Source: Nocardioides marmoribigeumensis (GTDB lineage Bacteria > Actinomycetota > Actinomycetes > Propionibacteriales > Nocardioidaceae). From it: a DNA stretch of 64,000 bases. The stretch's first letter is position 1. Each line of letters starts with the position of its first letter. Positions 1-64,000 of this stretch are shown piece by piece. Location: positions 2,728,001 through 2,792,000 of the forward strand of contig NZ_JAVDYG010000001.1 of NCBI RefSeq assembly GCF_031458325.1. The letters are read 5' to 3'. The position numbers and the translations under genes were made by a program. Under the pieces are notes generated by a model. It saw only the letters and a list, made by a program, of their open reading frames with translations. It had not been told where the DNA came from and ran no database searches.

Positions 1-839
1 TCGTCTTCGGCAAGACCGTCCCGGAGGTCTCCCTCAACGCGGTCGCCAACCTCGGCTATGCGGCCGGCACCTTCCAGGCCCCGGTGTACGCCGGCGACAC
101 GCTGTCGGCGCGCAGCGAGGTCATCGGCGTCAAGGCCAACCGCGACGGCAGGACGGGTGTGGTCTACGTGCACTCGGTGGGCCGCAACCAGCGCGACGAG
201 GTGGTGCTCGACTACGTCCGCTGGGTGATGGTCCGCAAGCGCGACGAGGCGAGCCCGGCGCCCGAGACCGTCGTACCCGAGCTGCCGAAGGCGGTCCCCG
301 CCGACCAGCTCACGGTGCCGTTCGGCGAGGGGTCGTTCGACACGACGCTGTCCGGCAGCCCGCACCTGTGGGACGACTACGAGCCCGGCGAGCGGATCGA
401 CCACGTCGACGCGATGACGATCGAGGAGGCCGAGCACATGCTGGCCACCCGGCTCTACCACAACACCGCCAAGGTGCACTTCAACCAGCACGTCGAGCAG
501 CACGGGCGCTTCGGCCGCCGCATCGTGTACGGCGGCCACGTCATCTCGATCGCCCGGGCGCTGTCGTTCAACGGGCTGGCCAACGCGGTGAGCATCGCCG
601 CGATCAACGGCGGCTCGCACACCAACCCGACCTTCGCCGGTGACACCGTCTACGCCTGGTCGGAGGTGCTGGACAAGCTCGAGGTGCCGGGCCGCACCGA
701 CGTCGGCGCCCTGCGGGTGCGGACGGTGGCGACCAAGGACCGCGCCTGCGCGGACTTCCCCTACAAGGGCGAGGACGGCAAGCACCTCCCCGAGGTCGTC
801 CTGGACTTCGACTACACGGTGCTGGTGCCGCGCCGCTGA
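1..839 (+). CDS. MaoC-type dehydratase, probable mesaconyl-CoA hydratase-like (5' end missing)
   Basis: The reading frame is open from base 3 to the stop at 837-839, giving 278 visible codons; the true start lies upstream of the window. Two hot-dog halves are visible, the second carrying the hydratase-2-like stretch HFNQH followed by GRRIVYGGHVIS, and the first containing GDTLSARSEV. This arrangement resembles mesaconyl-CoA (beta-methylmalyl-CoA) hydratases, double hot-dog enzymes of the ethylmalonyl-CoA pathway that interconvert methylmalyl-CoA and mesaconyl-CoA in the cytoplasm. The substrate is inferred from family resemblance; another MaoC acyl-CoA hydratase cannot be excluded. The genes normally expected beside it would be upstream and are not visible. 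Confidence 0.8.
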   Translation, partial: VFGKTVPEVSLNAVANLGYAAGTFQAPVYAGDTLSARSEVIGVKANRDGRTGVVYVHSVGRNQRDEVVLDYVRWVMVRKRDEASPAPETVVPELPKAVPADQLTVPFGEGSFDTTLSGSPHLWDDYEPGERIDHVDAMTIEEAEHMLATRLYHNTAKVHFNQHVEQHGRFGRRIVYGGHVISIARALSFNGLANAVSIAAINGGSHTNPTFAGDTVYAWSEVLDKLEVPGRTDVGALRVRTVATKDRACADFPYKGEDGKHLPEVVLDFDYTVLVPRR

Positions 840-958
840 GGCGGGGCCCCGACGAGCTCGACCACCGGGACCGATGAGTTCCTGGTCCGGTCCTGGTCTG
901 TCGTTCTGTCGGCCACGTCTGGTAGGCCGTACCCAGGACGACGAGACGGAGGTCGGGC

Positions 959-2044
959 ATGTCGACGGTGCTGATGGCAGGGACGCGCAAGGGGGTCTGG
1001 GTCGGGACCTCGGACGACGCCCGGGAGAGCTGGGCGTGGAAGGGCCCGTTCTTCGACGTCGACCAGGTCTACTCGGTGATGGTCGACACCCGTGGCGGCA
1101 AGCCGCGACTGTTCGCCGGCGCGGCGAGCATGTGGCTGGGCCCGCAGGTGCACCGCTCCGACGACCTGGGCGAGACCTGGGAGGCCACGCCCAACGGCGG
1201 CCCGACCTTCCCCGACGACGTCGACGCCTCGGTCGAGCGCATCTGGCAGCTCCAGCCGGGTCCCGACGAGACCACGGTCTACGCCGGCACCGAGCCCGGG
1301 GCGATCTTCCGCTCCCGCGACCGGGGCGAGCACTTCGAGCTGGTCCGCGGCCTGTGGGACCACCCCCAGCGCACCGAGTGGGGTGCGGGGTTCGGCGGCC
1401 AGGCCTTCCACACGATCCTGCCCCACCCCACCGACCCCGACTCGGTCACCGCGGCGATCTCGACCGGCGGGGTCTACCAGACCCGCGACGGCGGGGAGTC
1501 GTGGTCGGCGCGCAACCAGGGGATCCGCGCCGAGTTCCTCCCCGAGGGCCAGCAGTACCCCGAGTTCGGTCAGTGCGTGCACAAGGTCACCCGCCACCCG
1601 AGCCGGCCCGAGCGGCTCTACCTGCAGAACCACGGCGGTGTCTACCGCTCCGACGACGAGGGCGGCTCGTGGGACTACATCGGTGACGGCCTGCCGTCCG
1701 ACTTCGGCTTCTCGGTCGTGGTCCACCCGCACGAGCCCGACACGCTGTTCGTCTTCCCGATCGGCGGCGGCGCCAACCGCTACCCGCCGGAGGGCAAGGC
1801 GCGCGTCTACCGCTCCCGGGACGCCGGTGCGACCTGGGAGGAGTCCGGCACCGGGCTTCCGCACCACTTCTTCGTCGGCGTCATGCGCGACGGCATGTGC
1901 ACCGACACCCACGACCCGGCCGGGGTTTACGTCGGCGCCAGGAACGGGAGTGTCTATGCGTCCGCCGACGCCGGGGAGACCTGGCGGGAGATCGTGCGCG
2001 ACCTGCCAGACGTGATGGTGGTGCGCGCCGCGGCTCTCGCCTGA
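959..2044 (+). CDS. BNR/sialidase-like beta-propeller protein
   Basis: A 361-residue protein with repeated Asp-box-like motifs typical of BNR/VPS10/sialidase propellers: SDDLGETWE, SRDRGEHFE, TRDGGESWS, SDDEGGSWD, SRDAGATWE and SADAGETWR, spaced at blade intervals. The start ATG follows a good ribosome site (cggaggtcgg) by a few bases. No signal peptide is seen, so a cytoplasmic location is likely. Proteins of this type are often labelled exo-alpha-sialidase, but the sialidase catalytic arginine triad cannot be recognised here, so I claim only the fold. It stands between the MaoC gene and the ATP-grasp unit with no overlap to either, and is probably transcribed alone. Function unknown. Confidence 0.85.
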   Translation: MSTVLMAGTRKGVWVGTSDDARESWAWKGPFFDVDQVYSVMVDTRGGKPRLFAGAASMWLGPQVHRSDDLGETWEATPNGGPTFPDDVDASVERIWQLQPGPDETTVYAGTEPGAIFRSRDRGEHFELVRGLWDHPQRTEWGAGFGGQAFHTILPHPTDPDSVTAAISTGGVYQTRDGGESWSARNQGIRAEFLPEGQQYPEFGQCVHKVTRHPSRPERLYLQNHGGVYRSDDEGGSWDYIGDGLPSDFGFSVVVHPHEPDTLFVFPIGGGANRYPPEGKARVYRSRDAGATWEESGTGLPHHFFVGVMRDGMCTDTHDPAGVYVGARNGSVYASADAGETWREIVRDLPDVMVVRAAALA

Positions 2045-2160
2045 CCCCCGAGCTCGACCCAGCTGTCCTCCCAGCCGACGCGGGCTGTCGGTCGAGACGA
2101 GGTCGTGCGCGGGCCACCCGCCTGCAACGCAGGGCCGCTACCTTGCGAGGCGTGAACGGG

Positions 2161-3770
<1,610 letters not shown>

Positions 3771-3777
<7 letters not shown>

Positions 3778-4715
3778 GCCGGATCGCGGAGTCGATGTTC
3801 TGGATCGGCCGCTACGTCGAGCGGGCGGAGGACACCGCGCGCATCCTCGACGTGCAGCTGCAGATCATGCTCGAGGACCCGACCGCCGAGGAGGGCGCCA
3901 CCGCGCGGTCGGTGCTGGCGATCATGGGCGTCGACACCGGCGACGACCGCCCGCTGGGCCGCGGCGACGTGCTCGCCCGGCTGGCCTACGACCCGCTCTC
4001 GCCCACCTCGATCGCAGCCGCGCTGGCGGGCGCGCGGGAGAGCGCGCGGCGGGCGCGCGAGACGCTGTCCGAGCCGCTGTGGGAGGCGCTCAACACGACC
4101 TACCGCGCGATCCCGTCCGGCCAGTTCCGCTCGATGCGCTCGAGCGCGACCTTCCGGTGGGTGCGCGAGCGCTCCGCGCTGATCAACGGCACCGCCGACG
4201 CCACGATGACGCGCGACGAGCGGTGGCACTTCCTCGTGCTGGGCCGCTGCATCGAGCGCGCCGACATGACGTCGCGGCTGATCGCCACGAGCGAGATGAC
4301 GTCCGGGGGACCGTCGGCGGCGACCGCCTCGCGCTGGGCCTCGACCCTGCGGGCGTGCGGCGCCTACGAGGCGTTCCTGCGCACGCAGCCGACCCCCGGC
4401 GTGCCCCACCAGGAGGCCGAGTTCCTCCTGCTCGACCGGCTGTTCCCGCGGTCGGTGGTCTTCTCGCTCGCCCGGGCGGAGCAGTGCCTGGCCAACATCG
4501 AGACCGGCGGCCGCCGCGGCTTCGAGAACGAGGCGCAGCGGCTGCTCGGTCGCATGCGCTCGGAGCTGGAGTACTCCTCCATCGCCGACGTCGCCGCCGA
4601 CCTGCCGGCGTCCATGGAGCGGCTGCAGCGCACCTGCGCCCAGGCCACCGAGGTGGTCACACGGCGCTACTTCGCCGGCGCCGAGGCGCTCTACTGGCAC
4701 GGGCTCCAGGGCTGA
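3771..4715 (+). CDS. Alpha-E domain protein (DUF403)
   Basis: A 314-residue, mostly helical protein starting MLSRIAESMFWIGRYVERAE, the hallmark opening of DUF403/alpha-E proteins. The GTG start overlaps the stop of the upstream ATP-grasp gene, and a transglutaminase-like gene follows 16 bases after its stop, so the three form one operon. The family is proposed, from genome context, to act with the ATP-grasp enzyme in making and processing an uncharacterised peptide or amide-linked product; no member's reaction is firmly established. No membrane segments or signal peptide are seen. The family assignment is secure; the biochemical role is not known. Confidence 0.93.
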
Positions 4716-4731
4716 GGACGGGGAGGACGAC

Positions 4732-5571
4732 ATGCACCTGCGCATCGTGCACAGCACGACCTTCGAGTACGACGGGCTGGCGGCCGCGTCGTACAACCAG
4801 GCCCGGCTGACGCCGCCCACCGCGGCCGACCAGATCGTGGCGCACTCGCGGATCGACGTGACGCCGACGCCGTGGTCGCTGACCTACAAGGACTACTTCG
4901 GCAACGAGGTGACCTCGTTCGAGGTCCTCGAGATGCACGACTCGTTGTCGATCGTGGCGACCGCCCACGTGCACACGCTGCCCGGCGCCGAGGTCGAGGG
5001 CCGCCTGACCTGGCAGGACCTCGAGGCCGAGGAGGTGCTCGACCGCTTCACCGAGTACCTCACCCTCACCGAGCGCGTGGCTCCTCCGCCGGACTTCGCC
5101 GAGCGGTGCGACGCGATCCGCGCGGCGGCCGCGACACCGGGGGAGGCCGCCCACGGCATCTGCGACCTGGTGCATGCCGAGGTGGACTACGTCGTCGGCG
5201 CCACCGACGTGCGCTCGCACGGCTCGGAGGCGTGGACCCAGCGCAGCGGCGTCTGCCAGGACATGGCCCACCTGGTCATCGGGGGCCTGCGCCACCTGGG
5301 CATCCCGGCACGCTACGTCTCGGGCTACCTCCACCCCCGCGAGGACGCCGCCGTCGGCGAGACCGTGCGCGGCGAGAGCCATGCGTGGGTGGAGTGGTGG
5401 GACGACGGGTGGCGGGGCTTCGACCCGACCAACGAGACCCACCCGGGCGAGCGGCACGTCGTCGTCGCGAGCGGCCGCGACTACGACGACGTGATCCCGC
5501 TGCAGGGCATCTACGCCGGCGCGGCGACCGACCGGATGACCGTCGACGTCCATGTGACGCGCCTGGCGTGA
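4732..5571 (+). CDS. Transglutaminase-like cysteine protease/amidase family protein
   Basis: A 279-residue protein with an N-terminal beta domain (MHLRIVHSTTFEY) and a transglutaminase-like core. The catalytic triad can be read as Cys175 in SGVCQDMAHL, His217 in ESHAWVEW and Asp231 in FDPTNE. Bacterial members of this family are generally thought to be proteases or amidases, not cross-linking enzymes. The start ATG has an upstream GGGGAGGA. It is the last gene of the ATP-grasp/alpha-E unit. The adjacent polyglutamine tail is a conceivable substrate for a glutamine-directed enzyme; that link is inference only. Cytoplasmic, no signal peptide seen. Confidence 0.92.
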   Translation: MHLRIVHSTTFEYDGLAAASYNQARLTPPTAADQIVAHSRIDVTPTPWSLTYKDYFGNEVTSFEVLEMHDSLSIVATAHVHTLPGAEVEGRLTWQDLEAEEVLDRFTEYLTLTERVAPPPDFAERCDAIRAAAATPGEAAHGICDLVHAEVDYVVGATDVRSHGSEAWTQRSGVCQDMAHLVIGGLRHLGIPARYVSGYLHPREDAAVGETVRGESHAWVEWWDDGWRGFDPTNETHPGERHVVVASGRDYDDVIPLQGIYAGAATDRMTVDVHVTRLA

Positions 5572-5661
5572 ATAGGTGGGCTCGACCTGGGCACACTGGA
5601 GGTAGTTGACGCGTCACGCGTCGGCCTCACGCACCAGCACCCGACGGAAGGTCCCACCCCC

Positions 5662-6237
5662 ATGTCGACCACCAAGCCCCGCATCGCCATCGTCATCGGC
5701 AGCACCCGCCCCGGACGTCTCGGCCCCGAGGTCGCCGACTGGGTGGCCCGGCAGGCCAAGGAGCGCGCGTTCGCCGACTACGAGCTGCTCGACGTCGACG
5801 ACTTCGACCTCGAGCTGCTCTCCGAGCCGACCGTGCCCGGCGCGGCCGACCGCGACTACGACAACGAGAACACCCGCCGCTGGAGCAGCGCCGTCGACGC
5901 CTTCGACGGCTTCGTCTTCGTCACCCCGGAGTACAACCACAGCGTCCCGGCGGCGCTCAAGAACGCCTTCGACGTGCTCTACCCCGAGTGGGGCGACAAG
6001 CCGGTCGCCTTCGTCGGCTACGGCGCCGACGGGGCCGTCCGCGCGGTCGAGCACTGGCGCACGATCGTGGCCAACGCCCGCATGGTCGCGGTGCGCGCCC
6101 AGGTCGCGCTGTCGCTGTTCCACGACATGGGCGACGACGGCCTGTCGCCGATGGAGCGCCGCGAGGGCGAGCTCGCCACGGTCTTCGACCAGGTCGAGCA
6201 GATGGCCGGCGCGCTCGCGCCGCTGCGCGCCGCCTGA
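5662..6237 (+). CDS. NADPH-dependent FMN reductase family protein
   Basis: A 191-residue flavodoxin-fold protein. The phosphate-binding loop is visible as IGSTRPGRLG near residues 12-21, and the characteristic TPEYNHSVPAALKNAFD follows near residue 90. Members reduce FMN or quinones, azo compounds or chromate using NAD(P)H; the physiological acceptor here is unknown. The upstream gap contains the perfect palindrome tgacgcgtca (5608-5617), which could be an operator, but no regulator lies beside it. The gene ends just before a strong hairpin shared with the convergent ligD-like gene, so it is likely monocistronic. Confidence 0.92.
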   Translation: MSTTKPRIAIVIGSTRPGRLGPEVADWVARQAKERAFADYELLDVDDFDLELLSEPTVPGAADRDYDNENTRRWSSAVDAFDGFVFVTPEYNHSVPAALKNAFDVLYPEWGDKPVAFVGYGADGAVRAVEHWRTIVANARMVAVRAQVALSLFHDMGDDGLSPMERREGELATVFDQVEQMAGALAPLRAA

Positions 6238-6249
6238 CGTGCACCTCCC

Positions 6250-6285
6250 ACGGCTCCCCGACCTCAGGTGAGGTCGGGGAGCCGT
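6250..6285. terminator. Bidirectional hairpin terminator between FMN reductase and LigD-like genes
   Basis: Perfect 17-bp inverted repeat (6250-6266 and 6269-6285) with a 2-base centre, lying between two convergent genes. No long T run follows on either side, as is common in GC-rich actinobacteria. The left arm includes the stop codon of the minus-strand LigD-like gene (6264-6266), so the stem begins inside that gene. Confidence 0.85.
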
Positions 6286-7844
6286 TGCGCTGCGCCCAGC
6301 AGCACGCGGAACGGGTCGCCCTCGTCGGCCAGCCGTCCCGGCACCGTGCGCACGGTCCACCGGTCCGGTCGCAGGTCGGGGTCGTCGAGCTCGTCCCAGG
6401 TCAGCGGCACCGAGACCGGTGCGCCGGGCGCCGGCCGCGGGGAGTACGGCGCGACGAGGGTCTTGTTGACCGCGTTCTGCGTGTAGTCGAGGCGCGCGAG
6501 CCCCTTGCGCGCCTTGACCTCCCACTTCCAGCTCACCAGGTCGGGCACGACCTGGCCGACGGTCCGGGAGAGCCGCTCGACCCAGGCCCGGGTGTCGTCG
6601 AAGGTGTAGCCCTCCACGACCGGCACCCACACCTGGATGCCGCGGCGTCCGGTCACCTTGGGCCGCGAGGTCACGCCCAGGTGCTCGAGCGCGGTCCGGT
6701 GCAGCCGGGCGAGCTGGAGCAGCTCGTCCCAGGTCGTGCGCTCGCCGGGGTCCAGGTCCACCAGGGCGTACGACGGCTGGTGCGGCGACGCGGTGGTCGA
6801 GGTCCACGGGTGCCACTCCAGGGCCCCGAAGTTGGCCGCCCACACGAGCACCGCCGGCTCGTCGGCCACGACGTAGGTGGTGGTCTCGCCGTCGTCGGCG
6901 TCGGGGTTGTCCCACGAGCCGACCCAGTCGGGGGCGTGGTCGGGGCGCTGCTTGTGCCAGAACCCCTTGCGCTCGGCGCCGTCGGGGTAGCGATGCAGGT
7001 TGAGCGGCCTGCCCTCGAGGTAGGGCAGGGCGTACGGCGCCACGCGCGCGGCGTAGGCGAGCAGCTCGCGCTTGGTGACCGGGGGCTCGCCGGGCAGCCC
7101 GGGGAAGAGCTCCTTGTCCAGGTTGGTCACCTTGACCCTGCGTCCGAACACCTCCCAGGTGCCCTGCTGCCCTAGTGACGCGAGGACGTCGATGGCGTCG
7201 TCGTCCACGGGCTCGTGGGTCGTGCGGACCGCGGCCTGAGCGGCCGGCAGGTCCGAGCGCCACAGCAGGTCCGGGTCCGCCAGCACCTCGTCGTTGGTGC
7301 GCCCGGTGAGCACCGACCGCGGGTGCTCCTCGGGGTCCCAGCCGTCCACGGCGTGCTCGTCGCGCTTGTGCAGCAGCATCCAGGGCTCGCCGCTCTCGCC
7401 CTCCCGGGCCTCACGGCGGACCAGCACGAGCCGCCCCCGCAGCTTGTCGCCGTGCACCTCCGCGTGCAGCTCGCCCGCCTCCACGGCGGCGCGCGGGTCC
7501 TCGGTCCTGACCGGCTCCCACGTGCCGGTGTCCCACACGATGACGTCCCCGCCGCCGTACTCCCCGGAGGGGATGACCCCCTCGAAGTGGAGGTACTCCA
7601 CCGGGTGGTCCTCCACGTGCATCGCCAACCGCCGGGCCGCGGGGTCGAGCGTGGGTCCCTTGGGGACCGCCCAGCTCACCAGCACGCCGTCGATCTCGAA
7701 GCGGAGGTCGTAGTGCAGGCGGCTGGCCCGGTGGCGTTGCACGACGAACCGCGGCCGGCCGTCGGGAGGGCTCACCGCGCCGGACGGCTCCGGGGTGCGC
7801 GTGAAGTCCCGCTTGCAGCGGTAGACGTCGAGCTGGTCGCCCAT
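6264..7844 (-). CDS. ligD: LigD-type NHEJ protein: 3'-phosphoesterase plus polymerase domains, no ligase
   Basis: A 526-residue protein. Residues about 30-190 form the 3'-phosphoesterase domain (HRASRLHYDLRFE, EDHPVEYLHFEG, IPSGEYGGGDV), which trims 3' ends. From about residue 225 the archaeo-eukaryotic primase-like polymerase domain follows (KVTNLDKELFP, GFWHKQRPDHAP, the DLDPG metal motif, TGRRGIQVWVPV). The ATP-dependent ligase domain of full LigD is absent and there is no sign of truncation, so end sealing would need a separate ligase. Order PE-Pol differs from mycobacterial Pol-PE-Lig. No ku gene is visible in the window. Role: end processing and gap filling in double-strand break repair, inferred from family. 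Confidence 0.9.
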   Translation of the reverse strand: MGDQLDVYRCKRDFTRTPEPSGAVSPPDGRPRFVVQRHRASRLHYDLRFEIDGVLVSWAVPKGPTLDPAARRLAMHVEDHPVEYLHFEGVIPSGEYGGGDVIVWDTGTWEPVRTEDPRAAVEAGELHAEVHGDKLRGRLVLVRREAREGESGEPWMLLHKRDEHAVDGWDPEEHPRSVLTGRTNDEVLADPDLLWRSDLPAAQAAVRTTHEPVDDDAIDVLASLGQQGTWEVFGRRVKVTNLDKELFPGLPGEPPVTKRELLAYAARVAPYALPYLEGRPLNLHRYPDGAERKGFWHKQRPDHAPDWVGSWDNPDADDGETTTYVVADEPAVLVWAANFGALEWHPWTSTTASPHQPSYALVDLDPGERTTWDELLQLARLHRTALEHLGVTSRPKVTGRRGIQVWVPVVEGYTFDDTRAWVERLSRTVGQVVPDLVSWKWEVKARKGLARLDYTQNAVNKTLVAPYSPRPAPGAPVSVPLTWDELDDPDLRPDRWTVRTVPGRLADEGDPFRVLLGAAQRLPDLT

Positions 7845-7904
7845 GTCGTCCTCCTACCCGCTCTGCCCCGGGCTCAGCCGGGCGCAGCCGGGCACGATGG
7901 GGAG

Positions 7905-8663
7905 GTGACCGAGGTGTTCCGCAAGCAGTCGTCGACCGAGGGCTACGTCGCGTGGGAGGCGGCCGGGCTGCGCTGGCTCGCCGGGGCCACCGGCTCCGGA
8001 GGGGCGCCGGTCGTCGAGGTCCTCGACGTCGGCCCCGAGCACCTCGACCTGGTGCGGCTCCGGTCGGTCGCGCCCACCTCGGACGCCGCCCGCGCCCTGG
8101 GCGCCGGGCTCGCGCACACCCACGACGCCGGTGCGCCGTCGTACGCCTGCGCCCCGGAGGGGTACCTCGGCCCCGGCTTCTTCGGCCCCCTGTCCGACCC
8201 GCTGCCGCTCGAGCTGGGTGCCTGGGACCGCTGGGGCGAGATGTACGCCGAGGCGCGGGTCCGCCCCATGGCGCGGCTCGCGCGCGACCGGGGGATGGAC
8301 GTGCAGGTGCTCGACGCGGTGTGCGACCGCCTGAGGAGCGGCGACCTCGACACCGACGACGTGCCCGCCCGCCTCCACGGCGACCTGTGGTCCGGCAACG
8401 TGATGTGGACGCCCGACGGCGCGGTGCTGGTCGACCCTGCGGCGCACGGCGGCCACCGCGAGACCGACCTGGCCCTGCTCGCCCTCTTCGGGGCGCCCCA
8501 CCTCGAGGAGGTCCGGGCGGGCTACGAGGAGGTGCACCCGCTGGCCGAGGGCTGGGCCGACCGGGTCCCGCTGCACCAGCTGCACTGCCTGCTCGTGCAC
8601 GCCGTGCTGTTCGGTGGTGGCTACGGCCGGCAGGCGCTGGAGGCGGCCCGCCGATTCGCCTGA
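7905..8663 (+). CDS. Fructosamine kinase family protein
   Basis: A 252-residue aminoglycoside phosphotransferase/protein kinase-like fold protein. The start GTG at 7905 follows GGGGAGG directly, giving MTEVFRKQSSTEGYVAWEA. The catalytic loop RLHGDLWSGNVMW and the metal-binding LVDPAAHGGHRETDLAL are intact and match fructosamine/ketosamine-3-kinases, which phosphorylate glycated amines to trigger their deglycation. Its promoter region is shared with the divergent ligD-like gene (61-bp gap). Substrate specificity is inferred from family only. Cytoplasmic. Confidence 0.9.
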   Translation: MTEVFRKQSSTEGYVAWEAAGLRWLAGATGSGGAPVVEVLDVGPEHLDLVRLRSVAPTSDAARALGAGLAHTHDAGAPSYACAPEGYLGPGFFGPLSDPLPLELGAWDRWGEMYAEARVRPMARLARDRGMDVQVLDAVCDRLRSGDLDTDDVPARLHGDLWSGNVMWTPDGAVLVDPAAHGGHRETDLALLALFGAPHLEEVRAGYEEVHPLAEGWADRVPLHQLHCLLVHAVLFGGGYGRQALEAARRFA

Positions 8664-8771
8664 CCCGGTCGCACGCCGCGGCCGGACGTGGTCGACTTCA
8701 CCCGGGCGGGTCGTAGCGCGCACCCGTCCGGCGTCGTTGAACCGGGTCAGCGCACGGACGGAAGGGACCAC

Positions 8772-9677
8772 ATGGCCATCGGGATCGGCCCGCTCAAGCT
8801 GGGTGCGGGCCCGCTCAGGGGCGTGCTCCAGAGCTCGCCCGAGGAGGACGTCCGCCGCGACAACCGGATCGAGCCGGCCGGGGGCCGGGTCGACCTCTCG
8901 GGCCGCGACCCGTCGTTCATCCGGCGGATGCTGCCGCGCCTGTGGCTGATGACCGCGGTCTACCACCGCGCCGAGGTCCGGGGCTTCGAGAAGGTCCCCG
9001 ACGAGCCGGTGCTCTTCGTGGCCAACCACAGCGGTGGCGCGAACATCCCGGACACCTTCATCTTCATGCTGGCCTACAACACGTTCTTCACCGTCGACGG
9101 CCGCCCGCTCTACGGCCTGGGCCACGACATCGTCACCAAGGTCCCGCTGGTCGGTGCGTTCGCCCGCAAGATGGGCGTGGTCACCGCCGGCCAGGGTGCC
9201 GCCGCCCAGATCTTCGAGGCCGGCGCCTCGTGCCTGGTCTACCCCGGCGGTGACGTCGAGGCCCTGCGTCCGTGGCGCGACCGGCACAAGATCGTCTTCG
9301 ACGGGCGACAGGGTTTCCTGCGCCTGGCGCACGGCGCCGGGGTCAAGATCGTCCCCGTGGTGGCGACGGGTGGCCAGGACACCTTCATGGTGTGGAACGA
9401 CGGGCGGGTCTGGGCCAAGCGGCTGCGCTTCGACAAGCTCCTGCGGGTCAAGAACCTGCCGATCAGCAGCAGCATCCCGTGGCTGCTGACCCCCGGCGAC
9501 CTGCCGCACCTGCCGCTGCCGGCCAAGATCCGCATCCAGGTCCTCGACCCGATCGACCTCAACGAGCGGTTCGGGGACGACCCCGACTGGGACGCGGCCT
9601 ACGACTACGTCACCAGCGTCATGCAGGCCGGTCTGTCGACCCTGGCCTCCAAGACCATGCTCCCGGTGATCGGCTGA
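8772..9677 (+). CDS. Lysophospholipid acyltransferase family protein
   Basis: A 301-residue PlsC-like acyltransferase. The acyl-transfer motif appears as VANHSGG (an NHS variant of the usual HX4D box) near residue 80, followed by the second substrate box VYPGGDVEALRP. The ATG at 8772 is chosen over the upstream in-frame codon at 8688 because GGAAGGGACC precedes it. Its stop overlaps the next gene's start as ATGA, so it is coupled to the SRPBCC gene. Likely transfers acyl chains in phospholipid or other lipid synthesis at the membrane. The strict HX4D Asp cannot be assigned, so the precise reaction is open. Confidence 0.85.
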   Translation: MAIGIGPLKLGAGPLRGVLQSSPEEDVRRDNRIEPAGGRVDLSGRDPSFIRRMLPRLWLMTAVYHRAEVRGFEKVPDEPVLFVANHSGGANIPDTFIFMLAYNTFFTVDGRPLYGLGHDIVTKVPLVGAFARKMGVVTAGQGAAAQIFEAGASCLVYPGGDVEALRPWRDRHKIVFDGRQGFLRLAHGAGVKIVPVVATGGQDTFMVWNDGRVWAKRLRFDKLLRVKNLPISSSIPWLLTPGDLPHLPLPAKIRIQVLDPIDLNERFGDDPDWDAAYDYVTSVMQAGLSTLASKTMLPVIG

Positions 9678-10141
9678 TGTCGGAGCGCATCGTCCGGGCG
9701 ATCAACGTCCGCAAGCCCTACGAGGAGGTCGCGGCCTTCGTGACCGACCCGGCCCAGGCGCTGGCCGCGATCCCGGGCTTCGCCCGCTTCTCCTACCAGG
9801 GCCCCGGCCAGGCGCCGGACGCGTCCGAGGGCGAGGAGTGGGACGTCTTCCTCGAGGTCGGCACGTTCCACGTCGGCGGCCGCGTGCTGATCACCACGCC
9901 CTCGGCCAACCGCATCGAGTGGACGCCGCTGCGCGGCACGTCGTCCCACTTCGTGATGATGGTCGAGCCGCTGGGGGAGCAGGCCCGGCTGACGATGGAG
10001 ATGGAGTACTCCCTCAACGGGCTGCTGCTGGCCCGCGTCGCCGAGCTGCTGGTCAAGGGGGCGGTCTCGCGCCACCTCGAGGCCGGCCTGCAGGAGATGC
10101 GTCACCGGCTGGAGTACGGCGAGAGCGTCACCGGCTCCTGA
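9677..10141 (+). CDS. SRPBCC (START-like) family protein
   Basis: A 154-residue protein starting MSERIVRAINVRKPYEEVAAFV, the typical first strand and helix of the SRPBCC/polyketide-cyclase helix-grip fold that binds hydrophobic ligands. The start overlaps the acyltransferase stop by ATGA, implying co-translation; a lipid-binding role beside an acyltransferase is plausible but not shown. It ends 28 bases before the convergent MerR gene. No signal peptide or membrane segment is visible. Confidence 0.85.
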   Translation: MSERIVRAINVRKPYEEVAAFVTDPAQALAAIPGFARFSYQGPGQAPDASEGEEWDVFLEVGTFHVGGRVLITTPSANRIEWTPLRGTSSHFVMMVEPLGEQARLTMEMEYSLNGLLLARVAELLVKGAVSRHLEAGLQEMRHRLEYGESVTGS

Positions 10142-10169
10142 CCGTGCCCCAGGGCGCCTCGGGCCTCGC

Positions 10170-10931
10170 TCAGCGCGGCGGGAGCCCGACGGGGCCGTCC
10201 AGCGTCATCGACTTCGACGCCACCTGGTCGGCCGCCCGCTGGAAGGCGGTGACGATCGCCTCGAGCGTCAGGTCACGCAGGTTGGCCATCGTGCGCTCGA
10301 GGCGTTCGGCGTCGGCCATCGACAGGTCCTCGCGCTGGAACTGCGGCACGATCGTGCGCTGGAGGATCGCGGTGAGCTCGTCGGCGAGCTCACCCATGTG
10401 CCGGCGTACGGCGACGTTGGACTCCTGCAGCGCCTCGATCGGGGTGCCGAGGTCGAGGGTCTCCACCGCCTTGGCGACCAGGGGGATCGCGCGCAGGGTG
10501 CCGTCGGCGTTGCGGCGGACCGCGCCGACCTTGAGCAGCCACTCGACGTCCTCCTCCGACAGCGGCCGGCCGGCGATCTCGTCGAGGCGCTCGCGGGTGA
10601 CGGTCTCGCCGGGCTGCGGCTTCCACGCGGTGAGCAGCGCGCGCTGGACGGCGAGCTCCTCCGGGGTGGCGTCCATCGGGACGTTCTCGAGGTAGCGCTC
10701 GATCGCGGCGAGGGTGAACCCGTGGTCCTGCAGGGCGCGCACGAGGTGGAGGCGGGCGAGGTGGCTCGGGCCGTAGTAGGCCATGCGCCCGCGCCGGACC
10801 GGGGTCGGCAGGAGGCCGAGGCTGGCGTAGTAGCGCGTCGTGCGCACGGTGAGGCCCGTGCTCAGGGCGAGCTCGTCGATGGTGAGCAGGGCGTCGCCGG
10901 GCTGCTCGTGCGCCCCCACTGCCTCGGTCAT
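10170..10931 (-). CDS. MerR family transcriptional regulator
   Basis: A 253-residue protein with the MerR winged helix at residues about 15-85 (LTIDELALSTGLTVRTTRYY, then a wing region), and a long helical C-terminal part that would hold the effector domain. ATG at 10931 has GAGGAGG upstream. It is divergent from the LLM oxidoreductase/acyl-CoA dehydrogenase operon, and a perfect palindrome lies in the shared promoter. It therefore probably controls that operon and itself, perhaps in response to an acyl-CoA or related compound; the effector is unknown. No metal-binding cysteines of the classical MerR metal sensors are seen. Confidence 0.92.
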   Translation of the reverse strand: MTEAVGAHEQPGDALLTIDELALSTGLTVRTTRYYASLGLLPTPVRRGRMAYYGPSHLARLHLVRALQDHGFTLAAIERYLENVPMDATPEELAVQRALLTAWKPQPGETVTRERLDEIAGRPLSEEDVEWLLKVGAVRRNADGTLRAIPLVAKAVETLDLGTPIEALQESNVAVRRHMGELADELTAILQRTIVPQFQREDLSMADAERLERTMANLRDLTLEAIVTAFQRAADQVASKSMTLDGPVGLPPR

Positions 10932-10969
10932 GCGGCCTCCTCTCGTGTGACCTGGCCTACTATTGCACC

Positions 10970-10988
10970 GTGACAGTGTTGCTGTCAC
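10970..10988. promoter_or_regulatory. Palindromic operator between MerR gene and acyl-CoA operon
   Basis: The sequence gtgacag-N5-ctgtcac is a perfect 7-bp inverted repeat in the 129-bp gap between the divergent MerR gene and LLM oxidoreductase. A degenerate copy (19963-19981) precedes the acyl-CoA synthetase gene. Palindrome and position are seen; binding by the MerR protein is inferred. Confidence 0.65.
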
Positions 10989-11060
10989 AGTTGACGTGCT
11001 CTCGGTCCCGACTGATCTCGACTGGGCTCGATCACCAGGTAACTCCCCAGAAGGACGTGG

Positions 11061-12089
11061 ATGAAGCTCTCGCAGATGCTCCAGTACGACGGCAACCCGC
11101 GGGCCGCCGCCGACGCCGTGGCCAAGCTCGAGAAGGCCGGCCTCGACACGGTGTGGATCGCGGAGGCCTACGGCTTCGACAGCCCGACGCTGATGGGCTA
11201 CCTCGCCGCCAAGACCGAGACGGTCGAGATCGGGTCGGCGATCCTCAACATCTACTCCCGCACGCCCGCCCTGCTCGCGCAGACCGCGGCCGGCCTCGAC
11301 AACGTCAGCGGTGGCCGCGCGATCCTCGGCCTCGGCGCCTCCGGCCCGCAGGTGATCGAGGGCTGGCACGGCGTGCCCTACGACAAGCCGCTCGGCCGCA
11401 CCCGCGAGGTCGTGGACGTGGTGCGCATGGCGCTGCGCCGCGAGAAGCTCGAGCACGACGGCCTGATCAAGCTCCCCCTGCCCGAGGGGCAGGGCACCGG
11501 CCTCGGCAAGCCGCTCAAGATGCTGACCAAGCCCGAGCGCGCCGAGATCCCGATCTGGATCGCCTCGCTCGGCCCCAAGAACGTCGAGGGCACCGCGGAG
11601 TACGCCGACGGCTGGCTGCCGCACCTCTACGCCCCCGAGCTGGCCGACAAGGTCTGGGGCGAGTCGCTGCGCAAGGGCAAGGAGAAGCGTCCGGCCGAGC
11701 TCGGCGAGCTCCAGGTCGCCGCGGGCGGCATCGCCGCGATCGGCGAGGACGTCAAGGGGATGCTCGACTTCGTGCGCCCGATGTTCGCCCTCTACATCGG
11801 TGGGATGGGAGCGCGCGGCAAGAACTTCTACAACGACCTCGTGCGCCAGTACGGCTACGAGGAGGAGGCCGAGAAGATCCAGGACCTCTACCTCGACGGC
11901 AAGAAGGACGAGGCCGCGGCGCTGGTCCCCACCGAGCTGCTCGAGATGTGCAACCTGGTCGGTCCCGAGTCCTACGTCCAGGAGCGCATCGAGGCGTTCC
12001 GCGCCTCCGGCGTCACCCACCTCAACGTCATCCCGGCCACCGAGGACCCCGTGGCCACCACCGCGCAGCTCAAGGAGTGGATCAGCTGA
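11061..12089 (+). CDS. LLM class (probably F420-dependent) oxidoreductase
   Basis: A 342-residue luciferase-like TIM-barrel oxidoreductase (MKLSQMLQY start; AGLDTVWIAEAYGFDS; LGLGASGPQVIEGWHG). The last motif is typical of F420-dependent members of actinobacteria, though FMN use cannot be excluded from sequence. It heads an operon with two acyl-CoA dehydrogenases, overlapping the first by TGATG. A role in oxidising or reducing an acyl-CoA or lipid-related substrate is inferred from this linkage. Its promoter contains the palindrome attributed to the divergent MerR regulator. Start ATG is preceded by AGAAGGACGTGG. Confidence 0.92.
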   Translation: MKLSQMLQYDGNPRAAADAVAKLEKAGLDTVWIAEAYGFDSPTLMGYLAAKTETVEIGSAILNIYSRTPALLAQTAAGLDNVSGGRAILGLGASGPQVIEGWHGVPYDKPLGRTREVVDVVRMALRREKLEHDGLIKLPLPEGQGTGLGKPLKMLTKPERAEIPIWIASLGPKNVEGTAEYADGWLPHLYAPELADKVWGESLRKGKEKRPAELGELQVAAGGIAAIGEDVKGMLDFVRPMFALYIGGMGARGKNFYNDLVRQYGYEEEAEKIQDLYLDGKKDEAAALVPTELLEMCNLVGPESYVQERIEAFRASGVTHLNVIPATEDPVATTAQLKEWIS

Positions 12090-13240
12090 TGCCCAGCACG
12101 ACACGCGACATCTTCGACGCCGAGCACGAGGACTTCCGCAGCACGGTCCGCTCCTTCTTCGAGAAGGAGGTGACGCCCCACCACGACCAGTGGGAGAAGG
12201 ACGGCGTCGTCCCGCGCGAGCTGTGGCTCAAGGCCGGCGAGGCCGGGCTGCTCTGCTTCGACGTGCCGGAGGAGTTCGGCGGCCCCGGCATCACCGACTT
12301 CCGGTTCAACCAGATCGTGTCGGAGGAGCAGGCCCGCTCCGGCGCCAACGGCCCCGGCTTCTCGGTGCACACCGACATCATCGTCCCCTACCTCATCAGC
12401 CTCGGCACCGACGAGCAGAAGCAGCGCTGGCTGCCCGGCTGCGTCAGCGGCGAGACGATCACCGCGATCGCGATGACCGAGCCGGGCGCCGGCTCGGACC
12501 TGCAGGGCGTGCGCACCACCGCGATCGACAAGGGCGACCACTACGTCCTCAACGGCTCCAAGACCTTCATCTCCAACGGCATCAACGCCGACCTGGTGAT
12601 CGTGGTCGCGCGCACCGACCCCGAGGCCGGCCACAAGGGCATCAGCCTGCTCGTGGTCGAGCGCGGCATGGCCGGCTTCGAGCGCGGCCGCAACCTCGAC
12701 AAGGTCGGCCTCAAGGCCCAGGACACCGCCGAGCTGTCGTTCACCGACGTCGAGGTGCCCAAGGAGAACCTCCTCGGCAACGAGGGCGAGGGCTTCATCT
12801 ACCTGATGATGAACCTGCCCCAAGAGCGCCTGGCGATCGCGATGCAGGCCGCCGCGGCGTGCGAGGGCCTGGTCGAGATGTGCCTGTCCTACGCCAAGGA
12901 GCGCGAGGCCTTCGGTCGCTCGATCGGCAAGTTCCAGCACAACCGCTTCCTCATCGCCGAGATGGCGACCGAGGCGCGCATCGCGCAGGTCTTCGTCGAC
13001 GACTGCATCAAGAAGCACCTCGACGGCAAGCTCGACGCGACGCTGGCCTCGATGGCGAAGTGGTGGACCACCGAGCTGCAGAACAAGCTCGCGGGCCAGG
13101 CCGTCCAGCTGCACGGCGGCTACGGCTACATGATGGAGTACCCCGTCGCACGGGCCTTCGTCGACAGCCGGATCAGCACCATCTACGGCGGCACGACCGA
13201 GATCCAGAAGGAGATCATCGGCCGGTCGCTGGGGCTCTGA
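12089..13240 (+). CDS. Acyl-CoA dehydrogenase (base on helix G type)
   Basis: A 383-residue FAD enzyme. FAD/substrate motifs AMTEPGAGSDLQG and GSKTFISNG are present, and the C-terminus reads YGGTTEIQKEIIG. The Glu of the MCAD-type YEGT motif is Gly here, while a Glu lies in PQERLAIA, the position used as catalytic base in isovaleryl-CoA and long-chain dehydrogenases, so a branched- or long-chain substrate is more likely. Translation is coupled to the LLM gene (TGATG) and to the next dehydrogenase (shared A at 13240). It oxidises acyl-CoA to the 2-enoyl form, passing electrons to ETF; the exact acyl chain is unknown. Confidence 0.93.
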   Translation: MPSTTRDIFDAEHEDFRSTVRSFFEKEVTPHHDQWEKDGVVPRELWLKAGEAGLLCFDVPEEFGGPGITDFRFNQIVSEEQARSGANGPGFSVHTDIIVPYLISLGTDEQKQRWLPGCVSGETITAIAMTEPGAGSDLQGVRTTAIDKGDHYVLNGSKTFISNGINADLVIVVARTDPEAGHKGISLLVVERGMAGFERGRNLDKVGLKAQDTAELSFTDVEVPKENLLGNEGEGFIYLMMNLPQERLAIAMQAAAACEGLVEMCLSYAKEREAFGRSIGKFQHNRFLIAEMATEARIAQVFVDDCIKKHLDGKLDATLASMAKWWTTELQNKLAGQAVQLHGGYGYMMEYPVARAFVDSRISTIYGGTTEIQKEIIGRSLGL

Positions 13241-14418
13241 TGGACTTCGACCTGCCCGACTCCGCGCTCGCCGTCCGCGACGGCGTGCGCGCGGTCGCCG
13301 CGAAGTACGACCACGAGTACTGGTCGCGCTGCGAGGAGGAGCACCGGTTCCCTGCCGAGGTCTACCAGGACCTGTGCGACGGCGGCTGGATCGGCCTGTC
13401 CATCCCCGAGGAGTACGGCGGCGGCGGGCAGGGCCTGCTCGAGCTCGTGGTGGCCAACGAGACGCTCTGCGCCTCGGGCGGCACGGCCGGTGGTTTCCTC
13501 TACGTGCTCAACCCGGGCTTCGGGGCGACCACGATCATCCGGCACGGCACCGAGGAGCAGAAGCAGCGACTCCTCCCGGGGCTGGCGTCCGGCGAGATCC
13601 ACTTCGCCCTCGGCCTGACCGAGCCCGACGCCGGCAGCAACGCGATCGAGATCTCGACCAGCGCGCGACGCGACGGCGACGACTTCTTGATCAAGGGACA
13701 AAAAGTCTGGATCTCCAACATGGAGAACGCCGACTGGATGATCGCGGTCACTCGCACGATCCCGGCGGCCGAGGCGACCCCGCGGGTCAACGGCTTCACG
13801 CTGTTCCTCGTCCCGGTCAAGGAGGCGCTCGCCGCCGGCACGCTGTCCTACACGCCGATCCCCAAGATGGGCACCAACGTGCTCACCTCGAGCCAGGTGT
13901 TCCTCGACGACGTGCGCGTGCCCGTCGACAACGTGATCGGCGAGGTCGACGCGGGGTTCGGCGTGCTGTGGGACGTGCTCAACCCCGAGCGCATCATCGC
14001 GGCCTCCGGGGGAGTGGGCGGTGCCGAGGCGGCGCTCGCGATCGCCGCCGACTACGCCCGCGAGCGCTCGGTGTTCGGCCGCTCGATCGGCACCAACCAG
14101 GCGATCCAGTTCCCGCTGGCCCAGATCAAGGCGACCACCGAGCTGGCCCGGCTGATGACCTACAAGGCGGCCTGGCTGTTCGACCAGGGGCGCCCGTGCG
14201 GCAACGAGGCCAACGTGGCCAAGCTGACCGGGGCGCAGGTCGGCTGGGACGCAGCCAACCAGGCGTTCCAGACCTTCGGCGGCATGGCCTACTCCAAGGA
14301 GTACCCCGTCGAGCGGCTCTTCCGCGACGCCCGCATCGCCAAGAACATCCCCGTCGCCGAGGAGCTGATCCTGGCCCACATCGGCACCTCGATGCTGGGC
14401 CTGCCCAAGTCCTACTGA
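13240..14418 (+). CDS. Acyl-CoA dehydrogenase, second copy
   Basis: A 392-residue acyl-CoA dehydrogenase: LGLTEPDAGSNAIEIS and GQKVWISNMENADW are the FAD/substrate loops, and NPERIIAA supplies a helix-G Glu that may be the base. The C-terminus AHIGTSMLGLPKSY departs from the usual GTSEIQR ending. It starts at the last base of the preceding dehydrogenase stop, so LLM oxidoreductase and both dehydrogenases form one coupled unit. Two adjacent dissimilar dehydrogenases in actinobacteria can act as a heteromeric enzyme on sterol-like or branched acyl-CoAs; that possibility is inference. Confidence 0.92.
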   Translation: MDFDLPDSALAVRDGVRAVAAKYDHEYWSRCEEEHRFPAEVYQDLCDGGWIGLSIPEEYGGGGQGLLELVVANETLCASGGTAGGFLYVLNPGFGATTIIRHGTEEQKQRLLPGLASGEIHFALGLTEPDAGSNAIEISTSARRDGDDFLIKGQKVWISNMENADWMIAVTRTIPAAEATPRVNGFTLFLVPVKEALAAGTLSYTPIPKMGTNVLTSSQVFLDDVRVPVDNVIGEVDAGFGVLWDVLNPERIIAASGGVGGAEAALAIAADYARERSVFGRSIGTNQAIQFPLAQIKATTELARLMTYKAAWLFDQGRPCGNEANVAKLTGAQVGWDAANQAFQTFGGMAYSKEYPVERLFRDARIAKNIPVAEELILAHIGTSMLGLPKSY

Positions 14419-14508
14419 CGGCGGGCCCGGCGGGCTCCTGTCCGCTTGAGGACCTAGGCCCTCACCTGTCCTGCGCAGGTCCCGACTCACCCGATATGCG
14501 TTGTCGAC

Positions 14509-14543
14509 CGTCCGTTCGGGTCGAGATAGTTGACGAACGGACG
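14509..14543. promoter_or_regulatory. Ten-base inverted repeat upstream of hypothetical gene
   Basis: cgtccgttcg (14509-14518) and cgaacggacg (14534-14543) form a perfect inverted repeat with a 15-base centre containing tagttgac. It lies in the 189-bp gap between the acyl-CoA dehydrogenase and the 136-residue hypothetical gene. It could be an operator for the downstream gene or part of the upstream operon's terminator; no T run follows. Confidence 0.5.
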
Positions 14544-14607
14544 ACGCTTGCCGCCGGGTCGTGGCCCCACCGACCGACCGGCGCCCTGGAATCCCTGGGA
14601 GGGGACC

Positions 14608-15018
14608 ATGGAGCTCACGCAGTACAAGAGGTACCGCACCGCGGTGCAGTCCAACGCCTCGCCGGCCACCACCGAGCAGATCACCCGCGTCGAGGAGAAG
14701 GTCCGCTCGATGCTGATGTCGACCGGGTTCTTCGAGGACGTCGAGGTCGAGCACACCGACGACGTCGACGAGCTCGTCATCGCGATGTGCAAGTTCCCGT
14801 CGCAGATGAGCCACGTGCAGATCGCCCAGCGCCTCGAGCAGGCCTGGGAGGACCGCGTGCGCTTCGACTTCTGGGAGGTCCACGCGACCCTCGCCGAGGA
14901 CGACCAGGTCGAGTTCCAGGGCGCGACCCGCTCCGGCTCCGCCGGGGAGTACGTCACGGTCCACATCGTCGCCCAGAAGGCTCCGGTCCCCGCCCAGCGC
15001 GTGGGCAGCAGCTGGTAG
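14608..15018 (+). CDS. Conserved hypothetical protein, 136 aa
   Basis: Not recognised. The ATG at 14608 is preferred because TGGGAGGGGACC sits just before it; an in-frame upstream ATG at 14530 has no comparable site. The protein is acidic, lacks a signal peptide and membrane segments, and predicts an alternating alpha/beta pattern (EEKVRSMLMSTGFFEDVEVE, DELVIAMCKFPSQ, QIAQRLEQAWEDRVRFDFWE). No catalytic motif stands out. It has its own upstream inverted repeat and ends at a strong terminator, so it is probably expressed alone. Confidence 0.75.
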   Translation: MELTQYKRYRTAVQSNASPATTEQITRVEEKVRSMLMSTGFFEDVEVEHTDDVDELVIAMCKFPSQMSHVQIAQRLEQAWEDRVRFDFWEVHATLAEDDQVEFQGATRSGSAGEYVTVHIVAQKAPVPAQRVGSSW

Positions 15019-15034
15019 CCACGTCCCCGGACGC

Positions 15035-15072
15035 AGGACGGGCCGCCTCCCACGCGGGAGGCGACCCGTCCT
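15035..15072. terminator. Hairpin terminator between convergent genes
   Basis: aggacggg-ccgcctccc and gggaggcg-a-cccgtcct pair across an acgc loop, forming a stem of about 17 bp with one bulge between the 136-residue hypothetical gene and the convergent M4 protease gene. A short cttgt follows on the plus strand. It probably serves both genes. Confidence 0.85.
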
Positions 15073-15093
15073 CTTGTGCAGGACCTGGGTGGG

Positions 15094-16728
15094 TCAGCTG
15101 ACGTCGACCCCGCTCCACGCCGCGGCGACGGCGTCGGACTGGGCGCTGCCCGCGCCGTAGAGGTCGTCGGCCGCCTTGATCGAGGCCTGGCGGGCACCGG
15201 AGTAGTTCGTGCTCGAGGTCATGTAGACCGTGAGCGCGCGGTACCAGATCGCACCTGCTGCGTCGCGGCCGATGCCGGTGACCGTCGACCCGTTGCAGGT
15301 CGTGCTGGTGTGCGCGACGCCGCCGATCGTCTTGGCGCCCGAGCCCTCGGCGAGCAGGTAGAAGAAGTGGTTGCCCACGCCCGAGGAGTAGTGCACGTCG
15401 AGGCTGCCGACGGTGGGGGACCAGCAGCTGGCCGACGAGCCGTCGGAGGACGGGTCGTCCATGCGGCGGAAGCCGAGGTGCTTGGCCAGGTCGAACTCCT
15501 CGCCGATGAGGTAGTCGCCCGGGTCGTCGGTGGTCTCGCCGGCGTAGAACTCCACCAGCGTGCCGAAGATGTCGGAGGTCGACTCGTTGAGGCCGCCGGA
15601 CTCACCGGAGTAGGTCAGGTTGGCGGAGTTCTCGGTCACGCCGTGCGACATCTCGTGGCCGGCCACGTCGAGGGAGACCAGCGGACCGTAGCTCTTGCCG
15701 TCACCGTCGCCGTAGGTCATCTTCGTGCCGTCCCAGAAGGCGTTGACGTAGCCGTTGCCGTAGTGCACCCGGTTGAACGAGCCCTTGCCGGTGCCGAAGA
15801 TGCCGTTCCGCCCGTGCACGTTCTTGTAGTAGTCCCAGGTGACGTCCGTGCCGTGCTGGGCGTCGACCGCCGCCGACTCCCGGCTGCTGGTCGAGCCGTT
15901 GCCGAACAGGTTGTCGGTCGAGGTGAAGAGCGTGCCGTTGGAGCAGTTGACGCCGAGGAGCTGGCACCCGTAGCTGTCGGACTTGTTCTTCATGTCGGTG
16001 GTGTAGGTGTTGCCGCGGGTCGGGTCCTTGAGCTGGTAGGTCCCGCTGGCCAGGGTGAGCTGCAGGGGGTCGGTCCCGGTGTAGAGCGACTGGCCGGAGC
16101 CGTCGACCGTCTCGACCTCCTGCTCGCTGCGCAGCACCTTGCCGCTGCGCGCGTCGACGTACGTCGCGAGGCGGCTGGGGGTGCCGTCCTGCTGCACGCC
16201 TCCGGTGAGGACCTTCCAGGCCAGGCGGGGGGTGCCGGAGGTGGCGTCGAGGACGAGGCTCCGGGCGCCGAGGGTCGTGCCGGAGACCTGCGCGTCGGCG
16301 GGCACGTGCATCGCGGCCGCGGCCGCTGCGGTGCCGGTGACCTGCGCGACGACCGGGCCGGCGGGGGTCGCGTCGAGCGTGCCGGACACGCCCTTCCACG
16401 CGCCGTCGGCGGTCCGGTGGACGACGACGTCGCCGCCGAGGACCGGCAGGCCGCGATAGGTGCGGGTCATCCGCACGTGGCTGGTGCCGTCGCGGTCGAC
16501 CAGCGCGTCGGTGACGCGGAACGACTGGTCGGCGCCGACGTGACCGGCGCGGGGGTGCGCGCGCAGCGCGCGGACGGCGGAGCCGGCGAGGTCGCCGGAG
16601 CGGCTGACCGAGGTCGTGGAGGAGGTGCCTGCGGTGTCGGCGGGGGCGGCCGACGACGGCGGGAGGGAGAGGGTGGCCGCGCCGGTGGCGACCACGACGG
16701 CCGCTCCGAGGGCAGGGAAGGTGCGCAT
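15094..16728 (-). CDS. Secreted M4 family (thermolysin-like) metallopeptidase
   Basis: A 544-residue preproenzyme. Residues about 1-28 form a signal peptide (MRTFPALGAAVVVATGAATL, then SLPPSSAA). A propeptide (FTP/PepSY-like, containing VRMTRTYRGLPVLGGDVVVH) spans roughly 50-190. The catalytic domain carries the zinc motif His358-Glu359-x-x-His362 (HEMSH) and the third ligand Glu382 in NESTSD. The C-terminal helical domain has the ARQASIKAADDLYG segment. It should cleave peptide bonds outside the cell, providing nutrition or processing surface proteins. It is alone, ending at the hairpin terminator near 15050. Confidence 0.96.
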   Translation of the reverse strand: MRTFPALGAAVVVATGAATLSLPPSSAAPADTAGTSSTTSVSRSGDLAGSAVRALRAHPRAGHVGADQSFRVTDALVDRDGTSHVRMTRTYRGLPVLGGDVVVHRTADGAWKGVSGTLDATPAGPVVAQVTGTAAAAAAMHVPADAQVSGTTLGARSLVLDATSGTPRLAWKVLTGGVQQDGTPSRLATYVDARSGKVLRSEQEVETVDGSGQSLYTGTDPLQLTLASGTYQLKDPTRGNTYTTDMKNKSDSYGCQLLGVNCSNGTLFTSTDNLFGNGSTSSRESAAVDAQHGTDVTWDYYKNVHGRNGIFGTGKGSFNRVHYGNGYVNAFWDGTKMTYGDGDGKSYGPLVSLDVAGHEMSHGVTENSANLTYSGESGGLNESTSDIFGTLVEFYAGETTDDPGDYLIGEEFDLAKHLGFRRMDDPSSDGSSASCWSPTVGSLDVHYSSGVGNHFFYLLAEGSGAKTIGGVAHTSTTCNGSTVTGIGRDAAGAIWYRALTVYMTSSTNYSGARQASIKAADDLYGAGSAQSDAVAAAWSGVDVS

Positions 16729-16857
16729 GTGGGGGCGACGCCTTTCGATGGAGTTGCGGTGGGAGATGGGGTCGAACGTGAACGATCCTCACCCTCGGGA
16801 GGTACGGCTGTAAACCTTTCGGGTGGTCCTGCGTGGGACTTACGTCCCTAGGGGTGG

Positions 16858-17991
16858 TCAGTCGAACCGGCGGCGGTCGAGCGCGAAGACGTAGCGGCTG
16901 TGCGGGTGCTCGGAGAGGGACCACAGCTGGTCGCGGGCCGGCCAGTAGGCGACGTCCTCGGGGCCGGGCGGGGTCGCGTACTGCCGCTCCTCGAGCACGC
17001 CGTCGCGCTCGACCCACAGGCTCCCGCGCCGCAGCCTGCCCCGGCTCGTCGTGACGTGGAGACGCCCCTGCGCCACGACCGCGCCCTGCATCCGAGGGAC
17101 CCCGGCCACGGTGGACAGGCGCGGCCGGATGACGCCGTCGGGGTCGGCGGCGAGCAGGCTGGTGGACGGATCGAGCCCGTAGTGCCAGAGCCGCGTCGAC
17201 ATCGCGCCGTGGCCGTACTCCCCGGCGAGCAGCTCCGCGGGCCCGGCGCCGTGGCTGCGCGAGAGGAACGAGAAGCGCAGCGGCTCGCCACCCTGCGCGG
17301 TGCGCGAGGCGTGGCCGAACCGCACCGGAAGCAGGTAGGGGTGGCCGAAGGTCGCGATCCCCTCGGGCCCGGCGCCGAGCCGGTCCCGGTCGGGCAGCGG
17401 GTCGACGCGGAGGAGGTCGTCGAGCCGGAAGGTCCAGAAGCCCCGGCCGGTCGCGGCGACGTGCAGCCACGGCCCGTGCCACACGATGCCGCCGGCGTGC
17501 GCCCGCACCGGGCGAAGCACCGGCGCGCCCGTGCCTCCGTGCGCACTGTCCCGGCGTACGTCGACCAGCAGGACGTGCCGGTAGCGCGGACGCGCGGGGT
17601 CACTCAGGTCGACCACGCTGATCCGGCTGCCCTGGGCGACGCCGCGCACCGTCTTGGCGTAGGCCGAGGTGATCAGCACCGGCGGGTCCTCGGCGTCCCC
17701 GTCGCGGTCGAGGTCGGCCACGGCGTCGGCCGAGGTGGTGATGCCCTGCGGCCACCACCGCAGGCTCGCGCGGTCCTGGGCCTGCCAGGTGAACGCGTAG
17801 GCCACCGGGGTGAGCGCGTTGAGGCGACCGGTCGCGACCTGTCCGGTGCGGTCGAGGTCCGCGAGCACGCCCCCCAGACCGACGCGCTCCGCCCCGACGG
17901 CCAGCAGCGCCTCGATGTCCGGGCCACGGTCGGCGCCGCGGTGCAGGGTGGCGTGCGCCAGCGGGCCGGCGTCCCGGGGAGCGTCGTGCAT
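16858..17991 (-). CDS. Hypothetical protein, 377 aa, possible beta-propeller
   Basis: Not assigned to a named family. The likely start is ATG at 17991 ([20 protein letters not shown]), just inside the region divergent from mshB; longer in-frame extension would run antisense through mshB and is rejected. The chain shows repeated beta-rich segments with Asp/Gly turns ([56 protein letters not shown]) suggestive of a propeller reporting on a ligand. There is no clear signal peptide. Only 18 bases separate its start from mshB, so the two share a compact divergent promoter. Confidence 0.75.
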
Positions 17992-18009
17992 GTCACTAGG
18001 CTTACCCCC

Positions 18010-18918
18010 ATGAGTGACCGGCGCCTCCTGCTCGTGCACGCGCACCCCGATGACGAGTCGATCAACAACGGCGCCACCATGGCGAAGTACGTCGCCGAGG
18101 GCGCGCACGTGACCCTGGTGACCTGCACGCTCGGCGAGGAGGGGGAGGTGCTCGTCCCCGACCTGGTCCACCTCGCCGCCGACGCCGACGACGCGCTCGG
18201 CGAGCACCGCATCGGCGAGCTGGCCGCGGCGATGAAGGCGCTCGGGGTCACCGACCACCGCTTCCTCGGCGGGCCGGGTCACTTCCGCGACTCCGGCATG
18301 GAGTGGTCCGAGAGCGGCGCCGCCCAGCCCAAGCCGACGGTGCGGGACGACACCTTCTGGCGCGCGGACCTGACCCAGGCCGCCGACCTGCTCGTCGAGA
18401 TCGTCCGCGAGGTGCGGCCCCAGGTCCTGGTCACCTACGACCAGTTCGGCAACTACGGCCACCCCGACCACATCCAGGCCCACCGCGTCGCGATGTACGC
18501 CGCCCAGCTCGCCGCGGTGCCGTCCTACCGGCGCGACCTCGGCGAGCCCTGGGACGTCGCCAAGATCTACTGGGTGACGATGTCGCTCTCCCGCGTCGAG
18601 GCCGACCTGGTCAGGCTGCGCGAGGAGGGGCTGGACTCGCCCTTCGAGGAGATGGGGGAGGCGATGCGCAAGGCCCTCTTCTCCGACGACGACGCGGTGG
18701 CGGCCCAGATCGACGGGCGCGAGTTCGCCGACGCCAAGATCGCCGCGCTGCGGGCCCACGCCACGCAGATCACCACCGACGGACCCTTCTTCGCCCTGAG
18801 CAACAACCTCGGCCAGGCCGCGTGGGGCTTCGAGGAGTACAGGCTCGCCAAGGGCACCCAGGGCCCGGTCGACGGGCGTGGCTGGGAGAACGACCTCTTC
18901 GCCGGTCTCGGCGTCTGA
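18010..18918 (+). CDS. mshB: N-acetyl-glucosaminyl-inositol deacetylase of mycothiol synthesis
   Basis: A 302-residue LmbE/PIG-L family zinc hydrolase. The metal-binding AHPDDES (His12, Asp15) lies at the N-terminus and the third ligand region HPDHIQAHR at residues 151-159. Overall length and the segment [16 protein letters not shown] match MshB, which removes acetate from GlcNAc-inositol in the second dedicated step of mycothiol synthesis; the related amidase Mca is less likely given these features. It is followed by a YoaR-like membrane protein gene. Mycothiol is confined to actinobacteria, supporting the host assignment. Confidence 0.94.
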
Positions 18919-18928
18919 GCCGGCACCC

Positions 18929-19939
18929 GTGTCCTACGACGTCGCCGCGGACGACGCCCGCCGCGACCGGCGTGCGCTGGTGGTCGTCCTCGTCGTGCTC
19001 GTGCTGCTCGTCGGCGGCCTCTACGCGGGCGGCTACGCCCTCACCAGCGACCGCCTGCCGCAGGGCTCCCGCGTCGGCGGCGTGCGCGTGGGCGGGCTGA
19101 GCCCCGCGGCGGCCCGCCGGAAGATCGCCCGGGAAACCGCCGCCAGGGCCGCGCGTCCCCTGGTGGTCCAGGTGGCCGACCGCACCTTCCGGCTCAGTCC
19201 CGCCGACCTCGGGCTGGAGGTCGACGTGCCCGGGTCGGTCGCCCAGGTGCCGGTCGGCCGGTCCTTCGACCCGCGTGAGATGTGGGAGGCCTTCGTCGGC
19301 AGCACCGACGTGCCGCTCCGGTCGGTCGCGGTCGGGGACGCCCTCGAGCGCCGCCTGGACCGCATCGCCGACCAGGTCGACGACCCCGTGGTCGAGGGCG
19401 ACGTGCGGTTCGAGGGCGGTCGGGCCGTCGCGGTCTACCCCCAGGTGGGCCACCTGCTCGACCGGGGCGCGGCGGCACTGGCGGTGGAGGCGGCCTTCCC
19501 CTCCGACGGCGACCCGGTCCGGCTGTCCCTGGTCGACACGCCACCCCAGGTGTCGAGCACCGAGGTCAGCCGCGCCATGCGCGCCTTCGCCAACCCCGCC
19601 ATGTCGGGGGCGGTGACCTACCGCTTCGGCCGGGGTCTCGGCGTGGTCGTGCGCCCCGAGGACTTCGGGCCGGCGCTGAGCACCACCGCGGTGGCGGGCC
19701 GGCTCCGTCCCCGTCTCGACGGCGACCGGCTCTGGCGCCGGTTCCGCGTCGTCGACTCGGTCTACCGCGGCGGCGCCTACGACGGCTCGCTCAGCTTCCG
19801 CGTCGAGGACCGGGTCCTGCGCAAGGGCCAGGTCGCGTCCTACCTCCGGGACCGCGTCGTGCGCGGCTTCCTGGCGGTGGTCCGGCGGCCGCAGGGACGC
19901 CGGGTCGTGGAGATCCCGGTGACCCGCGTGACCCGCTGA
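18929..19939 (+). CDS. YoaR-like putative peptidoglycan-binding membrane protein
   Basis: A 336-residue protein with one membrane anchor near residues 15-38 (ALVVVLVVLVLLVGGLYAGG) followed by an extracytoplasmic part with two similar halves, each with the pattern VGGVRVGGLSPAAARRKI and FRLSPADLGLEVD, as in the YoaR/PG_binding_4 domain often found before VanW domains. No VanW domain follows. The start GTG at 18929 is chosen because an upstream ATG at 18878 would overlap mshB by 41 bases; no strong ribosome site decides it. Placement right after mshB suggests one transcript. Role: probably cell-wall associated; unproven. Confidence 0.8.
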   Translation: MSYDVAADDARRDRRALVVVLVVLVLLVGGLYAGGYALTSDRLPQGSRVGGVRVGGLSPAAARRKIARETAARAARPLVVQVADRTFRLSPADLGLEVDVPGSVAQVPVGRSFDPREMWEAFVGSTDVPLRSVAVGDALERRLDRIADQVDDPVVEGDVRFEGGRAVAVYPQVGHLLDRGAAALAVEAAFPSDGDPVRLSLVDTPPQVSSTEVSRAMRAFANPAMSGAVTYRFGRGLGVVVRPEDFGPALSTTAVAGRLRPRLDGDRLWRRFRVVDSVYRGGAYDGSLSFRVEDRVLRKGQVASYLRDRVVRGFLAVVRRPQGRRVVEIPVTRVTR

Positions 19940-19962
19940 CCGTCCGGCCCACCCCTTGGACC

Positions 19963-19981
19963 GTGACAGTTCCACTGTTAG
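19963..19981. promoter_or_regulatory. Degenerate copy of the gtgacag palindrome before acyl-CoA synthetase
   Basis: gtgacag-ttcca-ctgttag keeps the spacing and five of seven pairs of the perfect palindrome at 10970-10988. It lies 54 bases before the start of the acyl-CoA synthetase, suggesting a common regulator for both lipid loci. Similarity is seen; regulation is inferred. Confidence 0.45.
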
Positions 19982-20034
19982 CGTTCCGCCAACAACCGGG
20001 GGCTGTCGTCCCCACCTGCGTGCCGAGGAGACCC

Positions 20035-21954
20035 GTGAGCGCCACCGACGTGATCGACCCGACCGACCTGGCCAAGGCCCCGTCCACCGACAGCGAGCGT
20101 CGCCGGTCGGCCCGGAGCTTCGTGGAGGTCCAGGACCTCAACGCCGAGGACTTCGGCGACTTCGTGGCCCTGGAGGACCCCGACGCCGGGCCCTTGGCCT
20201 CGGTGACGTGGGCCGAGCTCAAGCACCTCAGCGAGGCGCTCGCCCTGGCCCTGGGCGAGCTCGGGGTCGAGCGCGGCGACGCGGTCGGGATGCACATGGT
20301 CAACCGGGCTGAGCACGCGATCACCGACGCGGCCGCGCTGCGCGCCGGTGCCACGCCGGTCTCCTTCTACTACACGCTGACCGAGGAGCAGCTCAGCTAC
20401 GTCGCCAAGGACTGCCGCACCAAGGTGGCGTTCGTGGACGAGGCGCTGATGCCGCTGTGGCGCACGCTGCGCGACAAGCTCGACCTGGCCGCGATCGTGA
20501 TCGTGGGGTCGGTCGGCGAGGTCGACGGGGCGACCACCTTCGAGGCGCTGCTGGCCCGGGGCAAGGAGCTGCTGGCCGAGGGCCGGGGGCGGCTCGACGA
20601 GGTCGCCGGGGCGATCACCGGCGAGGACACCGCGACGATCATCTACACCTCCGGCACGACGGGTCCGCCCAAGGGCGCGGTCCTGACCCACGCGGGCCTG
20701 CTGTTCAACGTGCGCACCTGCCTGGACATCCTCGGCGAGCACGCCGACAACCTGCACCGGGCCAAGCAGCTCGGGCTGGTCCAGGACGGCGGGACCTACC
20801 ACCAGCCGGCCGGCGCCCGCGGCATCTCCTACCTGCCGCTGGCCCACATCGCCGAGCGCATCTTCAGCTTCTACACCGCGCAGTACGCCGTCGGCCGCAC
20901 CCGCTTCGTGCGCGACCTCACCACGATGGCCGAGGTGCTGCCGCAGGTGCGGCCGCTGAGCTTCCTCGCCGTGCCGCGGGTCTGGGAGAAGTTCCACTCG
21001 GCCATCACCACCAAGCTCCAGGCCGAGTCGGGGCTCAAGAAGGCCCTCGGCCTGCGCGCCGTCGAGGTGGCCCGTCAGCGGGGCGTCGCGCTGCTGGAGC
21101 AGCGCCGGCCCGGCCTGCTGCTGTCGCTACAGCACGGGCTGTTCGAGAAGATCATCTACAGCAAGCTGCGCGAGGCGATCGGCCTCGACCAGACCGTCAT
21201 CGGCCTGACCGGTGCGGCCCCGATCAGCAAGGACCTGCTGGCCACCTGGATCGGGTTCGGGGTGATGATCAGCGAGGCCTTCGGCATGACCGAGACCCAC
21301 GCGATCATCGCCTACACCCCGCCCGGCGAGCCGCGCGCCGGCACGGTCGGCAAGCCGATCCCCGGGGTCGAGATCCGCGTGGCCGACGACGGCGAGCTGC
21401 TGGTCAAGGGCCCCAACGTCTTCGGCGGCTACCTCAACCGCGACGAGGCCACCGCCGAGGCCCTGGTGGACGGCTGGCTGCACACCGGTGACCTGGTCTC
21501 GCTGACCGACGAGGGCTACCTCAAGGTGATCGGTCGCAAGAAGGAGCTGATCATCACCGCCGGCGGCAAGAACCTCTCGCCCAACAACATCGAGGAGGCG
21601 ATCAAGACCAAGTCGCCGATCGTCGGCCAGATGCTCGTCTACGGCGACGACAAGCCGTTCGTCAGCGCCCTGGTCGTCCTCGACCCCGAGGCCTTCCCGG
21701 TGTGGGCCCAGCAGCACGGCGTCGCCGACGACCTGGCCGAGGCCGCCCGGGACCCCAGGGTCCTGACCGAGGTGGAGCGCGCGGTCCGCGAGGGCAACGC
21801 CGAGCTGGCCAAGGTCGAGCAGGTCAAGAAGTGGACGGTCCTCGGCAACGAGTGGACCCCCGACTCCGGCGAGCTGACCCCGACGATGAAGCTCAAGCGC
21901 GCGGTCATCCACGACAAGTACCGCGACGAGATCGAGGCGATGTACCGCGGCTGA
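20035..21954 (+). CDS. Long-chain acyl-CoA synthetase (AMP-dependent ligase)
   Basis: A 639-residue ANL-superfamily enzyme. The nucleotide motif YTSGTTGPPKGAV starts at residue 204; GMTETHA, YLNRDEATAEAL, GWLHTGDL and the hinge region KVIGRKKELIITAGGKNLSP are all present, as in FadD15/FAA-type long-chain synthetases. It activates fatty acids with ATP and CoA at the inner membrane face. GTG at 20035 has GAGGAG upstream. A palindrome resembling the one at the MerR-controlled operon lies in its promoter. It ends 6 bases before the convergent TetR gene. Confidence 0.95.
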   Translation: MSATDVIDPTDLAKAPSTDSERRRSARSFVEVQDLNAEDFGDFVALEDPDAGPLASVTWAELKHLSEALALALGELGVERGDAVGMHMVNRAEHAITDAAALRAGATPVSFYYTLTEEQLSYVAKDCRTKVAFVDEALMPLWRTLRDKLDLAAIVIVGSVGEVDGATTFEALLARGKELLAEGRGRLDEVAGAITGEDTATIIYTSGTTGPPKGAVLTHAGLLFNVRTCLDILGEHADNLHRAKQLGLVQDGGTYHQPAGARGISYLPLAHIAERIFSFYTAQYAVGRTRFVRDLTTMAEVLPQVRPLSFLAVPRVWEKFHSAITTKLQAESGLKKALGLRAVEVARQRGVALLEQRRPGLLLSLQHGLFEKIIYSKLREAIGLDQTVIGLTGAAPISKDLLATWIGFGVMISEAFGMTETHAIIAYTPPGEPRAGTVGKPIPGVEIRVADDGELLVKGPNVFGGYLNRDEATAEALVDGWLHTGDLVSLTDEGYLKVIGRKKELIITAGGKNLSPNNIEEAIKTKSPIVGQMLVYGDDKPFVSALVVLDPEAFPVWAQQHGVADDLAEAARDPRVLTEVERAVREGNAELAKVEQVKKWTVLGNEWTPDSGELTPTMKLKRAVIHDKYRDEIEAMYRG

Positions 21955-21960
21955 GGCGTT

Positions 21961-22674
21961 CTACGCGCGGCCGAACAGCACGCGCTCGGCGACCGCGACG
22001 GCGTGCTCGAAACGCGCCCGGTGGTCGCCACCCCCCTTGCCGAAGAGCTCGAACACCTCGGCGCTGACCGCGCCGACGAGCAGCGTCCAGGCGGTCATGC
22101 CCTGCAGGAGGCGTACGGCGCCCAGTGGTCCCCCGACGCCCTCGGTCACCAGCGGGCCGACCGCCGCCACCGCGCGTTCCTCCTGCCCGGTCAGCACCGG
22201 CTCGCCCCATGCCTCGGGCCCCGCCTCCTGCCCGATCCGCAGCAGCAGGTCGGTGACCCGCGTGCCTGCGGGCGTGGTGACCTCCGGCGGGGCGTCGTAG
22301 GTCGGCACGGGGGAGCCGTAGAGCAGCGCCCAGTCGTGCGGGTGCTCCAGCGCCCAGTCGCGGCAGGCGTGGGCCAGCGACCACCAACGGGCGTGGGCGT
22401 CGCCCTGGTCGACGGCCGCGTCGGCGGCCAGGACCCGGTCGCCGAGCTCCTCGTAGCAGGCCACGATCAGCGTGGTGAGCAGGTCCTCGAGGCCGTCGAC
22501 GTAGCGGAACAGCGCCGACGGGGCCATCTGGAGGTCGCGCGCCACGCCGCGCACGGTGAGGCCGGCCGCCCCGTGCCGGGCGAGGTGGGTGCGGCCGACC
22601 TCGACGAGGCGGCGCTCGACCTGGGCCCGGCGCCGCGCGCGCACCCCGGTGGGGACCTGCTCGTCCTGGCTCAT
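21961..22674 (-). CDS. TetR family transcriptional regulator
   Basis: A 237-residue regulator with an N-terminal TetR helix-turn-helix (LARHGAAGLTVRGVARDLQM, then APSALFRYVDG) at about residues 30-70 and a C-terminal ligand domain containing TLIVACYEELGDR and LLQGMTAWTLLVGAV, of the WHG/TetR_C type. It is divergent from an NAD-dependent epimerase-like gene, and the 116-bp gap contains a perfect 23-bp palindrome plus a degenerate copy, so it very likely represses the neighbour and itself. Effector unknown. Confidence 0.94.
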   Translation of the reverse strand: MSQDEQVPTGVRARRRAQVERRLVEVGRTHLARHGAAGLTVRGVARDLQMAPSALFRYVDGLEDLLTTLIVACYEELGDRVLAADAAVDQGDAHARWWSLAHACRDWALEHPHDWALLYGSPVPTYDAPPEVTTPAGTRVTDLLLRIGQEAGPEAWGEPVLTGQEERAVAAVGPLVTEGVGGPLGAVRLLQGMTAWTLLVGAVSAEVFELFGKGGGDHRARFEHAVAVAERVLFGRA

Positions 22675-22701
22675 GGGCCCACCCTAGGGACTTCCCCGAA
22701 G

Positions 22702-22724
22702 AAGTGCGAACACTGTTCTTGCAT
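22702..22724. promoter_or_regulatory. Degenerate second TetR operator
   Basis: aagtgcgaac-act-gttcttgcat keeps the complete left arm (10 bases) and the GTTC start of the right arm of the perfect palindrome 48 bases downstream. It is nearer to the tetR start, so it may mediate autoregulation. Confidence 0.6.
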
Positions 22725-22749
22725 TTGCCGTGAGGCGGTGCTTCACTAG

Positions 22750-22772
22750 AAGTGCGAACACCGTTCGCACTT
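22750..22772. promoter_or_regulatory. Perfect TetR operator palindrome
   Basis: aagtgcgaac-acc-gttcgcactt is a perfect inverted repeat with 10-bp arms and a 3-bp centre, located 18 bases before the epimerase-like gene and 75 bases from the divergent tetR start. Size and position are typical of a TetR-family operator; binding itself is inferred. Confidence 0.85.
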
Positions 22773-22790
22773 CGAACCCAGGAGGTCCTC

Positions 22791-23723
22791 GTGTCCCGCA
22801 TCCTCGTCCTCGGCGCCGGCAGCATCGGTCGCCTCACCGCCACCCGCCTCGTCGCCGCCGGCCACGAGGTCGACCTGGCGTCCCGTTCGGGCAGCACCTC
22901 GGTCGAGGGCGCCCGCACCGTGGGTCTCGACGTCACCGACGTCGACGCCACGCGCGCGGCGGTGGCCGGGACCGACGCCGTCGTCAACGCGATGAACCCG
23001 GCGAAGTACACGACCTGGGACCGCGACTGGCCCCCGATGGCGCGCTCGGTGCAGGCGGCCGTCGAGGCCGCCGGCGGCCGGGTGGTGCTGGTCGGCAACC
23101 TCTACGCCTACGGCCGCGTCCAGGCCCCGATGTCCGAGCGCACGCCGCTGCGGCCCCACGGGCACAAGGGCGAGCTGCGCCGCACGATGTGGGAGGACCT
23201 CGAGGCCGCCGACCGGGCCGGTCGCCTGCGGGCGGTCGAGCTGCGCGCCTCGGACTACTACGGCCCGGGCGTCGCCAACGGCACCAGCTACCTCAACGAC
23301 TACGTCGTGGAGCCGGCCGCCACCAAGAGCACGGTGCGACTCGTCATCGGCTCTCCCGACGTCGCGCACAGCTGGACGCACCTCGACGACATCGCCGCGC
23401 TCGCCGCCGCTGTCGCGGTCTGTGCGGACGACGACGTCTGGGGTCGCCCCTGGATGGTGCCGTCGGAGTCGGCGACGCTGCGCGAGGTCGCCGAACGGGT
23501 CGCCGCGCTCCGCGGCCGCCCACAGCCCCGGGTCGTCGAGCTCGCAGGAGTCGCCCGCGCGGCGCTGCGGGTGCTGCCCTTCATGCGCGAGCTCGACGAG
23601 ACCCGTCACCAGTTCGAGGCGCCGTTCCTGGTCGACGACACCGACGCCCGCGCGCGGTTCGGTCTGCAGCCGGTCCCGCTGGACGTCGGCCTCAAGGCCA
23701 CCGTCGAGGACCTGCTCGGCTGA
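22791..23723 (+). CDS. NAD(P)-dependent epimerase/dehydratase family protein
   Basis: A 310-residue Rossmann-fold protein. The dinucleotide motif GAGSIGRLTA is at the N-terminus, and later segments (MNPAKYTTWDRDWPPMARSV, SDYYGPGVANG, SWTHLDDIAALAAAV) match extended/atypical short-chain epimerases. GTG at 22791 is chosen because AGGAGG precedes it by 5 bases; an upstream ATG at 22752 falls inside the operator. Adjacent to the TetR gene, so probably induced by a compound it modifies. Substrate unknown; the classical YxxxK motif is not evident. Confidence 0.88.
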   Translation: MSRILVLGAGSIGRLTATRLVAAGHEVDLASRSGSTSVEGARTVGLDVTDVDATRAAVAGTDAVVNAMNPAKYTTWDRDWPPMARSVQAAVEAAGGRVVLVGNLYAYGRVQAPMSERTPLRPHGHKGELRRTMWEDLEAADRAGRLRAVELRASDYYGPGVANGTSYLNDYVVEPAATKSTVRLVIGSPDVAHSWTHLDDIAALAAAVAVCADDDVWGRPWMVPSESATLREVAERVAALRGRPQPRVVELAGVARAALRVLPFMRELDETRHQFEAPFLVDDTDARARFGLQPVPLDVGLKATVEDLLG

Positions 23724-23741
23724 CGTCGCCGGACCGGGCCA

Positions 23742-24752
23742 CTAGGTCCGGGGCGAGCGCAGGTAGCGGTAGGAGTGGTGGGTGAGGAAGCCCAGCCGCT
23801 CGTAGAGCGCGACCGCGCGGGTGTTGCCCGCCTCGACCTGGAGGTACGCCGACGTGGCTCCGCCCTCGGCGGCCCACTCCAGCAGCGCGCGGAGCACGCC
23901 GGCGCCGAGGCCCTGGCCGCGCAGGTCGGGGCGGGTCCACAGCGTGCTGAGCCCGAGCCGCACGTCGGAGCCGACGTTGAGCGCCGCCCGCCCCCGCGCC
24001 ACGACCGTGCCGTCGACCTCGATCCGCGCGAGCGCCACCTCGGCCGGACCGGCGAGCACCGCGCGCACGTGGGACGACCACGGCGGGTCGTGGTCGGCCA
24101 CCCACCACGACTCGTCGACGGTGTCGGCGATCGTGACCCGCTCGGCGGTGTCGGCGGCCTCGGGGGACTGGTCCTCGAGGTGGCGCAGCGCCGCCGCGAC
24201 CCCCGAGACCTGGAACAGCACGTCGTCGGAGGCCGGGACCCAGCCCTCGGCGGCCACCTGGTCGGCGACGGGCTCGGTCGGCACCGTCAGGACGAGCGCG
24301 GGCAGCCCGCGCTCGGCGTACCACTCCTCGACCCGGCGCAGCGCCTCGGCCATGGGGACCCCCGGGTCGCCCAGGGCGAGCGCGGAGTTGGCGCGGCGGG
24401 AGTAGCCGGCGGCGGCCCGCAGCAGCCACTCGCCGAGCGGGGCGGAGTCCTCGGCCGGCCAGTCCTGCGCAGCCCGACGCTCCATGGTGAGCAGCGGCTC
24501 GCGCAGCCGCACCGACGGCTTGGGCGGCACGGGCTTGCCCGAGACGATCGCGGCGACCGGCACCTCGACCACACCGCCCTCGGTGCGGATGCGGGTCACG
24601 GCGTCCGGCCCCGAGGTCCAAGCCTCCATCACCCCGAGGACGTCGGTCATCCGCGGACCGCCGGACGGGCCGGTCTCACCCGGGAGGAGGTGCCGGACGA
24701 CGACGCGGAGCCCCACGCACGCCGGGCCGAGGGAGGTCGGAGCAGGAACCAT
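23742..24752 (-). CDS. GNAT family N-acetyltransferase
   Basis: A 336-residue protein whose C-terminal 150 residues hold a GNAT domain: the acetyl-CoA loop RPDLRGQGLGAGVLRALLEW and the later YLQVEAGNTRAVALYERLGF are intact. The N-terminal part (residues about 1-90) contains an SH3-like strand run (DAVTRIRTEGGVVEVPVAAI) seen in some two-domain actinobacterial GNATs. The ATG at 24752 is used; an ATG at residue 35 (MTDVLGVMEAW) could be the real start. The acceptor is unknown. It is convergent with the epimerase gene and divergent from ferredoxin. Confidence 0.88.
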   Translation of the reverse strand: MVPAPTSLGPACVGLRVVVRHLLPGETGPSGGPRMTDVLGVMEAWTSGPDAVTRIRTEGGVVEVPVAAIVSGKPVPPKPSVRLREPLLTMERRAAQDWPAEDSAPLGEWLLRAAAGYSRRANSALALGDPGVPMAEALRRVEEWYAERGLPALVLTVPTEPVADQVAAEGWVPASDDVLFQVSGVAAALRHLEDQSPEAADTAERVTIADTVDESWWVADHDPPWSSHVRAVLAGPAEVALARIEVDGTVVARGRAALNVGSDVRLGLSTLWTRPDLRGQGLGAGVLRALLEWAAEGGATSAYLQVEAGNTRAVALYERLGFLTHHSYRYLRSPRT

Positions 24753-24871
24753 GGTCCCGATCGTTCCAGCCCGTGAGGTCTCCGACGACGGCGGTCGTCC
24801 GGTGACTAGGCTGTGACCAGACGACCGCTTGAGTCGCGACCTCGCGTCGCGACGCTGCCGAGGAGGATCGG

Positions 24872-25198
24872 ATGACCTACGTCATCGCCCAGCCCTGCGT
24901 GGACCTCAAGGACCGCGCCTGTGTGGACGAGTGCCCCGTGGACTGCATCTACGAGGGCAAGCGCATGCTCTACATCCACCCGGACGAGTGCGTGGACTGC
25001 GGCGCCTGCGAGCCGGTGTGCCCGGTGGAGGCGATCTTCTACGAGGACGACACCCCGGAGGAGTGGAAGCAGTTCTACGACGCCAACGTCCACTTCTTCG
25101 ACGACCTCGGCTCGCCCGGCGGCGCGGCCAAGATGGGTGAGATCGACAAGGACCACCCGATCGTCGCCGCGCTGCCCCCGCAGGAGCACGACGAGTGA
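24872..25198 (+). CDS. fdxA: 7Fe ferredoxin
   Basis: A 108-residue ferredoxin with cysteines at 9, 17, 21 and 25 and a CxxCxxCxxxCP group at 40-50 (ECVDCGACEPVCPVEAI), the pattern of 7Fe ([3Fe-4S]/[4Fe-4S]) actinobacterial ferredoxins similar to mycobacterial FdxC. The C-terminal extension after residue 60 is usual for the family. The ATG follows GAGGAGG. It carries electrons in the cytoplasm; partners are not evident here. The dapC gene follows after a REP-like palindrome. Confidence 0.96.
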   Translation: MTYVIAQPCVDLKDRACVDECPVDCIYEGKRMLYIHPDECVDCGACEPVCPVEAIFYEDDTPEEWKQFYDANVHFFDDLGSPGGAAKMGEIDKDHPIVAALPPQEHDE

Positions 25199-25208
25199 CC
25201 TCCCCGTC

Positions 25209-25250
25209 GTCGGTCGAGGTGCGAACGAAGTGAGCCTCGAGACCACCGAC
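25209..25250. repeat. REP-like palindrome overlapping the dapC start
   Basis: gtcggtcgagg (25209-25219) and cctcg..accgac (25235-25250) form an imperfect palindrome around gtgcgaacgaagtgag. The dapC start GTG (25230) and its only plausible ribosome site lie inside it. The core gaacgaagtgagc resembles the gaacgagcgcagcgagc of the sigE repeats, suggesting one dispersed family. Confidence 0.55.
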
Positions 25251-26402
25251 GGCGCGACGCGGACGCCGCCCCCGGGCCAGCCCCGGTGGGCGGCTCGTGC
25301 TGTCTCCACCCGGCTGCCCGACTTCCCCTGGGACAAGCTGACGTCGTACGCCGAGCGCGCGCGCCGGCACCCCGACGGCCTGGTCGACCTCTCGGTCGGC
25401 ACGCCGGTCGACCCGACCCCCGAGGTCGTGCAGGCGGCCCTGCGGGGAGCGGCCGACTCACCGGGCTACCCGCTGACGATCGGTCGCGCCGACCTGCGGC
25501 AGGCCTGCGTCGACTGGCTCTCGAGGCGGTTCGGCGTCACCGGCCTGGGCCTCGACGCCGTGCTCCCGGTGATCGGCTCCAAGGAGCTCATCGCCTCCAT
25601 GCCGGGCCACCTCGGTCTCGGCCCCGGCGACACGATCGTGGCGCCCGCCCTGGCCTACCCGACCTACGAGGTGGGGGCCGTCCTGGCCGGCGCCCGCTGC
25701 GTCGCCACCGACTCGCTGACCGCGGTGGGGCCCGAGCGGGTCTCGCTGGTCTGGCTCAACTCGCCGTCCAACCCGACCGGCCGGGTGCTGCCGGTCGACC
25801 ACCTGCGCAAGGTGGTCGCGTGGTGCCGCGAGCGCGGCGCGCTGCTGGTCTCCGACGAGTGCTACCTCGAGTGCGCCTGGGACGGCGTGGAGCCGGTCAG
25901 CGTGCTGCACCCCGACGTCTGCGACGGCGACCACTCCGGCATCCTCGCCGTCCACTCGCTGAGCAAGCGGTCCAACCTCGCGGGCTACCGCACCGCCTTC
26001 GTCGCCGGTGACCCCGCGGTCGTGGGCGAGCTGCTCGCCGTGCGCAAGAACCTCGGGCTCCAGCTGCCCGGCCCCCAGCAGGTCGCGATGCGGGCGGCGC
26101 TCGACGACGACGACCACGTGGCCGAGCAGCACGCGAGGTACGCCGTCCGGCGCGCGCGCCTGCGCGAGGCCTTCGAGGGTGCGGGCTTCCGCATCGACCA
26201 CTCCGAGGCCTCGCTCTACCTCTGGGCCACGCGGGGGGAGGGGTGCTGGCAGACGGTCGACGCCCTGGCCGACCTGGGCATCCTGGTGGCGCCGGGGGAG
26301 TTCTACGGCCGCGCCGGTGCCGAGCACGTGCGGGTGGCGTTCACCGTCACCGACGACGGGGTCGACCGGGCGGTGGGCCGCCTCCGCGCCTCGTCCGGCT
26401 GA
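25230..26402 (+). CDS. dapC: Succinyldiaminopimelate transaminase
   Basis: A 390-residue class I/II aminotransferase. VDLSVGTPVDPTPEVVQAAL, NSPSNPTGRVLP and the PLP lysine in SLSKRSNLAGYR (about Lys246) are visible and match actinobacterial DapC. It converts N-succinyl-2-amino-6-ketopimelate to succinyl-diaminopimelate with glutamate as donor, for lysine and peptidoglycan synthesis. The start GTG lies in a REP-like palindrome; no other good start is seen before the conserved TRLPDFPWDKL. dapD and dapE are 2-4 kb downstream, so all three succinylase-branch steps after DapA/DapB are here. Confidence 0.92.
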   Translation: MSLETTDGATRTPPPGQPRWAARAVSTRLPDFPWDKLTSYAERARRHPDGLVDLSVGTPVDPTPEVVQAALRGAADSPGYPLTIGRADLRQACVDWLSRRFGVTGLGLDAVLPVIGSKELIASMPGHLGLGPGDTIVAPALAYPTYEVGAVLAGARCVATDSLTAVGPERVSLVWLNSPSNPTGRVLPVDHLRKVVAWCRERGALLVSDECYLECAWDGVEPVSVLHPDVCDGDHSGILAVHSLSKRSNLAGYRTAFVAGDPAVVGELLAVRKNLGLQLPGPQQVAMRAALDDDDHVAEQHARYAVRRARLREAFEGAGFRIDHSEASLYLWATRGEGCWQTVDALADLGILVAPGEFYGRAGAEHVRVAFTVTDDGVDRAVGRLRASSG

Positions 26403-26417
26403 GCCGCTGGTCCGCGT

Positions 26418-26693
26418 TCAGCAGGCGGTCGCGACCAGCGGGCGGGCCCGCTCCGCGCCGGCCTGGTCGTGGGCCGCGAAGGGCGAGCTCGCCTGCAGGT
26501 TGACCGCGGCGATGCGCTCCACGCGCACGACGCTGTGGGTGCCGTCCGGCTGCTCGAGGACGAGCCCGGTGCCGTCGTGGGCGGCCACCTGGCCGTGCAT
26601 CCACTGGCCCTCGACGAGGACCGAGACGGCGAGGCCGAAGTCGGCGGCACGGGTCAGGGCCAGGCCCATCGTGTAGATCATCGAGCCGGACAT
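26418..26693 (-). CDS. Small duplicated protein A (91 aa), unknown function
   Basis: Not recognised as a named family. It starts MSGSMIYTMGLALTRAADFG and contains VSVLVEGQWMHGQVAAHDGT, then LVLEQPDGTHSVVRVERIAAV, a run of short beta strands that resembles an Sm/SH3-like barrel pattern (inference). The neighbour at 26874-27146 is clearly a paralogue with the same length and order of motifs. Both are on the minus strand with a 180-bp gap. The protein ends near the dapC stop, convergent to it. Confidence 0.75.
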   Translation of the reverse strand: MSGSMIYTMGLALTRAADFGLAVSVLVEGQWMHGQVAAHDGTGLVLEQPDGTHSVVRVERIAAVNLQASSPFAAHDQAGAERARPLVATAC

Positions 26694-26873
26694 GCGGTCC
26701 CCTTCCCTGTGCCGCCCGAGCAGCGGTCCTCGTCCTCACAAACTAGGTCAGAACGGACATGGCGGGGCGCCCCAGGGGCGCACTCGGGACCAACGCCTGC
26801 CCAAGATGGTCCTGGTCCGCAGGGGCCGCGACCGCTCGGCGGCCACCGGGTGGCCGAACGGTGGAGGGGCGGG

Positions 26874-27146
26874 TCAGCCGGCCCGAGGGCCCGGCATCGG
26901 CCGGGCCCCGGTGATCTCCTGGTGGTAGGGCGACTCGGCGTGGATGGTCACCGCGCTGACGCGCTCCAGGCGTACGACGCTGTGCGCGGCGCTCTCCTGC
27001 TCCAGGACGAGACCCGTGCCGTCCTCGGCGGCGATGCGCCCGTGGAGCCACTGCCCGTCGACGAGGACCGAGACGTCGTAGCCGAGGTCGTGGGCCCGTC
27101 CGAGCGCCATGCCCATCGTGTAGAGGATGGAGCTGTTGCCGTTCAT
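26874..27146 (-). CDS. Small duplicated protein B (90 aa), paralogue of protein A
   Basis: The start ATG at 27146 (MNGNSSILYTMGMALGRAHD) follows GAGGGAGGCTCC; a longer frame to 27278 is not supported. Shared features with protein A include YTMGxAL, VSVLVxGQWxHGxxAAxDGT, GLVLEQ and HSVVRxERxxAV, then a variable tail. The duplication and the conserved hydrophobic strand pattern point to a small beta-barrel protein, perhaps oligomeric. It lies directly downstream of the muralytic-type gene on the same strand, with a 100-bp gap. Function unknown. Confidence 0.78.
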   Translation of the reverse strand: MNGNSSILYTMGMALGRAHDLGYDVSVLVDGQWLHGRIAAEDGTGLVLEQESAAHSVVRLERVSAVTIHAESPYHQEITGARPMPGPRAG

Positions 27147-27246
27147 GGAGCCTCCCTCGTGCCGCGGTCCCCCGACTCGCGACGTGAGGGCCAATCTAGG
27201 CGAGCCGGGCGTCCATGTCGTCCTTCCGTGGCCCGTTCGTGTCGAC

Positions 27247-28239
27247 TCAGGTCCCTCGGGCAACGTCGACGTGCACATGGTCCCGGTGCTCCAGGATCTT
27301 CCGGGTCGACGCGGACGCCGTCGAGGGGACGCGGGGCTCGTAGGGGCGCCAGCCGTCCTGCGAGCGGCCGCCGGCCGACCAGATGCGGCCGTCGAAGATG
27401 ACGTGGTCGACGTGCAGGCGCTCGGCCTGGGACACCAGGTAGCAGGCGATCGCCCACCCGCGGCGCTTGTTGTCGGGGTTGATCGGCCGGACGAACACGT
27501 CGATGGCCCTGCCCTGGTAGTGGGCCGAGCCCTTCATGTGGCCGCTCGAGACGCCCCCCGGCTCGAAGCCGCCCAGCGACAGGTCGCCGAAGGTCGCCAC
27601 CAGGTCGCGCCGGACCCTCTCGGCCCGCCCGGTCAGCCCCGAGCCGCCGGCGAACTCCTCGGGCACGTCGGCCTCGTCGACCACGCAGGAGAACGCCGCT
27701 CGGCTGTAGCCGGTCAGGGCCGAGGCCAGCGCGCGTGCCCCCGCCGCGTGCTCCTCGTAGGCCTCCGGGAACCCGGAGCGCTGCACCGCCTGCGCGGCCT
27801 CGGTGATCCGCATCGACTGGTAGCCGTTGATCTCGACGAGCGCGTCGTAGAAGGCGTTGATCGCGTAGCGCGGGTCGCGCAGCTGACGCTCGGAGCCCCA
27901 CCCCTGGGAGGGCCGCTGCTGGAACAGCCCGACCGAGTCGCGGTCACCGTGGGCGAGGTTGCGCAGCTTGCTCTCCTGGAACGCGGTCGCGAGGGCGATG
28001 GAGACCGCGCGGGCCGGCAGGCCGCGCTGCACCGCGATCCCGGCGATGAGGCCGGCGTAGCGCCCCTGAGTGGGGCTCAGGCGCACCTTCTCCGAGCCGA
28101 CCCGGGCCGTGCAGCCGTCGGGGTCGGGGAGGGGGCCGACGCCCAGGCGGACGAGCAGGCCGGTGCCGAGCCCGACGACGGCGACGACGACGACCAGGAC
28201 CCAGGTGCGGGCCCGCCCCCGCTCGTCAGTTGTGGGCAT
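27247..28239 (-). CDS. Membrane-anchored transglycosylase-like plus M15-like protein
   Basis: A 330-residue protein with an N-terminal anchor (TWVLVVVVAVVGLGTGLLVR, residues about 12-31). The first extracytoplasmic part has AFQESKLRNLAHGDRDSVGL and FQQRPSQGWG, a lytic-transglycosylase/lysozyme-like pattern including the catalytic-type Glu in QES. The C-terminal part has SAHYQGRAIDVFV and RDHVHVDV, the spaced His/Asp/His pattern of M15/VanY-like peptidases. Such proteins are sometimes mislabelled heavy-metal transporters. It starts 14 bases inside dapD's end, so it is coupled to DAP synthesis; a peptidoglycan remodelling role is inferred. Confidence 0.78.
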   Translation of the reverse strand: MPTTDERGRARTWVLVVVVAVVGLGTGLLVRLGVGPLPDPDGCTARVGSEKVRLSPTQGRYAGLIAGIAVQRGLPARAVSIALATAFQESKLRNLAHGDRDSVGLFQQRPSQGWGSERQLRDPRYAINAFYDALVEINGYQSMRITEAAQAVQRSGFPEAYEEHAAGARALASALTGYSRAAFSCVVDEADVPEEFAGGSGLTGRAERVRRDLVATFGDLSLGGFEPGGVSSGHMKGSAHYQGRAIDVFVRPINPDNKRRGWAIACYLVSQAERLHVDHVIFDGRIWSAGGRSQDGWRPYEPRVPSTASASTRKILEHRDHVHVDVARGT

Positions 28240-29251
28240 GCAGGGCTTCGTTGAGCTCGATGCCCGTGCCCGCCCTGGGCAGCGCCTCGACGGCGCCCGA
28301 CTGGGAGTTGCGGCGGAACAGCACGTTGTCGACCCCCGACAGCTCGGCGGCCTTGACCACGCGGGTGCCGGCGCCGTCGGGGCCCCCGTGCAGCGCGACC
28401 TTGGTGCCGGCGGTGACGTAGCAGCCCGCCTCGACCACGCAGTCGTCGCCCAGCGAGATGCCGATGCCCGCGTTGGCGCCCAGCAGGCACCGCTCGCCCA
28501 GGGAGATGACCTCCTTGCCGCCGCCGGACAGGGTGCCCATGATCGAGGCGCCGCCGCCGATGTCGGTGCCGTCGCCGACCACCACGCCGGCGCTGATGCG
28601 TCCCTCCACCATCGAGGCGCCCAGGGTGCCGGCGTTGTAGTTGACGAAGCCCTCGTGCATCACGGTGGTGCCCTCGGCGAGGTGGGCCCCGAGCCGGACC
28701 CGGTCGGCGTCGGCGATGCGCACGCCGGTCGGCACGACGTAGTCGGTCATGCGCGGGAACTTGTCGACGCCGTAGACCGCGACCTGGCGGCCGTCGGCGC
28801 GCAGCCGCGCCCGCGTCTGCTCGAAGCCCGGCACCGCGCAGGGACCCTCGCTGGTCCACACGACGTTGGTGAGCAGCCCGAAGATGCCGTCGAGGTCGGC
28901 CTCGTGCGGTGCCACGAGACGGTGGGAGAGCAGGTGCAGGCGCAGCCACACGTCGTAGGCGTCGACCGGCGGGGCGCCGAGGTCGGGCGTCTCGACCCTG
29001 ACCACGACCCGACGGACCCCGCGGGCCTCGTCGTCGCCCGCGAGCGCGTCGAGGCCGCCGGTGTCGGTGTGGTCCGCGCGCGGCCCGAGGTAGGGCGCGG
29101 GGAACCACACGTCGAGGACGACGTCACGCTCCGGCGTCCCCTCGGGGGTCGGCTCGTCCGCGGACCTCGCGGTGCCGGTGAGGGTGGCGAGGCCGTAGCC
29201 GAAGGCCGGCCGCGGTCCGGGGCGGGAGGAGCTGCTGGGGTCGCTGGTCAC
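28226..29251 (-). CDS. dapD: Tetrahydrodipicolinate N-succinyltransferase
   Basis: A 341-residue protein of the long actinobacterial DapD type. The N-terminal domain (AFGYGLATLTGTARS) is followed by left-handed beta-helix hexapeptide repeats from about residue 180 (GVRIADADRVRLGAHL, MEGRISAGVVVG equivalents, GGGASIMGTLSGGGK, LGANAGIGISLGDDC). It transfers succinyl from succinyl-CoA to tetrahydrodipicolinate, committing carbon to the succinylase branch. It is divergent from dapE (68-bp gap), giving a shared control region, and overlaps the downstream muralytic gene by 14 bases. Confidence 0.95.
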   Translation of the reverse strand: MTSDPSSSSRPGPRPAFGYGLATLTGTARSADEPTPEGTPERDVVLDVWFPAPYLGPRADHTDTGGLDALAGDDEARGVRRVVVRVETPDLGAPPVDAYDVWLRLHLLSHRLVAPHEADLDGIFGLLTNVVWTSEGPCAVPGFEQTRARLRADGRQVAVYGVDKFPRMTDYVVPTGVRIADADRVRLGAHLAEGTTVMHEGFVNYNAGTLGASMVEGRISAGVVVGDGTDIGGGASIMGTLSGGGKEVISLGERCLLGANAGIGISLGDDCVVEAGCYVTAGTKVALHGGPDGAGTRVVKAAELSGVDNVLFRRNSQSGAVEALPRAGTGIELNEALHAHN

Positions 29252-29319
29252 GGGCCAAAACTAGCGAAGCCGGCGAAGGTCGCCGCGCGCGCCGGGCCGC
29301 CACCGGGACGCCTGTCAGG

Positions 29320-30447
29320 ATGGCGACCATGCCGTCCACGCCACCCACGACGCCACCCACGACGCCACCCACGACGCCCGCCCGGTCGACCACCCTCGAC
29401 CTGACCCAGGACCCGGTGACGCTCACCGCCACGCTGGTGGACCTCCCGTCGGAGAGCGGCGAGGAGCAGGCGATCGCCGACGCGGTGGAGGCGGCGCTGC
29501 GCGTCCTGCCCCACCTCGAGGTGCAGCGGTTCGGCCACACGGTCGTGGCGCGCACCCACCTCGGCCGCGACGAGCGCGTCGTGCTGGCCGGTCACCTCGA
29601 CACCGTCCCGGAGAACGCCAACCTCCCCTCCCGGCTCGAGGACGGCATCCTGCACGGGCTCGGCACGTGCGACATGAAGGGCGGCGTGGCCGTGGCCCTC
29701 CACCTCGCCGCGACGCTGCCCGAGCCGAGCCGCGACGTGACCTTCCTGTTCTACGAGTGCGAGGAGGTCGACTCCGCGCGCAACGGGCTGACCAAGCTCG
29801 CGGCGAGCCACCCCGAGCTGCTCGAGGCCGACTTCGCGGTCCTGATGGAGCCCTCCGACGCCGTCGTGGAGGCGGGCTGCCAGGGCACGCTGCGCGCCGA
29901 GGTCGTGGCCCGCGGCCAGCGCTCCCACTCCGCGCGGGCGTGGATGGGCTCCAACGCGATCCACGCCGCGGGCGCGGTGCTCGACCGGCTCCGTGCCTAC
30001 GAGCCGCGCAAGCCCGTCATCGACGGGCTCGGCTACCACGAGGGGCTCAACGCCACCCGCATCTCCGGCGGGGTCGCCGGCAACGTGATCCCCGACGAGT
30101 GCCGCCTGGAGGTCAACTACCGCTTCGCCCCGGACCGGTCGACCGAGGAGGCCGAGGCCTTCGTCCGCGACCTGTTCGAGGGGTTCGAGGTCACGGTCCT
30201 CGACCTCTCGCCCGGGGCCCTGCCCGGCCTGTCGGTGCCGGCGGCGGCGGACTTCGTGGCCGCGGTCGGCGGGACCGCCAACCCCAAGTTCGGCTGGACC
30301 GACGTCGCGCGCTTCAGCGCCCTCGGGGTCCCCGCGGTGAACTTCGGCCCGGGCGACCCGATGTACGCCCACCGCCAGGACGAGCACGTCCCCGTCGAGC
30401 ACGTACGACGGGTGGAGCGCCAGCTGCGCAGCTGGCTCGAGAGCTGA
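29320..30447 (+). CDS. dapE: Succinyl-diaminopimelate desuccinylase
   Basis: A 375-residue M20 family metallohydrolase. LAGHLDTVPENANLP, LGTCDMKGGVAVALH and YECEEVDSARNGL contain the expected zinc ligands and catalytic Asp/Glu; a further ligand region lies near GWTDVARFS and the C-terminal MYAHRQDEHV. It hydrolyses succinyl-DAP to LL-DAP. The N-terminus begins with a run of PPTT repeats, absent from most DapE proteins; ATG at 29320 or 29329 may be the start. A LOG-family gene follows after 10 bases and is probably in the same operon. Confidence 0.95.
   Translation: MATMPSTPPTTPPTTPPTTPARSTTLDLTQDPVTLTATLVDLPSESGEEQAIADAVEAALRVLPHLEVQRFGHTVVARTHLGRDERVVLAGHLDTVPENANLPSRLEDGILHGLGTCDMKGGVAVALHLAATLPEPSRDVTFLFYECEEVDSARNGLTKLAASHPELLEADFAVLMEPSDAVVEAGCQGTLRAEVVARGQRSHSARAWMGSNAIHAAGAVLDRLRAYEPRKPVIDGLGYHEGLNATRISGGVAGNVIPDECRLEVNYRFAPDRSTEEAEAFVRDLFEGFEVTVLDLSPGALPGLSVPAAADFVAAVGGTANPKFGWTDVARFSALGVPAVNFGPGDPMYAHRQDEHVPVEHVRRVERQLRSWLES
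29341..29376 (+). repeat. Three tandem 12-bp repeats encoding PPTT in DapE N-terminus
   Basis: ccacccacgacg occurs three times without interruption at 29341, 29353 and 29365, encoding (Pro-Pro-Thr-Thr)x3 just after the start. The unit is a multiple of three, so copy changes would keep frame. The segment is dispensable by comparison with the family's usual start. Confidence 0.9.
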
Positions 30448-30457
30448 GGAGACCGCG

Positions 30458-31270
30458 TTGAACGAGCGCTACCAGGGCCGCACCTGGCTGACCGGCGACC
30501 GGGCCGGGGAGAGCACGACCGACCAGCGCCTGCTCGACAACCGCGGCCCGAGCGACTGGGTGCACACCGACCCGTGGCGCGTGCTGCGCATCCAGTCGGA
30601 GTTCGTCGAGGGGTTCGGCGCGCTGGCCGAGCTGGGGCCCGCCGTGGCGGTCTTCGGGTCCGCGCGCACCCAGCCGGACCACCCGACGTACGCCCAGGCG
30701 CGGGAGGTGGGGCGGCTGCTGGCACGCGCCGGCTTCGCGGTCATCACCGGTGGCGGGCCCGGGATCATGGAGGCCGCCAACCGCGGGGCCCGCGAGGGCG
30801 ACGGCACGTCGGTCGGGCTGGGCATCGAGCTGCCCTTCGAGCAGGGCATGAACGACCACGTCGACCTCGGGGTCAACTTCCGCTACTTCTTCGCCCGCAA
30901 GACGATGTTCGTCAAGTACTCCCAGGGCTTCATCGTCATGCCCGGCGGCTTCGGCACGTTCGACGAGCTCTTCGAGGCGCTCACGCTGCGCCAGACCCGC
31001 AAGGTGACCGCCTTCCCGCTGGTGCTCCTCGGCACCGACTACTGGTGCGGGCTGGTCGACTGGATCCGCGACACGGTGCTCGAGCACGGCGCGATCAACC
31101 CGCAGGACCTCGAGCTGCTCCACGTCACCGACGACCCCGTCGAGGCCGTGCAGAAGATGGTCGACGCCAACCGCGACGAGCTGGCCGCCGAGGCCGCGGC
31201 CGCCCGTGCCACCGCGGACGGCGCCGGCCGGACCGAGGACCCGGACGCCGGTGGGAGCATCGCCCCATGA
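30458..31270 (+). CDS. LOG family (TIGR00730) Rossmann-fold protein
   Basis: A 270-residue protein with the lysine-decarboxylase-like motif pair characteristic of LOG proteins: ITGGGPGIMEAANRGA and the PGGFGTFDELFEALT box near residue 165. LOG enzymes release free cytokinin bases from riboside monophosphates or act as nucleotide hydrolases; the bacterial role is uncertain. The start is TTG at 30458, supported by GAGGAGACC just before it and its location 10 bases after dapE. The stop overlaps the next gene as ATGA. Equivalent to the gene next to dapE in mycobacteria (Rv1205 position, from memory). Confidence 0.9.
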   Translation: MNERYQGRTWLTGDRAGESTTDQRLLDNRGPSDWVHTDPWRVLRIQSEFVEGFGALAELGPAVAVFGSARTQPDHPTYAQAREVGRLLARAGFAVITGGGPGIMEAANRGAREGDGTSVGLGIELPFEQGMNDHVDLGVNFRYFFARKTMFVKYSQGFIVMPGGFGTFDELFEALTLRQTRKVTAFPLVLLGTDYWCGLVDWIRDTVLEHGAINPQDLELLHVTDDPVEAVQKMVDANRDELAAEAAAARATADGAGRTEDPDAGGSIAP

Positions 31271-31587
31271 TGTGGTTCTTCTCCGTCCTCATCGTCGCGG
31301 TGATGGGCGTGGCCGCCGTGGCCGCCACCGGCCGCCTCGGGGGGCTCTCGGAGACCTACGACGACCGGCCCGACTCGCGGGTGCCGGCCGACGGCCCGCT
31401 CACCGCCGAGGACCTGGAGGCCGTGCGGTTCACCAGCGCGCTGCGCGGCTACCGCATGTCGGAGGTCGACGCCCTGCTCGACCGGCTCGTCGAGGAGCTG
31501 CGGGCCGCGCAGGGCGCTCGGCCCCGCCCGGCCGACGCCGAGCCGGTGCCCGAGCCGGAGCCGGAGCAGGAGCACGGTGTCGGCTGA
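31267..31587 (+). CDS. Small DivIVA-domain membrane protein
   Basis: A 106-residue protein: N-terminal membrane helix (FFSVLIVAVMGVAAVAATG), then a DivIVA-type motif (RFTSALRGYRMSEVDALLDR) and an acidic proline-rich tail (PEPEPEQEHGVG). It resembles the small DivIVA-domain protein near tag in mycobacteria (Rv1209 position). A coiled-coil segment spans roughly residues 55-80. It is coupled by ATGA to the LOG gene and overlaps tag by 11 bases. It probably sits at membranes with polar or septal bias; that localisation is inferred from the domain only. Confidence 0.85.
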   Translation: MMWFFSVLIVAVMGVAAVAATGRLGGLSETYDDRPDSRVPADGPLTAEDLEAVRFTSALRGYRMSEVDALLDRLVEELRAAQGARPRPADAEPVPEPEPEQEHGVG

Positions 31588-32167
31588 CCGCGGGGCGCAG
31601 CCCGGCCCCGACGGCCGGCCGAGGTGCCCCTGGGCGCTCTCGACGCCGGACTACCTCGACTACCACGACACCGAGTGGGGCCGTCCGCTCACCGGTGGGG
31701 ACCCCGACGCGCTGCTCTTCGAGCGCCTGTCGCTGGAGGCGTTCCAGTCCGGGCTGAGCTGGCTGACGATCCTGCGCAAGCGGGAGGCCTTCCGCGCGGC
31801 CTTCGACGGCTTCGACCCGGCCCGCGTCGCGGCGTACGACGACCGCGACGTCGCGCGCCTCCTGGCCGACGCCGGCATCGTGCGCAACGCGGCGAAGGTG
31901 GCGGCGACCATCCACAACGCCGGCCGGGTCGTGGAGCTGGACGGCGGGTTCGCCGAGCTGGTCGCGGGCCACCGCCCCGCCCCCCGGCCGCGTCCGCGCA
32001 CCCTGGACGACGTCCCCGCCGTGACGCCGGAGTCGACGGCGCTGGCCAAGGCGCTGAAGAGGCAGGGGTTCCGCTTCGTCGGCCCGACGACCGCCTACGC
32101 GCTCATGCAGGCCACGGGGCTGGTCGACGACCACCTCGAGGAGTGCCGCCGTCCCGACGAGGCCTGA
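31577..32167 (+). CDS. tag: DNA-3-methyladenine glycosylase I
   Basis: A 196-residue HhH-superfamily glycosylase. RCPWALSTPDYLDYHDTEWG is the family opening, followed by LFERLSLEAFQSGLSWLTIL, ILRKREAFRAAF and the C-terminal zinc-site region with FVGPTTAYALMQATGLVDDH and a His/Cys pair near HLEEC. It removes 3-methyladenine from alkylated DNA. The GTG start lies inside the DivIVA gene (11-base overlap), showing coupling. A small membrane protein gene follows after 41 bases. Confidence 0.95.
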   Translation: MSADRGAQPGPDGRPRCPWALSTPDYLDYHDTEWGRPLTGGDPDALLFERLSLEAFQSGLSWLTILRKREAFRAAFDGFDPARVAAYDDRDVARLLADAGIVRNAAKVAATIHNAGRVVELDGGFAELVAGHRPAPRPRPRTLDDVPAVTPESTALAKALKRQGFRFVGPTTAYALMQATGLVDDHLEECRRPDEA

Positions 32168-32208
32168 GCCCGCCGAGATCGCTCCCGGCACGTCCGCTGT
32201 GCGGCACC

Positions 32209-32628
32209 ATGTCGAGCGTGTCCCCGTCACTGATCACGCTGCTGCTCACCGGCCTGGCCTCGCTCGTCGTCGTCCTGACCCGCATGCGCATGGTCAAGGA
32301 GGGGCGGGCCGCCGGACGGGCCGCGGTGTCGAGGTGGCTGGTCGACGTGCACACGGTCGGTGGCGTGCTGGCCGTCGTCCTCTGGGTCGCGATGTTCGTC
32401 GTCGGCGACCGCCGGCTCGGGGCGGCCGCGCTCCCGCTGTGGTGGGCCACCGTCGTGGCGGGCCTGCTCATCCTCGTGCGCTGGCTGCCCGCCCGCGGCC
32501 GGCACTCCTCGGGCCCCGTCGCCGACGCGTGGGGCGACGGACCGGGACTGTCGATCCTGGCCCACGTCGGGCTGCTCGTCGGCGTGCTGGTCTTCAGCGT
32601 CTACCTGCTGCTCGACCAGATCCCCTGA
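32209..32628 (+). CDS. Small integral membrane protein, unknown function
   Basis: A 139-residue protein with four predicted membrane helices: LITLLLTGLASLVVVLT, TVGGVLAVVLWVAMFVV, LPLWWATVVAGLLILV and ILAHVGLLVGVLVFSVYLLL. The start may be ATG at 32209 or GTG at 32218; neither has a strong ribosome site. No catalytic motif is seen. It follows tag on the same strand and ends at a short hairpin facing the convergent crotonase gene. Not recognised as a named family. Confidence 0.75.
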   Translation: MSSVSPSLITLLLTGLASLVVVLTRMRMVKEGRAAGRAAVSRWLVDVHTVGGVLAVVLWVAMFVVGDRRLGAAALPLWWATVVAGLLILVRWLPARGRHSSGPVADAWGDGPGLSILAHVGLLVGVLVFSVYLLLDQIP

Positions 32629-32629
32629 G

Positions 32630-32647
32630 CGGGCGGACCGCCGCCCG
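32630..32647. terminator. Short hairpin between convergent genes
   Basis: cgggcgg-accg-ccgcccg gives a 7-bp perfect GC stem with a 4-base loop at the end of the membrane protein gene, 6 bases before the convergent crotonase stop. Weak compared with other terminators in the window. Confidence 0.5.
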
Positions 32648-32652
32648 GCCCG

Positions 32653-33459
32653 TCAGCGGCCGTGGAAGACCGGCTTGCGCTTGGCGACGAACGCCTCGAC
32701 GGCGTCGCGGTGGTCCTGGGTGCCGCCGGTGAACGTCATCATCTCGGCCTCGTGGGCCAGCGACTCCGGGAGCGCGTGGGTGCTGGAGTACTCCACCGAG
32801 CGCCGGATCGCGGCGTAGGCCTGGGTCGGTCCCTGGGCCAGGCGGTGGGCCAGCTCGTGGACGGTGTCCTCGAGCTCGGCGGCGGGCACCACGCGGCTGG
32901 CCAGGCCCAGCTCCAGGGCCTCGTCGGCGGGGATGGTGCGCGGCTCGTAGAGCAGCTCGATCGCCTTGGCCCGCCCGACGATGCGGGGGAGGGTCCACGA
33001 GACGCCGGTGTCGCACGAGAGCGCGATGCCGGCGAAGGCGAGGTTGAAGCCGGCGGTGTCGGCGACCAGGCGGTAGTCGGAGGCCAGCGCCAACGAGGCC
33101 CCGGCCCCTGCGGCGACGCCGTTGACCGCGGCGACCACGGGCTTGGGCATCGTGGCGAGCGCGAGCACGGTCGGGTTGTAGTGCTCGGGCACCGTGCGGA
33201 ACAGCGACTCCGCCCCCTCGGCCAGCAGCCCGATGTGCTCCTTGAGGTCCTGCCCCACGCAGAAGGCACGCCCGCTGCCGGTGAGCACGACGCAGCGCAC
33301 CGACGTGTCGTCGGCGACCTCGCGGACCGCGTCGCGCAGCGCCTCCTTGGTCGCCACGTCGAGGCTGTTCATCGCCTCGGGACGGGTGAGGCGCAGGGTC
33401 GCGACCCCGCCCTCGCGTGTGACCTCGACGCCCGGTCGCTGCTCGCTGCTCTGGCTCAT
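32653..33459 (-). CDS. Enoyl-CoA hydratase/isomerase (crotonase) family protein
   Basis: A 268-residue crotonase. The oxyanion-hole segments RAFCVGQDLKEH and VAAVNGVAAGAGASLALASD are intact. The usual active-site Glu region reads GIALSCDTGVSWTLPRIVG, with Asp instead of Glu, the arrangement seen in PaaG-type isomerases, so isomerase or alternative chemistry is as likely as hydration. ATG at 33459 gives MSQSSEQRPGVEVTREGGVA; the longer open frame beyond it is antisense extension. It is divergent from DUF3117 with a 135-bp gap. Substrate unknown. Confidence 0.9.
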   Translation of the reverse strand: MSQSSEQRPGVEVTREGGVATLRLTRPEAMNSLDVATKEALRDAVREVADDTSVRCVVLTGSGRAFCVGQDLKEHIGLLAEGAESLFRTVPEHYNPTVLALATMPKPVVAAVNGVAAGAGASLALASDYRLVADTAGFNLAFAGIALSCDTGVSWTLPRIVGRAKAIELLYEPRTIPADEALELGLASRVVPAAELEDTVHELAHRLAQGPTQAYAAIRRSVEYSSTHALPESLAHEAEMMTFTGGTQDHRDAVEAFVAKRKPVFHGR

Positions 33460-33594
33460 GGGACCCCTCAGATCGGCCGGTGTCGGCAATGTCTCACCGG
33501 TGGGAGATACTAGTGACCACGACGACGACGCATGGGGGCCAGGTCGCCCTCGCGTCCGCACCGACCGGTGCTCCGACAAGGGAGAGGTGTCAGC

Positions 33595-33762
33595 ATGGCG
33601 GCCATGAAGCCACGGACCGGGGACGGCCCGCTCGAGGTCACCAAGGAGGGTCGCGGCATCGTGATGCGCGTCCCCCTGGAGGGTGGCGGGCGACTCGTGG
33701 TCGAGCTGAACGCCGACGAGGCCGGCGCCCTCGGTGACGCCCTCAAGGAGGTCGTGGGCTGA
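33595..33762 (+). CDS. DUF3117 protein (55 aa)
   Basis: A 55-residue protein, MAAMKPRTGDGPLEVTKEGR, then VVELNADEAGALGDALK, matching DUF3117, a very conserved small actinobacterial family (Rv1211 in M. tuberculosis, from memory). Function unknown. The ATG follows GGGAGAGGTGTCAGC. It precedes pepA by 26 bases. No membrane or signal segment. The promoter region contains tctcaccggtgggaga (33492-33507), an imperfect inverted repeat with the same CACCGGTG core as the htrA leader. Confidence 0.9.
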   Translation: MAAMKPRTGDGPLEVTKEGRGIVMRVPLEGGGRLVVELNADEAGALGDALKEVVG

Positions 33763-33788
33763 CCGCCACGGCCCCGCCATCCCCGTCG

Positions 33789-35354
33789 GTGCCCCTCCCG
33801 TCCCCGGGAGCGGAGCTCGACGGTGCACCGCCGGTCGCAGTCTTCTCGGGGACGCTGCGCGAGGCCTCCGGTGCCGACGTGTGGGCGCTCGGCTTCAGGT
33901 CCGTCGACGGGGAGCACCTCGTCGGCAGCCAGGTCGCCGACGCCGCCGACCTGCTCCCGGCCCCGGTGGCCGACGTGCTCTCGCGAGCCCGCGCCCGTGG
34001 CGCGGTCGGCGAGGTCGTCGAGGTCCCCGTCCACGCCGGTGACGGCGCCCCCGAGTCCGTCCTCCTGGTCGGGCTCGGCACGGGCACCGCGACCGACCTC
34101 CGCCGGGCAGGGGCCGCGCTGTCGCGCCGCGTCCGGGGGAGGGCCCACCTCGCGGTGGCGATCGGCGCCGACTGCCTCGGCGGCGACCTGGTGGCCGCGG
34201 AGGAGCGCGCCGACGTCGCCGCCCTGCGCGCCCTGACCGAGGGGCTCGTGCTCGGCGGCTTCTCCTTCGACCTCAAGACCCAGCCCGGGCAGGCGGCCGT
34301 CGGCCAGGTGACCCTCACCGGGGTCGGTGAGGGTGCCGAGACCGCCGTCCGCCAGGCACGGGTCACCGCCCACGCCGGGTGGTTCTCCCGGGCGCTCGCG
34401 GTCATGCCCTCCAACGTCAAGAACCCCGCCTGGCTGGCCGACCGCGCCACCGAGGTCGCCCACGCCCACGGGCTGGAGTGCCAGGTGTGGGACGAGCCGG
34501 CCCTCGAGCGCGACGGGTTCGGCGGCGTGCTCGCCGTGGGCCAGGCCTCGGTCTCCGGGCCACGGTTCGTGCGGCTGGACTACGCGCCCGAGGGTGCCGG
34601 CCGCCGCACTCCCCACGTCGTGCTGGTCGGCAAGGGCATCACCTTCGACACCGGCGGCCTCTCGCTCAAGCCCTCGGACTCGATGGCCCCGATGAAGCGC
34701 GACATGACCGGGGCCGGGGTGGTGCTGGCCGTGATGGCCGCCCTGCGCGACCTCGGCTGCCCGGTCCGCGTGACCGGTCTGCTCGCCTGCGCCGAGAACG
34801 CCGTCGGCGGAGCGGCCCTGCGCCCCGGTGACGTGATCCGTCACTACGGCGGTCGCACCACCGAGGTCACCAACACCGACGCCGAGGGCCGCCTGGTGCT
34901 CGCCGACGGGCTCGCCTACGCCGTCGACACGATCGAGCCCGACGTCCTGGTCGACGTCGCCACGCTCACCGGGGCGGTCCGCATCGCCCTGGGCCAGCGC
35001 CTGGGCGGCCTGTTCACCGACGACGCCGAGCTGGCCGACCAGCTGGTCACCGCCGGCCGCTCGTCCGGCGAGCCGGTCTGGCACCTGCCGCTGGTCGACG
35101 ACTACCTCGAGCGCCTCGAGTCCCGGGTCGCCGACGCCGACAACGCGGGCGGCACCCCCGGGGCGATCACCGCGGCGCTGTTCCTGCGCCCCTTCGCGGG
35201 GTCGGTCCGGTGGGCCCACCTCGACCTCGCCTCGGTCGGCGACTCGCCCTCCGACCAGTTCGAGTGGACCCAGGGCGCCACCGGCTTCGGTGCGCGCCTG
35301 CTGCTGAGGTGGTTGTGCCACGAGGCCGCCACGGGAAGGAAGGCACGCCGATGA
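33789..35354 (+). CDS. pepA: Leucyl aminopeptidase (M17)
   Basis: A 521-residue aminopeptidase. The C-terminal catalytic half carries GKGITFDTGGLSLKPSDSM and NTDAEGRLVLADGLAYA (about residue 362), holding the dinuclear metal ligands and catalytic Arg. The N-terminal half is the usual M17 alpha/beta domain. It removes N-terminal residues from peptides in the cytoplasm; some PepA proteins also bind DNA. GTG at 33789 is the first in-frame start after DUF3117. The stop overlaps the next gene's ATG (ATGA). Confidence 0.95.
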   Translation: MPLPSPGAELDGAPPVAVFSGTLREASGADVWALGFRSVDGEHLVGSQVADAADLLPAPVADVLSRARARGAVGEVVEVPVHAGDGAPESVLLVGLGTGTATDLRRAGAALSRRVRGRAHLAVAIGADCLGGDLVAAEERADVAALRALTEGLVLGGFSFDLKTQPGQAAVGQVTLTGVGEGAETAVRQARVTAHAGWFSRALAVMPSNVKNPAWLADRATEVAHAHGLECQVWDEPALERDGFGGVLAVGQASVSGPRFVRLDYAPEGAGRRTPHVVLVGKGITFDTGGLSLKPSDSMAPMKRDMTGAGVVLAVMAALRDLGCPVRVTGLLACAENAVGGAALRPGDVIRHYGGRTTEVTNTDAEGRLVLADGLAYAVDTIEPDVLVDVATLTGAVRIALGQRLGGLFTDDAELADQLVTAGRSSGEPVWHLPLVDDYLERLESRVADADNAGGTPGAITAALFLRPFAGSVRWAHLDLASVGDSPSDQFEWTQGATGFGARLLLRWLCHEAATGRKARR

Positions 35355-35692
35355 GGGGACTGACCGTGCGCTGGTCGCTGGTGGGCGCGCCCGCCGACAT
35401 GGCCGACCGCCTGGCCGACTACGTCGCGGAGACCTCCCACCAGCGCTTCCAGGGCATGGAGGGCCTGTCCTACAAGACCTGGCGGGCGATCCCCGGGGAG
35501 TGGTTCGAGGGGGTCTACGTGTTCGTCTCCGACGAGGCGCGGGCCCGGTTCCAGGCCGACTTCGCCGCCAAGGCCGCGGACGCGCCCGCCTCGCAGCTGA
35601 TCGGCTCGCCGCCGGTGCTCATCGAGCCGTGCCGCGTCGTCGCGGTCGCCGAGGGCGCCCAGGGCCTGGAGGCCACGCCCCGCGCCGAGTGA
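35351..35692 (+). CDS. YdhR/ABM-like putative monooxygenase (113 aa)
   Basis: A 113-residue dimeric alpha-beta barrel-type protein; features are GLTVRWSLVGAPADMADRLA at the N-terminus and EGLSYKTWRAIPGEWFEGVY in the centre, resembling YdhR-type proteins and antibiotic-biosynthesis monooxygenase folds. Such proteins bind small hydrophobic ligands; a reaction is not established. It is coupled to pepA by ATGA. It ends before a short hairpin region (gagcccg..cgggctc) and the convergent O-methyltransferase. Confidence 0.75.
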   Translation: MRGLTVRWSLVGAPADMADRLADYVAETSHQRFQGMEGLSYKTWRAIPGEWFEGVYVFVSDEARARFQADFAAKAADAPASQLIGSPPVLIEPCRVVAVAEGAQGLEATPRAE

Positions 35693-35722
35693 GCCCGGCG
35701 CAGTGACGGGCTCGAGCCCGGC

Positions 35723-36358
35723 TCAGAGCTTGCGGGCCACCAGGAGACCGTCGCCGACCGGCAGCAGCAGCGGCACGAGCCCCTCGTGCTCCCGCACGGC
35801 CACGCCGACCTCGCGGATGGCCACGGTCTCGGGGTCGCGCTGGGCCGGGTCGGCCACCCGGTCGTGCCAGAGCGCGTTGTCGAAGGCCACCACGCCGCCC
35901 GGCCGGAGCAGGCGCAGCGCCTCGGCGAGGTAGTCGGCGTACTCCTGCTTGTCGCCGTCGCAGAAGACCAGGTCGTAGGCACCGTCGGTCAGGCGCGGGA
36001 GCACCTCGAGCGCCGCGCCGTTGATCAGGCGGGCGCGCTGGCTGGGGATGCCGGCCTCGGTGAAGCCCTTCTTGGCCAGGCGCTGGTGCTCGGCCTCGGT
36101 GTCGACCGTGGTGAGGACGCCGTCGGGCCGCATGCCCCTCAGGAGCCACAGGCCGGAGACGCCGGTGCCGGTGCCGATCTCGACGACGGAGCGGGCCTCG
36201 ATCACCGAGGCGATGAACCGCAGGGCGGCACCGGCTCCGGTGCCGATCGGGGAGACGCGGACCTCCTGCGCGCGCGCACGCGCGGCGGAGAGGACCTCGT
36301 CCTCGGCGAGGAACTCCTCGGCGTAGGTCCAGCTCGCGGGCTTCAGACCGGTGGACAT
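35723..36358 (-). CDS. O-methyltransferase (class I SAM-dependent)
   Basis: A 211-residue methyltransferase similar to caffeoyl-CoA-type O-methyltransferases. The SAM loop VVEIGTGTGVSGLWLLRGM and motif YDLVFCDGDKQEYADYL are intact, the latter with the metal-binding Asp. It equals the gene immediately before sigE in mycobacteria (Rv1220c position). ATG at 36358 has GAGGGAG upstream; longer frame is not supported. It is divergent from sigE with a 205-bp shared region. Substrate unknown. Confidence 0.92.
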   Translation of the reverse strand: MSTGLKPASWTYAEEFLAEDEVLSAARARAQEVRVSPIGTGAGAALRFIASVIEARSVVEIGTGTGVSGLWLLRGMRPDGVLTTVDTEAEHQRLAKKGFTEAGIPSQRARLINGAALEVLPRLTDGAYDLVFCDGDKQEYADYLAEALRLLRPGGVVAFDNALWHDRVADPAQRDPETVAIREVGVAVREHEGLVPLLLPVGDGLLVARKL

Positions 36359-36414
36359 GCGCTCTCCCTCGACTCCTGCTTCGCTCACAGCACAGAACGC
36401 CAGGACTCTATCGT

Positions 36415-36442
36415 GGGAACTGTCCGGGCCCCTCCGCGCGTT
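36415..36442 (+). promoter_or_regulatory. ECF-type (SigE-like) promoter upstream of sigE
   Basis: GGGAAC at 36415-36420 and CGTT at 36439-36442, separated by 18 bases, resemble the -35 GGAAC and -10 CGTT of actinobacterial SigE/SigH-type promoters. It lies about 120 bases before the sigE start on the same strand, suggesting autoregulation. Motif is seen; activity is inferred. Confidence 0.55.
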
Positions 36443-36563
36443 GTCCTGTCGTGACCCCCGGCTCCCCGCGCAGTGATTCGCAGCCCGCCCTCCGGTCGCG
36501 CTCAGCCCGCTCTCAGTGTGGGTTCCTAGCGTGATCGTCCGGACCCGAGCGGAAGTGGACACC

Positions 36564-37196
36564 ATGGCCCACAGCGACCAGCAGCACCAGAGCCCCGACG
36601 AGCCGTCCTCCACCCGCGAGTCGTGGGACGCGATCGTCCGTGACCACTCCGCGCGCGTCTACCGCCTGGCCTACCGACTGACCGGCAACGTCGCCGACGC
36701 CGAGGACCTCACCCAGGAGGTCTTCGTGCGGGTCTTCCGCTCCCTCGACGACTACGTCCCCGGCACCTTCGAGGGCTGGCTGCACCGCATCACCACCAAC
36801 CTCTTCCTCGACCAGGCGCGCCGCCGCTCCCGCATCCGGTTCGACCACCTCGCCCACGACCCGGGCACCGAGTCGGTCCACACCGGCCGTGGCCTGGGCG
36901 TCGCGGGGTCCTCCGACCGGGTCCTCCTCGACGGGCTCTTCGAGGCCGACGTCGAGTCCGCGCTCGCCTCACTGCCCCCCGACTTCCGCGCGGCGGTCGT
37001 GCTCTGCGACATCGAGGGCCTCTCCTACGACGAGATCGCCCGGGTGCTCGACCTCAAGCTCGGCACGGTCCGCTCGCGCATCCACCGCGGTCGGGCGCTC
37101 CTGCGCGAGGCCCTCTCGCACCGCGCCCCCGGGCCGGGCCGCCAGCGCGTGGCCGGCCCCGTCGAGCGACCGGGGGGACTGGGGGTGGACGCGTGA
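36564..37196 (+). CDS. sigE: ECF RNA polymerase sigma factor SigE
   Basis: A 210-residue sigma-70 family factor with region 2 ([47 protein letters not shown]) and region 4 ([40 protein letters not shown]). ATG at 36564 gives [16 protein letters not shown]. By context (O-methyltransferase before; anti-sigma, htrA, tatB, mrp after) it is the SigE of envelope stress. The stop (37194-37196) overlaps a GTG as GTGA, which begins a tandem array of mini-ORFs leading to the anti-sigma gene. A possible SigE-dependent promoter lies upstream. Confidence 0.96.
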
Positions 37197-37270
37197 ACGA
37201 GCGCAGCGAGCGAGCCACCAGGTCACGCGTGGCTCCGCCGCCGAGCGGAGCGAAGGCGGTGGACGCGTGA
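37193..37270 (+). other. Mini-ORF 1 of the sigE-anti-sigma relay (25 aa)
   Basis: GTG start overlaps the sigE TGA (GTGA), and its own TGA at 37268-37270 overlaps the GTG of mini-ORF 2. Peptide is arginine- and proline-rich, with no signal or motif. Whether it is translated is unknown; its geometry would allow terminating ribosomes to reinitiate. Confidence 0.5.
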
Positions 37271-37344
37271 ACGAGCGCAGCGAGCGAACCACCAGGTCAC
37301 GCGTGGCTCCGCCGCCGAGCGGAGCGAAGGCGGTGGACGCGTGA
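37267..37344 (+). other. Mini-ORF 2 of the sigE-anti-sigma relay (25 aa)
   Basis: Encodes the same peptide as mini-ORF 1 apart from one Ala to Thr change. Joined at both ends by GTGA overlaps to its neighbours in the chain. Confidence 0.5.
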
Positions 37345-37418
37345 ACGAGCGCAGCGAGCGAACCACCAGGTCACGCGTGGCTCCGCCGCCGAGCGGAGCG
37401 AAGGCGGTGGACGCGTGA
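37341..37418 (+). other. Mini-ORF 3 of the sigE-anti-sigma relay (25 aa)
   Basis: Identical peptide to mini-ORF 2. Its TGA (37416-37418) overlaps the GTG start of the anti-sigma gene at 37415, completing the chain from sigE to its partner. Confidence 0.5.
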
Positions 37419-37936
37419 GCCAGCGCGGGGCCTCGCTCCTCACGACGTACGCCGGCGGGCACCTCGGTGCGCTCGTCGCGCCGCTGGTCGACGGACAGCT
37501 GCGCCGCTCGACCGCCGAGCGGGCCTGGGCGCACGTCCTGCGCTGCCGGTGCTGCACGGAGTCCGTGCGGCGCCAGACCTGGGTCAAGAACCAGCTGCTG
37601 CTCGCCGGCTCGACGCACCCCGTCGCGCCGTCGGCGTCCCTGGCCGACCGCCTCGCCGCGCTGCCCGACCGCCTGTGCCAGGAGGCCCCGGTGCCCGCGG
37701 CCGAGCCCGCCTGGGCGGCCTGGACCCCGCGCACCCGGGTGGTCGCGGCGGCCGGGGTGGGCAGCCTCTCCGCGGCCGCGTTCGTCGTGGCGTCCCTGGT
37801 GGGGCTGCCGGCGGTCGACGGCTCGGTCCCGGTGGGGGCCGACCTCGGCGTCCCCGCCGCCACCTCGGGCGGCCCGGGAGCCGCCGTGGTCGACGCGGTC
37901 GACCTCGACCGTCAGCGCCGCGCTCCGCAGCCCTGA
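37415..37936 (+). CDS. rseA: Zinc-finger anti-sigma factor for SigE (RseA-like)
   Basis: A 173-residue protein with the zinc anti-sigma signature His40-x3-Cys44-x2-Cys47 (WAHVLRCRCCTESVRR), then a probable membrane helix near residues 109-131 (VVAAAGVGSLSAAAFVVASL). It should hold SigE inactive at the membrane until stress, when proteolysis or phosphorylation releases it, by analogy with mycobacterial RseA. It normally would follow sigE directly; here it follows three tandem 74-bp repeats. GTG at 37415 is fixed by the overlap with the last repeat's TGA. htrA follows after 43 bases. Confidence 0.9.
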   Translation: MSQRGASLLTTYAGGHLGALVAPLVDGQLRRSTAERAWAHVLRCRCCTESVRRQTWVKNQLLLAGSTHPVAPSASLADRLAALPDRLCQEAPVPAAEPAWAAWTPRTRVVAAAGVGSLSAAAFVVASLVGLPAVDGSVPVGADLGVPAATSGGPGAAVVDAVDLDRQRRAPQP

Positions 37937-37950
37937 CCGCACGGGCGTCG

Positions 37951-37970
37951 GTTCCCCACCGGTGGGGGAC
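37951..37970 (+). promoter_or_regulatory. Hairpin in the htrA leader
   Basis: gttccccacc-ggtgggggac is a nearly perfect 20-base palindrome (one G-T pair) ending 9 bases before the htrA GTG. The only purine-rich ribosome-site candidate (GGTGGGGG) lies in its right arm, so folding would hide it. It could equally be an operator; the function is inferred. Confidence 0.55.
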
Positions 37971-37979
37971 AATCGGCGC

Positions 37980-39257
37980 GTGAGCTTCCCCGGCGACCAG
38001 CCGCCCCCGCACCCGACGCCCTACGCAGGCGGGGACGTCCCCGACCCCGATCGGGCGCCGGCCCAGCAGCCCGAGGCACCCCGCCCGCCCGACAACCTGT
38101 GGGCGCCCCGCCCCCAGGCCCCGGGGCCCACCTGGGCCCCGCCGCCCGGACCGCCCCCGCGGACCTCGTCGGGCACCCCGGGGTGGGTGTGGCCGGTGGT
38201 CGCGGTGACCGCGCTCGTCGTGGGCCTGCTCGGCGGTGTGCTGGGCGGCGCCCTCGTGCTCGGCACCTCCGGTGGCGGAGCCGGCGGTCTCGGGCCGCTG
38301 GAGACGGGCCGCTCGGGCACGGCGTCCAAGGGGTCGATCGCCGCGGTCGCCCAGCAGCTGCTGCCCAGCACCGTGCAGGTCCGGGTGCGCAGCGGCGGCA
38401 AGGGCAAGTCCGTCACCGGTGGCACCGGCTCGGGGTTCGTGATCGACCGCTCGGGCCACGTCGTGACCAACAACCACGTCACCGAGGTCGCCGACGGCGG
38501 CGGCACGATCATCGTGGTCGACAACTCCGGCAAGCCGCACGACGCGACGCTGGTCGGGCACAGCGAGGTCTACGACCTCGCGGTCGTGAAGATCGAGGAC
38601 CCCGGCGACCTTCGGCCGGTCACGTTCGGCTCCTCGCGCAGCATGTACGTCGGCGACACGGTCGTGGCGATCGGCTCACCGCTCGGCCTGGACCACACGG
38701 TCACCGCCGGCATCGTCAGCGCCCTCGACCGCCCGGTGACCACCGGGGACCAGGACTCCGCGTCCTACATCAACGCGGTCCAGACCGACGCCGCGATCAA
38801 CCCGGGCAACTCCGGCGGGCCGCTGGTCAACCTGGCCGGTCAGGTGATCGGGGTCAACTCCGCGATCGCGACGACGGGTGGCGGCTTCCTCGGCAGCGGC
38901 GAGAGCGGCAGCATCGGGGTCGGCTTCGCGATCCCGATGGAGCAGGTGCGCATCACCGCCCAGCAGATCCTCACCACCGGCAAGGCGCAGTACCCCGTCA
39001 TCGGGGCCAACGTCGACACCGGCTCCAGCCGCAACGGCGCCGAGGTGGTCGAGGTGCCCAAGGGGACCCCGGCCGCGCAGGCGGGCCTGCGCAAGGGCGA
39101 CCGCATCGTGGCCGTGGAGGACACCCGGGTGCTCGACGGCATCTCGCTGATCGTGGCGATCCGGTCCCACCGGCCGGGGGAGAAGCTCGAGATGACGGTC
39201 GTGCGCAAGGGCGCCGAGCGCACCCTGACGATCAAGCTCGACGCCAAGGTCGGCTAG
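37980..39257 (+). CDS. htrA: HtrA/DegP-like membrane serine protease with PDZ domain
   Basis: A 425-residue protein. A proline-rich cytoplasmic N-terminus (residues 1-67) precedes one membrane helix at about 69-95. The trypsin-like domain outside the membrane has catalytic His166 (TNNHVTE), Asp199 (YDLAVVK) and Ser278 (GNSGGPL). A PDZ domain follows at about 325-420 (GTPAAQAGLRKGDRIVAVED). It degrades or processes misfolded envelope proteins and can cleave the anti-sigma factor in related systems. It lies in the sigE block and ends with a 4-base overlap of convergent tatB. The leader hairpin may limit its translation. Confidence 0.95.
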   Translation: MSFPGDQPPPHPTPYAGGDVPDPDRAPAQQPEAPRPPDNLWAPRPQAPGPTWAPPPGPPPRTSSGTPGWVWPVVAVTALVVGLLGGVLGGALVLGTSGGGAGGLGPLETGRSGTASKGSIAAVAQQLLPSTVQVRVRSGGKGKSVTGGTGSGFVIDRSGHVVTNNHVTEVADGGGTIIVVDNSGKPHDATLVGHSEVYDLAVVKIEDPGDLRPVTFGSSRSMYVGDTVVAIGSPLGLDHTVTAGIVSALDRPVTTGDQDSASYINAVQTDAAINPGNSGGPLVNLAGQVIGVNSAIATTGGGFLGSGESGSIGVGFAIPMEQVRITAQQILTTGKAQYPVIGANVDTGSSRNGAEVVEVPKGTPAAQAGLRKGDRIVAVEDTRVLDGISLIVAIRSHRPGEKLEMTVVRKGAERTLTIKLDAKVG

Positions 39258-39577
39258 GTCGCCTCGCTGTCGTACGGCGGCTGCTCGCCCCGGGCGAGCG
39301 ACGGCCCGGACGAGGGCTGGTCCTCGTCCTCCTCGTCCCACGCCTCGATGATGTGCTTGCGGATCGCCCGGCGGGGGTCGAGGTCGCGCAGCTCGAAGTC
39401 GGCGTAGTCAGGCCCGAGCTCGGCGCGGATGTCGTCGCGGGCCTGCTTGGACAGGGCGCGCAGCTGGCGCACCATGCGGCCGGCCTGGCGGGCGAACTCG
39501 GGCAGCCGGTCGGGGCCGAAGACGAGCATGCCGACGACCGCGATCACGAAGAACTCCGGCAGCCCGATCCCCAACAC
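39254..39577 (-). CDS. tatB: Sec-independent protein translocase TatB
   Basis: A 107-residue protein: N-terminal membrane helix (PEFFVIAVVGMLVFGPDRLP), then an amphipathic helix (FARQAGRMVRQLRALSKQAR) and an acidic tail, the TatB layout. It forms the receptor complex with TatC for folded twin-arginine substrates. The gene location next to htrA and mrp matches the mycobacterial order (Rv1223-Rv1224). Its stop shares two bases with the htrA stop on the other strand. Confidence 0.94.
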   Translation of the reverse strand: MLGIGLPEFFVIAVVGMLVFGPDRLPEFARQAGRMVRQLRALSKQARDDIRAELGPDYADFELRDLDPRRAIRKHIIEAWDEEDEDQPSSGPSLARGEQPPYDSEAT

Positions 39578-39609
39578 GTCGAAAGCCTAGGTGAGACCGG
39601 GTCGGGGTG

Positions 39610-40764
39610 TCAGAGCTTGCTAGTGGGCGTGAGTCCGAGCTGCATGCCGGCGAGGTTGCGTCCGCGGCTCGACAGGCGGCGGGCAGCACCGCCCAGGGCC
39701 ACCGAGGCGGGGGCGTCGGGCTCGGACCACACCAGCGGCTGACCGGAGTCGCCGCCCGAGCGCAGGCGCGGGTCGAGCGGCACCTCGGCGAGCAGCGGGA
39801 CGTCGTACCCGAAGCGCGCGGAGAGGGTCTCGGCCACGCGCTGGCCGCCGCCGGCGCCGAAGAGGTCGATGCGGTGCTCGGGCCCGCAGTGCGGGCAGGG
39901 GAGGTAGGACATGTTCTCCACGACGCCGACCACGCGCTGGTGGAGCATCGAGGCCATGGTGCCCGCGCGCTCGGCGACCTCGGCGGCCGCCTCCTGCGGG
40001 GTGGTCACCACGATCACCTCGGCGTTGGGCAGGTGCTGGCCGAGCGAGATGGCCATGTCGCCGGTGCCGGGCGGGAGGTCGAGCAGGAGCGCGTCGAGGT
40101 CGCCCCAGTAGAAGTCGGAGAGCATCTGGACCAGGGCCCGGTCGAGCATCGGGCCGCGCCAGGCGACGACCTGCTCGCGGCGGGGCTTGAACATCCCCAT
40201 GCTCACCACCGACGGGCCGTACTCGGTCGGCACGGGCATGATCATGTCGTCGACCTGAGTGGGCCGCTGCTCGGCGATGCCCATCATCGCCGGGATCGAG
40301 TGGCCGTAGATGTCGGCGTCGACGAGGCCGACCTTGAGGCCCTCACGGGCCATCGCCACGGCGAGGTTGACCGTGACCGACGACTTGCCGACGCCGCCCT
40401 TGCCGGAGGCGATCGCGTAGACCTTGGTCAGCGAGTCGGGCTTGGCGAAGGGGATCTCCTTGGGCGCCTTGCCGTTGTTCAAGGTGGCGCGGAGCGCGGT
40501 GCGCTGCTCGTCGTTCATCACCCCGAAGGTCACGGTCGCGCCGGTGACGCCCTCGACGGAGCGGGCGGCCGCGGTGACGTCCTTGGTCAGGGTGTCGCGC
40601 ATCGGGCAGCCGGAGACGGTGAGCAGGATCGTGACGGCCGCGTGGCCGGAGGCGTCGACCTCGACGGACTCGACCATGCCGAGCTCGGTGATCGGGCGCC
40701 GGATCTCGGGGTCGTTGACGCTCGCGAGGGCAGCGCGGACCTGGTCGGGAGTGGGGTGTGGCAT
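39610..40764 (-). CDS. mrp: Mrp/ApbC family Fe-S carrier ATPase
   Basis: A 384-residue protein with a DUF59/MIP18-like N-terminal domain (residues 1-95, LASVNDPEIRRPITELGMVE) and a P-loop ATPase domain whose deviant Walker A ASGKGGVGKSSVTVNLA is near residue 119. Further marks: VGLVDADIYGHSIPAM, LDLPPGTGDMAISLGQ and a CxxC (YLPCPHCG). It binds and transfers Fe-S clusters in the cytoplasm. It sits tail-side of tatB, 32 bases away, on the same strand. Confidence 0.95.
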   Translation of the reverse strand: MPHPTPDQVRAALASVNDPEIRRPITELGMVESVEVDASGHAAVTILLTVSGCPMRDTLTKDVTAAARSVEGVTGATVTFGVMNDEQRTALRATLNNGKAPKEIPFAKPDSLTKVYAIASGKGGVGKSSVTVNLAVAMAREGLKVGLVDADIYGHSIPAMMGIAEQRPTQVDDMIMPVPTEYGPSVVSMGMFKPRREQVVAWRGPMLDRALVQMLSDFYWGDLDALLLDLPPGTGDMAISLGQHLPNAEVIVVTTPQEAAAEVAERAGTMASMLHQRVVGVVENMSYLPCPHCGPEHRIDLFGAGGGQRVAETLSARFGYDVPLLAEVPLDPRLRSGGDSGQPLVWSEPDAPASVALGGAARRLSSRGRNLAGMQLGLTPTSKL

Positions 40765-40797
40765 GGGTCCCAGCCTACGTCGGGGCAGGCGCGCCGA

Positions 40798-41436
40798 TCA
40801 GGGCGACGGGGTGTGGCGTTCCTCGCTCGGGGGCTCGTGCCCCTCGGAGAGGTCGTCGTCGTCCTGCAGGCGCTCCTCGATCTCGGAGAGCAGGGTGCGC
40901 AGCTCGGAGCGGACGTAGTCGCGGGTCGCCACCTCGCCCAGCGCCATGCGCAGGCTGGCCATCTCGCGAGCCAGGAACTCCATGTCGGCGTGGGCACGGG
41001 AGTTGTCGAGGCGGTCCTGCTCGGCGATCACCCGGTCGCGGTCCTCCTGGCGGTTCTGCGCGAGCAGGATCAGCGGTGCGGCGTACGACGCCTGGAGGCT
41101 GAGCATCAGGGTCAGGAAGATGAAGGGGTAGGCGTCGAAGGCCCCCGGCGCCAGCCAGTTCCACGCCACCCACGCGATGACGAAGGCGGTCATGTAGAGC
41201 AGGAACCGCGCGGTGCCCATGAAGCGCGCGAACTGCTCGGCGAAGCGGCCGAACGCGTCGTCCTCGAAGCGGGGCCGCCGCAGTCGGCGGGTGTCCTTGG
41301 GCTGGTCGAGCCGCTCCTGGCGATCGGCCTCGCTGCGCTCGCGGTGCTCGCGGCGCAGGGTGCGGCGCTGCTCGTCGCGGCGCTCGCTGCGGCGCACGCG
41401 ACCGCGCTCCGGTCGGGTCGAGCCGAGGTCAGACAC
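40798..41436 (-). CDS. DUF1003 membrane protein
   Basis: A 212-residue protein with an Arg/Glu-rich N-terminus, two membrane helices (FLLYMTAFVIAWVAWNWL and FIFLTLMLSLQASYAAPLIL) and the LILLAQNRQEDRDRV loop typical of DUF1003, then a coiled-coil tail. Function unknown. The start ATG overlaps the end of the upstream MgtE-like gene by 8 bases, so the pair is co-translated. Confidence 0.9.
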   Translation of the reverse strand: MSDLGSTRPERGRVRRSERRDEQRRTLRREHRERSEADRQERLDQPKDTRRLRRPRFEDDAFGRFAEQFARFMGTARFLLYMTAFVIAWVAWNWLAPGAFDAYPFIFLTLMLSLQASYAAPLILLAQNRQEDRDRVIAEQDRLDNSRAHADMEFLAREMASLRMALGEVATRDYVRSELRTLLSEIEERLQDDDDLSEGHEPPSEERHTPSP

Positions 41437-42685
41437 GGAGCCTCCCCACGCCGGCCGGGCGCTCGCGCCAGCCCTCGGGCAGGAGGTGGTCGAGCAGGTC
41501 GTCGACGGTCACCGCACCGAGCAGGCGCCCGTCCTCGTCGACGACGGGCGCGGCGACGAGGTTGTACGCCGCCAGGTGGCGGGCGACGTCCTCGAGGCGG
41601 GCGGCGGGGTCGATCGCGTCCTGCGAGCCCTTGACGATCGCGCCGAGCATCGTGCGGGGCGGCTCACGCAGCAGGTGCTGGATGTGGGCGACGCCGATCA
41701 GCCGGCCGGTCGGAGGCTCGAGCGGGGGCCGGCAGACGTAGACCGCGGCCGCGAGCGACGGGGTGAGGTCGGCGTTGCGGACGTGCGCGAGCGCCTCGGC
41801 GACCGTCGCGTCCGGGGGGAGGACCACCGGCTCGGTGGTCATCATGCCGCCGGCCGTGCGCTCCTCGTAGGACATCAGCCGCCGGACGTCCTCGGCCTCC
41901 TCGGGCTCCATCAGGCTCAGGAGGTTCTCGGCGGTCTCGGGCGGGAGCTCGGCGATCAGGTCGGCGGCGTCGTCGGGGGACATCTCCTCGAGCACGTCGG
42001 CGGCGCGCTCGTCGGGCAGGTCGCCGAGGATCTCGACCTGGTCCTCCTCGGGCAGCTCCTCCAGGACGTCGGCGAGGCGCTCGTCGTCGAGGGCGGCGGC
42101 GATCTCGCGGCGGCGCTTGGCCGGCATCTCGTGGATGACGGTCGCGAGGTCGGCCGGCTTCATCTCCTCGAGCGCGGCCAGCACGTGGGTGGCGCCCTGC
42201 TCGCCGTCGGTCTCGAAGCCGGTCACCTCGTGCCAGTCCACGACGTGGGTCTGGCCCTTGCGGCCGAAGCGCTTGGAGTCCTCCTGGAGCGCGACCTTGC
42301 TGATCACCCAGTCGCGGTTGCGCTGCTGGTCGATGGCGAGGTCGTAGACGGTGCCCTGGACCCCGGTCTCGCGCACCGTCACACGCCGGTCGAGCATCTG
42401 CGCCACGGCCAGGGTCTCGTTGTTGCGCTGCTCGAAGCGGCGCATGTTGACCACCCCGGTGGTGATCACCTGGCGACCGTCGATGCTCGTGACCCGCGTC
42501 ATCGGCAGGAAGATCGAGCGCCGCCCGAAGACCTCCACCACCAGGCCCACCACGCGCGCCGGCCGGTTGGTCTTCTGCAGCGTGATGACCAGGTCGCGCA
42601 CCCGGCCGACCTGGTCGCCGGCGGGGTCGAACACCTGCAGGCCGGTCAGGCGGCCCACGAAGACGCGGTTCGGCGAGGTGCTCAC
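41429..42685 (-). CDS. Soluble MgtE-N/CBS domain protein with PRC-like N-terminus
   Basis: A 418-residue protein with two PRC-barrel-like segments (VFDPAGDQVGRVRDLVITLQ and a second near residue 110), an MgtE_N helical superhelix with repeated acidic blocks (LEELPEEDQVEILGDLPDER, AADVLEEMSPDDAADLIAEL), and a CBS pair (TTEPVVLPPDATVAEALAHV; DPAARLEDVARHLA). No membrane helices are present, so it is not a Mg transporter but a possible Mg or nucleotide sensor. GTG at 42685 is chosen from MSTSPNRVFVGRL; upstream frame is antisense to the sulfotransferase gene. Overlaps DUF1003 gene; same operon. Confidence 0.88.
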   Translation of the reverse strand: MSTSPNRVFVGRLTGLQVFDPAGDQVGRVRDLVITLQKTNRPARVVGLVVEVFGRRSIFLPMTRVTSIDGRQVITTGVVNMRRFEQRNNETLAVAQMLDRRVTVRETGVQGTVYDLAIDQQRNRDWVISKVALQEDSKRFGRKGQTHVVDWHEVTGFETDGEQGATHVLAALEEMKPADLATVIHEMPAKRRREIAAALDDERLADVLEELPEEDQVEILGDLPDERAADVLEEMSPDDAADLIAELPPETAENLLSLMEPEEAEDVRRLMSYEERTAGGMMTTEPVVLPPDATVAEALAHVRNADLTPSLAAAVYVCRPPLEPPTGRLIGVAHIQHLLREPPRTMLGAIVKGSQDAIDPAARLEDVARHLAAYNLVAAPVVDEDGRLLGAVTVDDLLDHLLPEGWRERPAGVGRLRV

Positions 42686-42721
42686 ACGCTCCAGCGTAGT
42701 GGTCGGCGTACCCTGCCCCGG

Positions 42722-43852
42722 GTGAGCACACCCGCGCGGCTGACACTGCATCTCGGGCTGCCGAAGAGCGGGACGACCTACCTCCAGGGGCTGCTCGCCT
42801 CCCACCGCGAGGAGCTGCGGGCCGCCGGGGCGGTCTACCCGTTCGTCCGCCCCGAGGCGATGTTCCGGGCCGCGGTCGAGGTCCGCGAGCAGCACGACCT
42901 GTGGGGGTTCGGCCACCAGGAGGTCGACGGGACCTGGCAGGCGCTGGTCGACCGGGTCCGGGAGGTGGGCCTGCCGGGGATCATCAGCCACGAGATCCTG
43001 GCCGGCGCCTCGCCCGAGCACGCGGCCCGTGTCGCGGCCACGCTCAAGGGGTTCGAGGTGCACCTGGTCGTGACCTGTCGCGACCCGCTGCGCCAGGCCA
43101 TGGCGCACTGGCAGGAGGAGGTCAAGAACGGCCGCCCGTGGTCGTACGCCGAGTTCGTCGCCGCCCTGCCGACCCCCGCGGAGTCGACCGCGGCCGAGCT
43201 CGGCTTCTGGCGCTCGCAGGACCTCGTCGACGTGCTCGACCGGTGGTCGGCCGCGGTGCCGGGCGCCACCGTGCACGTGGTGACCGCGCCCCCGGCGGGC
43301 TCACCTCCCGAGGTGCTGTGGCGTCGCTTCGCCGAGGCGGCCGCCCTGTCGCCCGACGTGCTGGACCCGCGCGAGACCGACCCGGCGTCGGGCGCCAACC
43401 GCTCCCTCGGGGCGGCCCAGGTGCGCCTGCTGCGCGAGGTCCTCGCGGTGCTCGACGGCCGCATCGGGCAGCCCGACCACGCCCACGTGGTCAAGCGCGG
43501 CTTCGCCCAGCAGACCCTGGCCGCGCGGGCGGGAGAGCCGGCCCGGCCCACGGCCGGGCTCGCCCGTCTCGTCCAGGAGCGGACGGCCGCGTGGCCCGAG
43601 GTGGTCCGCGAGCGGGGGTGGCAGGTGCACGGGGACCTCGCCGACCTCGAGGTGCACGTGCCCGAGCCCGGGCCGGACCCCGACCAGGTGCCGGCCGACA
43701 CCCTCGGCACGCCGGAGGAGCTGGCGCAGGGGCTGCTCGAGGAGGTCGCCCGGCGTCACGACGAGGCGGGCCGCGACGGCCTGCTGAGCCGGGTCAGTCG
43801 CCGAGTGCGGCGAGGGCGTCAGCAGCCTCCGACACCGCGTCGGCCCCGCTGA
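42722..43852 (+). CDS. Sulfotransferase-like protein 1
   Basis: A 376-residue P-loop protein beginning MSTPARLTLHLGLPKSGTTY, where PKSGTTYL matches the PAPS 5'-phosphosulfate loop of sulfotransferases. Another shared element is VTCRDPLRQAMAHWQEEVKN near residue 120. GTG at 42722 is the first good start after the divergent MgtE-like gene (36-bp gap). Members add sulfate to glycans, lipids or peptides. It is one of three related genes in the 42.7-52.8 kb island. It overlaps the end of the convergent EEP gene by 59 bases. Substrate unknown. Confidence 0.8.
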   Translation: MSTPARLTLHLGLPKSGTTYLQGLLASHREELRAAGAVYPFVRPEAMFRAAVEVREQHDLWGFGHQEVDGTWQALVDRVREVGLPGIISHEILAGASPEHAARVAATLKGFEVHLVVTCRDPLRQAMAHWQEEVKNGRPWSYAEFVAALPTPAESTAAELGFWRSQDLVDVLDRWSAAVPGATVHVVTAPPAGSPPEVLWRRFAEAAALSPDVLDPRETDPASGANRSLGAAQVRLLREVLAVLDGRIGQPDHAHVVKRGFAQQTLAARAGEPARPTAGLARLVQERTAAWPEVVRERGWQVHGDLADLEVHVPEPGPDPDQVPADTLGTPEELAQGLLEEVARRHDEAGRDGLLSRVSRRVRRGRQQPPTPRRPR

Positions 43853-44921
43853 TCGTCAGCACCGCCCGCACCATCGGGTGGTCGGTGCTCCACCGCACCA
43901 GGGCCGAACGGTCGACGACGTAGCCCGACCACGGCAGCTCGGGGGTGCCCATGATCCAGTCGATCTGGATCCTGGGGGGCGGCGCGCACGACCCGCCGCC
44001 GGCCGACCCGCCGTTGGAGGCGCGCAGCAGGCCGGAGCCGACCATGGGGCAGAAGAAGTCGGCGCGGTCGTTCATGTCGCCGGTCATCACGACCGGGACG
44101 TCGGGCTCGGCCTGGCGCAGGCCGCGGACCAGCTCGATCTCGCGCTGCACGGCGACCTTGCGCCAGCGGGCGTTGTTGCCGAACTGCCGGGTGCTGGCCG
44201 GGTTGTGGACGTTGAGGACCCACAGCTCCTTGCCGTTGGCGATGCTCCGCAGCTTGATGTAGGGCATCTGGCGGGGGTGCCCGCGGAAGTACGGGATCGT
44301 CACCGTGTGCGACTCGACCAGCTCGAACATCGAGCGTCGCCACATGATGCTGTTCTCGGCGTTGCGCGCCCCCATCGAGGTGCCGGGGTAGATGGCGTAG
44401 TCGGGCAGCCGCGAGGTGAGCGCGCGGGCCTGGTCCCACTGGAGCTCCTGCAGGCCGACGATGCCGACCCCGTTGCCGCTGATCAGCCGGGCGGCGCCCG
44501 CGGCCCTGGTCACGCCGCTGGGCCGGCCCTTCTTGCCCCCGCCGCTCCCGGCGGTGTGGCTGCTGCCGAGCACGTTGAAGGAGCTCACCACGACCTGGAC
44601 GGTCGGCGCGGGGGCGTTGCGGGCCCGCTCCGGCTGCTTGGTGAGCTTGAGCGGGTTGGGGAAGGCAGCCTTGGCGGAGCCGGACAGGCGCGGCATCGGG
44701 GCGCGCTTCCTGGCGGCGCGGGCCTTGGCGTCGATCGTGGTGCTCGGGGCGACGTCCTCGTGCACGCTGCCCCAGCCGCCGTCGGCCGAGTCGGACCTGG
44801 TGACCCTGGTGGTGGGAGAGGTCGTCGCGACCGCCTGGACGCCGTACGTGCCGGCGATGCCGAGCACGACGAGCAGCGAGGTGCCGATGACCCAGTCCAT
44901 CGGCCGGACGTTCCACTTCAC
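43794..44921 (-). CDS. Membrane-anchored endonuclease/exonuclease/phosphatase-fold protein
   Basis: About 375 residues if GTG at 44921 is used (MKWNVRPMDWVIGTSLLVVL); GTG at 44990 would add 23 residues. One membrane helix near residues 9-30, then an EEP domain with SSFNVLGSSH, GLQELQWDQ, NVHNPAS, TGDMND and STDHPM, the usual Asn, Glu, His, Asp-Asn and Asp-His active-site residues. The catalytic domain would face outside. The 50765 gene is a paralogue. It may act as a nuclease, phosphodiesterase or sphingomyelinase-like enzyme; the substrate is unknown. Confidence 0.85.
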   Translation of the reverse strand: MKWNVRPMDWVIGTSLLVVLGIAGTYGVQAVATTSPTTRVTRSDSADGGWGSVHEDVAPSTTIDAKARAARKRAPMPRLSGSAKAAFPNPLKLTKQPERARNAPAPTVQVVVSSFNVLGSSHTAGSGGGKKGRPSGVTRAAGAARLISGNGVGIVGLQELQWDQARALTSRLPDYAIYPGTSMGARNAENSIMWRRSMFELVESHTVTIPYFRGHPRQMPYIKLRSIANGKELWVLNVHNPASTRQFGNNARWRKVAVQREIELVRGLRQAEPDVPVVMTGDMNDRADFFCPMVGSGLLRASNGGSAGGGSCAPPPRIQIDWIMGTPELPWSGYVVDRSALVRWSTDHPMVRAVLTISGADAVSEAADALAALGD

Positions 44922-45064
44922 AGGCCGATGGTACGTGTTGGACAGGGGCCCCGACGACCGTTCCAGGGGGCTCGGTGGGGGTCCCGCCACGCGCCTCGGG
45001 GGTCCCGAACCGGACGCCCGCCCGACGATAGGCTGACAGCCCGACCGGAGGCAGCGGAGGAACG

Positions 45065-46705
45065 ATGACAGGCGCGGAGCAGCACCCGCTCGCGCCCTTG
45101 CGCTCGCTCCGGGTCGACGACGAGGGCCTGCTGCTCGAGCCGGACCCCGCCGACGCCGGTCACGACGTCGCCCTCGACGTGCTCCTCGACGACCGGCGCA
45201 TCTGGTCGTTCTGGACCGTCCGCGACACCCACGAGGAGGGAGCGGCGCTCCGGCTCCCGTGGCCCCCGGCCCTGGCCCGCTTCCTCGACGGACGCACGAC
45301 CGTGAGCCTGGTCGACCACGTCCACCGCGCCGAGGTCGGCCGGGCCGAGGCCGTCCTGGGGTCCGGCGAGGGCCGCATCGCCGTGGTCGACAAGCAGGGG
45401 AGGCCGCTGGGCCTCGACAAGTCCCTGGTGCTCTCGCGGCTGTTCGACTCCCGCGACCCCGAGCAGGTCGCTCCGCTCCTGGACTCGATCGAGCAGGTCC
45501 TGGCCGAGCTGCGGGCGTGCGGCATCGAGGCGTTCCTGGCCTACGGCTCGCTGCTGGGCGCGGTGCGCGAGGGCGGCCTCATCGGTCACGACAACGACGC
45601 CGACCTGGGCTACGTCAGCACCTACGACCACCCCGCGGAGGCCGTGGCCGAGTCGTTCCGCCTGCAGCGCGCCCTGGTGGAGCGGGGCCTGCCGGTCACG
45701 CGCTACAGCGGCATGGGCCTCCGCGTCGACGTGTCCGAGCCCGACGGCGGCACCCGCGGCCTGGACGTCTTCGGCGGGTTCATGCGCGAGGGCAGCCTCT
45801 ACCTCATGGGCGAGGTCGGGGCGCCCTTCGAGCGCGACTGGGTCTGGCCGCTGTCGGAGGTGAGGTTCGAGGGCCGCACGTTCCCGGCTCCGGCGGCGCC
45901 CGACAAGCTCCTCGAGGCGATGTACGGCCCCACCTGGCGCACGCCCGACCCGGCGTACAAGTTCACGACGCCGCAGTCGACCACCCGCCGCCTCGACGGC
46001 TGGTTCCGCGGCACGCGCGGCGGTCGCATCCTCGAGTGGGACGTCGCCAAGCCGCGCGAGCTCGCCGGCCGCACGCTGCGCCCGAGCGCCTTCGCCCGCT
46101 GGGCCGTCGGCACTCTCGAGGGGCCGTTGCGTCCCACGACCCTGCTCGACGTCGGGTGCGGTGCCGGCGTGGACGCGACCTGGACCGCGCGCGAGGGCCT
46201 GAGCACGGTCGGGGTCGACTTCAAGCCGATCCACCACCGCCACCTGGCCGCCCGCGCCGAGGCGGAGGGGCTCCCGCTGCGCTTCCACTGGACCAACCTC
46301 AACGAGGTCCGCTCGGTGATGGCCGGGGGCGCCCAGCTCGCCCGGCTGCCCGGGCCCCGGTCGGTGGTGAGCCGCCACGTCCTCGACGCGGTGGACGGCG
46401 ACGGTCGCCGGGGCTTCTACCGCCTGGCCGACATGGCGACCCGGGGCGGTGGCCGCACGCTGGTGCAGGTGCGTCGGGCTCCCCGGGGTGCCGGCGAGGA
46501 CCGGGTGACCCCGCCCCAGGCGGGCGGTCGTGGACGGTCCCGACCCCTCGACGTCGACGCGCTGGTCGCCGAGGTGGCCGCCCACGGCGGTCGGGTGCTG
46601 GAGCGCGTGGACCTGACCGAGACCGCGGCGGACGCCCCCGAGGGCGGCTTCCCCCGGGGCGAGGAGACGAGCGACGTGACGAGACTGGTGATGACATGGC
46701 ACTGA
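45065..46705 (+). CDS. LicD-like nucleotidyltransferase fused to SAM methyltransferase
   Basis: A 546-residue protein. Residues about 130-310 form a LicD/fukutin-type nucleotidyltransferase with AYGSLLGAVREGG (159 on) and HDNDADLGY (175 on), the metal-binding Asp pair. Residues about 350-500 form a class I methyltransferase with LLDVGCGAGVDATW (360 on). LicD enzymes attach phosphocholine or similar phospho groups to surface sugars. The fusion suggests a phosphorylated and then methylated substituent. ATG at 45065 has GGAGGA upstream. It overlaps the next gene by 10 bases. Specific substrate unknown; the N-terminal 120 residues are unassigned. Confidence 0.85.
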   Translation: MTGAEQHPLAPLRSLRVDDEGLLLEPDPADAGHDVALDVLLDDRRIWSFWTVRDTHEEGAALRLPWPPALARFLDGRTTVSLVDHVHRAEVGRAEAVLGSGEGRIAVVDKQGRPLGLDKSLVLSRLFDSRDPEQVAPLLDSIEQVLAELRACGIEAFLAYGSLLGAVREGGLIGHDNDADLGYVSTYDHPAEAVAESFRLQRALVERGLPVTRYSGMGLRVDVSEPDGGTRGLDVFGGFMREGSLYLMGEVGAPFERDWVWPLSEVRFEGRTFPAPAAPDKLLEAMYGPTWRTPDPAYKFTTPQSTTRRLDGWFRGTRGGRILEWDVAKPRELAGRTLRPSAFARWAVGTLEGPLRPTTLLDVGCGAGVDATWTAREGLSTVGVDFKPIHHRHLAARAEAEGLPLRFHWTNLNEVRSVMAGGAQLARLPGPRSVVSRHVLDAVDGDGRRGFYRLADMATRGGGRTLVQVRRAPRGAGEDRVTPPQAGGRGRSRPLDVDALVAEVAAHGGRVLERVDLTETAADAPEGGFPRGEETSDVTRLVMTWH

Positions 46706-46941
46706 GAGACCTGGCGCGCATGGCGAGGTCGGCCCCGCGCCTCGAGCAGCGCCTGCGCGACCTCGAGGTCGAGGTGCAGGAGTGCCGGCAGGTCAACCTG
46801 CGCCTCGCCGAGCTGATGGACGTCGTGGCCGAGCTGCTGCTGCCCGTGGCCCAGCAGGACCCGGCCCGGGTCGAGGAGCTGCTGGCTCGCTACCACGAGA
46901 GCGTCGGCGGCCCGCCGCGGCCGCCGGTCGAGGGGACGTGA
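46696..46941 (+). CDS. Small coiled-coil protein (DUF6752-like), 81 aa
   Basis: An 81-residue protein starting MALRDLARMARSAPRLEQRL, with a heptad-like helix through LRDLEVEVQECRQVNLRLAE and a proline-rich end. It resembles DUF6752, a small family found in actinobacterial surface-glycan loci (from memory). It overlaps the LicD fusion by 10 bases and its TGA overlaps a GTG at 46938, which opens the relay leading to the second sulfotransferase gene. Function unknown; possibly a scaffold or partner. Confidence 0.7.
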   Translation: MALRDLARMARSAPRLEQRLRDLEVEVQECRQVNLRLAELMDVVAELLLPVAQQDPARVEELLARYHESVGGPPRPPVEGT

Positions 46942-46994
46942 GCGGGGCGTGGGCAGGACGTGCGACAGGTGAGCGACAGGTGAGCGACAGGTGA
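46938..46994 (+). other. Leader ORF linking the coiled-coil gene to the 11-bp relay (18 aa)
   Basis: GTG at 46938 overlaps the TGA of the coiled-coil gene (46939-46941) and the frame runs to TGA at 46992-46994, which overlaps GTG 46991; from there GTG AGC GAC AGG TGA ends over the sulfotransferase GTG at 47002. Stop and start codons thus connect two genes without a gap. Confidence 0.45.
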
Positions 46995-47005
46995 GCGACA
47001 GGTGA
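46962..47005 (+). repeat. Four tandem 11-bp repeats with nested GTGA start/stops
   Basis: gcgacaggtga is repeated four times (46962, 46973, 46984, 46995), with a partial fifth copy gcgaca to 47011. GTG codons at 46969, 46980, 46991 and 47002 are each followed by AGC GAC AGG TGA except the last, so each four-codon ORF ends in a TGA overlapping the next GTG. The last GTG starts the second sulfotransferase gene. Change of copy number would still keep the chain. Confidence 0.95.
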
Positions 47006-48318
47006 GCGACACAGCCCCGGCGGTCTCGGGGGGCGAGGCGACCACCGTCTCGTCGCGCTGGGACAGACCCGCACGGGTCTTCCTCCACATCGGCCTGCCC
47101 AAGACCGGCACGACCTACGTCCAGCGGGTCCTCTGGGAGAACAAGGCCCGCCTGCGCGACAACGGCGTGCTCCTGCCCGGCCGGCACCGCCGCCGCCACC
47201 TGCTGGCCTCGCTCGACGTCCGCGAGGACCCCAAGCTCCAGCGGCGCCCGGGCGACGTCAGCCACCCCTGGCAGGACCTGGTCGAGGAGATCCTCGAGTG
47301 GGACGGCGACGCCGAGGTGAGCCACGAGTTCTTCGCCGCCGCATCCACCCCGCAGGTGCAGCGCATCGTCGACAACCTGCAGGACCGCGAGCTCCACGTG
47401 GTGGTGACCGCGCGGGCGATGACCGAGCTGGGGGTCTCGCGCTGGCAGGAGGACGTCAAGAACGGCGGCACCCTCCCGGTCGACGACTACCCCGCCCGCG
47501 AGGACTACGACCCCACCGACGAGTGGGGCTGGGGCAGCTTCGACCTCGCCGACATCCTCGAGCGCTGGTCGGCGGTCGTCCCTCCCGAGCGCATCCACGT
47601 CCTGGTTGTCGCGCCGGGCTCCGGCGCGCCGGCTGAGCTGTGGCTGCGCTTCGCCGAGGTGATGGGTCTCGACGGTGACGACTACGAGATCCCCGAGGCC
47701 CCGGTCAACACCTCGCTCGGCCTGGTGGAGGTCGAGCTGCTGCGCCGGGTCAACGCCAAGCTGGAGGGCTTCTCCTCGGCGATGGCGCGGGGTCGCTGGA
47801 TCCGGGGATACCTCGCAGAGGGTGATATTCTGCCGAGCCGGCGCGAGAAGTTCCGTGCGGGGGATGCGAAGCGGTCCGACCTCCAACGACGGGGGGAACG
47901 AGCGGTCCAGCTCCTGCGCGCCGGAGGGTACGACGTCCGGGGGGACCTGGAGGCGCTGCTGCCGCCGGTGGCAGACGGTCTCCGTCATCCCGACGAGGTG
48001 TCAGCCGAGGAGCTTCTCGACAGCGCGACGACCGCCATTGCCCGCTTGCTGCGGGATGTCCGGACCCTGACCCGAGAGCGAGACGAGCTCATGGGTCGTG
48101 ACCTCGGGCCGGGCCCCGTGACCGGGGACTCGGACGGTCAGGCACCATCGACAACAACATCAGCAACAGCATCATCAACAGGGCACCAGGGGTCGACACA
48201 GGCGTCGGCCGCACCGGCGGAGCAGCTCGAGGGCGCCCCGTTGCGGACCAAGGTCCGGCGCAGGCTCAGGCGGCTGCGTGACAGGTTCCGAACCGAGCAG
48301 AGTGGGGCGACGACGTGA
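47002..48318 (+). CDS. Sulfotransferase-like protein 2
   Basis: A 438-residue protein with the P-loop FLHIGLPKTGTTYVQRVLW near residues 27-45 and VTARAMTELGVSRWQEDVKN near 135, the same WQExxKN block as protein 1. The second RD pair is RA here, so the PAPS 3'-phosphate contact may differ. After residue 370 a low-complexity Ser/Thr/Ala-rich linker (APSTTTSATASSTGHQGSTQ) leads to a basic tail (VRRRLRRLRDRFR). The stretch 47810-48200 is less GC-rich than its surroundings. GTG start is placed by the 11-bp relay; the stop overlaps the phospholipase D-like gene as GTGA. Confidence 0.8.
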   Translation: MSDTAPAVSGGEATTVSSRWDRPARVFLHIGLPKTGTTYVQRVLWENKARLRDNGVLLPGRHRRRHLLASLDVREDPKLQRRPGDVSHPWQDLVEEILEWDGDAEVSHEFFAAASTPQVQRIVDNLQDRELHVVVTARAMTELGVSRWQEDVKNGGTLPVDDYPAREDYDPTDEWGWGSFDLADILERWSAVVPPERIHVLVVAPGSGAPAELWLRFAEVMGLDGDDYEIPEAPVNTSLGLVEVELLRRVNAKLEGFSSAMARGRWIRGYLAEGDILPSRREKFRAGDAKRSDLQRRGERAVQLLRAGGYDVRGDLEALLPPVADGLRHPDEVSAEELLDSATTAIARLLRDVRTLTRERDELMGRDLGPGPVTGDSDGQAPSTTTSATASSTGHQGSTQASAAPAEQLEGAPLRTKVRRRLRRLRDRFRTEQSGATT

Positions 48319-49682
48319 CTGACCGGGCGACAACGAGCACGCCGACCATGAGGCGCCGAGGTGCGCTCCTGGTCCTGACGGTGGCGGCCGCGGTGCTGGC
48401 CGCTCTCCTCGTGGCCACGCCGGGACAGGCGGTCACGCCCGCCACCCGGCAGGTCGCGCAGCGCACGACGACCGGGTTCAAGCCCGAGGCCGGCGCGCAC
48501 TTCAACAACCCCAACGGCGGGGACGCAGCGCACCGGGCGATCGAGGACGTCGTCTACCGCTCGATCCAGCACACCCACAAGGGTGACGAGATCCGGATCT
48601 CGCTGTTCTCCTTCGACCGCAAGCGGATGTCGGACGCCCTGATCCGGGCCTACCGACGCGGCGTCGCGGTGCAGCTGCTGCTCAACGGGCACCAGAACAC
48701 CGCCGCGATGAAGCAGATGCGCCACGTCTTCGGCGCCAACCGGGCCCGTCGCAGCTTCATCTACCAGTGCGAGCGGGGCTGCCGCGGCGGCTCCTTCCTG
48801 CACAGCAAGTTCTACCTGTTCTCGCGCTCGGGCATCGCCAAGAACGTCGTCATGGTCGGGTCGAACAACTTCACCTACAACGCCCAGGTCCACCAGTGGA
48901 ACGACCTGCTGGTGATGAACGACCGGCCCAACACCTACGACGCGTTCGAGAACGTCTTCGAGCAGATGAAGAAGGACACGCGCGCCGACCCGCTCTACCA
49001 GATCTTCAAGATCAGCTCCGGCTCGACGCTGCGGGTCTTCCCGTTCCCCAAGGCCACGGCCACCAACGACCCGATCATCCGCATCCTGAGCCAGGTGCAC
49101 TGCCGGGGCGCGGCCAAGGGCTACGGCACCAACGGACGCACCCGCATCCGCATCGACCAGCACCGCATCGGCGGGGAGCGCGGCGGCTGGCTCGCGCGCC
49201 GGCTGGTCAGGCTCTGGGCCGCGGGGTGCGACATCAAGGTGATGCACGGCTCGGTCGATGCGCCGGTCAAGCGGGCCTTCCGCGCGCGCACCAAGCGGGG
49301 TCTCATCCCGGTGCGCGCCAACGGGTTCGACTACGACCGCGACGGGTTCCTCGACGTCTACACCCACCACAAGTACATGACGATCTCGGGCTACTACGGC
49401 GACAACCGCCGCACCAACATGGTGATGACGGGCTCGAGCAACTGGGCGGGCATCGGCGTCACGGGTGACGAGGTCGTCTACACCACGACCTCCACGCGCT
49501 ACCGCCGTCAGTACGAGCGCAACTGGAACTACATCTGGACCCACGGCTCCCGGGCGGTGTCCTACCGGGGCGGGGCGCGCGCCGGCACCTCCTACCGCAC
49601 GGCCGACGGCTCGATGGTCGACTCCGGTCTGCTCGGTGACACCGAGCCCAAGCCCGGCGGTCGCCACTGGGAGAACGACTGA
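48315..49682 (+). CDS. Secreted phospholipase D-like (HKD) protein
   Basis: A 455-residue protein with a signal peptide (MRRRGALLVLTVAAAVLAAL) and two HKD half-sites: HSKFYLFSRSG (His163, Lys165) and HHKYMTISGYYGDN (His351, Lys353). The phosphodiesterase family includes phospholipases, nucleases and cardiolipin synthases; this one is exported. A motif GSNNFTYNAQVHQWNDLLVM follows the first site. GTG overlaps the stop of the sulfotransferase (GTGA) and its stop overlaps the glycosyltransferase ATG (TGATG), so it belongs to the island operon. Substrate could be lipid, nucleic acid or a phosphodiester-linked polymer; inference. Confidence 0.9.
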   Translation: MTDRATTSTPTMRRRGALLVLTVAAAVLAALLVATPGQAVTPATRQVAQRTTTGFKPEAGAHFNNPNGGDAAHRAIEDVVYRSIQHTHKGDEIRISLFSFDRKRMSDALIRAYRRGVAVQLLLNGHQNTAAMKQMRHVFGANRARRSFIYQCERGCRGGSFLHSKFYLFSRSGIAKNVVMVGSNNFTYNAQVHQWNDLLVMNDRPNTYDAFENVFEQMKKDTRADPLYQIFKISSGSTLRVFPFPKATATNDPIIRILSQVHCRGAAKGYGTNGRTRIRIDQHRIGGERGGWLARRLVRLWAAGCDIKVMHGSVDAPVKRAFRARTKRGLIPVRANGFDYDRDGFLDVYTHHKYMTISGYYGDNRRTNMVMTGSSNWAGIGVTGDEVVYTTTSTRYRRQYERNWNYIWTHGSRAVSYRGGARAGTSYRTADGSMVDSGLLGDTEPKPGGRHWEND

Positions 49683-50614
49683 TGCCAGACCCGCTCCGGC
49701 GGCGTCCCCCGACGCCGCCGGGTGGGCGGCCCCGCGTGGCCGCCCTGACGATGGTGCGTGACGAGCCCGTCATGCTGCCGCGCTGGGTCGAGCACTACTC
49801 CCGCCAGTGCGGGGGAGCGGGTGCGCTGCTGGTCATCGACGACAACACCACCGACGGGTCGACCGACGACCTGGAGTGCCCGGTGCTGCGCGTCCCCCCG
49901 TTCGTGCACCGGCCCTTCGAGCCGGCCCGGATGGGGTTCGTCAGCCACGTGGCCTCGGCGCTGCTGGAGTCCTACGACGCGGTGGTCTTCTGCGACGCCG
50001 ACGAGTTCCTGGTCGCCGAGCCGGAGCGCTACGACACCCTGGCCGACCTGGTCGGCGCCAAGCCGCGCACCAAGGTGTTCGGAGCGGTCGGCATGAACGT
50101 CGTGCACCATGTCGGCGCCGAGCCCGACCTCGACCCGGCCGCCCCCATCTCCGAGCAGCGGGCATTGGCGAAGTTCGTGCCGCTGATGTGCAAGCCGGCC
50201 ATGAAGAAGGTCCACGGGGCCTGGACCGCCGCCTCCCACGGGCTCAAGCACACCGAGTGGGCGATCGACCCCGAGCTGTGGCTGTTCCACGCCAAGTTCG
50301 CCGACCGGGAGGCCCTGCGCATGGCCGCCGAGGGCCGCCGTGCCGCGGTGCTGCACGACAACCGTCCGCAGGAGACGAGCTGGAAGTTCACCGGCGACAA
50401 GATGGTCCGCCTGCTCGACCAGATGACCGCCCACCTGCCCGAGACCGACCCCTACGCCGCGATCCCCGAGTTCGCCCCCACGACCCACCAGCTGCGGCGG
50501 GTGGTCGTGCAGGAGGACGACGCCTGGCGGGCGCGAGGAGGGGGCCGGCAGATCCAGCGGATGCGCAAGGGCGAGCTGGTGCGCATCCCCGAACGGTTCC
50601 GCGGGACTTTCTAG
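49682..50614 (+). CDS. Glycosyltransferase family 2-like protein
   Basis: A 310-residue GT-A-fold protein of the Glyco_tranf_2_4 type: MVRDEPVMLPRWVEHYSRQC, VIDDNTTDGSTDDLE and the DxD-like FCDADEFLV are seen. ATG at 49682 overlaps the preceding stop. No membrane helix is apparent, so it probably works on the cytoplasmic face on a nucleotide-sugar donor. Its position between the PLD-like and EEP genes, with sulfotransferases around, points to surface glycan synthesis. The acceptor is unknown. Confidence 0.85.
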   Translation: MPDPLRRRPPTPPGGRPRVAALTMVRDEPVMLPRWVEHYSRQCGGAGALLVIDDNTTDGSTDDLECPVLRVPPFVHRPFEPARMGFVSHVASALLESYDAVVFCDADEFLVAEPERYDTLADLVGAKPRTKVFGAVGMNVVHHVGAEPDLDPAAPISEQRALAKFVPLMCKPAMKKVHGAWTAASHGLKHTEWAIDPELWLFHAKFADREALRMAAEGRRAAVLHDNRPQETSWKFTGDKMVRLLDQMTAHLPETDPYAAIPEFAPTTHQLRRVVVQEDDAWRARGGGRQIQRMRKGELVRIPERFRGTF

Positions 50615-50630
50615 TCGCCCCGGCGTGTCG

Positions 50631-50651
50631 CCCGGATTTTCCGGCTTTCTT
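50631..50651 (+). terminator. Weak hairpin after the glycosyltransferase
   Basis: ccgga-ttt-tccgg gives a 5-bp stem followed by ctttcttcc, a short pyrimidine tract. It lies just after the glycosyltransferase stop and before the separately started EEP gene; it may end the island's first operon. Confidence 0.4.
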
Positions 50652-50764
50652 CCTCCATTCTGTCCCGCCAGTCACACGCGTCCCTTACGGTCGACAGGTC
50701 CGCAGGCTCCGGAGCCCCCGCTCCCGGTCGCGGACGGTCTTGTCGTCGGATGTGGGAGGTAGCA

Positions 50765-51712
50765 GTGGCTGCGGCACGCGAAGTGGGGCTCGGCGCTCGG
50801 ACCCGGGACGGACGGCGCAGGAGTCGTCGGCTGGTCGCCACGGCCGTCGTCGGCGCGGCTGCCTTCGCCGGCGGCCTGTCGCTGCAGGGTGCTCCGGCGG
50901 ACGCCGTCGCCCCCCGTGCGGCCTCGAGCTTGCGCGACGCGACCCCCGCGACCTTCCGCGTCTCCTCGTTCAACGTGCTCGGCGCGAGCCACACCGCACC
51001 GGGCGGCAACAAGGCCCGGATGGCCTCCGGCGAGACCCGCATGCAGTGGACGACCCAGCTGCTGGCCAACAACCGCGTCGACGTGGTGGGCATGCAGGAG
51101 ATGCAGCCGTCGCAGCAGGCCGCCTTCCGGCAGATCCAGGGCGACTCCTGGAACCTCTACCCGGCCGGCAGGCTCAACCGGATGGACGGGCACAACTCCA
51201 TCGCCTGGCGCACCGACACGTGGGAGCTGGTCGAGGCCAACACCATCGCCATCCCGTACTTCCACGGGGTCAAGGTGCAGATGCCCTACATCCTGCTGCG
51301 CAACATCGCCTCGAACCGCCTGGTGTGGTTCGCCAACTTCCACAACCCGGCCAACACCAAGTTCGCCGGCATCAACCTCCAGTGGCGCGCGCAGGCGCGG
51401 ATCATCGAGGTGGGGCTGGCCAACAAGCTCTGGGAGACGGGCGTGCCGCTGATCTACACCGGCGACATGAACGAGACCACGCCGTACTTCTGCGCGCTCA
51501 CCACCGGCTCGCCGATGAAGAGCGCCAGCGGCGGCTCGTGGGGCACCAGCACGTGCTCGCCGCCGCCTCGCCTGAAGATCGACTGGATCTTCGGCTCCCA
51601 CGACGTGCGCTTCGCGAACTACCGGGTCAATGACGGTACGTTGGTCGACAAGGCATCGGACCACCCGATGATCCTCGCCGACGTGACCGTCTCCAGCCGT
51701 CCGCGCTCCTGA
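50765..51712 (+). CDS. Secreted endonuclease/exonuclease/phosphatase-fold protein
   Basis: A 315-residue protein with an N-terminal signal (RRSRRLVATAVVGAAAFAGG at about 20-39, then SLQGAPADA). The EEP domain shows SSFNVLGASH, GMQEMQPSQQ, NFHNPAN, TGDMNE and SDHPM, intact relative to the paralogue at 43794. GTG at 50765 follows GGGAGGTAGCA. It differs from the paralogue by being cleavable or soluble, not anchored. A 150-bp upstream gap gives it its own promoter. Possible roles: extracellular nuclease or phosphodiesterase; unproven. Confidence 0.88.
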   Translation: MAAAREVGLGARTRDGRRRSRRLVATAVVGAAAFAGGLSLQGAPADAVAPRAASSLRDATPATFRVSSFNVLGASHTAPGGNKARMASGETRMQWTTQLLANNRVDVVGMQEMQPSQQAAFRQIQGDSWNLYPAGRLNRMDGHNSIAWRTDTWELVEANTIAIPYFHGVKVQMPYILLRNIASNRLVWFANFHNPANTKFAGINLQWRAQARIIEVGLANKLWETGVPLIYTGDMNETTPYFCALTTGSPMKSASGGSWGTSTCSPPPRLKIDWIFGSHDVRFANYRVNDGTLVDKASDHPMILADVTVSSRPRS

Positions 51713-51766
51713 CCAGCGGCCCGCAGGGACGGGCCGCCGCGACAGGAGCACGGAAGGAGCACGGCT

Positions 51767-52801
51767 GTGGCCCACACCGTCGTGCTGCACATCGGGGCGA
51801 TGAAGTCGGGCACCAGCACGATCCAGCACCAGCTCCAGCACCACCCCGAGGTCCTCGCGGCCCAGGGCTTCCGGTTCCCGGGGCACCGGTGGCGCCAGCA
51901 GATCCTGGGTGTGCTCGACGTCCTCGACCAGACCCGCGACGGGCAGGTCGTCCCCGGCTCGGAGGGCGCGTGGCAGCGGCTGCTCGACGAGCTCGCGGCC
52001 TTCGAGGGCACCGGCGTGATCTCGATGGAGTTCCTCGGCCCCACCCCGCCCGACTACATCGCCACGGTGGTCGACTCGCTGGCCCCCGCGCGGGTGCAGG
52101 TGGTGATGACCGCCCGCGACCTCGGTCGCAACGTGCCGGCGATGTGGCAGGAGGGCCTGAAGAACCGCGCCACCTGGACCTGGCCGGAGTACCTCGCCGA
52201 CATCGCGACCACCGAGAAGCCGCGGGCGGGGCACGCCCGGCGCTTCTGGCGGCAGATGAACTACCCCTTCATCGTCGAGAAGTGGCTGCAGGTGGTCGGG
52301 CGCGACGCCTTCACGCTGGTCACCGTGCCGCACCCGGGCGCGGGTCCCGGTGTGCTGTGGGACCGCTTCTGCTCCGTCGTCGGGCTGAAGGCCCACGACT
52401 TCCCCCCGGTCGAGGTGCAGAACGTCTCCCTGAGCGCGGCCTCGGCCCAGGTGCTGCGGGCGCTCAACGAGACCCTGCCCCAGGACCTCCCGCTCGTCCA
52501 CTACCAGAAGGTGGTCAAGCACCTGCTCGCCAAGCAGGGCATGCCCGCCCCCACCGGTCCCGCCGACCGGATCGGGTTCTCCGCCGAGTGGGTCGAGGCC
52601 CGGGCGGCCCGGCAGATCGCCCGGCTCCGGGCCCTGGACGTGCCGGTCGTCGGCGACCTCGAGGAGCTGCGCCCGGTGGCGCAGGCCGGGATCGACCCCA
52701 CCACCTGCCCGCCCGAGGAGGTCCTCCGGGCCGCGGTCCACTCGCTGGCTCACCTCGTCGGCGTGTGGCCCACCGCACAGGCGCTGTTAGGTAGTCCATA
52801 G
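51767..52801 (+). CDS. Sulfotransferase-like protein 3
   Basis: A 344-residue protein starting MAHTVVLHIGAMKSGTSTIQ, a P-loop variant (MKSGTSTI) of the PAPS-binding loop, with MTARDLGRNVPAMWQEGLKN near residue 125 repeating the WQExxKN block. GTG at 51767 follows GGAAGGAGCACG. It is the last gene of the island; 72 bases later an acyl-CoA dehydrogenase begins. Among the three sulfotransferase-like proteins it has the most divergent loop, so its donor specificity is least certain. Confidence 0.78.
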   Translation: MAHTVVLHIGAMKSGTSTIQHQLQHHPEVLAAQGFRFPGHRWRQQILGVLDVLDQTRDGQVVPGSEGAWQRLLDELAAFEGTGVISMEFLGPTPPDYIATVVDSLAPARVQVVMTARDLGRNVPAMWQEGLKNRATWTWPEYLADIATTEKPRAGHARRFWRQMNYPFIVEKWLQVVGRDAFTLVTVPHPGAGPGVLWDRFCSVVGLKAHDFPPVEVQNVSLSAASAQVLRALNETLPQDLPLVHYQKVVKHLLAKQGMPAPTGPADRIGFSAEWVEARAARQIARLRALDVPVVGDLEELRPVAQAGIDPTTCPPEEVLRAAVHSLAHLVGVWPTAQALLGSP

Positions 52802-52873
52802 CGCTCTCCGTGGTCGTGCGGAGCCCCCGTCACTAGGCTGGTGACTTCCTGTCGTACGACCGAAAGGACCGCC

Positions 52874-54073
52874 ATGGGTCGCCTCGCGCAGACCGAGGGT
52901 CTCACCGACATCCAGCAGGAGATCCTGTCGACCGTCCGCGACTTCGTGGACAAGAAGATCATCCCGGTCGCCCAGGAGCTGGAGCACGCCGACGAGTACC
53001 CCGAGGAGATCGTCGAGGGCCTCAAGGAGCTCGGCATCTTCGGCCTCATGATCCCCGAGGAGTACGACGGCCTGGGCGAGTCGCTGCTGACCTACGCCCT
53101 CGTGGTCGAGGAGATCGCGCGCGGGTGGATGAGCGTCTCCGGCGTGATCAACACCCACTTCATCGTGGCCTACATGCTGATGCGCCACGGCACCGAGGAG
53201 CAGAAGAAGAAGTACCTCCCCAAGATGGCGACGGGCGAGGTGCGCGGTGCGTTCTCGATGTCCGAGCCGGGGCTGGGCTCCGACGTCTCGGCGGTGAAGA
53301 CCAAGGCCACCAGGCTCGACGACGGGTCCTACGAGGTCACCGGCCAGAAGATGTGGCTGACCAACGGCGGCACCTCCACGCTGGTGGCGACGCTGGTGAA
53401 GACCGACGAGGGCGCCGACTCGGTCTACAAGAACATGACCACGTTCCTCGTCGAGAAGGAGCCGGGCTTCGGCGAGACCGCCCAGGGCGTCACGGTGCCC
53501 GGCAAGCTCCACAAGATGGGCTACAAGGGCGTCGAGACCACTGAGCTCATCCTCGACAAGCACAAGATCTCCGCCGACCAGATCCTCGGCGGTGAGCCCG
53601 GCAAGGGCTTCTTCCAGATGATGGACGGCGTCGAGGTCGGCCGGGTCAACGTGGCGGCCCGGGCCTGCGGCATCGCGCTGCGCGCCTTCGAGCTCGCCAT
53701 CGACTACGCCCAGCAGCGCGAGACCTTCGGCAAGAAGATCGCCGACCACCAGGCCGTGCTCTTCCGCCTCGCGGAGATGGCGACCAAGGTCGAGGCCGCC
53801 CACACGATGATGGTCAAGGCCGCCCGCCTCAAGGACTCCGGCAAGCGGATGGACGTCGAGGCCGGCATGGCCAAGATGCTCGCCTCGGAGTACTGCAACG
53901 AGGTCGTCGAGGCGTCGTTCCGCATCCACGGCGGCTACGGCTACTCCAAGGAGTACGAGATCGAGCGCCTCTACCGCGAGTCGGCGTTCATGCTGATCGG
54001 CGAGGGCACCTCCGACATCCAGAAGATGATCATCGGCCGCAACCTGCTCAAGGACTACGCGCTCAAGGGCTGA
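52874..54073 (+). CDS. Acyl-CoA dehydrogenase (MCAD/SCAD type)
   Basis: A 399-residue flavoenzyme: FSMSEPGLGSDVSAVKTK and GQKMWLTNGG form the FAD/substrate loops, and the C-terminus reads IGEGTSDIQKMIIGRNLL. The Glu in EGT sits at the position of the MCAD catalytic base, unlike the two dehydrogenases at 12-14 kb. ATG at 52874 follows AAAGGACCGCC. It ends at a strong hairpin, so it is its own unit. Substrate chain length is not readable from sequence; short to medium straight chain is most likely. Confidence 0.94.
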   Translation: MGRLAQTEGLTDIQQEILSTVRDFVDKKIIPVAQELEHADEYPEEIVEGLKELGIFGLMIPEEYDGLGESLLTYALVVEEIARGWMSVSGVINTHFIVAYMLMRHGTEEQKKKYLPKMATGEVRGAFSMSEPGLGSDVSAVKTKATRLDDGSYEVTGQKMWLTNGGTSTLVATLVKTDEGADSVYKNMTTFLVEKEPGFGETAQGVTVPGKLHKMGYKGVETTELILDKHKISADQILGGEPGKGFFQMMDGVEVGRVNVAARACGIALRAFELAIDYAQQRETFGKKIADHQAVLFRLAEMATKVEAAHTMMVKAARLKDSGKRMDVEAGMAKMLASEYCNEVVEASFRIHGGYGYSKEYEIERLYRESAFMLIGEGTSDIQKMIIGRNLLKDYALKG

Positions 54074-54086
54074 GGCCCGCGCCTTG

Positions 54087-54129
54087 CGAGGGGCCCCGCT
54101 GACGCGATCTGCGTCGACGGGGCCCCTCG
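54087..54129 (+). terminator. Strong hairpin terminator after acyl-CoA dehydrogenase
   Basis: cgaggggccccg (54087-54098) and cggggcccctcg (54118-54129) form a perfect 12-bp stem; the central part also pairs (gacgc..gcgtc). No T run follows. It isolates the dehydrogenase from the following DUF5302 gene. Confidence 0.9.
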
Positions 54130-54149
54130 TGGCATGTCACGGTGGGGAC

Positions 54150-54323
54150 ATGACGGACAAGGACGAGATCATGGCCAAGATGCGTGCGGCCCTGGACAAG
54201 AAGAAGCCGAACGACTCCGGGGTCGACGAGCACGGTCATCCGCACGAGCAGGCGCACCGCACCCAGGGTCCGCAGGGCGGCCCGCAGCAGCACCGGCGCA
54301 AGGCCGGCGGCGGCGGCTCCTGA
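54150..54323 (+). CDS. DUF5302 protein (57 aa)
   Basis: A 57-residue basic, hydrophilic protein, MTDKDEIMAKMRAALDKKKP, ending in a HxxxRRKAGGGGS-like tail. It matches DUF5302, a small actinobacterial family of unknown function. ATG at 54150 follows GGTGGGGAC. It precedes the DUF2332 gene by 6 bases. Confidence 0.85.
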   Translation: MTDKDEIMAKMRAALDKKKPNDSGVDEHGHPHEQAHRTQGPQGGPQQHRRKAGGGGS

Positions 54324-54329
54324 CCACGG

Positions 54330-55391
54330 GTGGGGCTCTCGGAGAGGTTCGCGGCGCAGGCGGAGGCGTGTGCCGCGCTCGGGTCGCCGCTGTACGCCGA
54401 CCTGCTGCGTGGGCTCGTCCCTGACCTCGAGGACCCGGGCAGCGCGCTGAGGCTCGTGCTGCACGGGCACGAGGACGCACCGACGGACGCGGCGCTCGCC
54501 CTGCGGGTGCTCGGCTCGGTGCACCGGCTCGTGCTCGAGCGCCGCGCCGGACCGCTGGCCGCGTTCTACCCGTCGGTCGGCGGCACGTGGGACCCCGCGG
54601 GCGGTGTCGCCGCGTTCCGCGAGGTGCTCGCCGAGCAGCCGGCAGAGGTCGCCTCGTGGCTCGACCGGGCGCCCCAGACCAACGAGGTCGGGCGGTCCTC
54701 GGCCCTGTGGGCGGCGCTGTGCGTGAACGCCGCCGAGGAGCAGGCGGCCGGCGGCACCCTCCCCGTGCGCCTGCTCGAGCTCGGCTCCTCGGCCGGGCTC
54801 AACCTCAACGCCGACCGCTTCGCCCACGTCGGCGCCGACGGCGAGGTGCGCGGGGAGCCCGCGAGCGTCGTACGCCTGCAGCCTGCGTGGGTCGGAGCGG
54901 CGCCGCCCGACGTGGCGCCACGGGTCGTGGAGCGCCTGGGCTGTGACCTGCATCCGGTGGACGTCTCGACGACCGAGGGTCGGCTCTCGCTCACGGCCTA
55001 CGTCTGGCCGGACCAGGTGGCACGGTTCGAGCGGCTGCGCGCGGCGCTGGCGATCGCGGCGGAGCACCCACCGGCCGTGGTCACGTCCTCGGCAGCGGAC
55101 TTCGTCGACGGGGTGGAGACCGCGGAGGGCACCACCACGGTGCTGTGGCACTCGGTGATGTGGCAGTACCTCGACGCGGCCGAGCAGGAGCACGTCCTGG
55201 CCCGGCTCGAGGAGCTGGGCGCGACGGCCACGCACACGCGGCGGCTCGTGCACGTCGGGGCCGAGCCCGGCCGCCGCTCGCCCGACGCCGAGATCGAGTT
55301 CCTCCTGCGCGTGCGCGCCTGGCCGGGCGGTCAGGAGCGCGTGCTCGGCACGCTCCAGGCGCACGGCCCGCCGTTGCGGCTCGAGGTGTGA
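54330..55391 (+). CDS. DUF2332 protein
   Basis: A 353-residue protein of the DUF2332 family: LSERFAAQAEACAALGSPLY, FYPSVGGTWDP and LLELGSSAGLNLNADRFAHV are characteristic; the last resembles a SAM-binding loop, so a methyltransferase-like fold is plausible. Later, VLWHSVMWQYLDAAEQEHVL is also family-typical. GTG at 54330 lies 6 bases after DUF5302, so they probably share a message. Function unknown. It ends 1 base before the convergent lipoprotein gene. Confidence 0.85.
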   Translation: MGLSERFAAQAEACAALGSPLYADLLRGLVPDLEDPGSALRLVLHGHEDAPTDAALALRVLGSVHRLVLERRAGPLAAFYPSVGGTWDPAGGVAAFREVLAEQPAEVASWLDRAPQTNEVGRSSALWAALCVNAAEEQAAGGTLPVRLLELGSSAGLNLNADRFAHVGADGEVRGEPASVVRLQPAWVGAAPPDVAPRVVERLGCDLHPVDVSTTEGRLSLTAYVWPDQVARFERLRAALAIAAEHPPAVVTSSAADFVDGVETAEGTTTVLWHSVMWQYLDAAEQEHVLARLEELGATATHTRRLVHVGAEPGRRSPDAEIEFLLRVRAWPGGQERVLGTLQAHGPPLRLEV

Positions 55392-55392
55392 C

Positions 55393-56016
55393 TCAGTCGG
55401 ACCACTGCCAGGAGTCCAGCATCGACTGGACCTCCTCGGCCTCGGACTCCTCGTCGGTCTGAGGGCCGTAGGAGAACGTCACGAGGTACCACGTCCTGCC
55501 GTGCTTGGCGAAGTACTGCGAGGTGCGCACCTTGAGGTGACCGACCTTGAGTCGCGCCGTGGCGTGGTAGGCGACCTCGCCGTCGAGCTCACCGGGCTCC
55601 TGGACCTCGACCCGCCGGCCGACCAGCCGCAGCTCGCGAGCGAGGATGCGCTCGGCCTTCTGCTGCGACTTGATGCGGCGCTTGTCGCTGACGATCACGT
55701 TGACGTTGTCGGCGAAACCGCCGGTCACGGCGGTGTCGCCGGCCGATGCGTCGACCTGGTGGTAGCGCTGCTGGACCTCGTCGGTGGTCTCCTCCCACCC
55801 GGGCGGGGTGGTGAGGGAGTAGCCCGTGCCCTGGACGTCGAGGCCGTCGGTGGGGTTGCCCGCAGGGAGGGCCTGCTCGGTCGGGCTGGGGGTCGTCGAG
55901 GGCTCGGCCGAGGTCGACCCGAGGACGCCGCATCCGCTCAGCACAAGGGCGGAGAGCACGAAGGGCAGCGCCGCGGAGGTCGCGCGCCGAGCAGGGGTCC
56001 GTGGGCGCGCGGTCAT
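55393..56016 (-). CDS. Lipoprotein, unknown function
   Basis: A 207-residue protein with a lipoprotein signal: ALPFVLSALVLSGCG ends in the lipobox LSGC. The mature part begins with a Ser/Thr/Pro linker and then a YSLTTPPGWEETTDEVQQRY block, resembling the PsbP/LpqN-like fold found in actinobacterial lipoproteins. ATG at 56016 gives MTARPRTPARRATSAAL; the longer frame lacks support. Membrane-anchored on the outside. It follows the Nudix gene by 22 bases on the same strand and may be co-transcribed. Confidence 0.83.
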   Translation of the reverse strand: MTARPRTPARRATSAALPFVLSALVLSGCGVLGSTSAEPSTTPSPTEQALPAGNPTDGLDVQGTGYSLTTPPGWEETTDEVQQRYHQVDASAGDTAVTGGFADNVNVIVSDKRRIKSQQKAERILARELRLVGRRVEVQEPGELDGEVAYHATARLKVGHLKVRTSQYFAKHGRTWYLVTFSYGPQTDEESEAEEVQSMLDSWQWSD

Positions 56017-56038
56017 GGGCCCACGGTAGTCGCGCGGG

Positions 56039-56461
56039 TCAGCCCGACGGCGGCAGGACACCCCACTCGCGCAGGGTTGCGGCGAGACCCTCGGTCAGGT
56101 CCAGCTCCTCGACCCGGTGGGCCGGGAACCAGCCGACGTCGGCGGCGTCGCTGCCGGCGCGCAGGGCGTGGGGGTCGGTGCCGGGCTCGACGCGGGCGTA
56201 GTAGTCCTCGATCTCGTAGGTGCCGCCGTCGGGTGCCGGTCGCTCGACGTAACCGGCGACGCCCGTGACGACCACCCGGACGCCGGTCTCCTCGAACACC
56301 TCGCGCACGACCGCGTCCTGGCTGGTCTCGCCGGGCTCGACCCGGCCCCCGGGCACGGACCAGCGACCACGCTCGGGCTCCTGCCCGCGACGGACCAGCA
56401 GCAGGCGGTCGCGGTCGTCGCGGACGACCCCGCCGGCGCACCGGGTGCGCATGGCCTCCAT
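56039..56461 (-). CDS. Nudix hydrolase
   Basis: A 140-residue protein with an intact Nudix box at residues about 39-61 (GGRVEPGETSQDAVVREVFE, then ETGV), within the normal GX5EX7REUXEEXGU pattern. It hydrolyses nucleoside-diphosphate-linked compounds, possibly an 8-oxo-dGTP-type or ADP-ribose substrate; specificity not readable. The start is ATG at 56461 or the ATG three codons later. It lies 22 bases before the lipoprotein gene and is divergent from the 56615 gene. Confidence 0.9.
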   Translation of the reverse strand: MEAMRTRCAGGVVRDDRDRLLLVRRGQEPERGRWSVPGGRVEPGETSQDAVVREVFEETGVRVVVTGVAGYVERPAPDGGTYEIEDYYARVEPGTDPHALRAGSDAADVGWFPAHRVEELDLTEGLAATLREWGVLPPSG

Positions 56462-56614
56462 GGTGCCAACCTAGGACGGCCGGGACCACCCCGGAGGGGC
56501 GAGGGCGGCCAACCACCCGAGTGGGCCACGCTCCCGGGGCCCACGCGAGCGGCCTGCCTGGCCCGGCGGGCCCGGGTGGTTGACGCGGCGCCGCCGGCCG
56601 TGGACCGTCTCAGC

Positions 56615-57280
56615 ATGAGGCTCCATGCCGTGTGCGCCCGCTGCGGTGCCGCGCTCACCGCCGCCTCCGGAGGGACCGGCCACGGCGCGACCGGCGGCGG
56701 CGGGCGGTGGGCCTGCCCGCTGCACGGGGAGGTCCAGCCGTGCTGGCGGGCGATCGAGGCGAGCTACGAGGCGTTCGCCGAGCACCTCGTCCTGTCCAGG
56801 GGGTTGCCCACGTGGATCCCGTGGCCCCTCCCGCCGGGATGGGCGGTGGCCGACTTCGGCTGCGTCGGCGGGGAGGGCGAGCCTGCGCGGGCCACCTTCG
56901 CGACCTGCCACGGACTGACCCCCGAGGACGGTGGGGTCTCGCTCGTGGTGGTCACCGAGGAGCCGGGCGTCGGGCTGGGGGCGCACCTGGCCGACGTACC
57001 CCACAGCGACCCGGGGCGCGCGGCGTGGGACCAGCCGCCCGCCCTGCGGCTGCGCCTGGACGGCGCCTCCGTGCCGCTGTGGCCGGTCCCGCAGACCCTC
57101 GTCCAGGGCGACGACGACCGCACCGTCCTCGCCGGGGAGGCCCAGGGACGCTGGCTGTGGGTGGTGGTCAAGCCGGCCGAGGCCGTGCTCGGCCTGGTCG
57201 ACCGGGCCTCGCTCGGCGACGCCTCCGGGCTGGGGCCCGAGCTGGTCGCGGTGACCTTCGGGTCGCCGGCGGAGGACTGA
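56615..57280 (+). CDS. Conserved hypothetical protein with N-terminal Cys pair (DUF6758-like)
   Basis: A 221-residue protein starting MRLHAVCARCGAALTAASGG with Cys-x2-Cys and a later ACPLHGEVQPCW, together a possible zinc knuckle. The middle (GLPTWIPWPLPPGWAVADFG) and the end (GRWLWVVVKPAEAVLGLVDR) agree with DUF6758 as I remember it. No signal peptide. Function unknown. It ends before a long hairpin and a 358-bp non-coding stretch. Confidence 0.78.
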   Translation: MRLHAVCARCGAALTAASGGTGHGATGGGGRWACPLHGEVQPCWRAIEASYEAFAEHLVLSRGLPTWIPWPLPPGWAVADFGCVGGEGEPARATFATCHGLTPEDGGVSLVVVTEEPGVGLGAHLADVPHSDPGRAAWDQPPALRLRLDGASVPLWPVPQTLVQGDDDRTVLAGEAQGRWLWVVVKPAEAVLGLVDRASLGDASGLGPELVAVTFGSPAED

Positions 57281-57320
57281 GCCCGATCCCGGCCCCGGCC
57301 CAGGTCCGTGGGGACAAACA

Positions 57321-57388
57321 GGGCCCCGGGAACCTCGGCCCGACGCACTCACCTTCCCCGTGTGAGTGCCGGTCCGAGGCCCCGGGGC
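57321..57388 (+). terminator. Long imperfect hairpin after the DUF6758-like gene
   Basis: ccccggg..cctcgg..gcactcac pairs with gtgagtgc..ccgagg..ccccgggg in register around a short cttccccgt loop. The stem is long but interrupted. It is likely the terminator of the upstream gene, or a structured leader. Confidence 0.7.
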
Positions 57389-57447
57389 CTCGTTGCGTCC
57401 GAACCTAGGTGGGCCCGATCGGGCCGGTCAACGACTCCCGGCGAATG

Positions 57448-57546
57448 GTTCTCCACCCCTGTGGAGAACTCTGTGGAGAGCTTGTGGAGCGGGTCGGCCG
57501 GCCTGTGGAACACACCGGCCCTGCCTGGGTACGACGCTGTGGAACC
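57448..57546. promoter_or_regulatory. Cluster of TGTGGA words (DnaA-box-like)
   Basis: Five direct TGTGGA copies start at 57460, 57472, 57483, 57504 and 57538, and one inverse copy (TTCTCCACC, 57449). gttctccac..gtggagaac (57448-57469) is a perfect 9-bp inverted pair. TGTGGAGAA differs by one base from the TGTGGATAA complement of the DnaA box. Spacing of the first three is 11-12 bases. Function unknown; could be a DnaA-binding or regulator-binding cluster. Confidence 0.5.
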
Positions 57547-57638
57547 CGCGGCCTCCCACGTGCCGACGGGCGCCGCTGACCTGCGACGATGCCGGTGCAC
57601 AGGGTGTGCAGGAGAAGTTCTCACGCCGAGGAGGACAG

Positions 57639-58685
57639 GTGGACCAGACCAGTGGCGCACCGAGCCCGGTCACCGCGCTGCGCCGGATCTCGTTCCTGCT
57701 CGAGCGGCGGCTGGCCGACACCTACAAGGTCCGGGCGTTCCGGGGGGCCGTCGCCACCGTGCTGACCCTGGCCCCCGACGAGCTCGACCGGCGGTGCGCC
57801 GAGGGCACGCTGCAGGAGCTCCCCGGCATCGGCAGGGCGACCGCCGGTGTCATCTCGGAGGCGCACGCCGGCCGCGTGCCGGCGTACCTCGCGGAGCTGG
57901 AGGAGACCGCAGGGCCGCTGGTCGAGGGCGGTGACGCGCTGCGCCCGCTCCTGCGCGGCGACCTGCACAGCCACTCCGACTGGTCCGACGGCGGCTCGCC
58001 GATCGAGGAGATGGTGATGACCGCGGTCGAGGTCGGCCGGGAGTACCAGGCACTGACCGACCACTCGCCCCGCCTCAAGGTCGCGCGCGGCCTGTCCGTC
58101 GCGCGCCTGACGCGGCAGCTGGAGGTGGTCGACGGCATCAACTCCCACCTGGCAGGCACGTTCCGGCTGCTCAAGGGGATCGAGGTGGACATCCTCGACG
58201 ACGGCGGCCTCGACCAGACCGAGGAGATGCTCGGCCGGCTCGACGTCGTCGTCGCCAGCGTGCACTCCAAGCTGCGCATGAAGTCCCGGCCGATGACCCG
58301 CCGGATGGTCGCCGCGGTCGAGAACCCCTACGTCGACGTGCTGGGCCACTGCACCGGACGACTGGTCAAGGGCGGTCGCGGCACGAGGCCGCAGAGCGAG
58401 TTCGACGCCGCCGCGGTCTTCGCCGCCTGCGCCGAGCACGGGGTCGCGGTGGAGATCAACAGCCGACCCGAGCGCCAGGACCCGCCCGACGACCTCATCG
58501 CCCAGGCGCTCGAGGCGGGGTGCCTGTTCAGCATCGACACCGACGCCCACGCCCCCGGCCAGCTCGACTTCCTGCAGTACGGCGCGGCGCGGGCCGAGGC
58601 GGCCGGCGTCCCGGCCGAGCGCGTCGTCACCACGTGGCCGCTCGAGCGGCTCCTCGAGTGGACCGGGCGGCGTCGGCCCTCCTGA
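57639..58685 (+). CDS. HhH-PHP domain protein (PolX C-terminal-like)
   Basis: A 348-residue protein: an N-terminal helical/HhH part (ISFLLERRLADTYKVRAFRG, LQELPGIGRATAGVI) and a PHP domain starting at DLHSHSDWSDG (Asp108-His110-His112), with further metal ligands in ALTDHSP, VHSK, GHCTG and DTDAHAP. This is the PolX layout minus its polymerase domain; PHP domains are phosphoesterases, so DNA-end processing or a histidinol-phosphatase-like role are both possible. GTG at 57639 follows GAGGAGGACAG. Preceded by the TGTGGA cluster. Confidence 0.88.
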   Translation: MDQTSGAPSPVTALRRISFLLERRLADTYKVRAFRGAVATVLTLAPDELDRRCAEGTLQELPGIGRATAGVISEAHAGRVPAYLAELEETAGPLVEGGDALRPLLRGDLHSHSDWSDGGSPIEEMVMTAVEVGREYQALTDHSPRLKVARGLSVARLTRQLEVVDGINSHLAGTFRLLKGIEVDILDDGGLDQTEEMLGRLDVVVASVHSKLRMKSRPMTRRMVAAVENPYVDVLGHCTGRLVKGGRGTRPQSEFDAAAVFAACAEHGVAVEINSRPERQDPPDDLIAQALEAGCLFSIDTDAHAPGQLDFLQYGAARAEAAGVPAERVVTTWPLERLLEWTGRRRPS

Positions 58686-58712
58686 GGCGTGTCCGGGCGC
58701 TAGCGTGCCTCC

Positions 58713-59291
58713 ATGCCCGCCACCGAGGACCCCGCGGTGGCGGACGCGCGCCCCGAGGTCGAGGTGCGGCGCAGCCGACGCCGTCGTCGGACGGTCTCGG
58801 CCTACCGCGACACCGACGGCACGATCGTGGTGCTCGTGCCCGCCCGGCTCAGCCGGGCCGAGGAGCGCGAGTGGGTCGACACGATGGTCGGGCGGCTGGA
58901 GCGGTCGGAGGCACGACGGCGTCCCACCGACGACGCGCTGCTCGCCCGGGCCCAGCACCTCTCGGAGAAGTACCTCGAGGGCCTGGCCCGTCCCGACTCC
59001 GTGCGGTGGGTCGACAACCAGCGCACCCGCTGGGGCTCGTGCACCCCGCGTGACCGGTCGATCCGGCTCTCCACGCGCCTGCAGGGCATGCCCGGGTGGG
59101 TGGTCGACTACGTGATGGTCCACGAGCTGGCCCACCTGCTCGAGGCAGGGCACACCGAGGCGTTCTGGCGGATGGTCGACCGCTACCCCAAGGCCGAGCG
59201 GGCCAAGGGCTACCTCGAGGGCGTCGAGTCGGTGGCGCGCACCGCCGCGACCCCGGCCGGGGTCGCGGACGAGGTGGAGACCGAGGACTGA
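58713..59291 (+). CDS. YgjP-type M48-like metallopeptidase
   Basis: A 192-residue DUF45/YgjP family protein. VDNQRTRWGSC precedes the zinc motif HELAHLLEAGHTEAFW (His137, Glu138, His141, His147). Such proteins are small soluble metallopeptidases of unknown substrate. The C-terminal about 27 residues lie opposite the 3' end of the Nudix gene (82-bp antisense overlap). ATG at 58713 has no strong ribosome site. It follows the PHP gene by 27 bases on the same strand. Confidence 0.9.
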   Translation: MPATEDPAVADARPEVEVRRSRRRRRTVSAYRDTDGTIVVLVPARLSRAEEREWVDTMVGRLERSEARRRPTDDALLARAQHLSEKYLEGLARPDSVRWVDNQRTRWGSCTPRDRSIRLSTRLQGMPGWVVDYVMVHELAHLLEAGHTEAFWRMVDRYPKAERAKGYLEGVESVARTAATPAGVADEVETED

Positions 59292-59821
59292 CGGGCCCTC
59301 GCGCGGGCGACCAGCTCGTGCAGCGAGGCCTCCTCGGAGGGCAGGCCGTCGACGGGCCACCAGCGCACGTCGACCGACTCCTCGGTCACCGTCAGCGGCA
59401 GCGCCGGGTCGGCGACCGCGACGAAGCGCACGTCGAGGTGGTCGCCGCCGTCCCCGCAGAACGGCACCGCGTGGCGGTCGAGCTGCACCGGGACGGGGTC
59501 GAGCGCGTAGGTGCCGAGGCCGGACTCCTCCTCGAGCTCCCGCTCGGCCCCGGCCGCCAGCGAGGCGTCCTCGGGCTCGACGTGCCCGCCGAGCTGGAAC
59601 CAGGCGTCGGCCCGCCGGTGGTGGGTGAGCAGCACCTGCGAGGCGTCGGGGGAGACCACGAGCACGCTCGCGGTGAGGTGGTCGGGGCGGCAGGACCGCA
59701 GGTGGCCGTCGGCGTGGGTCCGCAGGTGCTCGACGTAGGACGACCGGAGGCGCTCCTGCGCCTCGTCCGGCGCCTGCCAGGCGAGCAGGGTGGCCAGCGC
59801 GGCGGCGTGGCCCTCGCTCAC
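59210..59821 (-). CDS. Nudix hydrolase family protein, second
   Basis: A 203-residue protein with a Nudix box near residues 77-101 (GGHVEPEDASLAAGAERELE, then EESGL), retaining the REUXEE-like glutamates (spacing slightly expanded). The N-terminal part has ASVLVVSPDASQVLLTHHRR. GTG start at 59821 overlaps the TGA of the DUF2342 gene (GTGA), so it is co-translated. Its 3' end overlaps the opposite-strand YgjP gene by 82 bases. Substrate not known. Confidence 0.85.
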   Translation of the reverse strand: MSEGHAAALATLLAWQAPDEAQERLRSSYVEHLRTHADGHLRSCRPDHLTASVLVVSPDASQVLLTHHRRADAWFQLGGHVEPEDASLAAGAERELEEESGLGTYALDPVPVQLDRHAVPFCGDGGDHLDVRFVAVADPALPLTVTEESVDVRWWPVDGLPSEEASLHELVARARARQSSVSTSSATPAGVAAVRATDSTPSR

Positions 59822-61251
59822 CGGGTGGGGTCGTCGCCGGGCTCGTCAGCGGGACCGGCCGGGCCGGACCCGTCCTCGCGAGCGAGCAGCTCCTGGAGCG
59901 CGGCGTCGAAGTCGTCGCCGAGCATCGCCTCGGCCTGGTCCTCGATCTCGGCGGGGGTGGTGCCCTCGGCGAAGCCCAGCGGGTCGTCGAGGTCGGCCGC
60001 GGTGGGCAGGTGGTCGGGGTGGCTCCACACGGAGTCACGCGCCTCGACGCCCTTGCGGACCCGCAGGTTGCCCCACAGCGCGGCGGCGTCGCGCAGGCGG
60101 CGCGGCCGCAGCTCGAGGCCGACCAGGGCGGCGAAGGTGTCCTCGGCGGGACCACCAGCCGCGCGACGGCGCCGGATGACCTCCTGGAGCCGGCCGGCGC
60201 TGGGCATGCGGTCGGCACAGGCCTGGTTGACCACGTCGTCGACCCAGCCCTCGACCAGGGCGAGCAGGGTCTCGAGGCGGACCAGCGCGGCCTGCTGCGA
60301 CGGCGTCTTCTGCGGCTCGAACATGCCCCCGGCCATCGCCTCCTGCAGCGCAGCAGGGTTGGTCGGGTCGACCCCGCCGAGCTGCTCCTCGATCTTGCCG
60401 AGGTCGATGCTCATGCCGCGGCCGTAGTCCTCGACCGCGCCGATCAGGTGGCCGCGCAGCCACGGCACGTGGGCGAACAGCCGCTGGTGGGCGGCCTCGC
60501 GCAGGGCGAGGAACAGGCGGACGTCGTCCGCCGGCACGTCGAGCCCGTCGGCGAAGGCCTCGACGTTGGCAGGGACCAGGGCGGCGCGGCCGACCGGGGC
60601 GAGCGGGAGGCCGATGTCGGTGGCGCCGAGGACCTCGGTCGCGAGGGTGCCGATGGCCTGCCCGATCTGGGTGCCGAAGATGGCGCCGCCGGCCTGGCCG
60701 AGCATCCCCATGAGCGGCCCGGCCATCGCGCGGGTCTCGGCGGGCAGGGCGTCGGTCATCGCCTTGACGACGTGCTGGGCGACCGGCTCGACCAGCTGCT
60801 GCCAGGTGGGGAGCGTCTGCTCGACCCACTCGGCCCGGCTCCAGCCGACCGTGGTGCTGATGCCGCTGGGCAGCTCGGTCACGCCGTCGAGCCAGTGGTC
60901 GGCCAGCCGCAGGGCGTCACCGATGCGGGCGTCCTCGGTGGTGGTGACCGACGGGTCGGTGGTCGCGGCGGTGACCCGGCGTGCGGTGTCGCGGGCGAGG
61001 TTCCAGTTCACGGTGCCGTCGTGGGGCTGCATCATCGCCTGGAACTGGCCCATGAGGGCCGACAGGTCGAAGCCCTGGCCACCGGGCCCGGTCATGCCGG
61101 CCAGCGCGGAGAGGTCGGGCATCTGCCCGCCCTGGCCCCCGAACATCGCGAAGACGGCCTCGAACGGCGTGCCGGCGAAGGGGTTGTGCGGCTCGCCGCG
61201 GCCCTCCTCGGGGTCCTCGTTCGGCTCGTCTGCTCCAGGGTTCTGCGCCAT
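59818..61251 (-). CDS. Zinc-dependent metalloprotease-like protein (DUF2342)
   Basis: A 477-residue protein of the DUF2342/TIGR03624 family. The Gly/Met-rich N-terminus (FGGQGGQMPDLSALAGMTG), the central GGAIFGTQIGQAIGTLATEV and the REAAHQRLFAHVPWL segment are typical; the last is the proposed metal site, since a strict HExxH is absent. Often labelled hydrolase or zinc protease, without firm biochemistry. ATG at 61251 is followed by an acidic stretch. It is co-translated with the downstream Nudix gene and divergent from moaE. Confidence 0.87.
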   Translation of the reverse strand: MAQNPGADEPNEDPEEGRGEPHNPFAGTPFEAVFAMFGGQGGQMPDLSALAGMTGPGGQGFDLSALMGQFQAMMQPHDGTVNWNLARDTARRVTAATTDPSVTTTEDARIGDALRLADHWLDGVTELPSGISTTVGWSRAEWVEQTLPTWQQLVEPVAQHVVKAMTDALPAETRAMAGPLMGMLGQAGGAIFGTQIGQAIGTLATEVLGATDIGLPLAPVGRAALVPANVEAFADGLDVPADDVRLFLALREAAHQRLFAHVPWLRGHLIGAVEDYGRGMSIDLGKIEEQLGGVDPTNPAALQEAMAGGMFEPQKTPSQQAALVRLETLLALVEGWVDDVVNQACADRMPSAGRLQEVIRRRRAAGGPAEDTFAALVGLELRPRRLRDAAALWGNLRVRKGVEARDSVWSHPDHLPTAADLDDPLGFAEGTTPAEIEDQAEAMLGDDFDAALQELLAREDGSGPAGPADEPGDDPTR

Positions 61252-61296
61252 GCACCCAACCTACTCGTGACGCGGCAACGGACTACCCTCGCGCTT

Positions 61297-61734
61297 GTGA
61301 GCCCGCCCACCACCCCGCGCGTCCGCCTGCTCGACATCCGCGACGTGCCGCTGTCCGTCGACGAGGTGGCGGCCGCCGTCGCCGACCCGGCCGCGGGCGG
61401 CACCACGGTCTTCATCGGCGCGGTGCGCGACCACGACAGCGACAAGGGCGTCACGGGCCTGGAGTACTCCGCCCATCCCTCGGCCCTCGACCGGCTGCGG
61501 GAGGTCGCCGAGCGCGTCGCCTCGTCGTACGACATCGTGGCGCTGGCCGCGGTGCACCGCGTGGGACGGCTGGCGATCGGGGACCTCGCGGTCGTGGTCG
61601 CGGTCTCGGCCGGCCACCGGGGCGAGGCCTTCGACGCCTCCCGGGCCCTCATCGACGACCTCAAGGCCCAGGTGCCGATCTGGAAGCACCAGGTCTTCAC
61701 CGACGGCACCGAGGAGTGGGTCGGCACCCCCTGA
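61297..61734 (+). CDS. moaE: Molybdopterin synthase large subunit MoaE
   Basis: A 145-residue protein. TTVFIGAVRDHDSDKGVTGL, RVGRLAIGDLAVVVAVSAGH and the active-site lysine region VPIWKHQVFTDGTEEWVG are present, so it should form molybdopterin from precursor Z with the small subunit MoaD. GTG at 61297 is chosen; GTG at 61267 would add ten residues. No MoaD gene is visible beside it. It is divergent from the DUF2342 gene. Confidence 0.92.
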   Translation: MSPPTTPRVRLLDIRDVPLSVDEVAAAVADPAAGGTTVFIGAVRDHDSDKGVTGLEYSAHPSALDRLREVAERVASSYDIVALAAVHRVGRLAIGDLAVVVAVSAGHRGEAFDASRALIDDLKAQVPIWKHQVFTDGTEEWVGTP

Positions 61735-61769
61735 GGGGGTCCGCGGTGCGGGGGTCAGCGGTGCGGGGG

Positions 61770-62006
61770 TCAGCCGTCGCGGCGCGAGGGCCGGACCGCG
61801 ATGCCGGTGCTGCGGTCGTGCACCTGCGGCAGGCGGGGGTAGTGGGCCGCCGGGTGCTCCTTGGCGATCGCGGCGGCGAACCGCTCGTAGTCGGCCTCCG
61901 ACCGCTCGCGGGGGGTGTCCTTCTGCGGGCGACCCGCCCACGCGGCCCACAGCATCGCCAGCACGGTCGCCCCGGCCGCGGGCGCCAGCCACCACAGGAT
62001 CTCCAC
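61770..62006 (-). CDS. Small membrane protein (78 aa), unknown function
   Basis: A 78-residue protein: membrane helix MEILWWLAPAAGATVLAMLW, then a basic/acidic soluble tail (DTPRERSEADYERFAAAIAK). It is similar in layout to small hypothetical proteins next to YlbL genes in actinobacteria. ATG at 62006; divergent from the YlbL gene with an 84-bp gap. A duplicated 15-bp string (ggtgcgggggtcagc) lies between it and moaE. Function unknown. Confidence 0.7.
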   Translation of the reverse strand: MEILWWLAPAAGATVLAMLWAAWAGRPQKDTPRERSEADYERFAAAIAKEHPAAHYPRLPQVHDRSTGIAVRPSRRDG

Positions 62007-62090
62007 GGCGCCAGGCTAGGCGGCATCGGGGCCGCCGGACGGCCGCCACACCGGCGCCGCTGCCAGCCAGGGGTCTGAGAGGGTGTGGCC

Positions 62091-63170
62091 ATGAACCGCC
62101 GCTCGATCGCCACGGTGACCGCCGTCGCCGCCGTCGTGGTGCTCGCGGTCGGGATCGTGCGGTCGCCGATGCCCTACGTCACGATGCAGCCCGGTCCCAC
62201 GGTCGACGTCCTCGGCACCTACCGCGGCGAGCCGATCGTCGAGGTGGACGGCACGCGGTCCTACCCGCCCGACGGCAACCTGCGCCTGGTCACGGTCTCC
62301 GAGTCGACCCCCGACCACTCGGTGCTGCTGCCCGAGGCGCTGCAGGCGTGGTTCGACAAGGACGCGGCCCTCATCCCGCGCGACGCGGTCTACCCCGACG
62401 ACGCCACCAGCGAGTCCGAGCGCGCGTTGTCGTCCGCCCAGATGGTGACCTCGCAGGACACCGCCGTGGCCGCGGCGCTGCGGCGGCTGGGCTACCACCT
62501 GCGCACGTTCCCCGAGGTGATCGGGCTGTCCCCGGGAGGCCCCTCGGCCGGCAAGCTCGAGCTGCGCGACCGCCTGCGCTCGATCGCGGGCAAGCCGACG
62601 CCCACGCTGCGCTCGGTCTTCGAGGCGCTCAAGGGCGTCGAGCCCGGCGCGACCGTCACGGTCGTGGTGGACCGTGGCTCGTTCGCGGACCCGACGCGCA
62701 AGCGCCTGCGCATCACCACGGTCCGTGATCCCGACCCGGCCAACGGGGGACGGGCCCTGATCGGCATCTTCCCGGGCACCGGCTACCGCTTCCCGTTCAA
62801 GGTCTCCGTGGGCATCGACGAGGGCATCGGCGGCCCCAGCGCCGGGCTGATGTTCTCCCTGGCCATCTACGACACCCTCACGCCCGGCGACCTGACCGGC
62901 GGCGAGGACGTCGCCGGCACCGGGACGATCTCCGACCGGGGCGTCGTGGGGGCCATCGGCGGCATCCAGCAGAAGATCGTCGGCGCCCAGCGCGACGGCG
63001 CCACGCTCTTCCTCGTCCCGCCGGACAACTGCGCCGACGCGCTCGGCGCCCCGGTCGACGACCAGGACATCCGCCTGGTCAAGGCCCCCACGCTCAAGTC
63101 CGCGATCAACTCGCTGACCGCCTATGCCAAGGACCCCGACGCCGACCTGCCGAGGTGCACGCATGACTGA
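62091..63170 (+). CDS. YlbL/Lon-like PDZ protease
   Basis: A 359-residue protein: N-terminal membrane helix (IATVTAVAAVVVLAVGIV), a PDZ domain (AGKLELRDRLRSIAGKPTPT at about residues 160-179) and a Lon-like Ser-Lys protease domain with GGPSAGLMFSLAIYD (Ser250) and IQQKIVGAQRDGA (Lys295). Members degrade membrane-associated or cell-division proteins. ATG at 62091 is used, GTG 62085 being possible. Its stop overlaps the PPA1309 gene (ATGACTGA), and UPF0182 follows, the usual conserved order. Confidence 0.93.
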   Translation: MNRRSIATVTAVAAVVVLAVGIVRSPMPYVTMQPGPTVDVLGTYRGEPIVEVDGTRSYPPDGNLRLVTVSESTPDHSVLLPEALQAWFDKDAALIPRDAVYPDDATSESERALSSAQMVTSQDTAVAAALRRLGYHLRTFPEVIGLSPGGPSAGKLELRDRLRSIAGKPTPTLRSVFEALKGVEPGATVTVVVDRGSFADPTRKRLRITTVRDPDPANGGRALIGIFPGTGYRFPFKVSVGIDEGIGGPSAGLMFSLAIYDTLTPGDLTGGEDVAGTGTISDRGVVGAIGGIQQKIVGAQRDGATLFLVPPDNCADALGAPVDDQDIRLVKAPTLKSAINSLTAYAKDPDADLPRCTHD

Positions 63171-63876
63171 CCAGCCCACCCCCCAGCCCGAGCCGGGCAC
63201 GCCCGCCGAGCACGACGAGCACGACGAGCACGAGGAGCTCCGCCCGGCGATCGACCCGACCCTGCGCGGGGCGGTGCTCGAGCTGGAGCAGCACGCCGCG
63301 GCCGCCGGCTGGGACCAGCCCGCCCAGCTGTTCGCGCTCGTGCCGGCCGGTGAGCTCGTCGCCCAGGACCCCGACATGGCCGCGCTGGTCGGGCTCGGTC
63401 CCGACACCGACCCCGGCGTCCTCGTGACCGTCGAGCAGGGCGAGCTGCCCCCCGAGGTCCCGCTCGAGGAGCTGCTCGCGCAGATCGAGTGGCCCGAGGA
63501 GGTGCGGGGCGCTGCCGTCGTGGTCGAGCGCCTCGTCCTGCCCCCGTCCGCGGGCGAGGTCCCGGTCGACCCGGAGGAGGCGGCGGCCTTCGCGGCCGGC
63601 CACCCCGACCGCGAGGAGGTGCGCATCGTCGCCGCCGCCCGCAGGCCGCAGGCCGGCACGCCGGCAGGGTCGCCCGGGTCGACGTACTGCGCGATGCGGC
63701 TGCGCTCGCGCGACGACGACTTCGCCGTGCTCGAGGCACCCGACCTGGTGCCCGGGCTGCTCGACCTGCTGCTCAGCACCCTGGGCGCGGCCCCCCAGAC
63801 CCCCGGCACCCAGACCCCCGGCACCGAGACCCCCGGCACCGAGACTCCCGGCACCGAGACCCCCGAGGACCAGTGA
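63163..63876 (+). CDS. PPA1309 family protein with TPGTE tail
   Basis: A 237-residue actinobacterial protein of unknown function: DPTLRGAVLELEQHAAAAGW, WDQPAQLFALVPAGELVAQD and GSTYCAMRLRSRDDDF are family marks. The acidic N-terminus and the C-terminal TPGT[QE] repeat tail are low complexity. ATG at 63163 overlaps the YlbL stop, and the next gene begins 7 bases after its own. The constant YlbL-PPA1309-UPF0182 order suggests a linked role, not identified. Confidence 0.88.
   Translation: MTDQPTPQPEPGTPAEHDEHDEHEELRPAIDPTLRGAVLELEQHAAAAGWDQPAQLFALVPAGELVAQDPDMAALVGLGPDTDPGVLVTVEQGELPPEVPLEELLAQIEWPEEVRGAAVVVERLVLPPSAGEVPVDPEEAAAFAAGHPDREEVRIVAAARRPQAGTPAGSPGSTYCAMRLRSRDDDFAVLEAPDLVPGLLDLLLSTLGAAPQTPGTQTPGTETPGTETPGTETPEDQ
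63796..63855 (+). repeat. Four tandem 15-bp repeats encoding (Q/E)TPGT
   Basis: [cg]agac[ct]cccggcacc is repeated at 63796, 63811, 63826 and 63841 (60 bases) at the end of the PPA1309 gene, giving QTPGT, QTPGT, ETPGT, ETPGT. Unit length is a multiple of three, so copy number can change without frame loss. Confidence 0.9.
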
Positions 63877-63883
63877 GGTCGAG

Positions 63884-64000
63884 ATGAGCGGACTCTTCCC
63901 CGACGACGCCTACGACGGCCCGGCCCAGCCGCCGCCGCCGGCCCGCCCGCAGCGGCGGCGCGCGCTGCTCTACACCGCCCTGGTGATGGTGGCGCTGTTC
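63884..64000 (+). CDS. UPF0182 family membrane protein (3' end missing)
   Basis: Only the first 39 codons are visible: MSGLFPDDAYDGPAQPPPPA, then RPQRRRALLYTALVMVALF, an acidic and proline-rich start leading to the first membrane helix. Position directly after YlbL and PPA1309 and the N-terminal pattern match UPF0182 proteins, large actinobacterial multi-pass proteins of unknown function. The ATG follows GAGGTCGAG. The identification relies mostly on context. Confidence 0.7.
   Translation, partial: MSGLFPDDAYDGPAQPPPPARPQRRRALLYTALVMVALF

What the first reader, a model, noticed from the sequence alone, without database searches (positions are those of the whole stretch)
42722..52801. Ten-kb surface island with three sulfotransferase-like, two EEP, one PLD, one GT2 and a LicD-methyltransferase protein
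The genes break an otherwise conserved housekeeping order. Sulfotransferases, LicD and GT2 point to a decorated glycan; secreted PLD-like and EEP-fold phosphodiesterases could trim phosphodiester bonds in the same polymer. I infer a module that builds and edits a sulfated and/or phospho-substituted surface polymer. No transporter, polymerase or flippase is visible inside the island, so it may be a tailoring set for a polymer made elsewhere.
Basis: partly seen in the sequence, partly recalled or inferred. Interest (0 to 1): 0.68.

Follow-up and report, generated by a model that had tools for sequence, protein, structure and literature searches.

The report
Galactan-decorating gene cassette of Nocardioides
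This stretch of DNA is not a stray island: nearly all the related Nocardioides loci examined carry it at the same place, and it probably adds sulfate and phosphate-linked side groups to a galactose-based cell-wall polymer whose backbone genes lie a megabase away, pointing to a wall chemistry for which I found no description.

Summary
The "inserted island" reading needs changing. In 65 named Nocardioides/Marmoricola-type contigs with both flanks, the interval between the MgtE-like gene and the acyl-CoA dehydrogenase holds LicD-methyltransferase in 64, sulfotransferase in 61, EEP in 47, PLD in 43; DUF6752 is on all 65 contigs. It is a conserved locus with variable cargo.

The polymer made elsewhere can be proposed. 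In three relatives (G002, G008, G022) the LicD-MT/DUF6752/sulfotransferase/PLD module lies inside a galactan operon (LCP ligase, GlfT-like transferases, UDP-galactopyranose mutase, GlfT2, ABC exporter); in G008 the usual site is empty. Sulfotransferase genes lie within 5 kb of GlfT2 in 10 of 17 genomes, all different genera (0.4 expected). The window's genome has the same galactan operon 1.0 Mb away. ST2 folds like glycan sulfotransferases; the LicD domain matches FKRP bound to CDP-ribitol; some loci add a formylglycine-type sulfatase.

Best reading: a tailoring cassette for a GlfT2-type wall galactan, adding sulfate and a phosphodiester-linked substituent, with secreted EEP/PLD enzymes remodelling it. 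The chemistry is inferred, not shown.

The parts
42722..43852 (+). ST1, sulfotransferase-like (HLGLPKSGTTYLQ P-loop)
   Evidence: PF13469 E 6.2e-7; 34% identical to ST2; in alignment A3 with invariant K34/E109/R138 (ST2 numbering)
43794..44990 (-). EEP1, endonuclease/exonuclease/phosphatase-fold protein with an N-terminal hydrophobic segment
   Evidence: PF03372 E 1.2e-10; catalytic N, E, H, DxN, D, DH residues invariant in A6
45065..46705 (+). LicD nucleotidyltransferase-fold domain fused to a SAM methyltransferase
   Evidence: PF04991 E 4.4e-12; profile hit to FKRP E 1.2e-10; model pLDDT 86; Foldseek to FKRP/CDP-ribitol 6kam E 3.5e-8, 27% id; methyltransferase domain Z 18
46696..46941 (+).
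   Evidence: PF20537 E 5.3e-23; found by HMM in 80 of 80 named loci
47002..48318 (+). ST2, sulfotransferase; the paralog next to LicD-MT/DUF6752 across the genus
   Evidence: model pLDDT 85; Foldseek 3rnl sulfotransferase E 1.2e-5; VIA Z 15 to NDST1, 14.8 to 3-OST-3
48315..49682 (+). secreted PLD-superfamily protein, two HxK...GSxN half-sites with the usual D replaced by S
   Evidence: PF13091 E 2.3e-26, two stretches; A5; N-terminal signal-like segment by inspection
49682..50614 (+). GT2-like glycosyltransferase (PF13704)
   Evidence: a GT2 homolog in 7 of 65 syntenic intervals
50750..51712 (+). EEP2, secreted EEP-fold protein
   Evidence: PF03372 E 5.5e-11; active-site residues invariant
51767..52801 (+). 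ST3, sulfotransferase-like
   Evidence: 30% identical to ST2; in A3
41429..42700 (-). left flank: PRC/MgtE_N/CBS protein (syntenic anchor; end approximate)
   Evidence: PF03448, PF00571, PF05239; anchor
52841..54073 (+). right flank: acyl-CoA dehydrogenase (syntenic anchor)
   Evidence: PF00441 and others; anchor

Best explanation
The locus is a tailoring cassette for a GlfT2-type cell-wall galactan. A separate operon in this genome (C1:3768415-3779861) makes the polymer from UDP-galactofuranose (Glf), polymerises it (GlfT-like, GlfT2), exports it through an ABC transporter and probably ligates it to peptidoglycan (LCP). In the cytoplasm, ST1-3 transfer sulfate from PAPS to the polymer, and LicD-MT transfers a phosphodiester-linked substituent (most likely a polyol phosphate) from a CDP-donor, with its methyltransferase domain methylating the substituent or chain end; DUF6752 may help assemble LicD-MT with ST2. 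The GT2 adds a side sugar. Outside the membrane, EEP1, EEP2 and PLD hydrolyse phosphodiesters to remodel the polymer. Shown: gene identities, fold of ST2, LicD/FKRP relationship, genus-wide conservation, alternative placement inside the galactan operon, adjacency of ST and GlfT2, presence of APS kinase. Inferred: every chemical step, the acceptor, and the EEP/PLD substrate.
For: Conserved syntenic cassette: of 65 contigs with both flanks, LicD-MT 64, ST 61, EEP 47, PLD 43; DUF6752 on all 65. Galactan operon composition in G000 and in G008/G002. Module inside that operon between Glf and GlfT2 in G008 and G002, and within 6 kb of GlfT2 in G022. Empty usual site in G008, only one EEP there in G002, EEP plus an aldolase-like gene but no LicD/ST in G022. 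ST within 5 kb of GlfT2 in 10 of 17 genomes, ten genera, 0.38 expected, P about 2e-13 under random placement. ST2 fold, invariant K34, E109, R138, APS kinase in G000. LicD/FKRP; LicD proteins transfer phosphate with the group (PMC4873967). G1P dehydrogenase and an NTP-transferase next to the module in the galactan operon. CxPxR-type sulfatase in 6 intervals and AT3-SGNH acyltransferase in 7.
Against: In G000 itself no gene of the cassette is near the galactan operon; the link is by relatives. G000 lacks the G1P dehydrogenase and only has a sub-threshold glycerol-3-phosphate cytidylyltransferase-like gene, so the CDP-donor is unknown. Some Nocardioidaceae have ST genes but no detected GlfT2 (G001, G009, G019), though G001 and G019 are fragmentary. 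ST clusters also sit beside a carboxylase/HMGL-like operon and other housekeeping genes. The random-placement P ignores shared ancestry of the ten genera. No chemistry was measured.
Confidence: 0.6

Rival explanations
1. The cassette decorates a different surface polymer, such as the poly(glycerol/ribitol phosphate) teichoic acid whose TagF-like enzymes lie at C1:1362364-1366111, not the galactan.
For: In G000 an EEP-fold protein and a weak Sulfotransfer_3 protein are adjacent to two PF04464 enzymes. LicD-family enzymes act in teichoic acid synthesis (PMC4873967). A teichoic pathway would supply a CDP-polyol.
Against: That EEP is only remotely similar to EEP1/2 and that Sulfotransfer_3 protein was not recognised by the ST family HMM. 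No cassette gene was found beside TagF-like genes in the other loci read, whereas the module itself lies inside the galactan operon in three genomes. G002 has the full module but no PF04464 match.
Confidence: 0.15
2. The proteins have unrelated jobs: STs sulfate small metabolites or lipids, EEP and PLD are secreted nucleases that scavenge extracellular DNA, and the locus is merely a permissive site that collects genes.
For: ST genes occur in many other neighbourhoods; PLD matches nucleases Nuc and NucT and MitoPLD; cargo varies between species.
Against: LicD-MT, DUF6752 and ST stay together across 64-80 loci and move together into the galactan operon; EEP and PLD co-occur (Fisher P 8e-6) and are fused in some relatives; ST2 is closest in fold to polysaccharide sulfotransferases.
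Confidence: 0.17
3. A lic1-like phosphocholine or phosphoethanolamine decoration system.
For: In Marmoricola-type loci an EamA transporter and an NTP-transferase precede LicD-MT, the order of licB-licC-licD; EamA and NTP-transferase co-occur (P 0.003). EEP/PLD are absent from those loci (P 9e-6 and 6e-5).
Against: No choline kinase seen; the NTP-transferase is nearest to inositol-1-phosphate cytidylyltransferase and GlmU rather than LicC in PDB; in the galactan operons the partner is a glycerol-1-phosphate dehydrogenase.
Confidence: 0.08

Closest known systems
Mycobacterial galactan pathway (Glf, GlfT1, GlfT2; PMC7168186)
   Same: Glf, a two-domain-marked GlfT2 (PF17994, PF19320) and an ABC exporter and LCP protein in one operon in G000 and relatives
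   Different: Here the operon or a separate locus carries sulfotransferase, LicD-MT, DUF6752, PLD and EEP genes, not known from the mycobacterial pathway; arabinan genes were not looked for
LicD/FKRP family (lic1 operon LicD; fukutin-related protein, ribitol-phosphate transferase; PMC4873967, PMC6965139)
   Same: Sequence profile and fold match to FKRP, conserved HDxDxD motif
   Different: Fused to a methyltransferase, has an extra N-terminal beta-rich domain, and is linked to DUF6752 and a sulfotransferase
PAPS-dependent glycan sulfotransferases (NDST1, 3-OST) and bacterial 3rnl
   Same: Fold (Z 14-16), P-loop lysine and a conserved arginine
   Different: Sequence identity only 10-17%; ST2 and ST3 have no Pfam hit; expanded to as many as 17 copies per genome in Nocardioidaceae
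WbdD-type O-antigen chain terminators (methyltransferase plus phosphate chemistry)
   Same: Pairing of a methyltransferase with phosphate transfer in one protein; weak profile hit of the methyltransferase domain to WbdD (E 0.002)
   Different: LicD fold instead of a kinase; no evidence for chain termination
EEP mannosyl-6-phosphatase 4c1r
   Same: Best-annotated solved relative of EEP1/EEP2 (E 1.8e-8), an EEP that acts on a phosphorylated glycan
   Different: Only the core domain aligns; substrate here unknown

Membership tests
PAPS-dependent sulfotransferase (ST1-3) | Sulfotransferase fold | tested here: met
   ST2 model pLDDT 85; Foldseek 3rnl E 1.2e-5; VIA Z 15.8 NDST1, 15.2 3rnl, 14.8 3-OST-3 over 219-232 residues. 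ST1 passes the PF13469 cut-off
PAPS-dependent sulfotransferase (ST1-3) | Conserved 5'-phosphosulfate loop lysine and 3'-phosphate arginine | tested here: met
   K34 (PKTGTT) and R138 (TARD) invariant in 62 sequences; assignment of R138 and of E109 as a candidate base is by analogy
PAPS-dependent sulfotransferase (ST1-3) | Sulfate transfer from PAPS | not testable with these tools
   APS kinase present in the genome, so PAPS can be made
LicD family | LicD/FKRP nucleotidyltransferase-type domain with acidic motif | tested here: met
   PF04991 4.4e-12; FKRP 6kaj profile E 1.2e-10, 6kam Foldseek E 3.5e-8; D176, D178, D180 invariant
LicD family | Use of a CDP-activated alcohol | not testable with these tools
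   Donor unknown; only indirect neighbours
lic1 (licABCD) phosphocholine operon | Choline kinase, choline permease, CTP:phosphocholine cytidylyltransferase and LicD together | tested here: not met
   The window locus has only LicD; some Marmoricola-type loci have EamA and NTP-transferase but no kinase was seen
GlfT2 galactan operon (as the partner system) | Glf, GlfT2, ABC exporter, LCP in one operon | tested here: met
   G000 C1:3768415-3779861; G008
EEP superfamily | Conserved metal/catalytic residues N, E, H, DxN, DH | tested here: met
   Invariant in 22 sequences; PF03372 above cut-off
PLD superfamily (HKD enzymes) | Two HxK(x)4D...GSxN motifs | tested here: inconclusive
   Both HxK and GSxN present, but D is replaced by S in both half-sites of the window protein
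Horizontally acquired genomic island | Patchy distribution, tRNA/integrase boundary, atypical composition | tested here: not met
   LicD-MT present in 64 of 65 syntenic intervals; no tRNA in the window; GC 0.69-0.75 as in other parts of the window. Integrases were not searched for specifically

The most novel reading that the evidence does not exclude
Most Nocardioides, and probably much of the Nocardioidaceae, build a peptidoglycan-linked galactofuranan that is sulfated by a lineage-expanded sulfotransferase family and capped or substituted by a LicD-methyltransferase working with DUF6752, then remodelled outside the cell by paired EEP and PLD phosphodiesterases: a wall polymer class not described before.
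Probability: 0.3. Interest if true: 0.72.

Novelty: new variant of a known kind. Interest (0 to 1): 0.56.

Why it matters
If right, it gives a first genetic address for tailoring of a non-mycobacterial GlfT2 galactan, a function for DUF6752 (a family with no known role), and an explanation for the large, unannotated sulfotransferase expansion in Nocardioidaceae. It also makes a direct test possible: purify the wall polymer of a cultured Nocardioides and look for sulfate and phosphodiesters with and without the locus.

Tried and rejected
Horizontal-island reading: rejected on conservation. licABCD membership: rejected for the window locus. Teichoic-acid polymer as the acceptor: kept as a rival. 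Literature: no paper found that joins LicD with actinobacterial sulfotransferases, Nocardioides with sulfotransferase function, or Nocardioides wall galactan; the library holds only open papers, so this is weak evidence of absence. PDB profile search with the ST alignment gave a spurious designed-protein hit (9i38) and only a weak 3rnl hit, so the fold search was used instead. In the LicD-MT VIA comparison only the methyltransferase half was really compared; the LicD half rests, and the N-terminal domain (about residues 1-110) was not identified. My gene caller under-called DUF6752; a six-frame HMM scan corrected this.
Full report
1. What is in the window. The window is G000:C1:2728001-2792000 of a 4.44-Mb single-contig genome. 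PLD follows ST2 with a 4-base overlap and GT2 starts on the last base of PLD, so LicD-MT, DUF6752, ST2, PLD, GT2, EEP2 and ST3 read as one + strand series; EEP1 is on the opposite strand and overlaps the end of ST1 tail to tail. EEP2 and PLD begin with signal-like segments and EEP1 with a hydrophobic segment (inspection; no predictor was run).

2. It is a conserved locus. A scan of 84,980 species genomes with an alignment of LicD-MT found 331 loci encoding relatives; the best 80, kept for study, come from Nocardioides, Marmoricola, Pimelobacter and unnamed Nocardioidaceae-type MAGs. I called genes and clustered them. In the 65 contigs that hold both flanks, the stretch between the MgtE-like gene and the acyl-CoA dehydrogenase contains LicD-MT in 64, sulfotransferase in 61, EEP in 47, PLD in 43. 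A six-frame HMM scan finds DUF6752 in all 80 contigs. The loci were fetched because they encode LicD-MT, so its own frequency is biased upward; the others are not selected in that way. LicD-MT was not found outside the family among 35 relatives searched. Cargo varies: AT3-SGNH acyltransferase in 7 intervals, GT2 in 7, sulfatase in 6, EamA transporter in 7, NTP-transferase in 8. EEP and PLD co-occur (Fisher P 8e-6) and are never found with the NTP-transferase (P 9e-6 and 6e-5); related species share ancestry, so these P values are too optimistic.

3. The galactan link. In G008 the order is LCP, GlfT-like, Glf, PLD, ST, LicD-MT, ST, DUF6752, NTP-transferase, glycerol-1-phosphate dehydrogenase, GlfT2, ABC membrane protein, ABC ATPase, amidase/FG-GAP protein. 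G002, a member of the window's own genus, has the same frame with PLD x2, EEP, several ST and LicD-MT between Glf and GlfT2. In G022 the GlfT2, glycerol-1-phosphate dehydrogenase, DUF6752, ST and LicD-MT lie within about 7 kb. In G008 the usual MgtE/ACAD site is empty (158 bp between the genes); in G002 it holds one EEP; in G022 it holds two EEP and an aldolase-like gene but no LicD-MT or ST. So the module has two alternative addresses, one of them inside the galactan operon. Independently, an ST gene lies within 5 kb of GlfT2 in 10 of 17 genomes that have GlfT2, one per genus, against 0.38 expected by random placement (P about 2e-13; the match list was truncated, so 10 is a lower bound). In some genera GlfT2 is flanked by arrays of up to eight ST genes (L034, L043, L153-L155). 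The window's genome carries the plain galactan operon at C1:3768415-3779861, about 1.0 Mb from the cassette.

4. Enzymes. ST2: confident model, nearest folds are heparan sulfate N- and 3-O-sulfotransferases and the bacterial sulfotransferase 3rnl (Z 14-16) well above other sulfotransferases (Z 9-11); P-loop lysine, E109 and R138 invariant; the genome has APS kinase, so PAPS can be made. LicD-MT: FKRP match by profile and by fold, with the FKRP/CDP-ribitol complex among the hits, and an intact methyltransferase domain. Published work states that LicD-domain proteins use CDP conjugates and transfer the adjacent phosphate (PMC4873967). EEP: all catalytic residues invariant; nearest annotated solved relative is a mannosyl-6-phosphatase. 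PLD: nuclease-like, with both HKD aspartates replaced by serine in the window protein; four related loci encode an EEP domain followed by a PLD-like half, which ties the two activities together. The sulfatases in six loci carry a CVPAR motif, the formylglycine-type signature, which fits a sulfated substrate.

5. Mechanism and limits. Steps shown: gene identities, conservation, physical linkage to the galactan genes, folds. Steps inferred: sulfation of the galactan, transfer of a phosphodiester substituent by LicD-MT, methylation, scaffolding by DUF6752, extracellular remodelling by EEP/PLD. The donor of LicD-MT is open: glycerol-1-phosphate dehydrogenase plus NTP-transferase accompany it in galactan operons, an EamA/NTP-transferase pair (reminiscent of licB/licC) in Marmoricola-type loci, and neither in G000, where a sub-threshold glycerol-3-phosphate cytidylyltransferase-like gene and TagF-like enzymes exist. 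Rival acceptor: the teichoic-acid-like polymer, since an EEP-fold protein and a weak Sulfotransfer_3 protein are adjacent to two TagF-like genes in G000.

6. Verdict. Observation confirmed; interpretation partly supported, with the island view replaced by a conserved galactan-tailoring cassette. New variant of a known kind. Interest 0.56.

Noticed in passing
46969-47012: Four head-to-tail copies of an 11-base unit GTGAGCGACAG end at the start codon of ST2; 11 is not a multiple of three, so copy-number change would shift the start context (possible on/off switching).
   Followed up: no
L026 11524-15078 (G000:C1:2135524-2139078): Three more ST-family genes directly after a carboxyltransferase, biotin carboxylase and HMGL-like gene; the same arrangement recurs in several other genera (L156-L159, L163, L171, L172, L174). 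Reason for the link to this acyl-CoA operon unknown.
   Followed up: partly
L126 8058-15665 (G000:C1:1360058-1367665): EEP-fold protein and a weak Sulfotransfer_3 protein beside two TagF-like (PF04464) enzymes, in the middle of housekeeping genes.
   Followed up: partly
L109 8623-9927, L111 13142-14476, L116 16352-17749, L124 16283-17662: EEP domain fused to a degenerate PLD-like half in related loci.
   Followed up: partly
L034, L043, L153, L154, L155: Arrays of up to eight tandem ST genes around GlfT2; in L155 they lie between H+-pyrophosphatase and topoisomerase I genes.
   Followed up: partly
L128, L129, L130, L132: Further LicD-MT copies without ST, some with DUF6752, some beside a separate methyltransferase-only homolog.
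   Followed up: no
L033 8504-10690, L041 4041-6224: Large protein with a cutinase-like domain and RCC1 repeats within or beside the cassette in two relatives.
   Followed up: no
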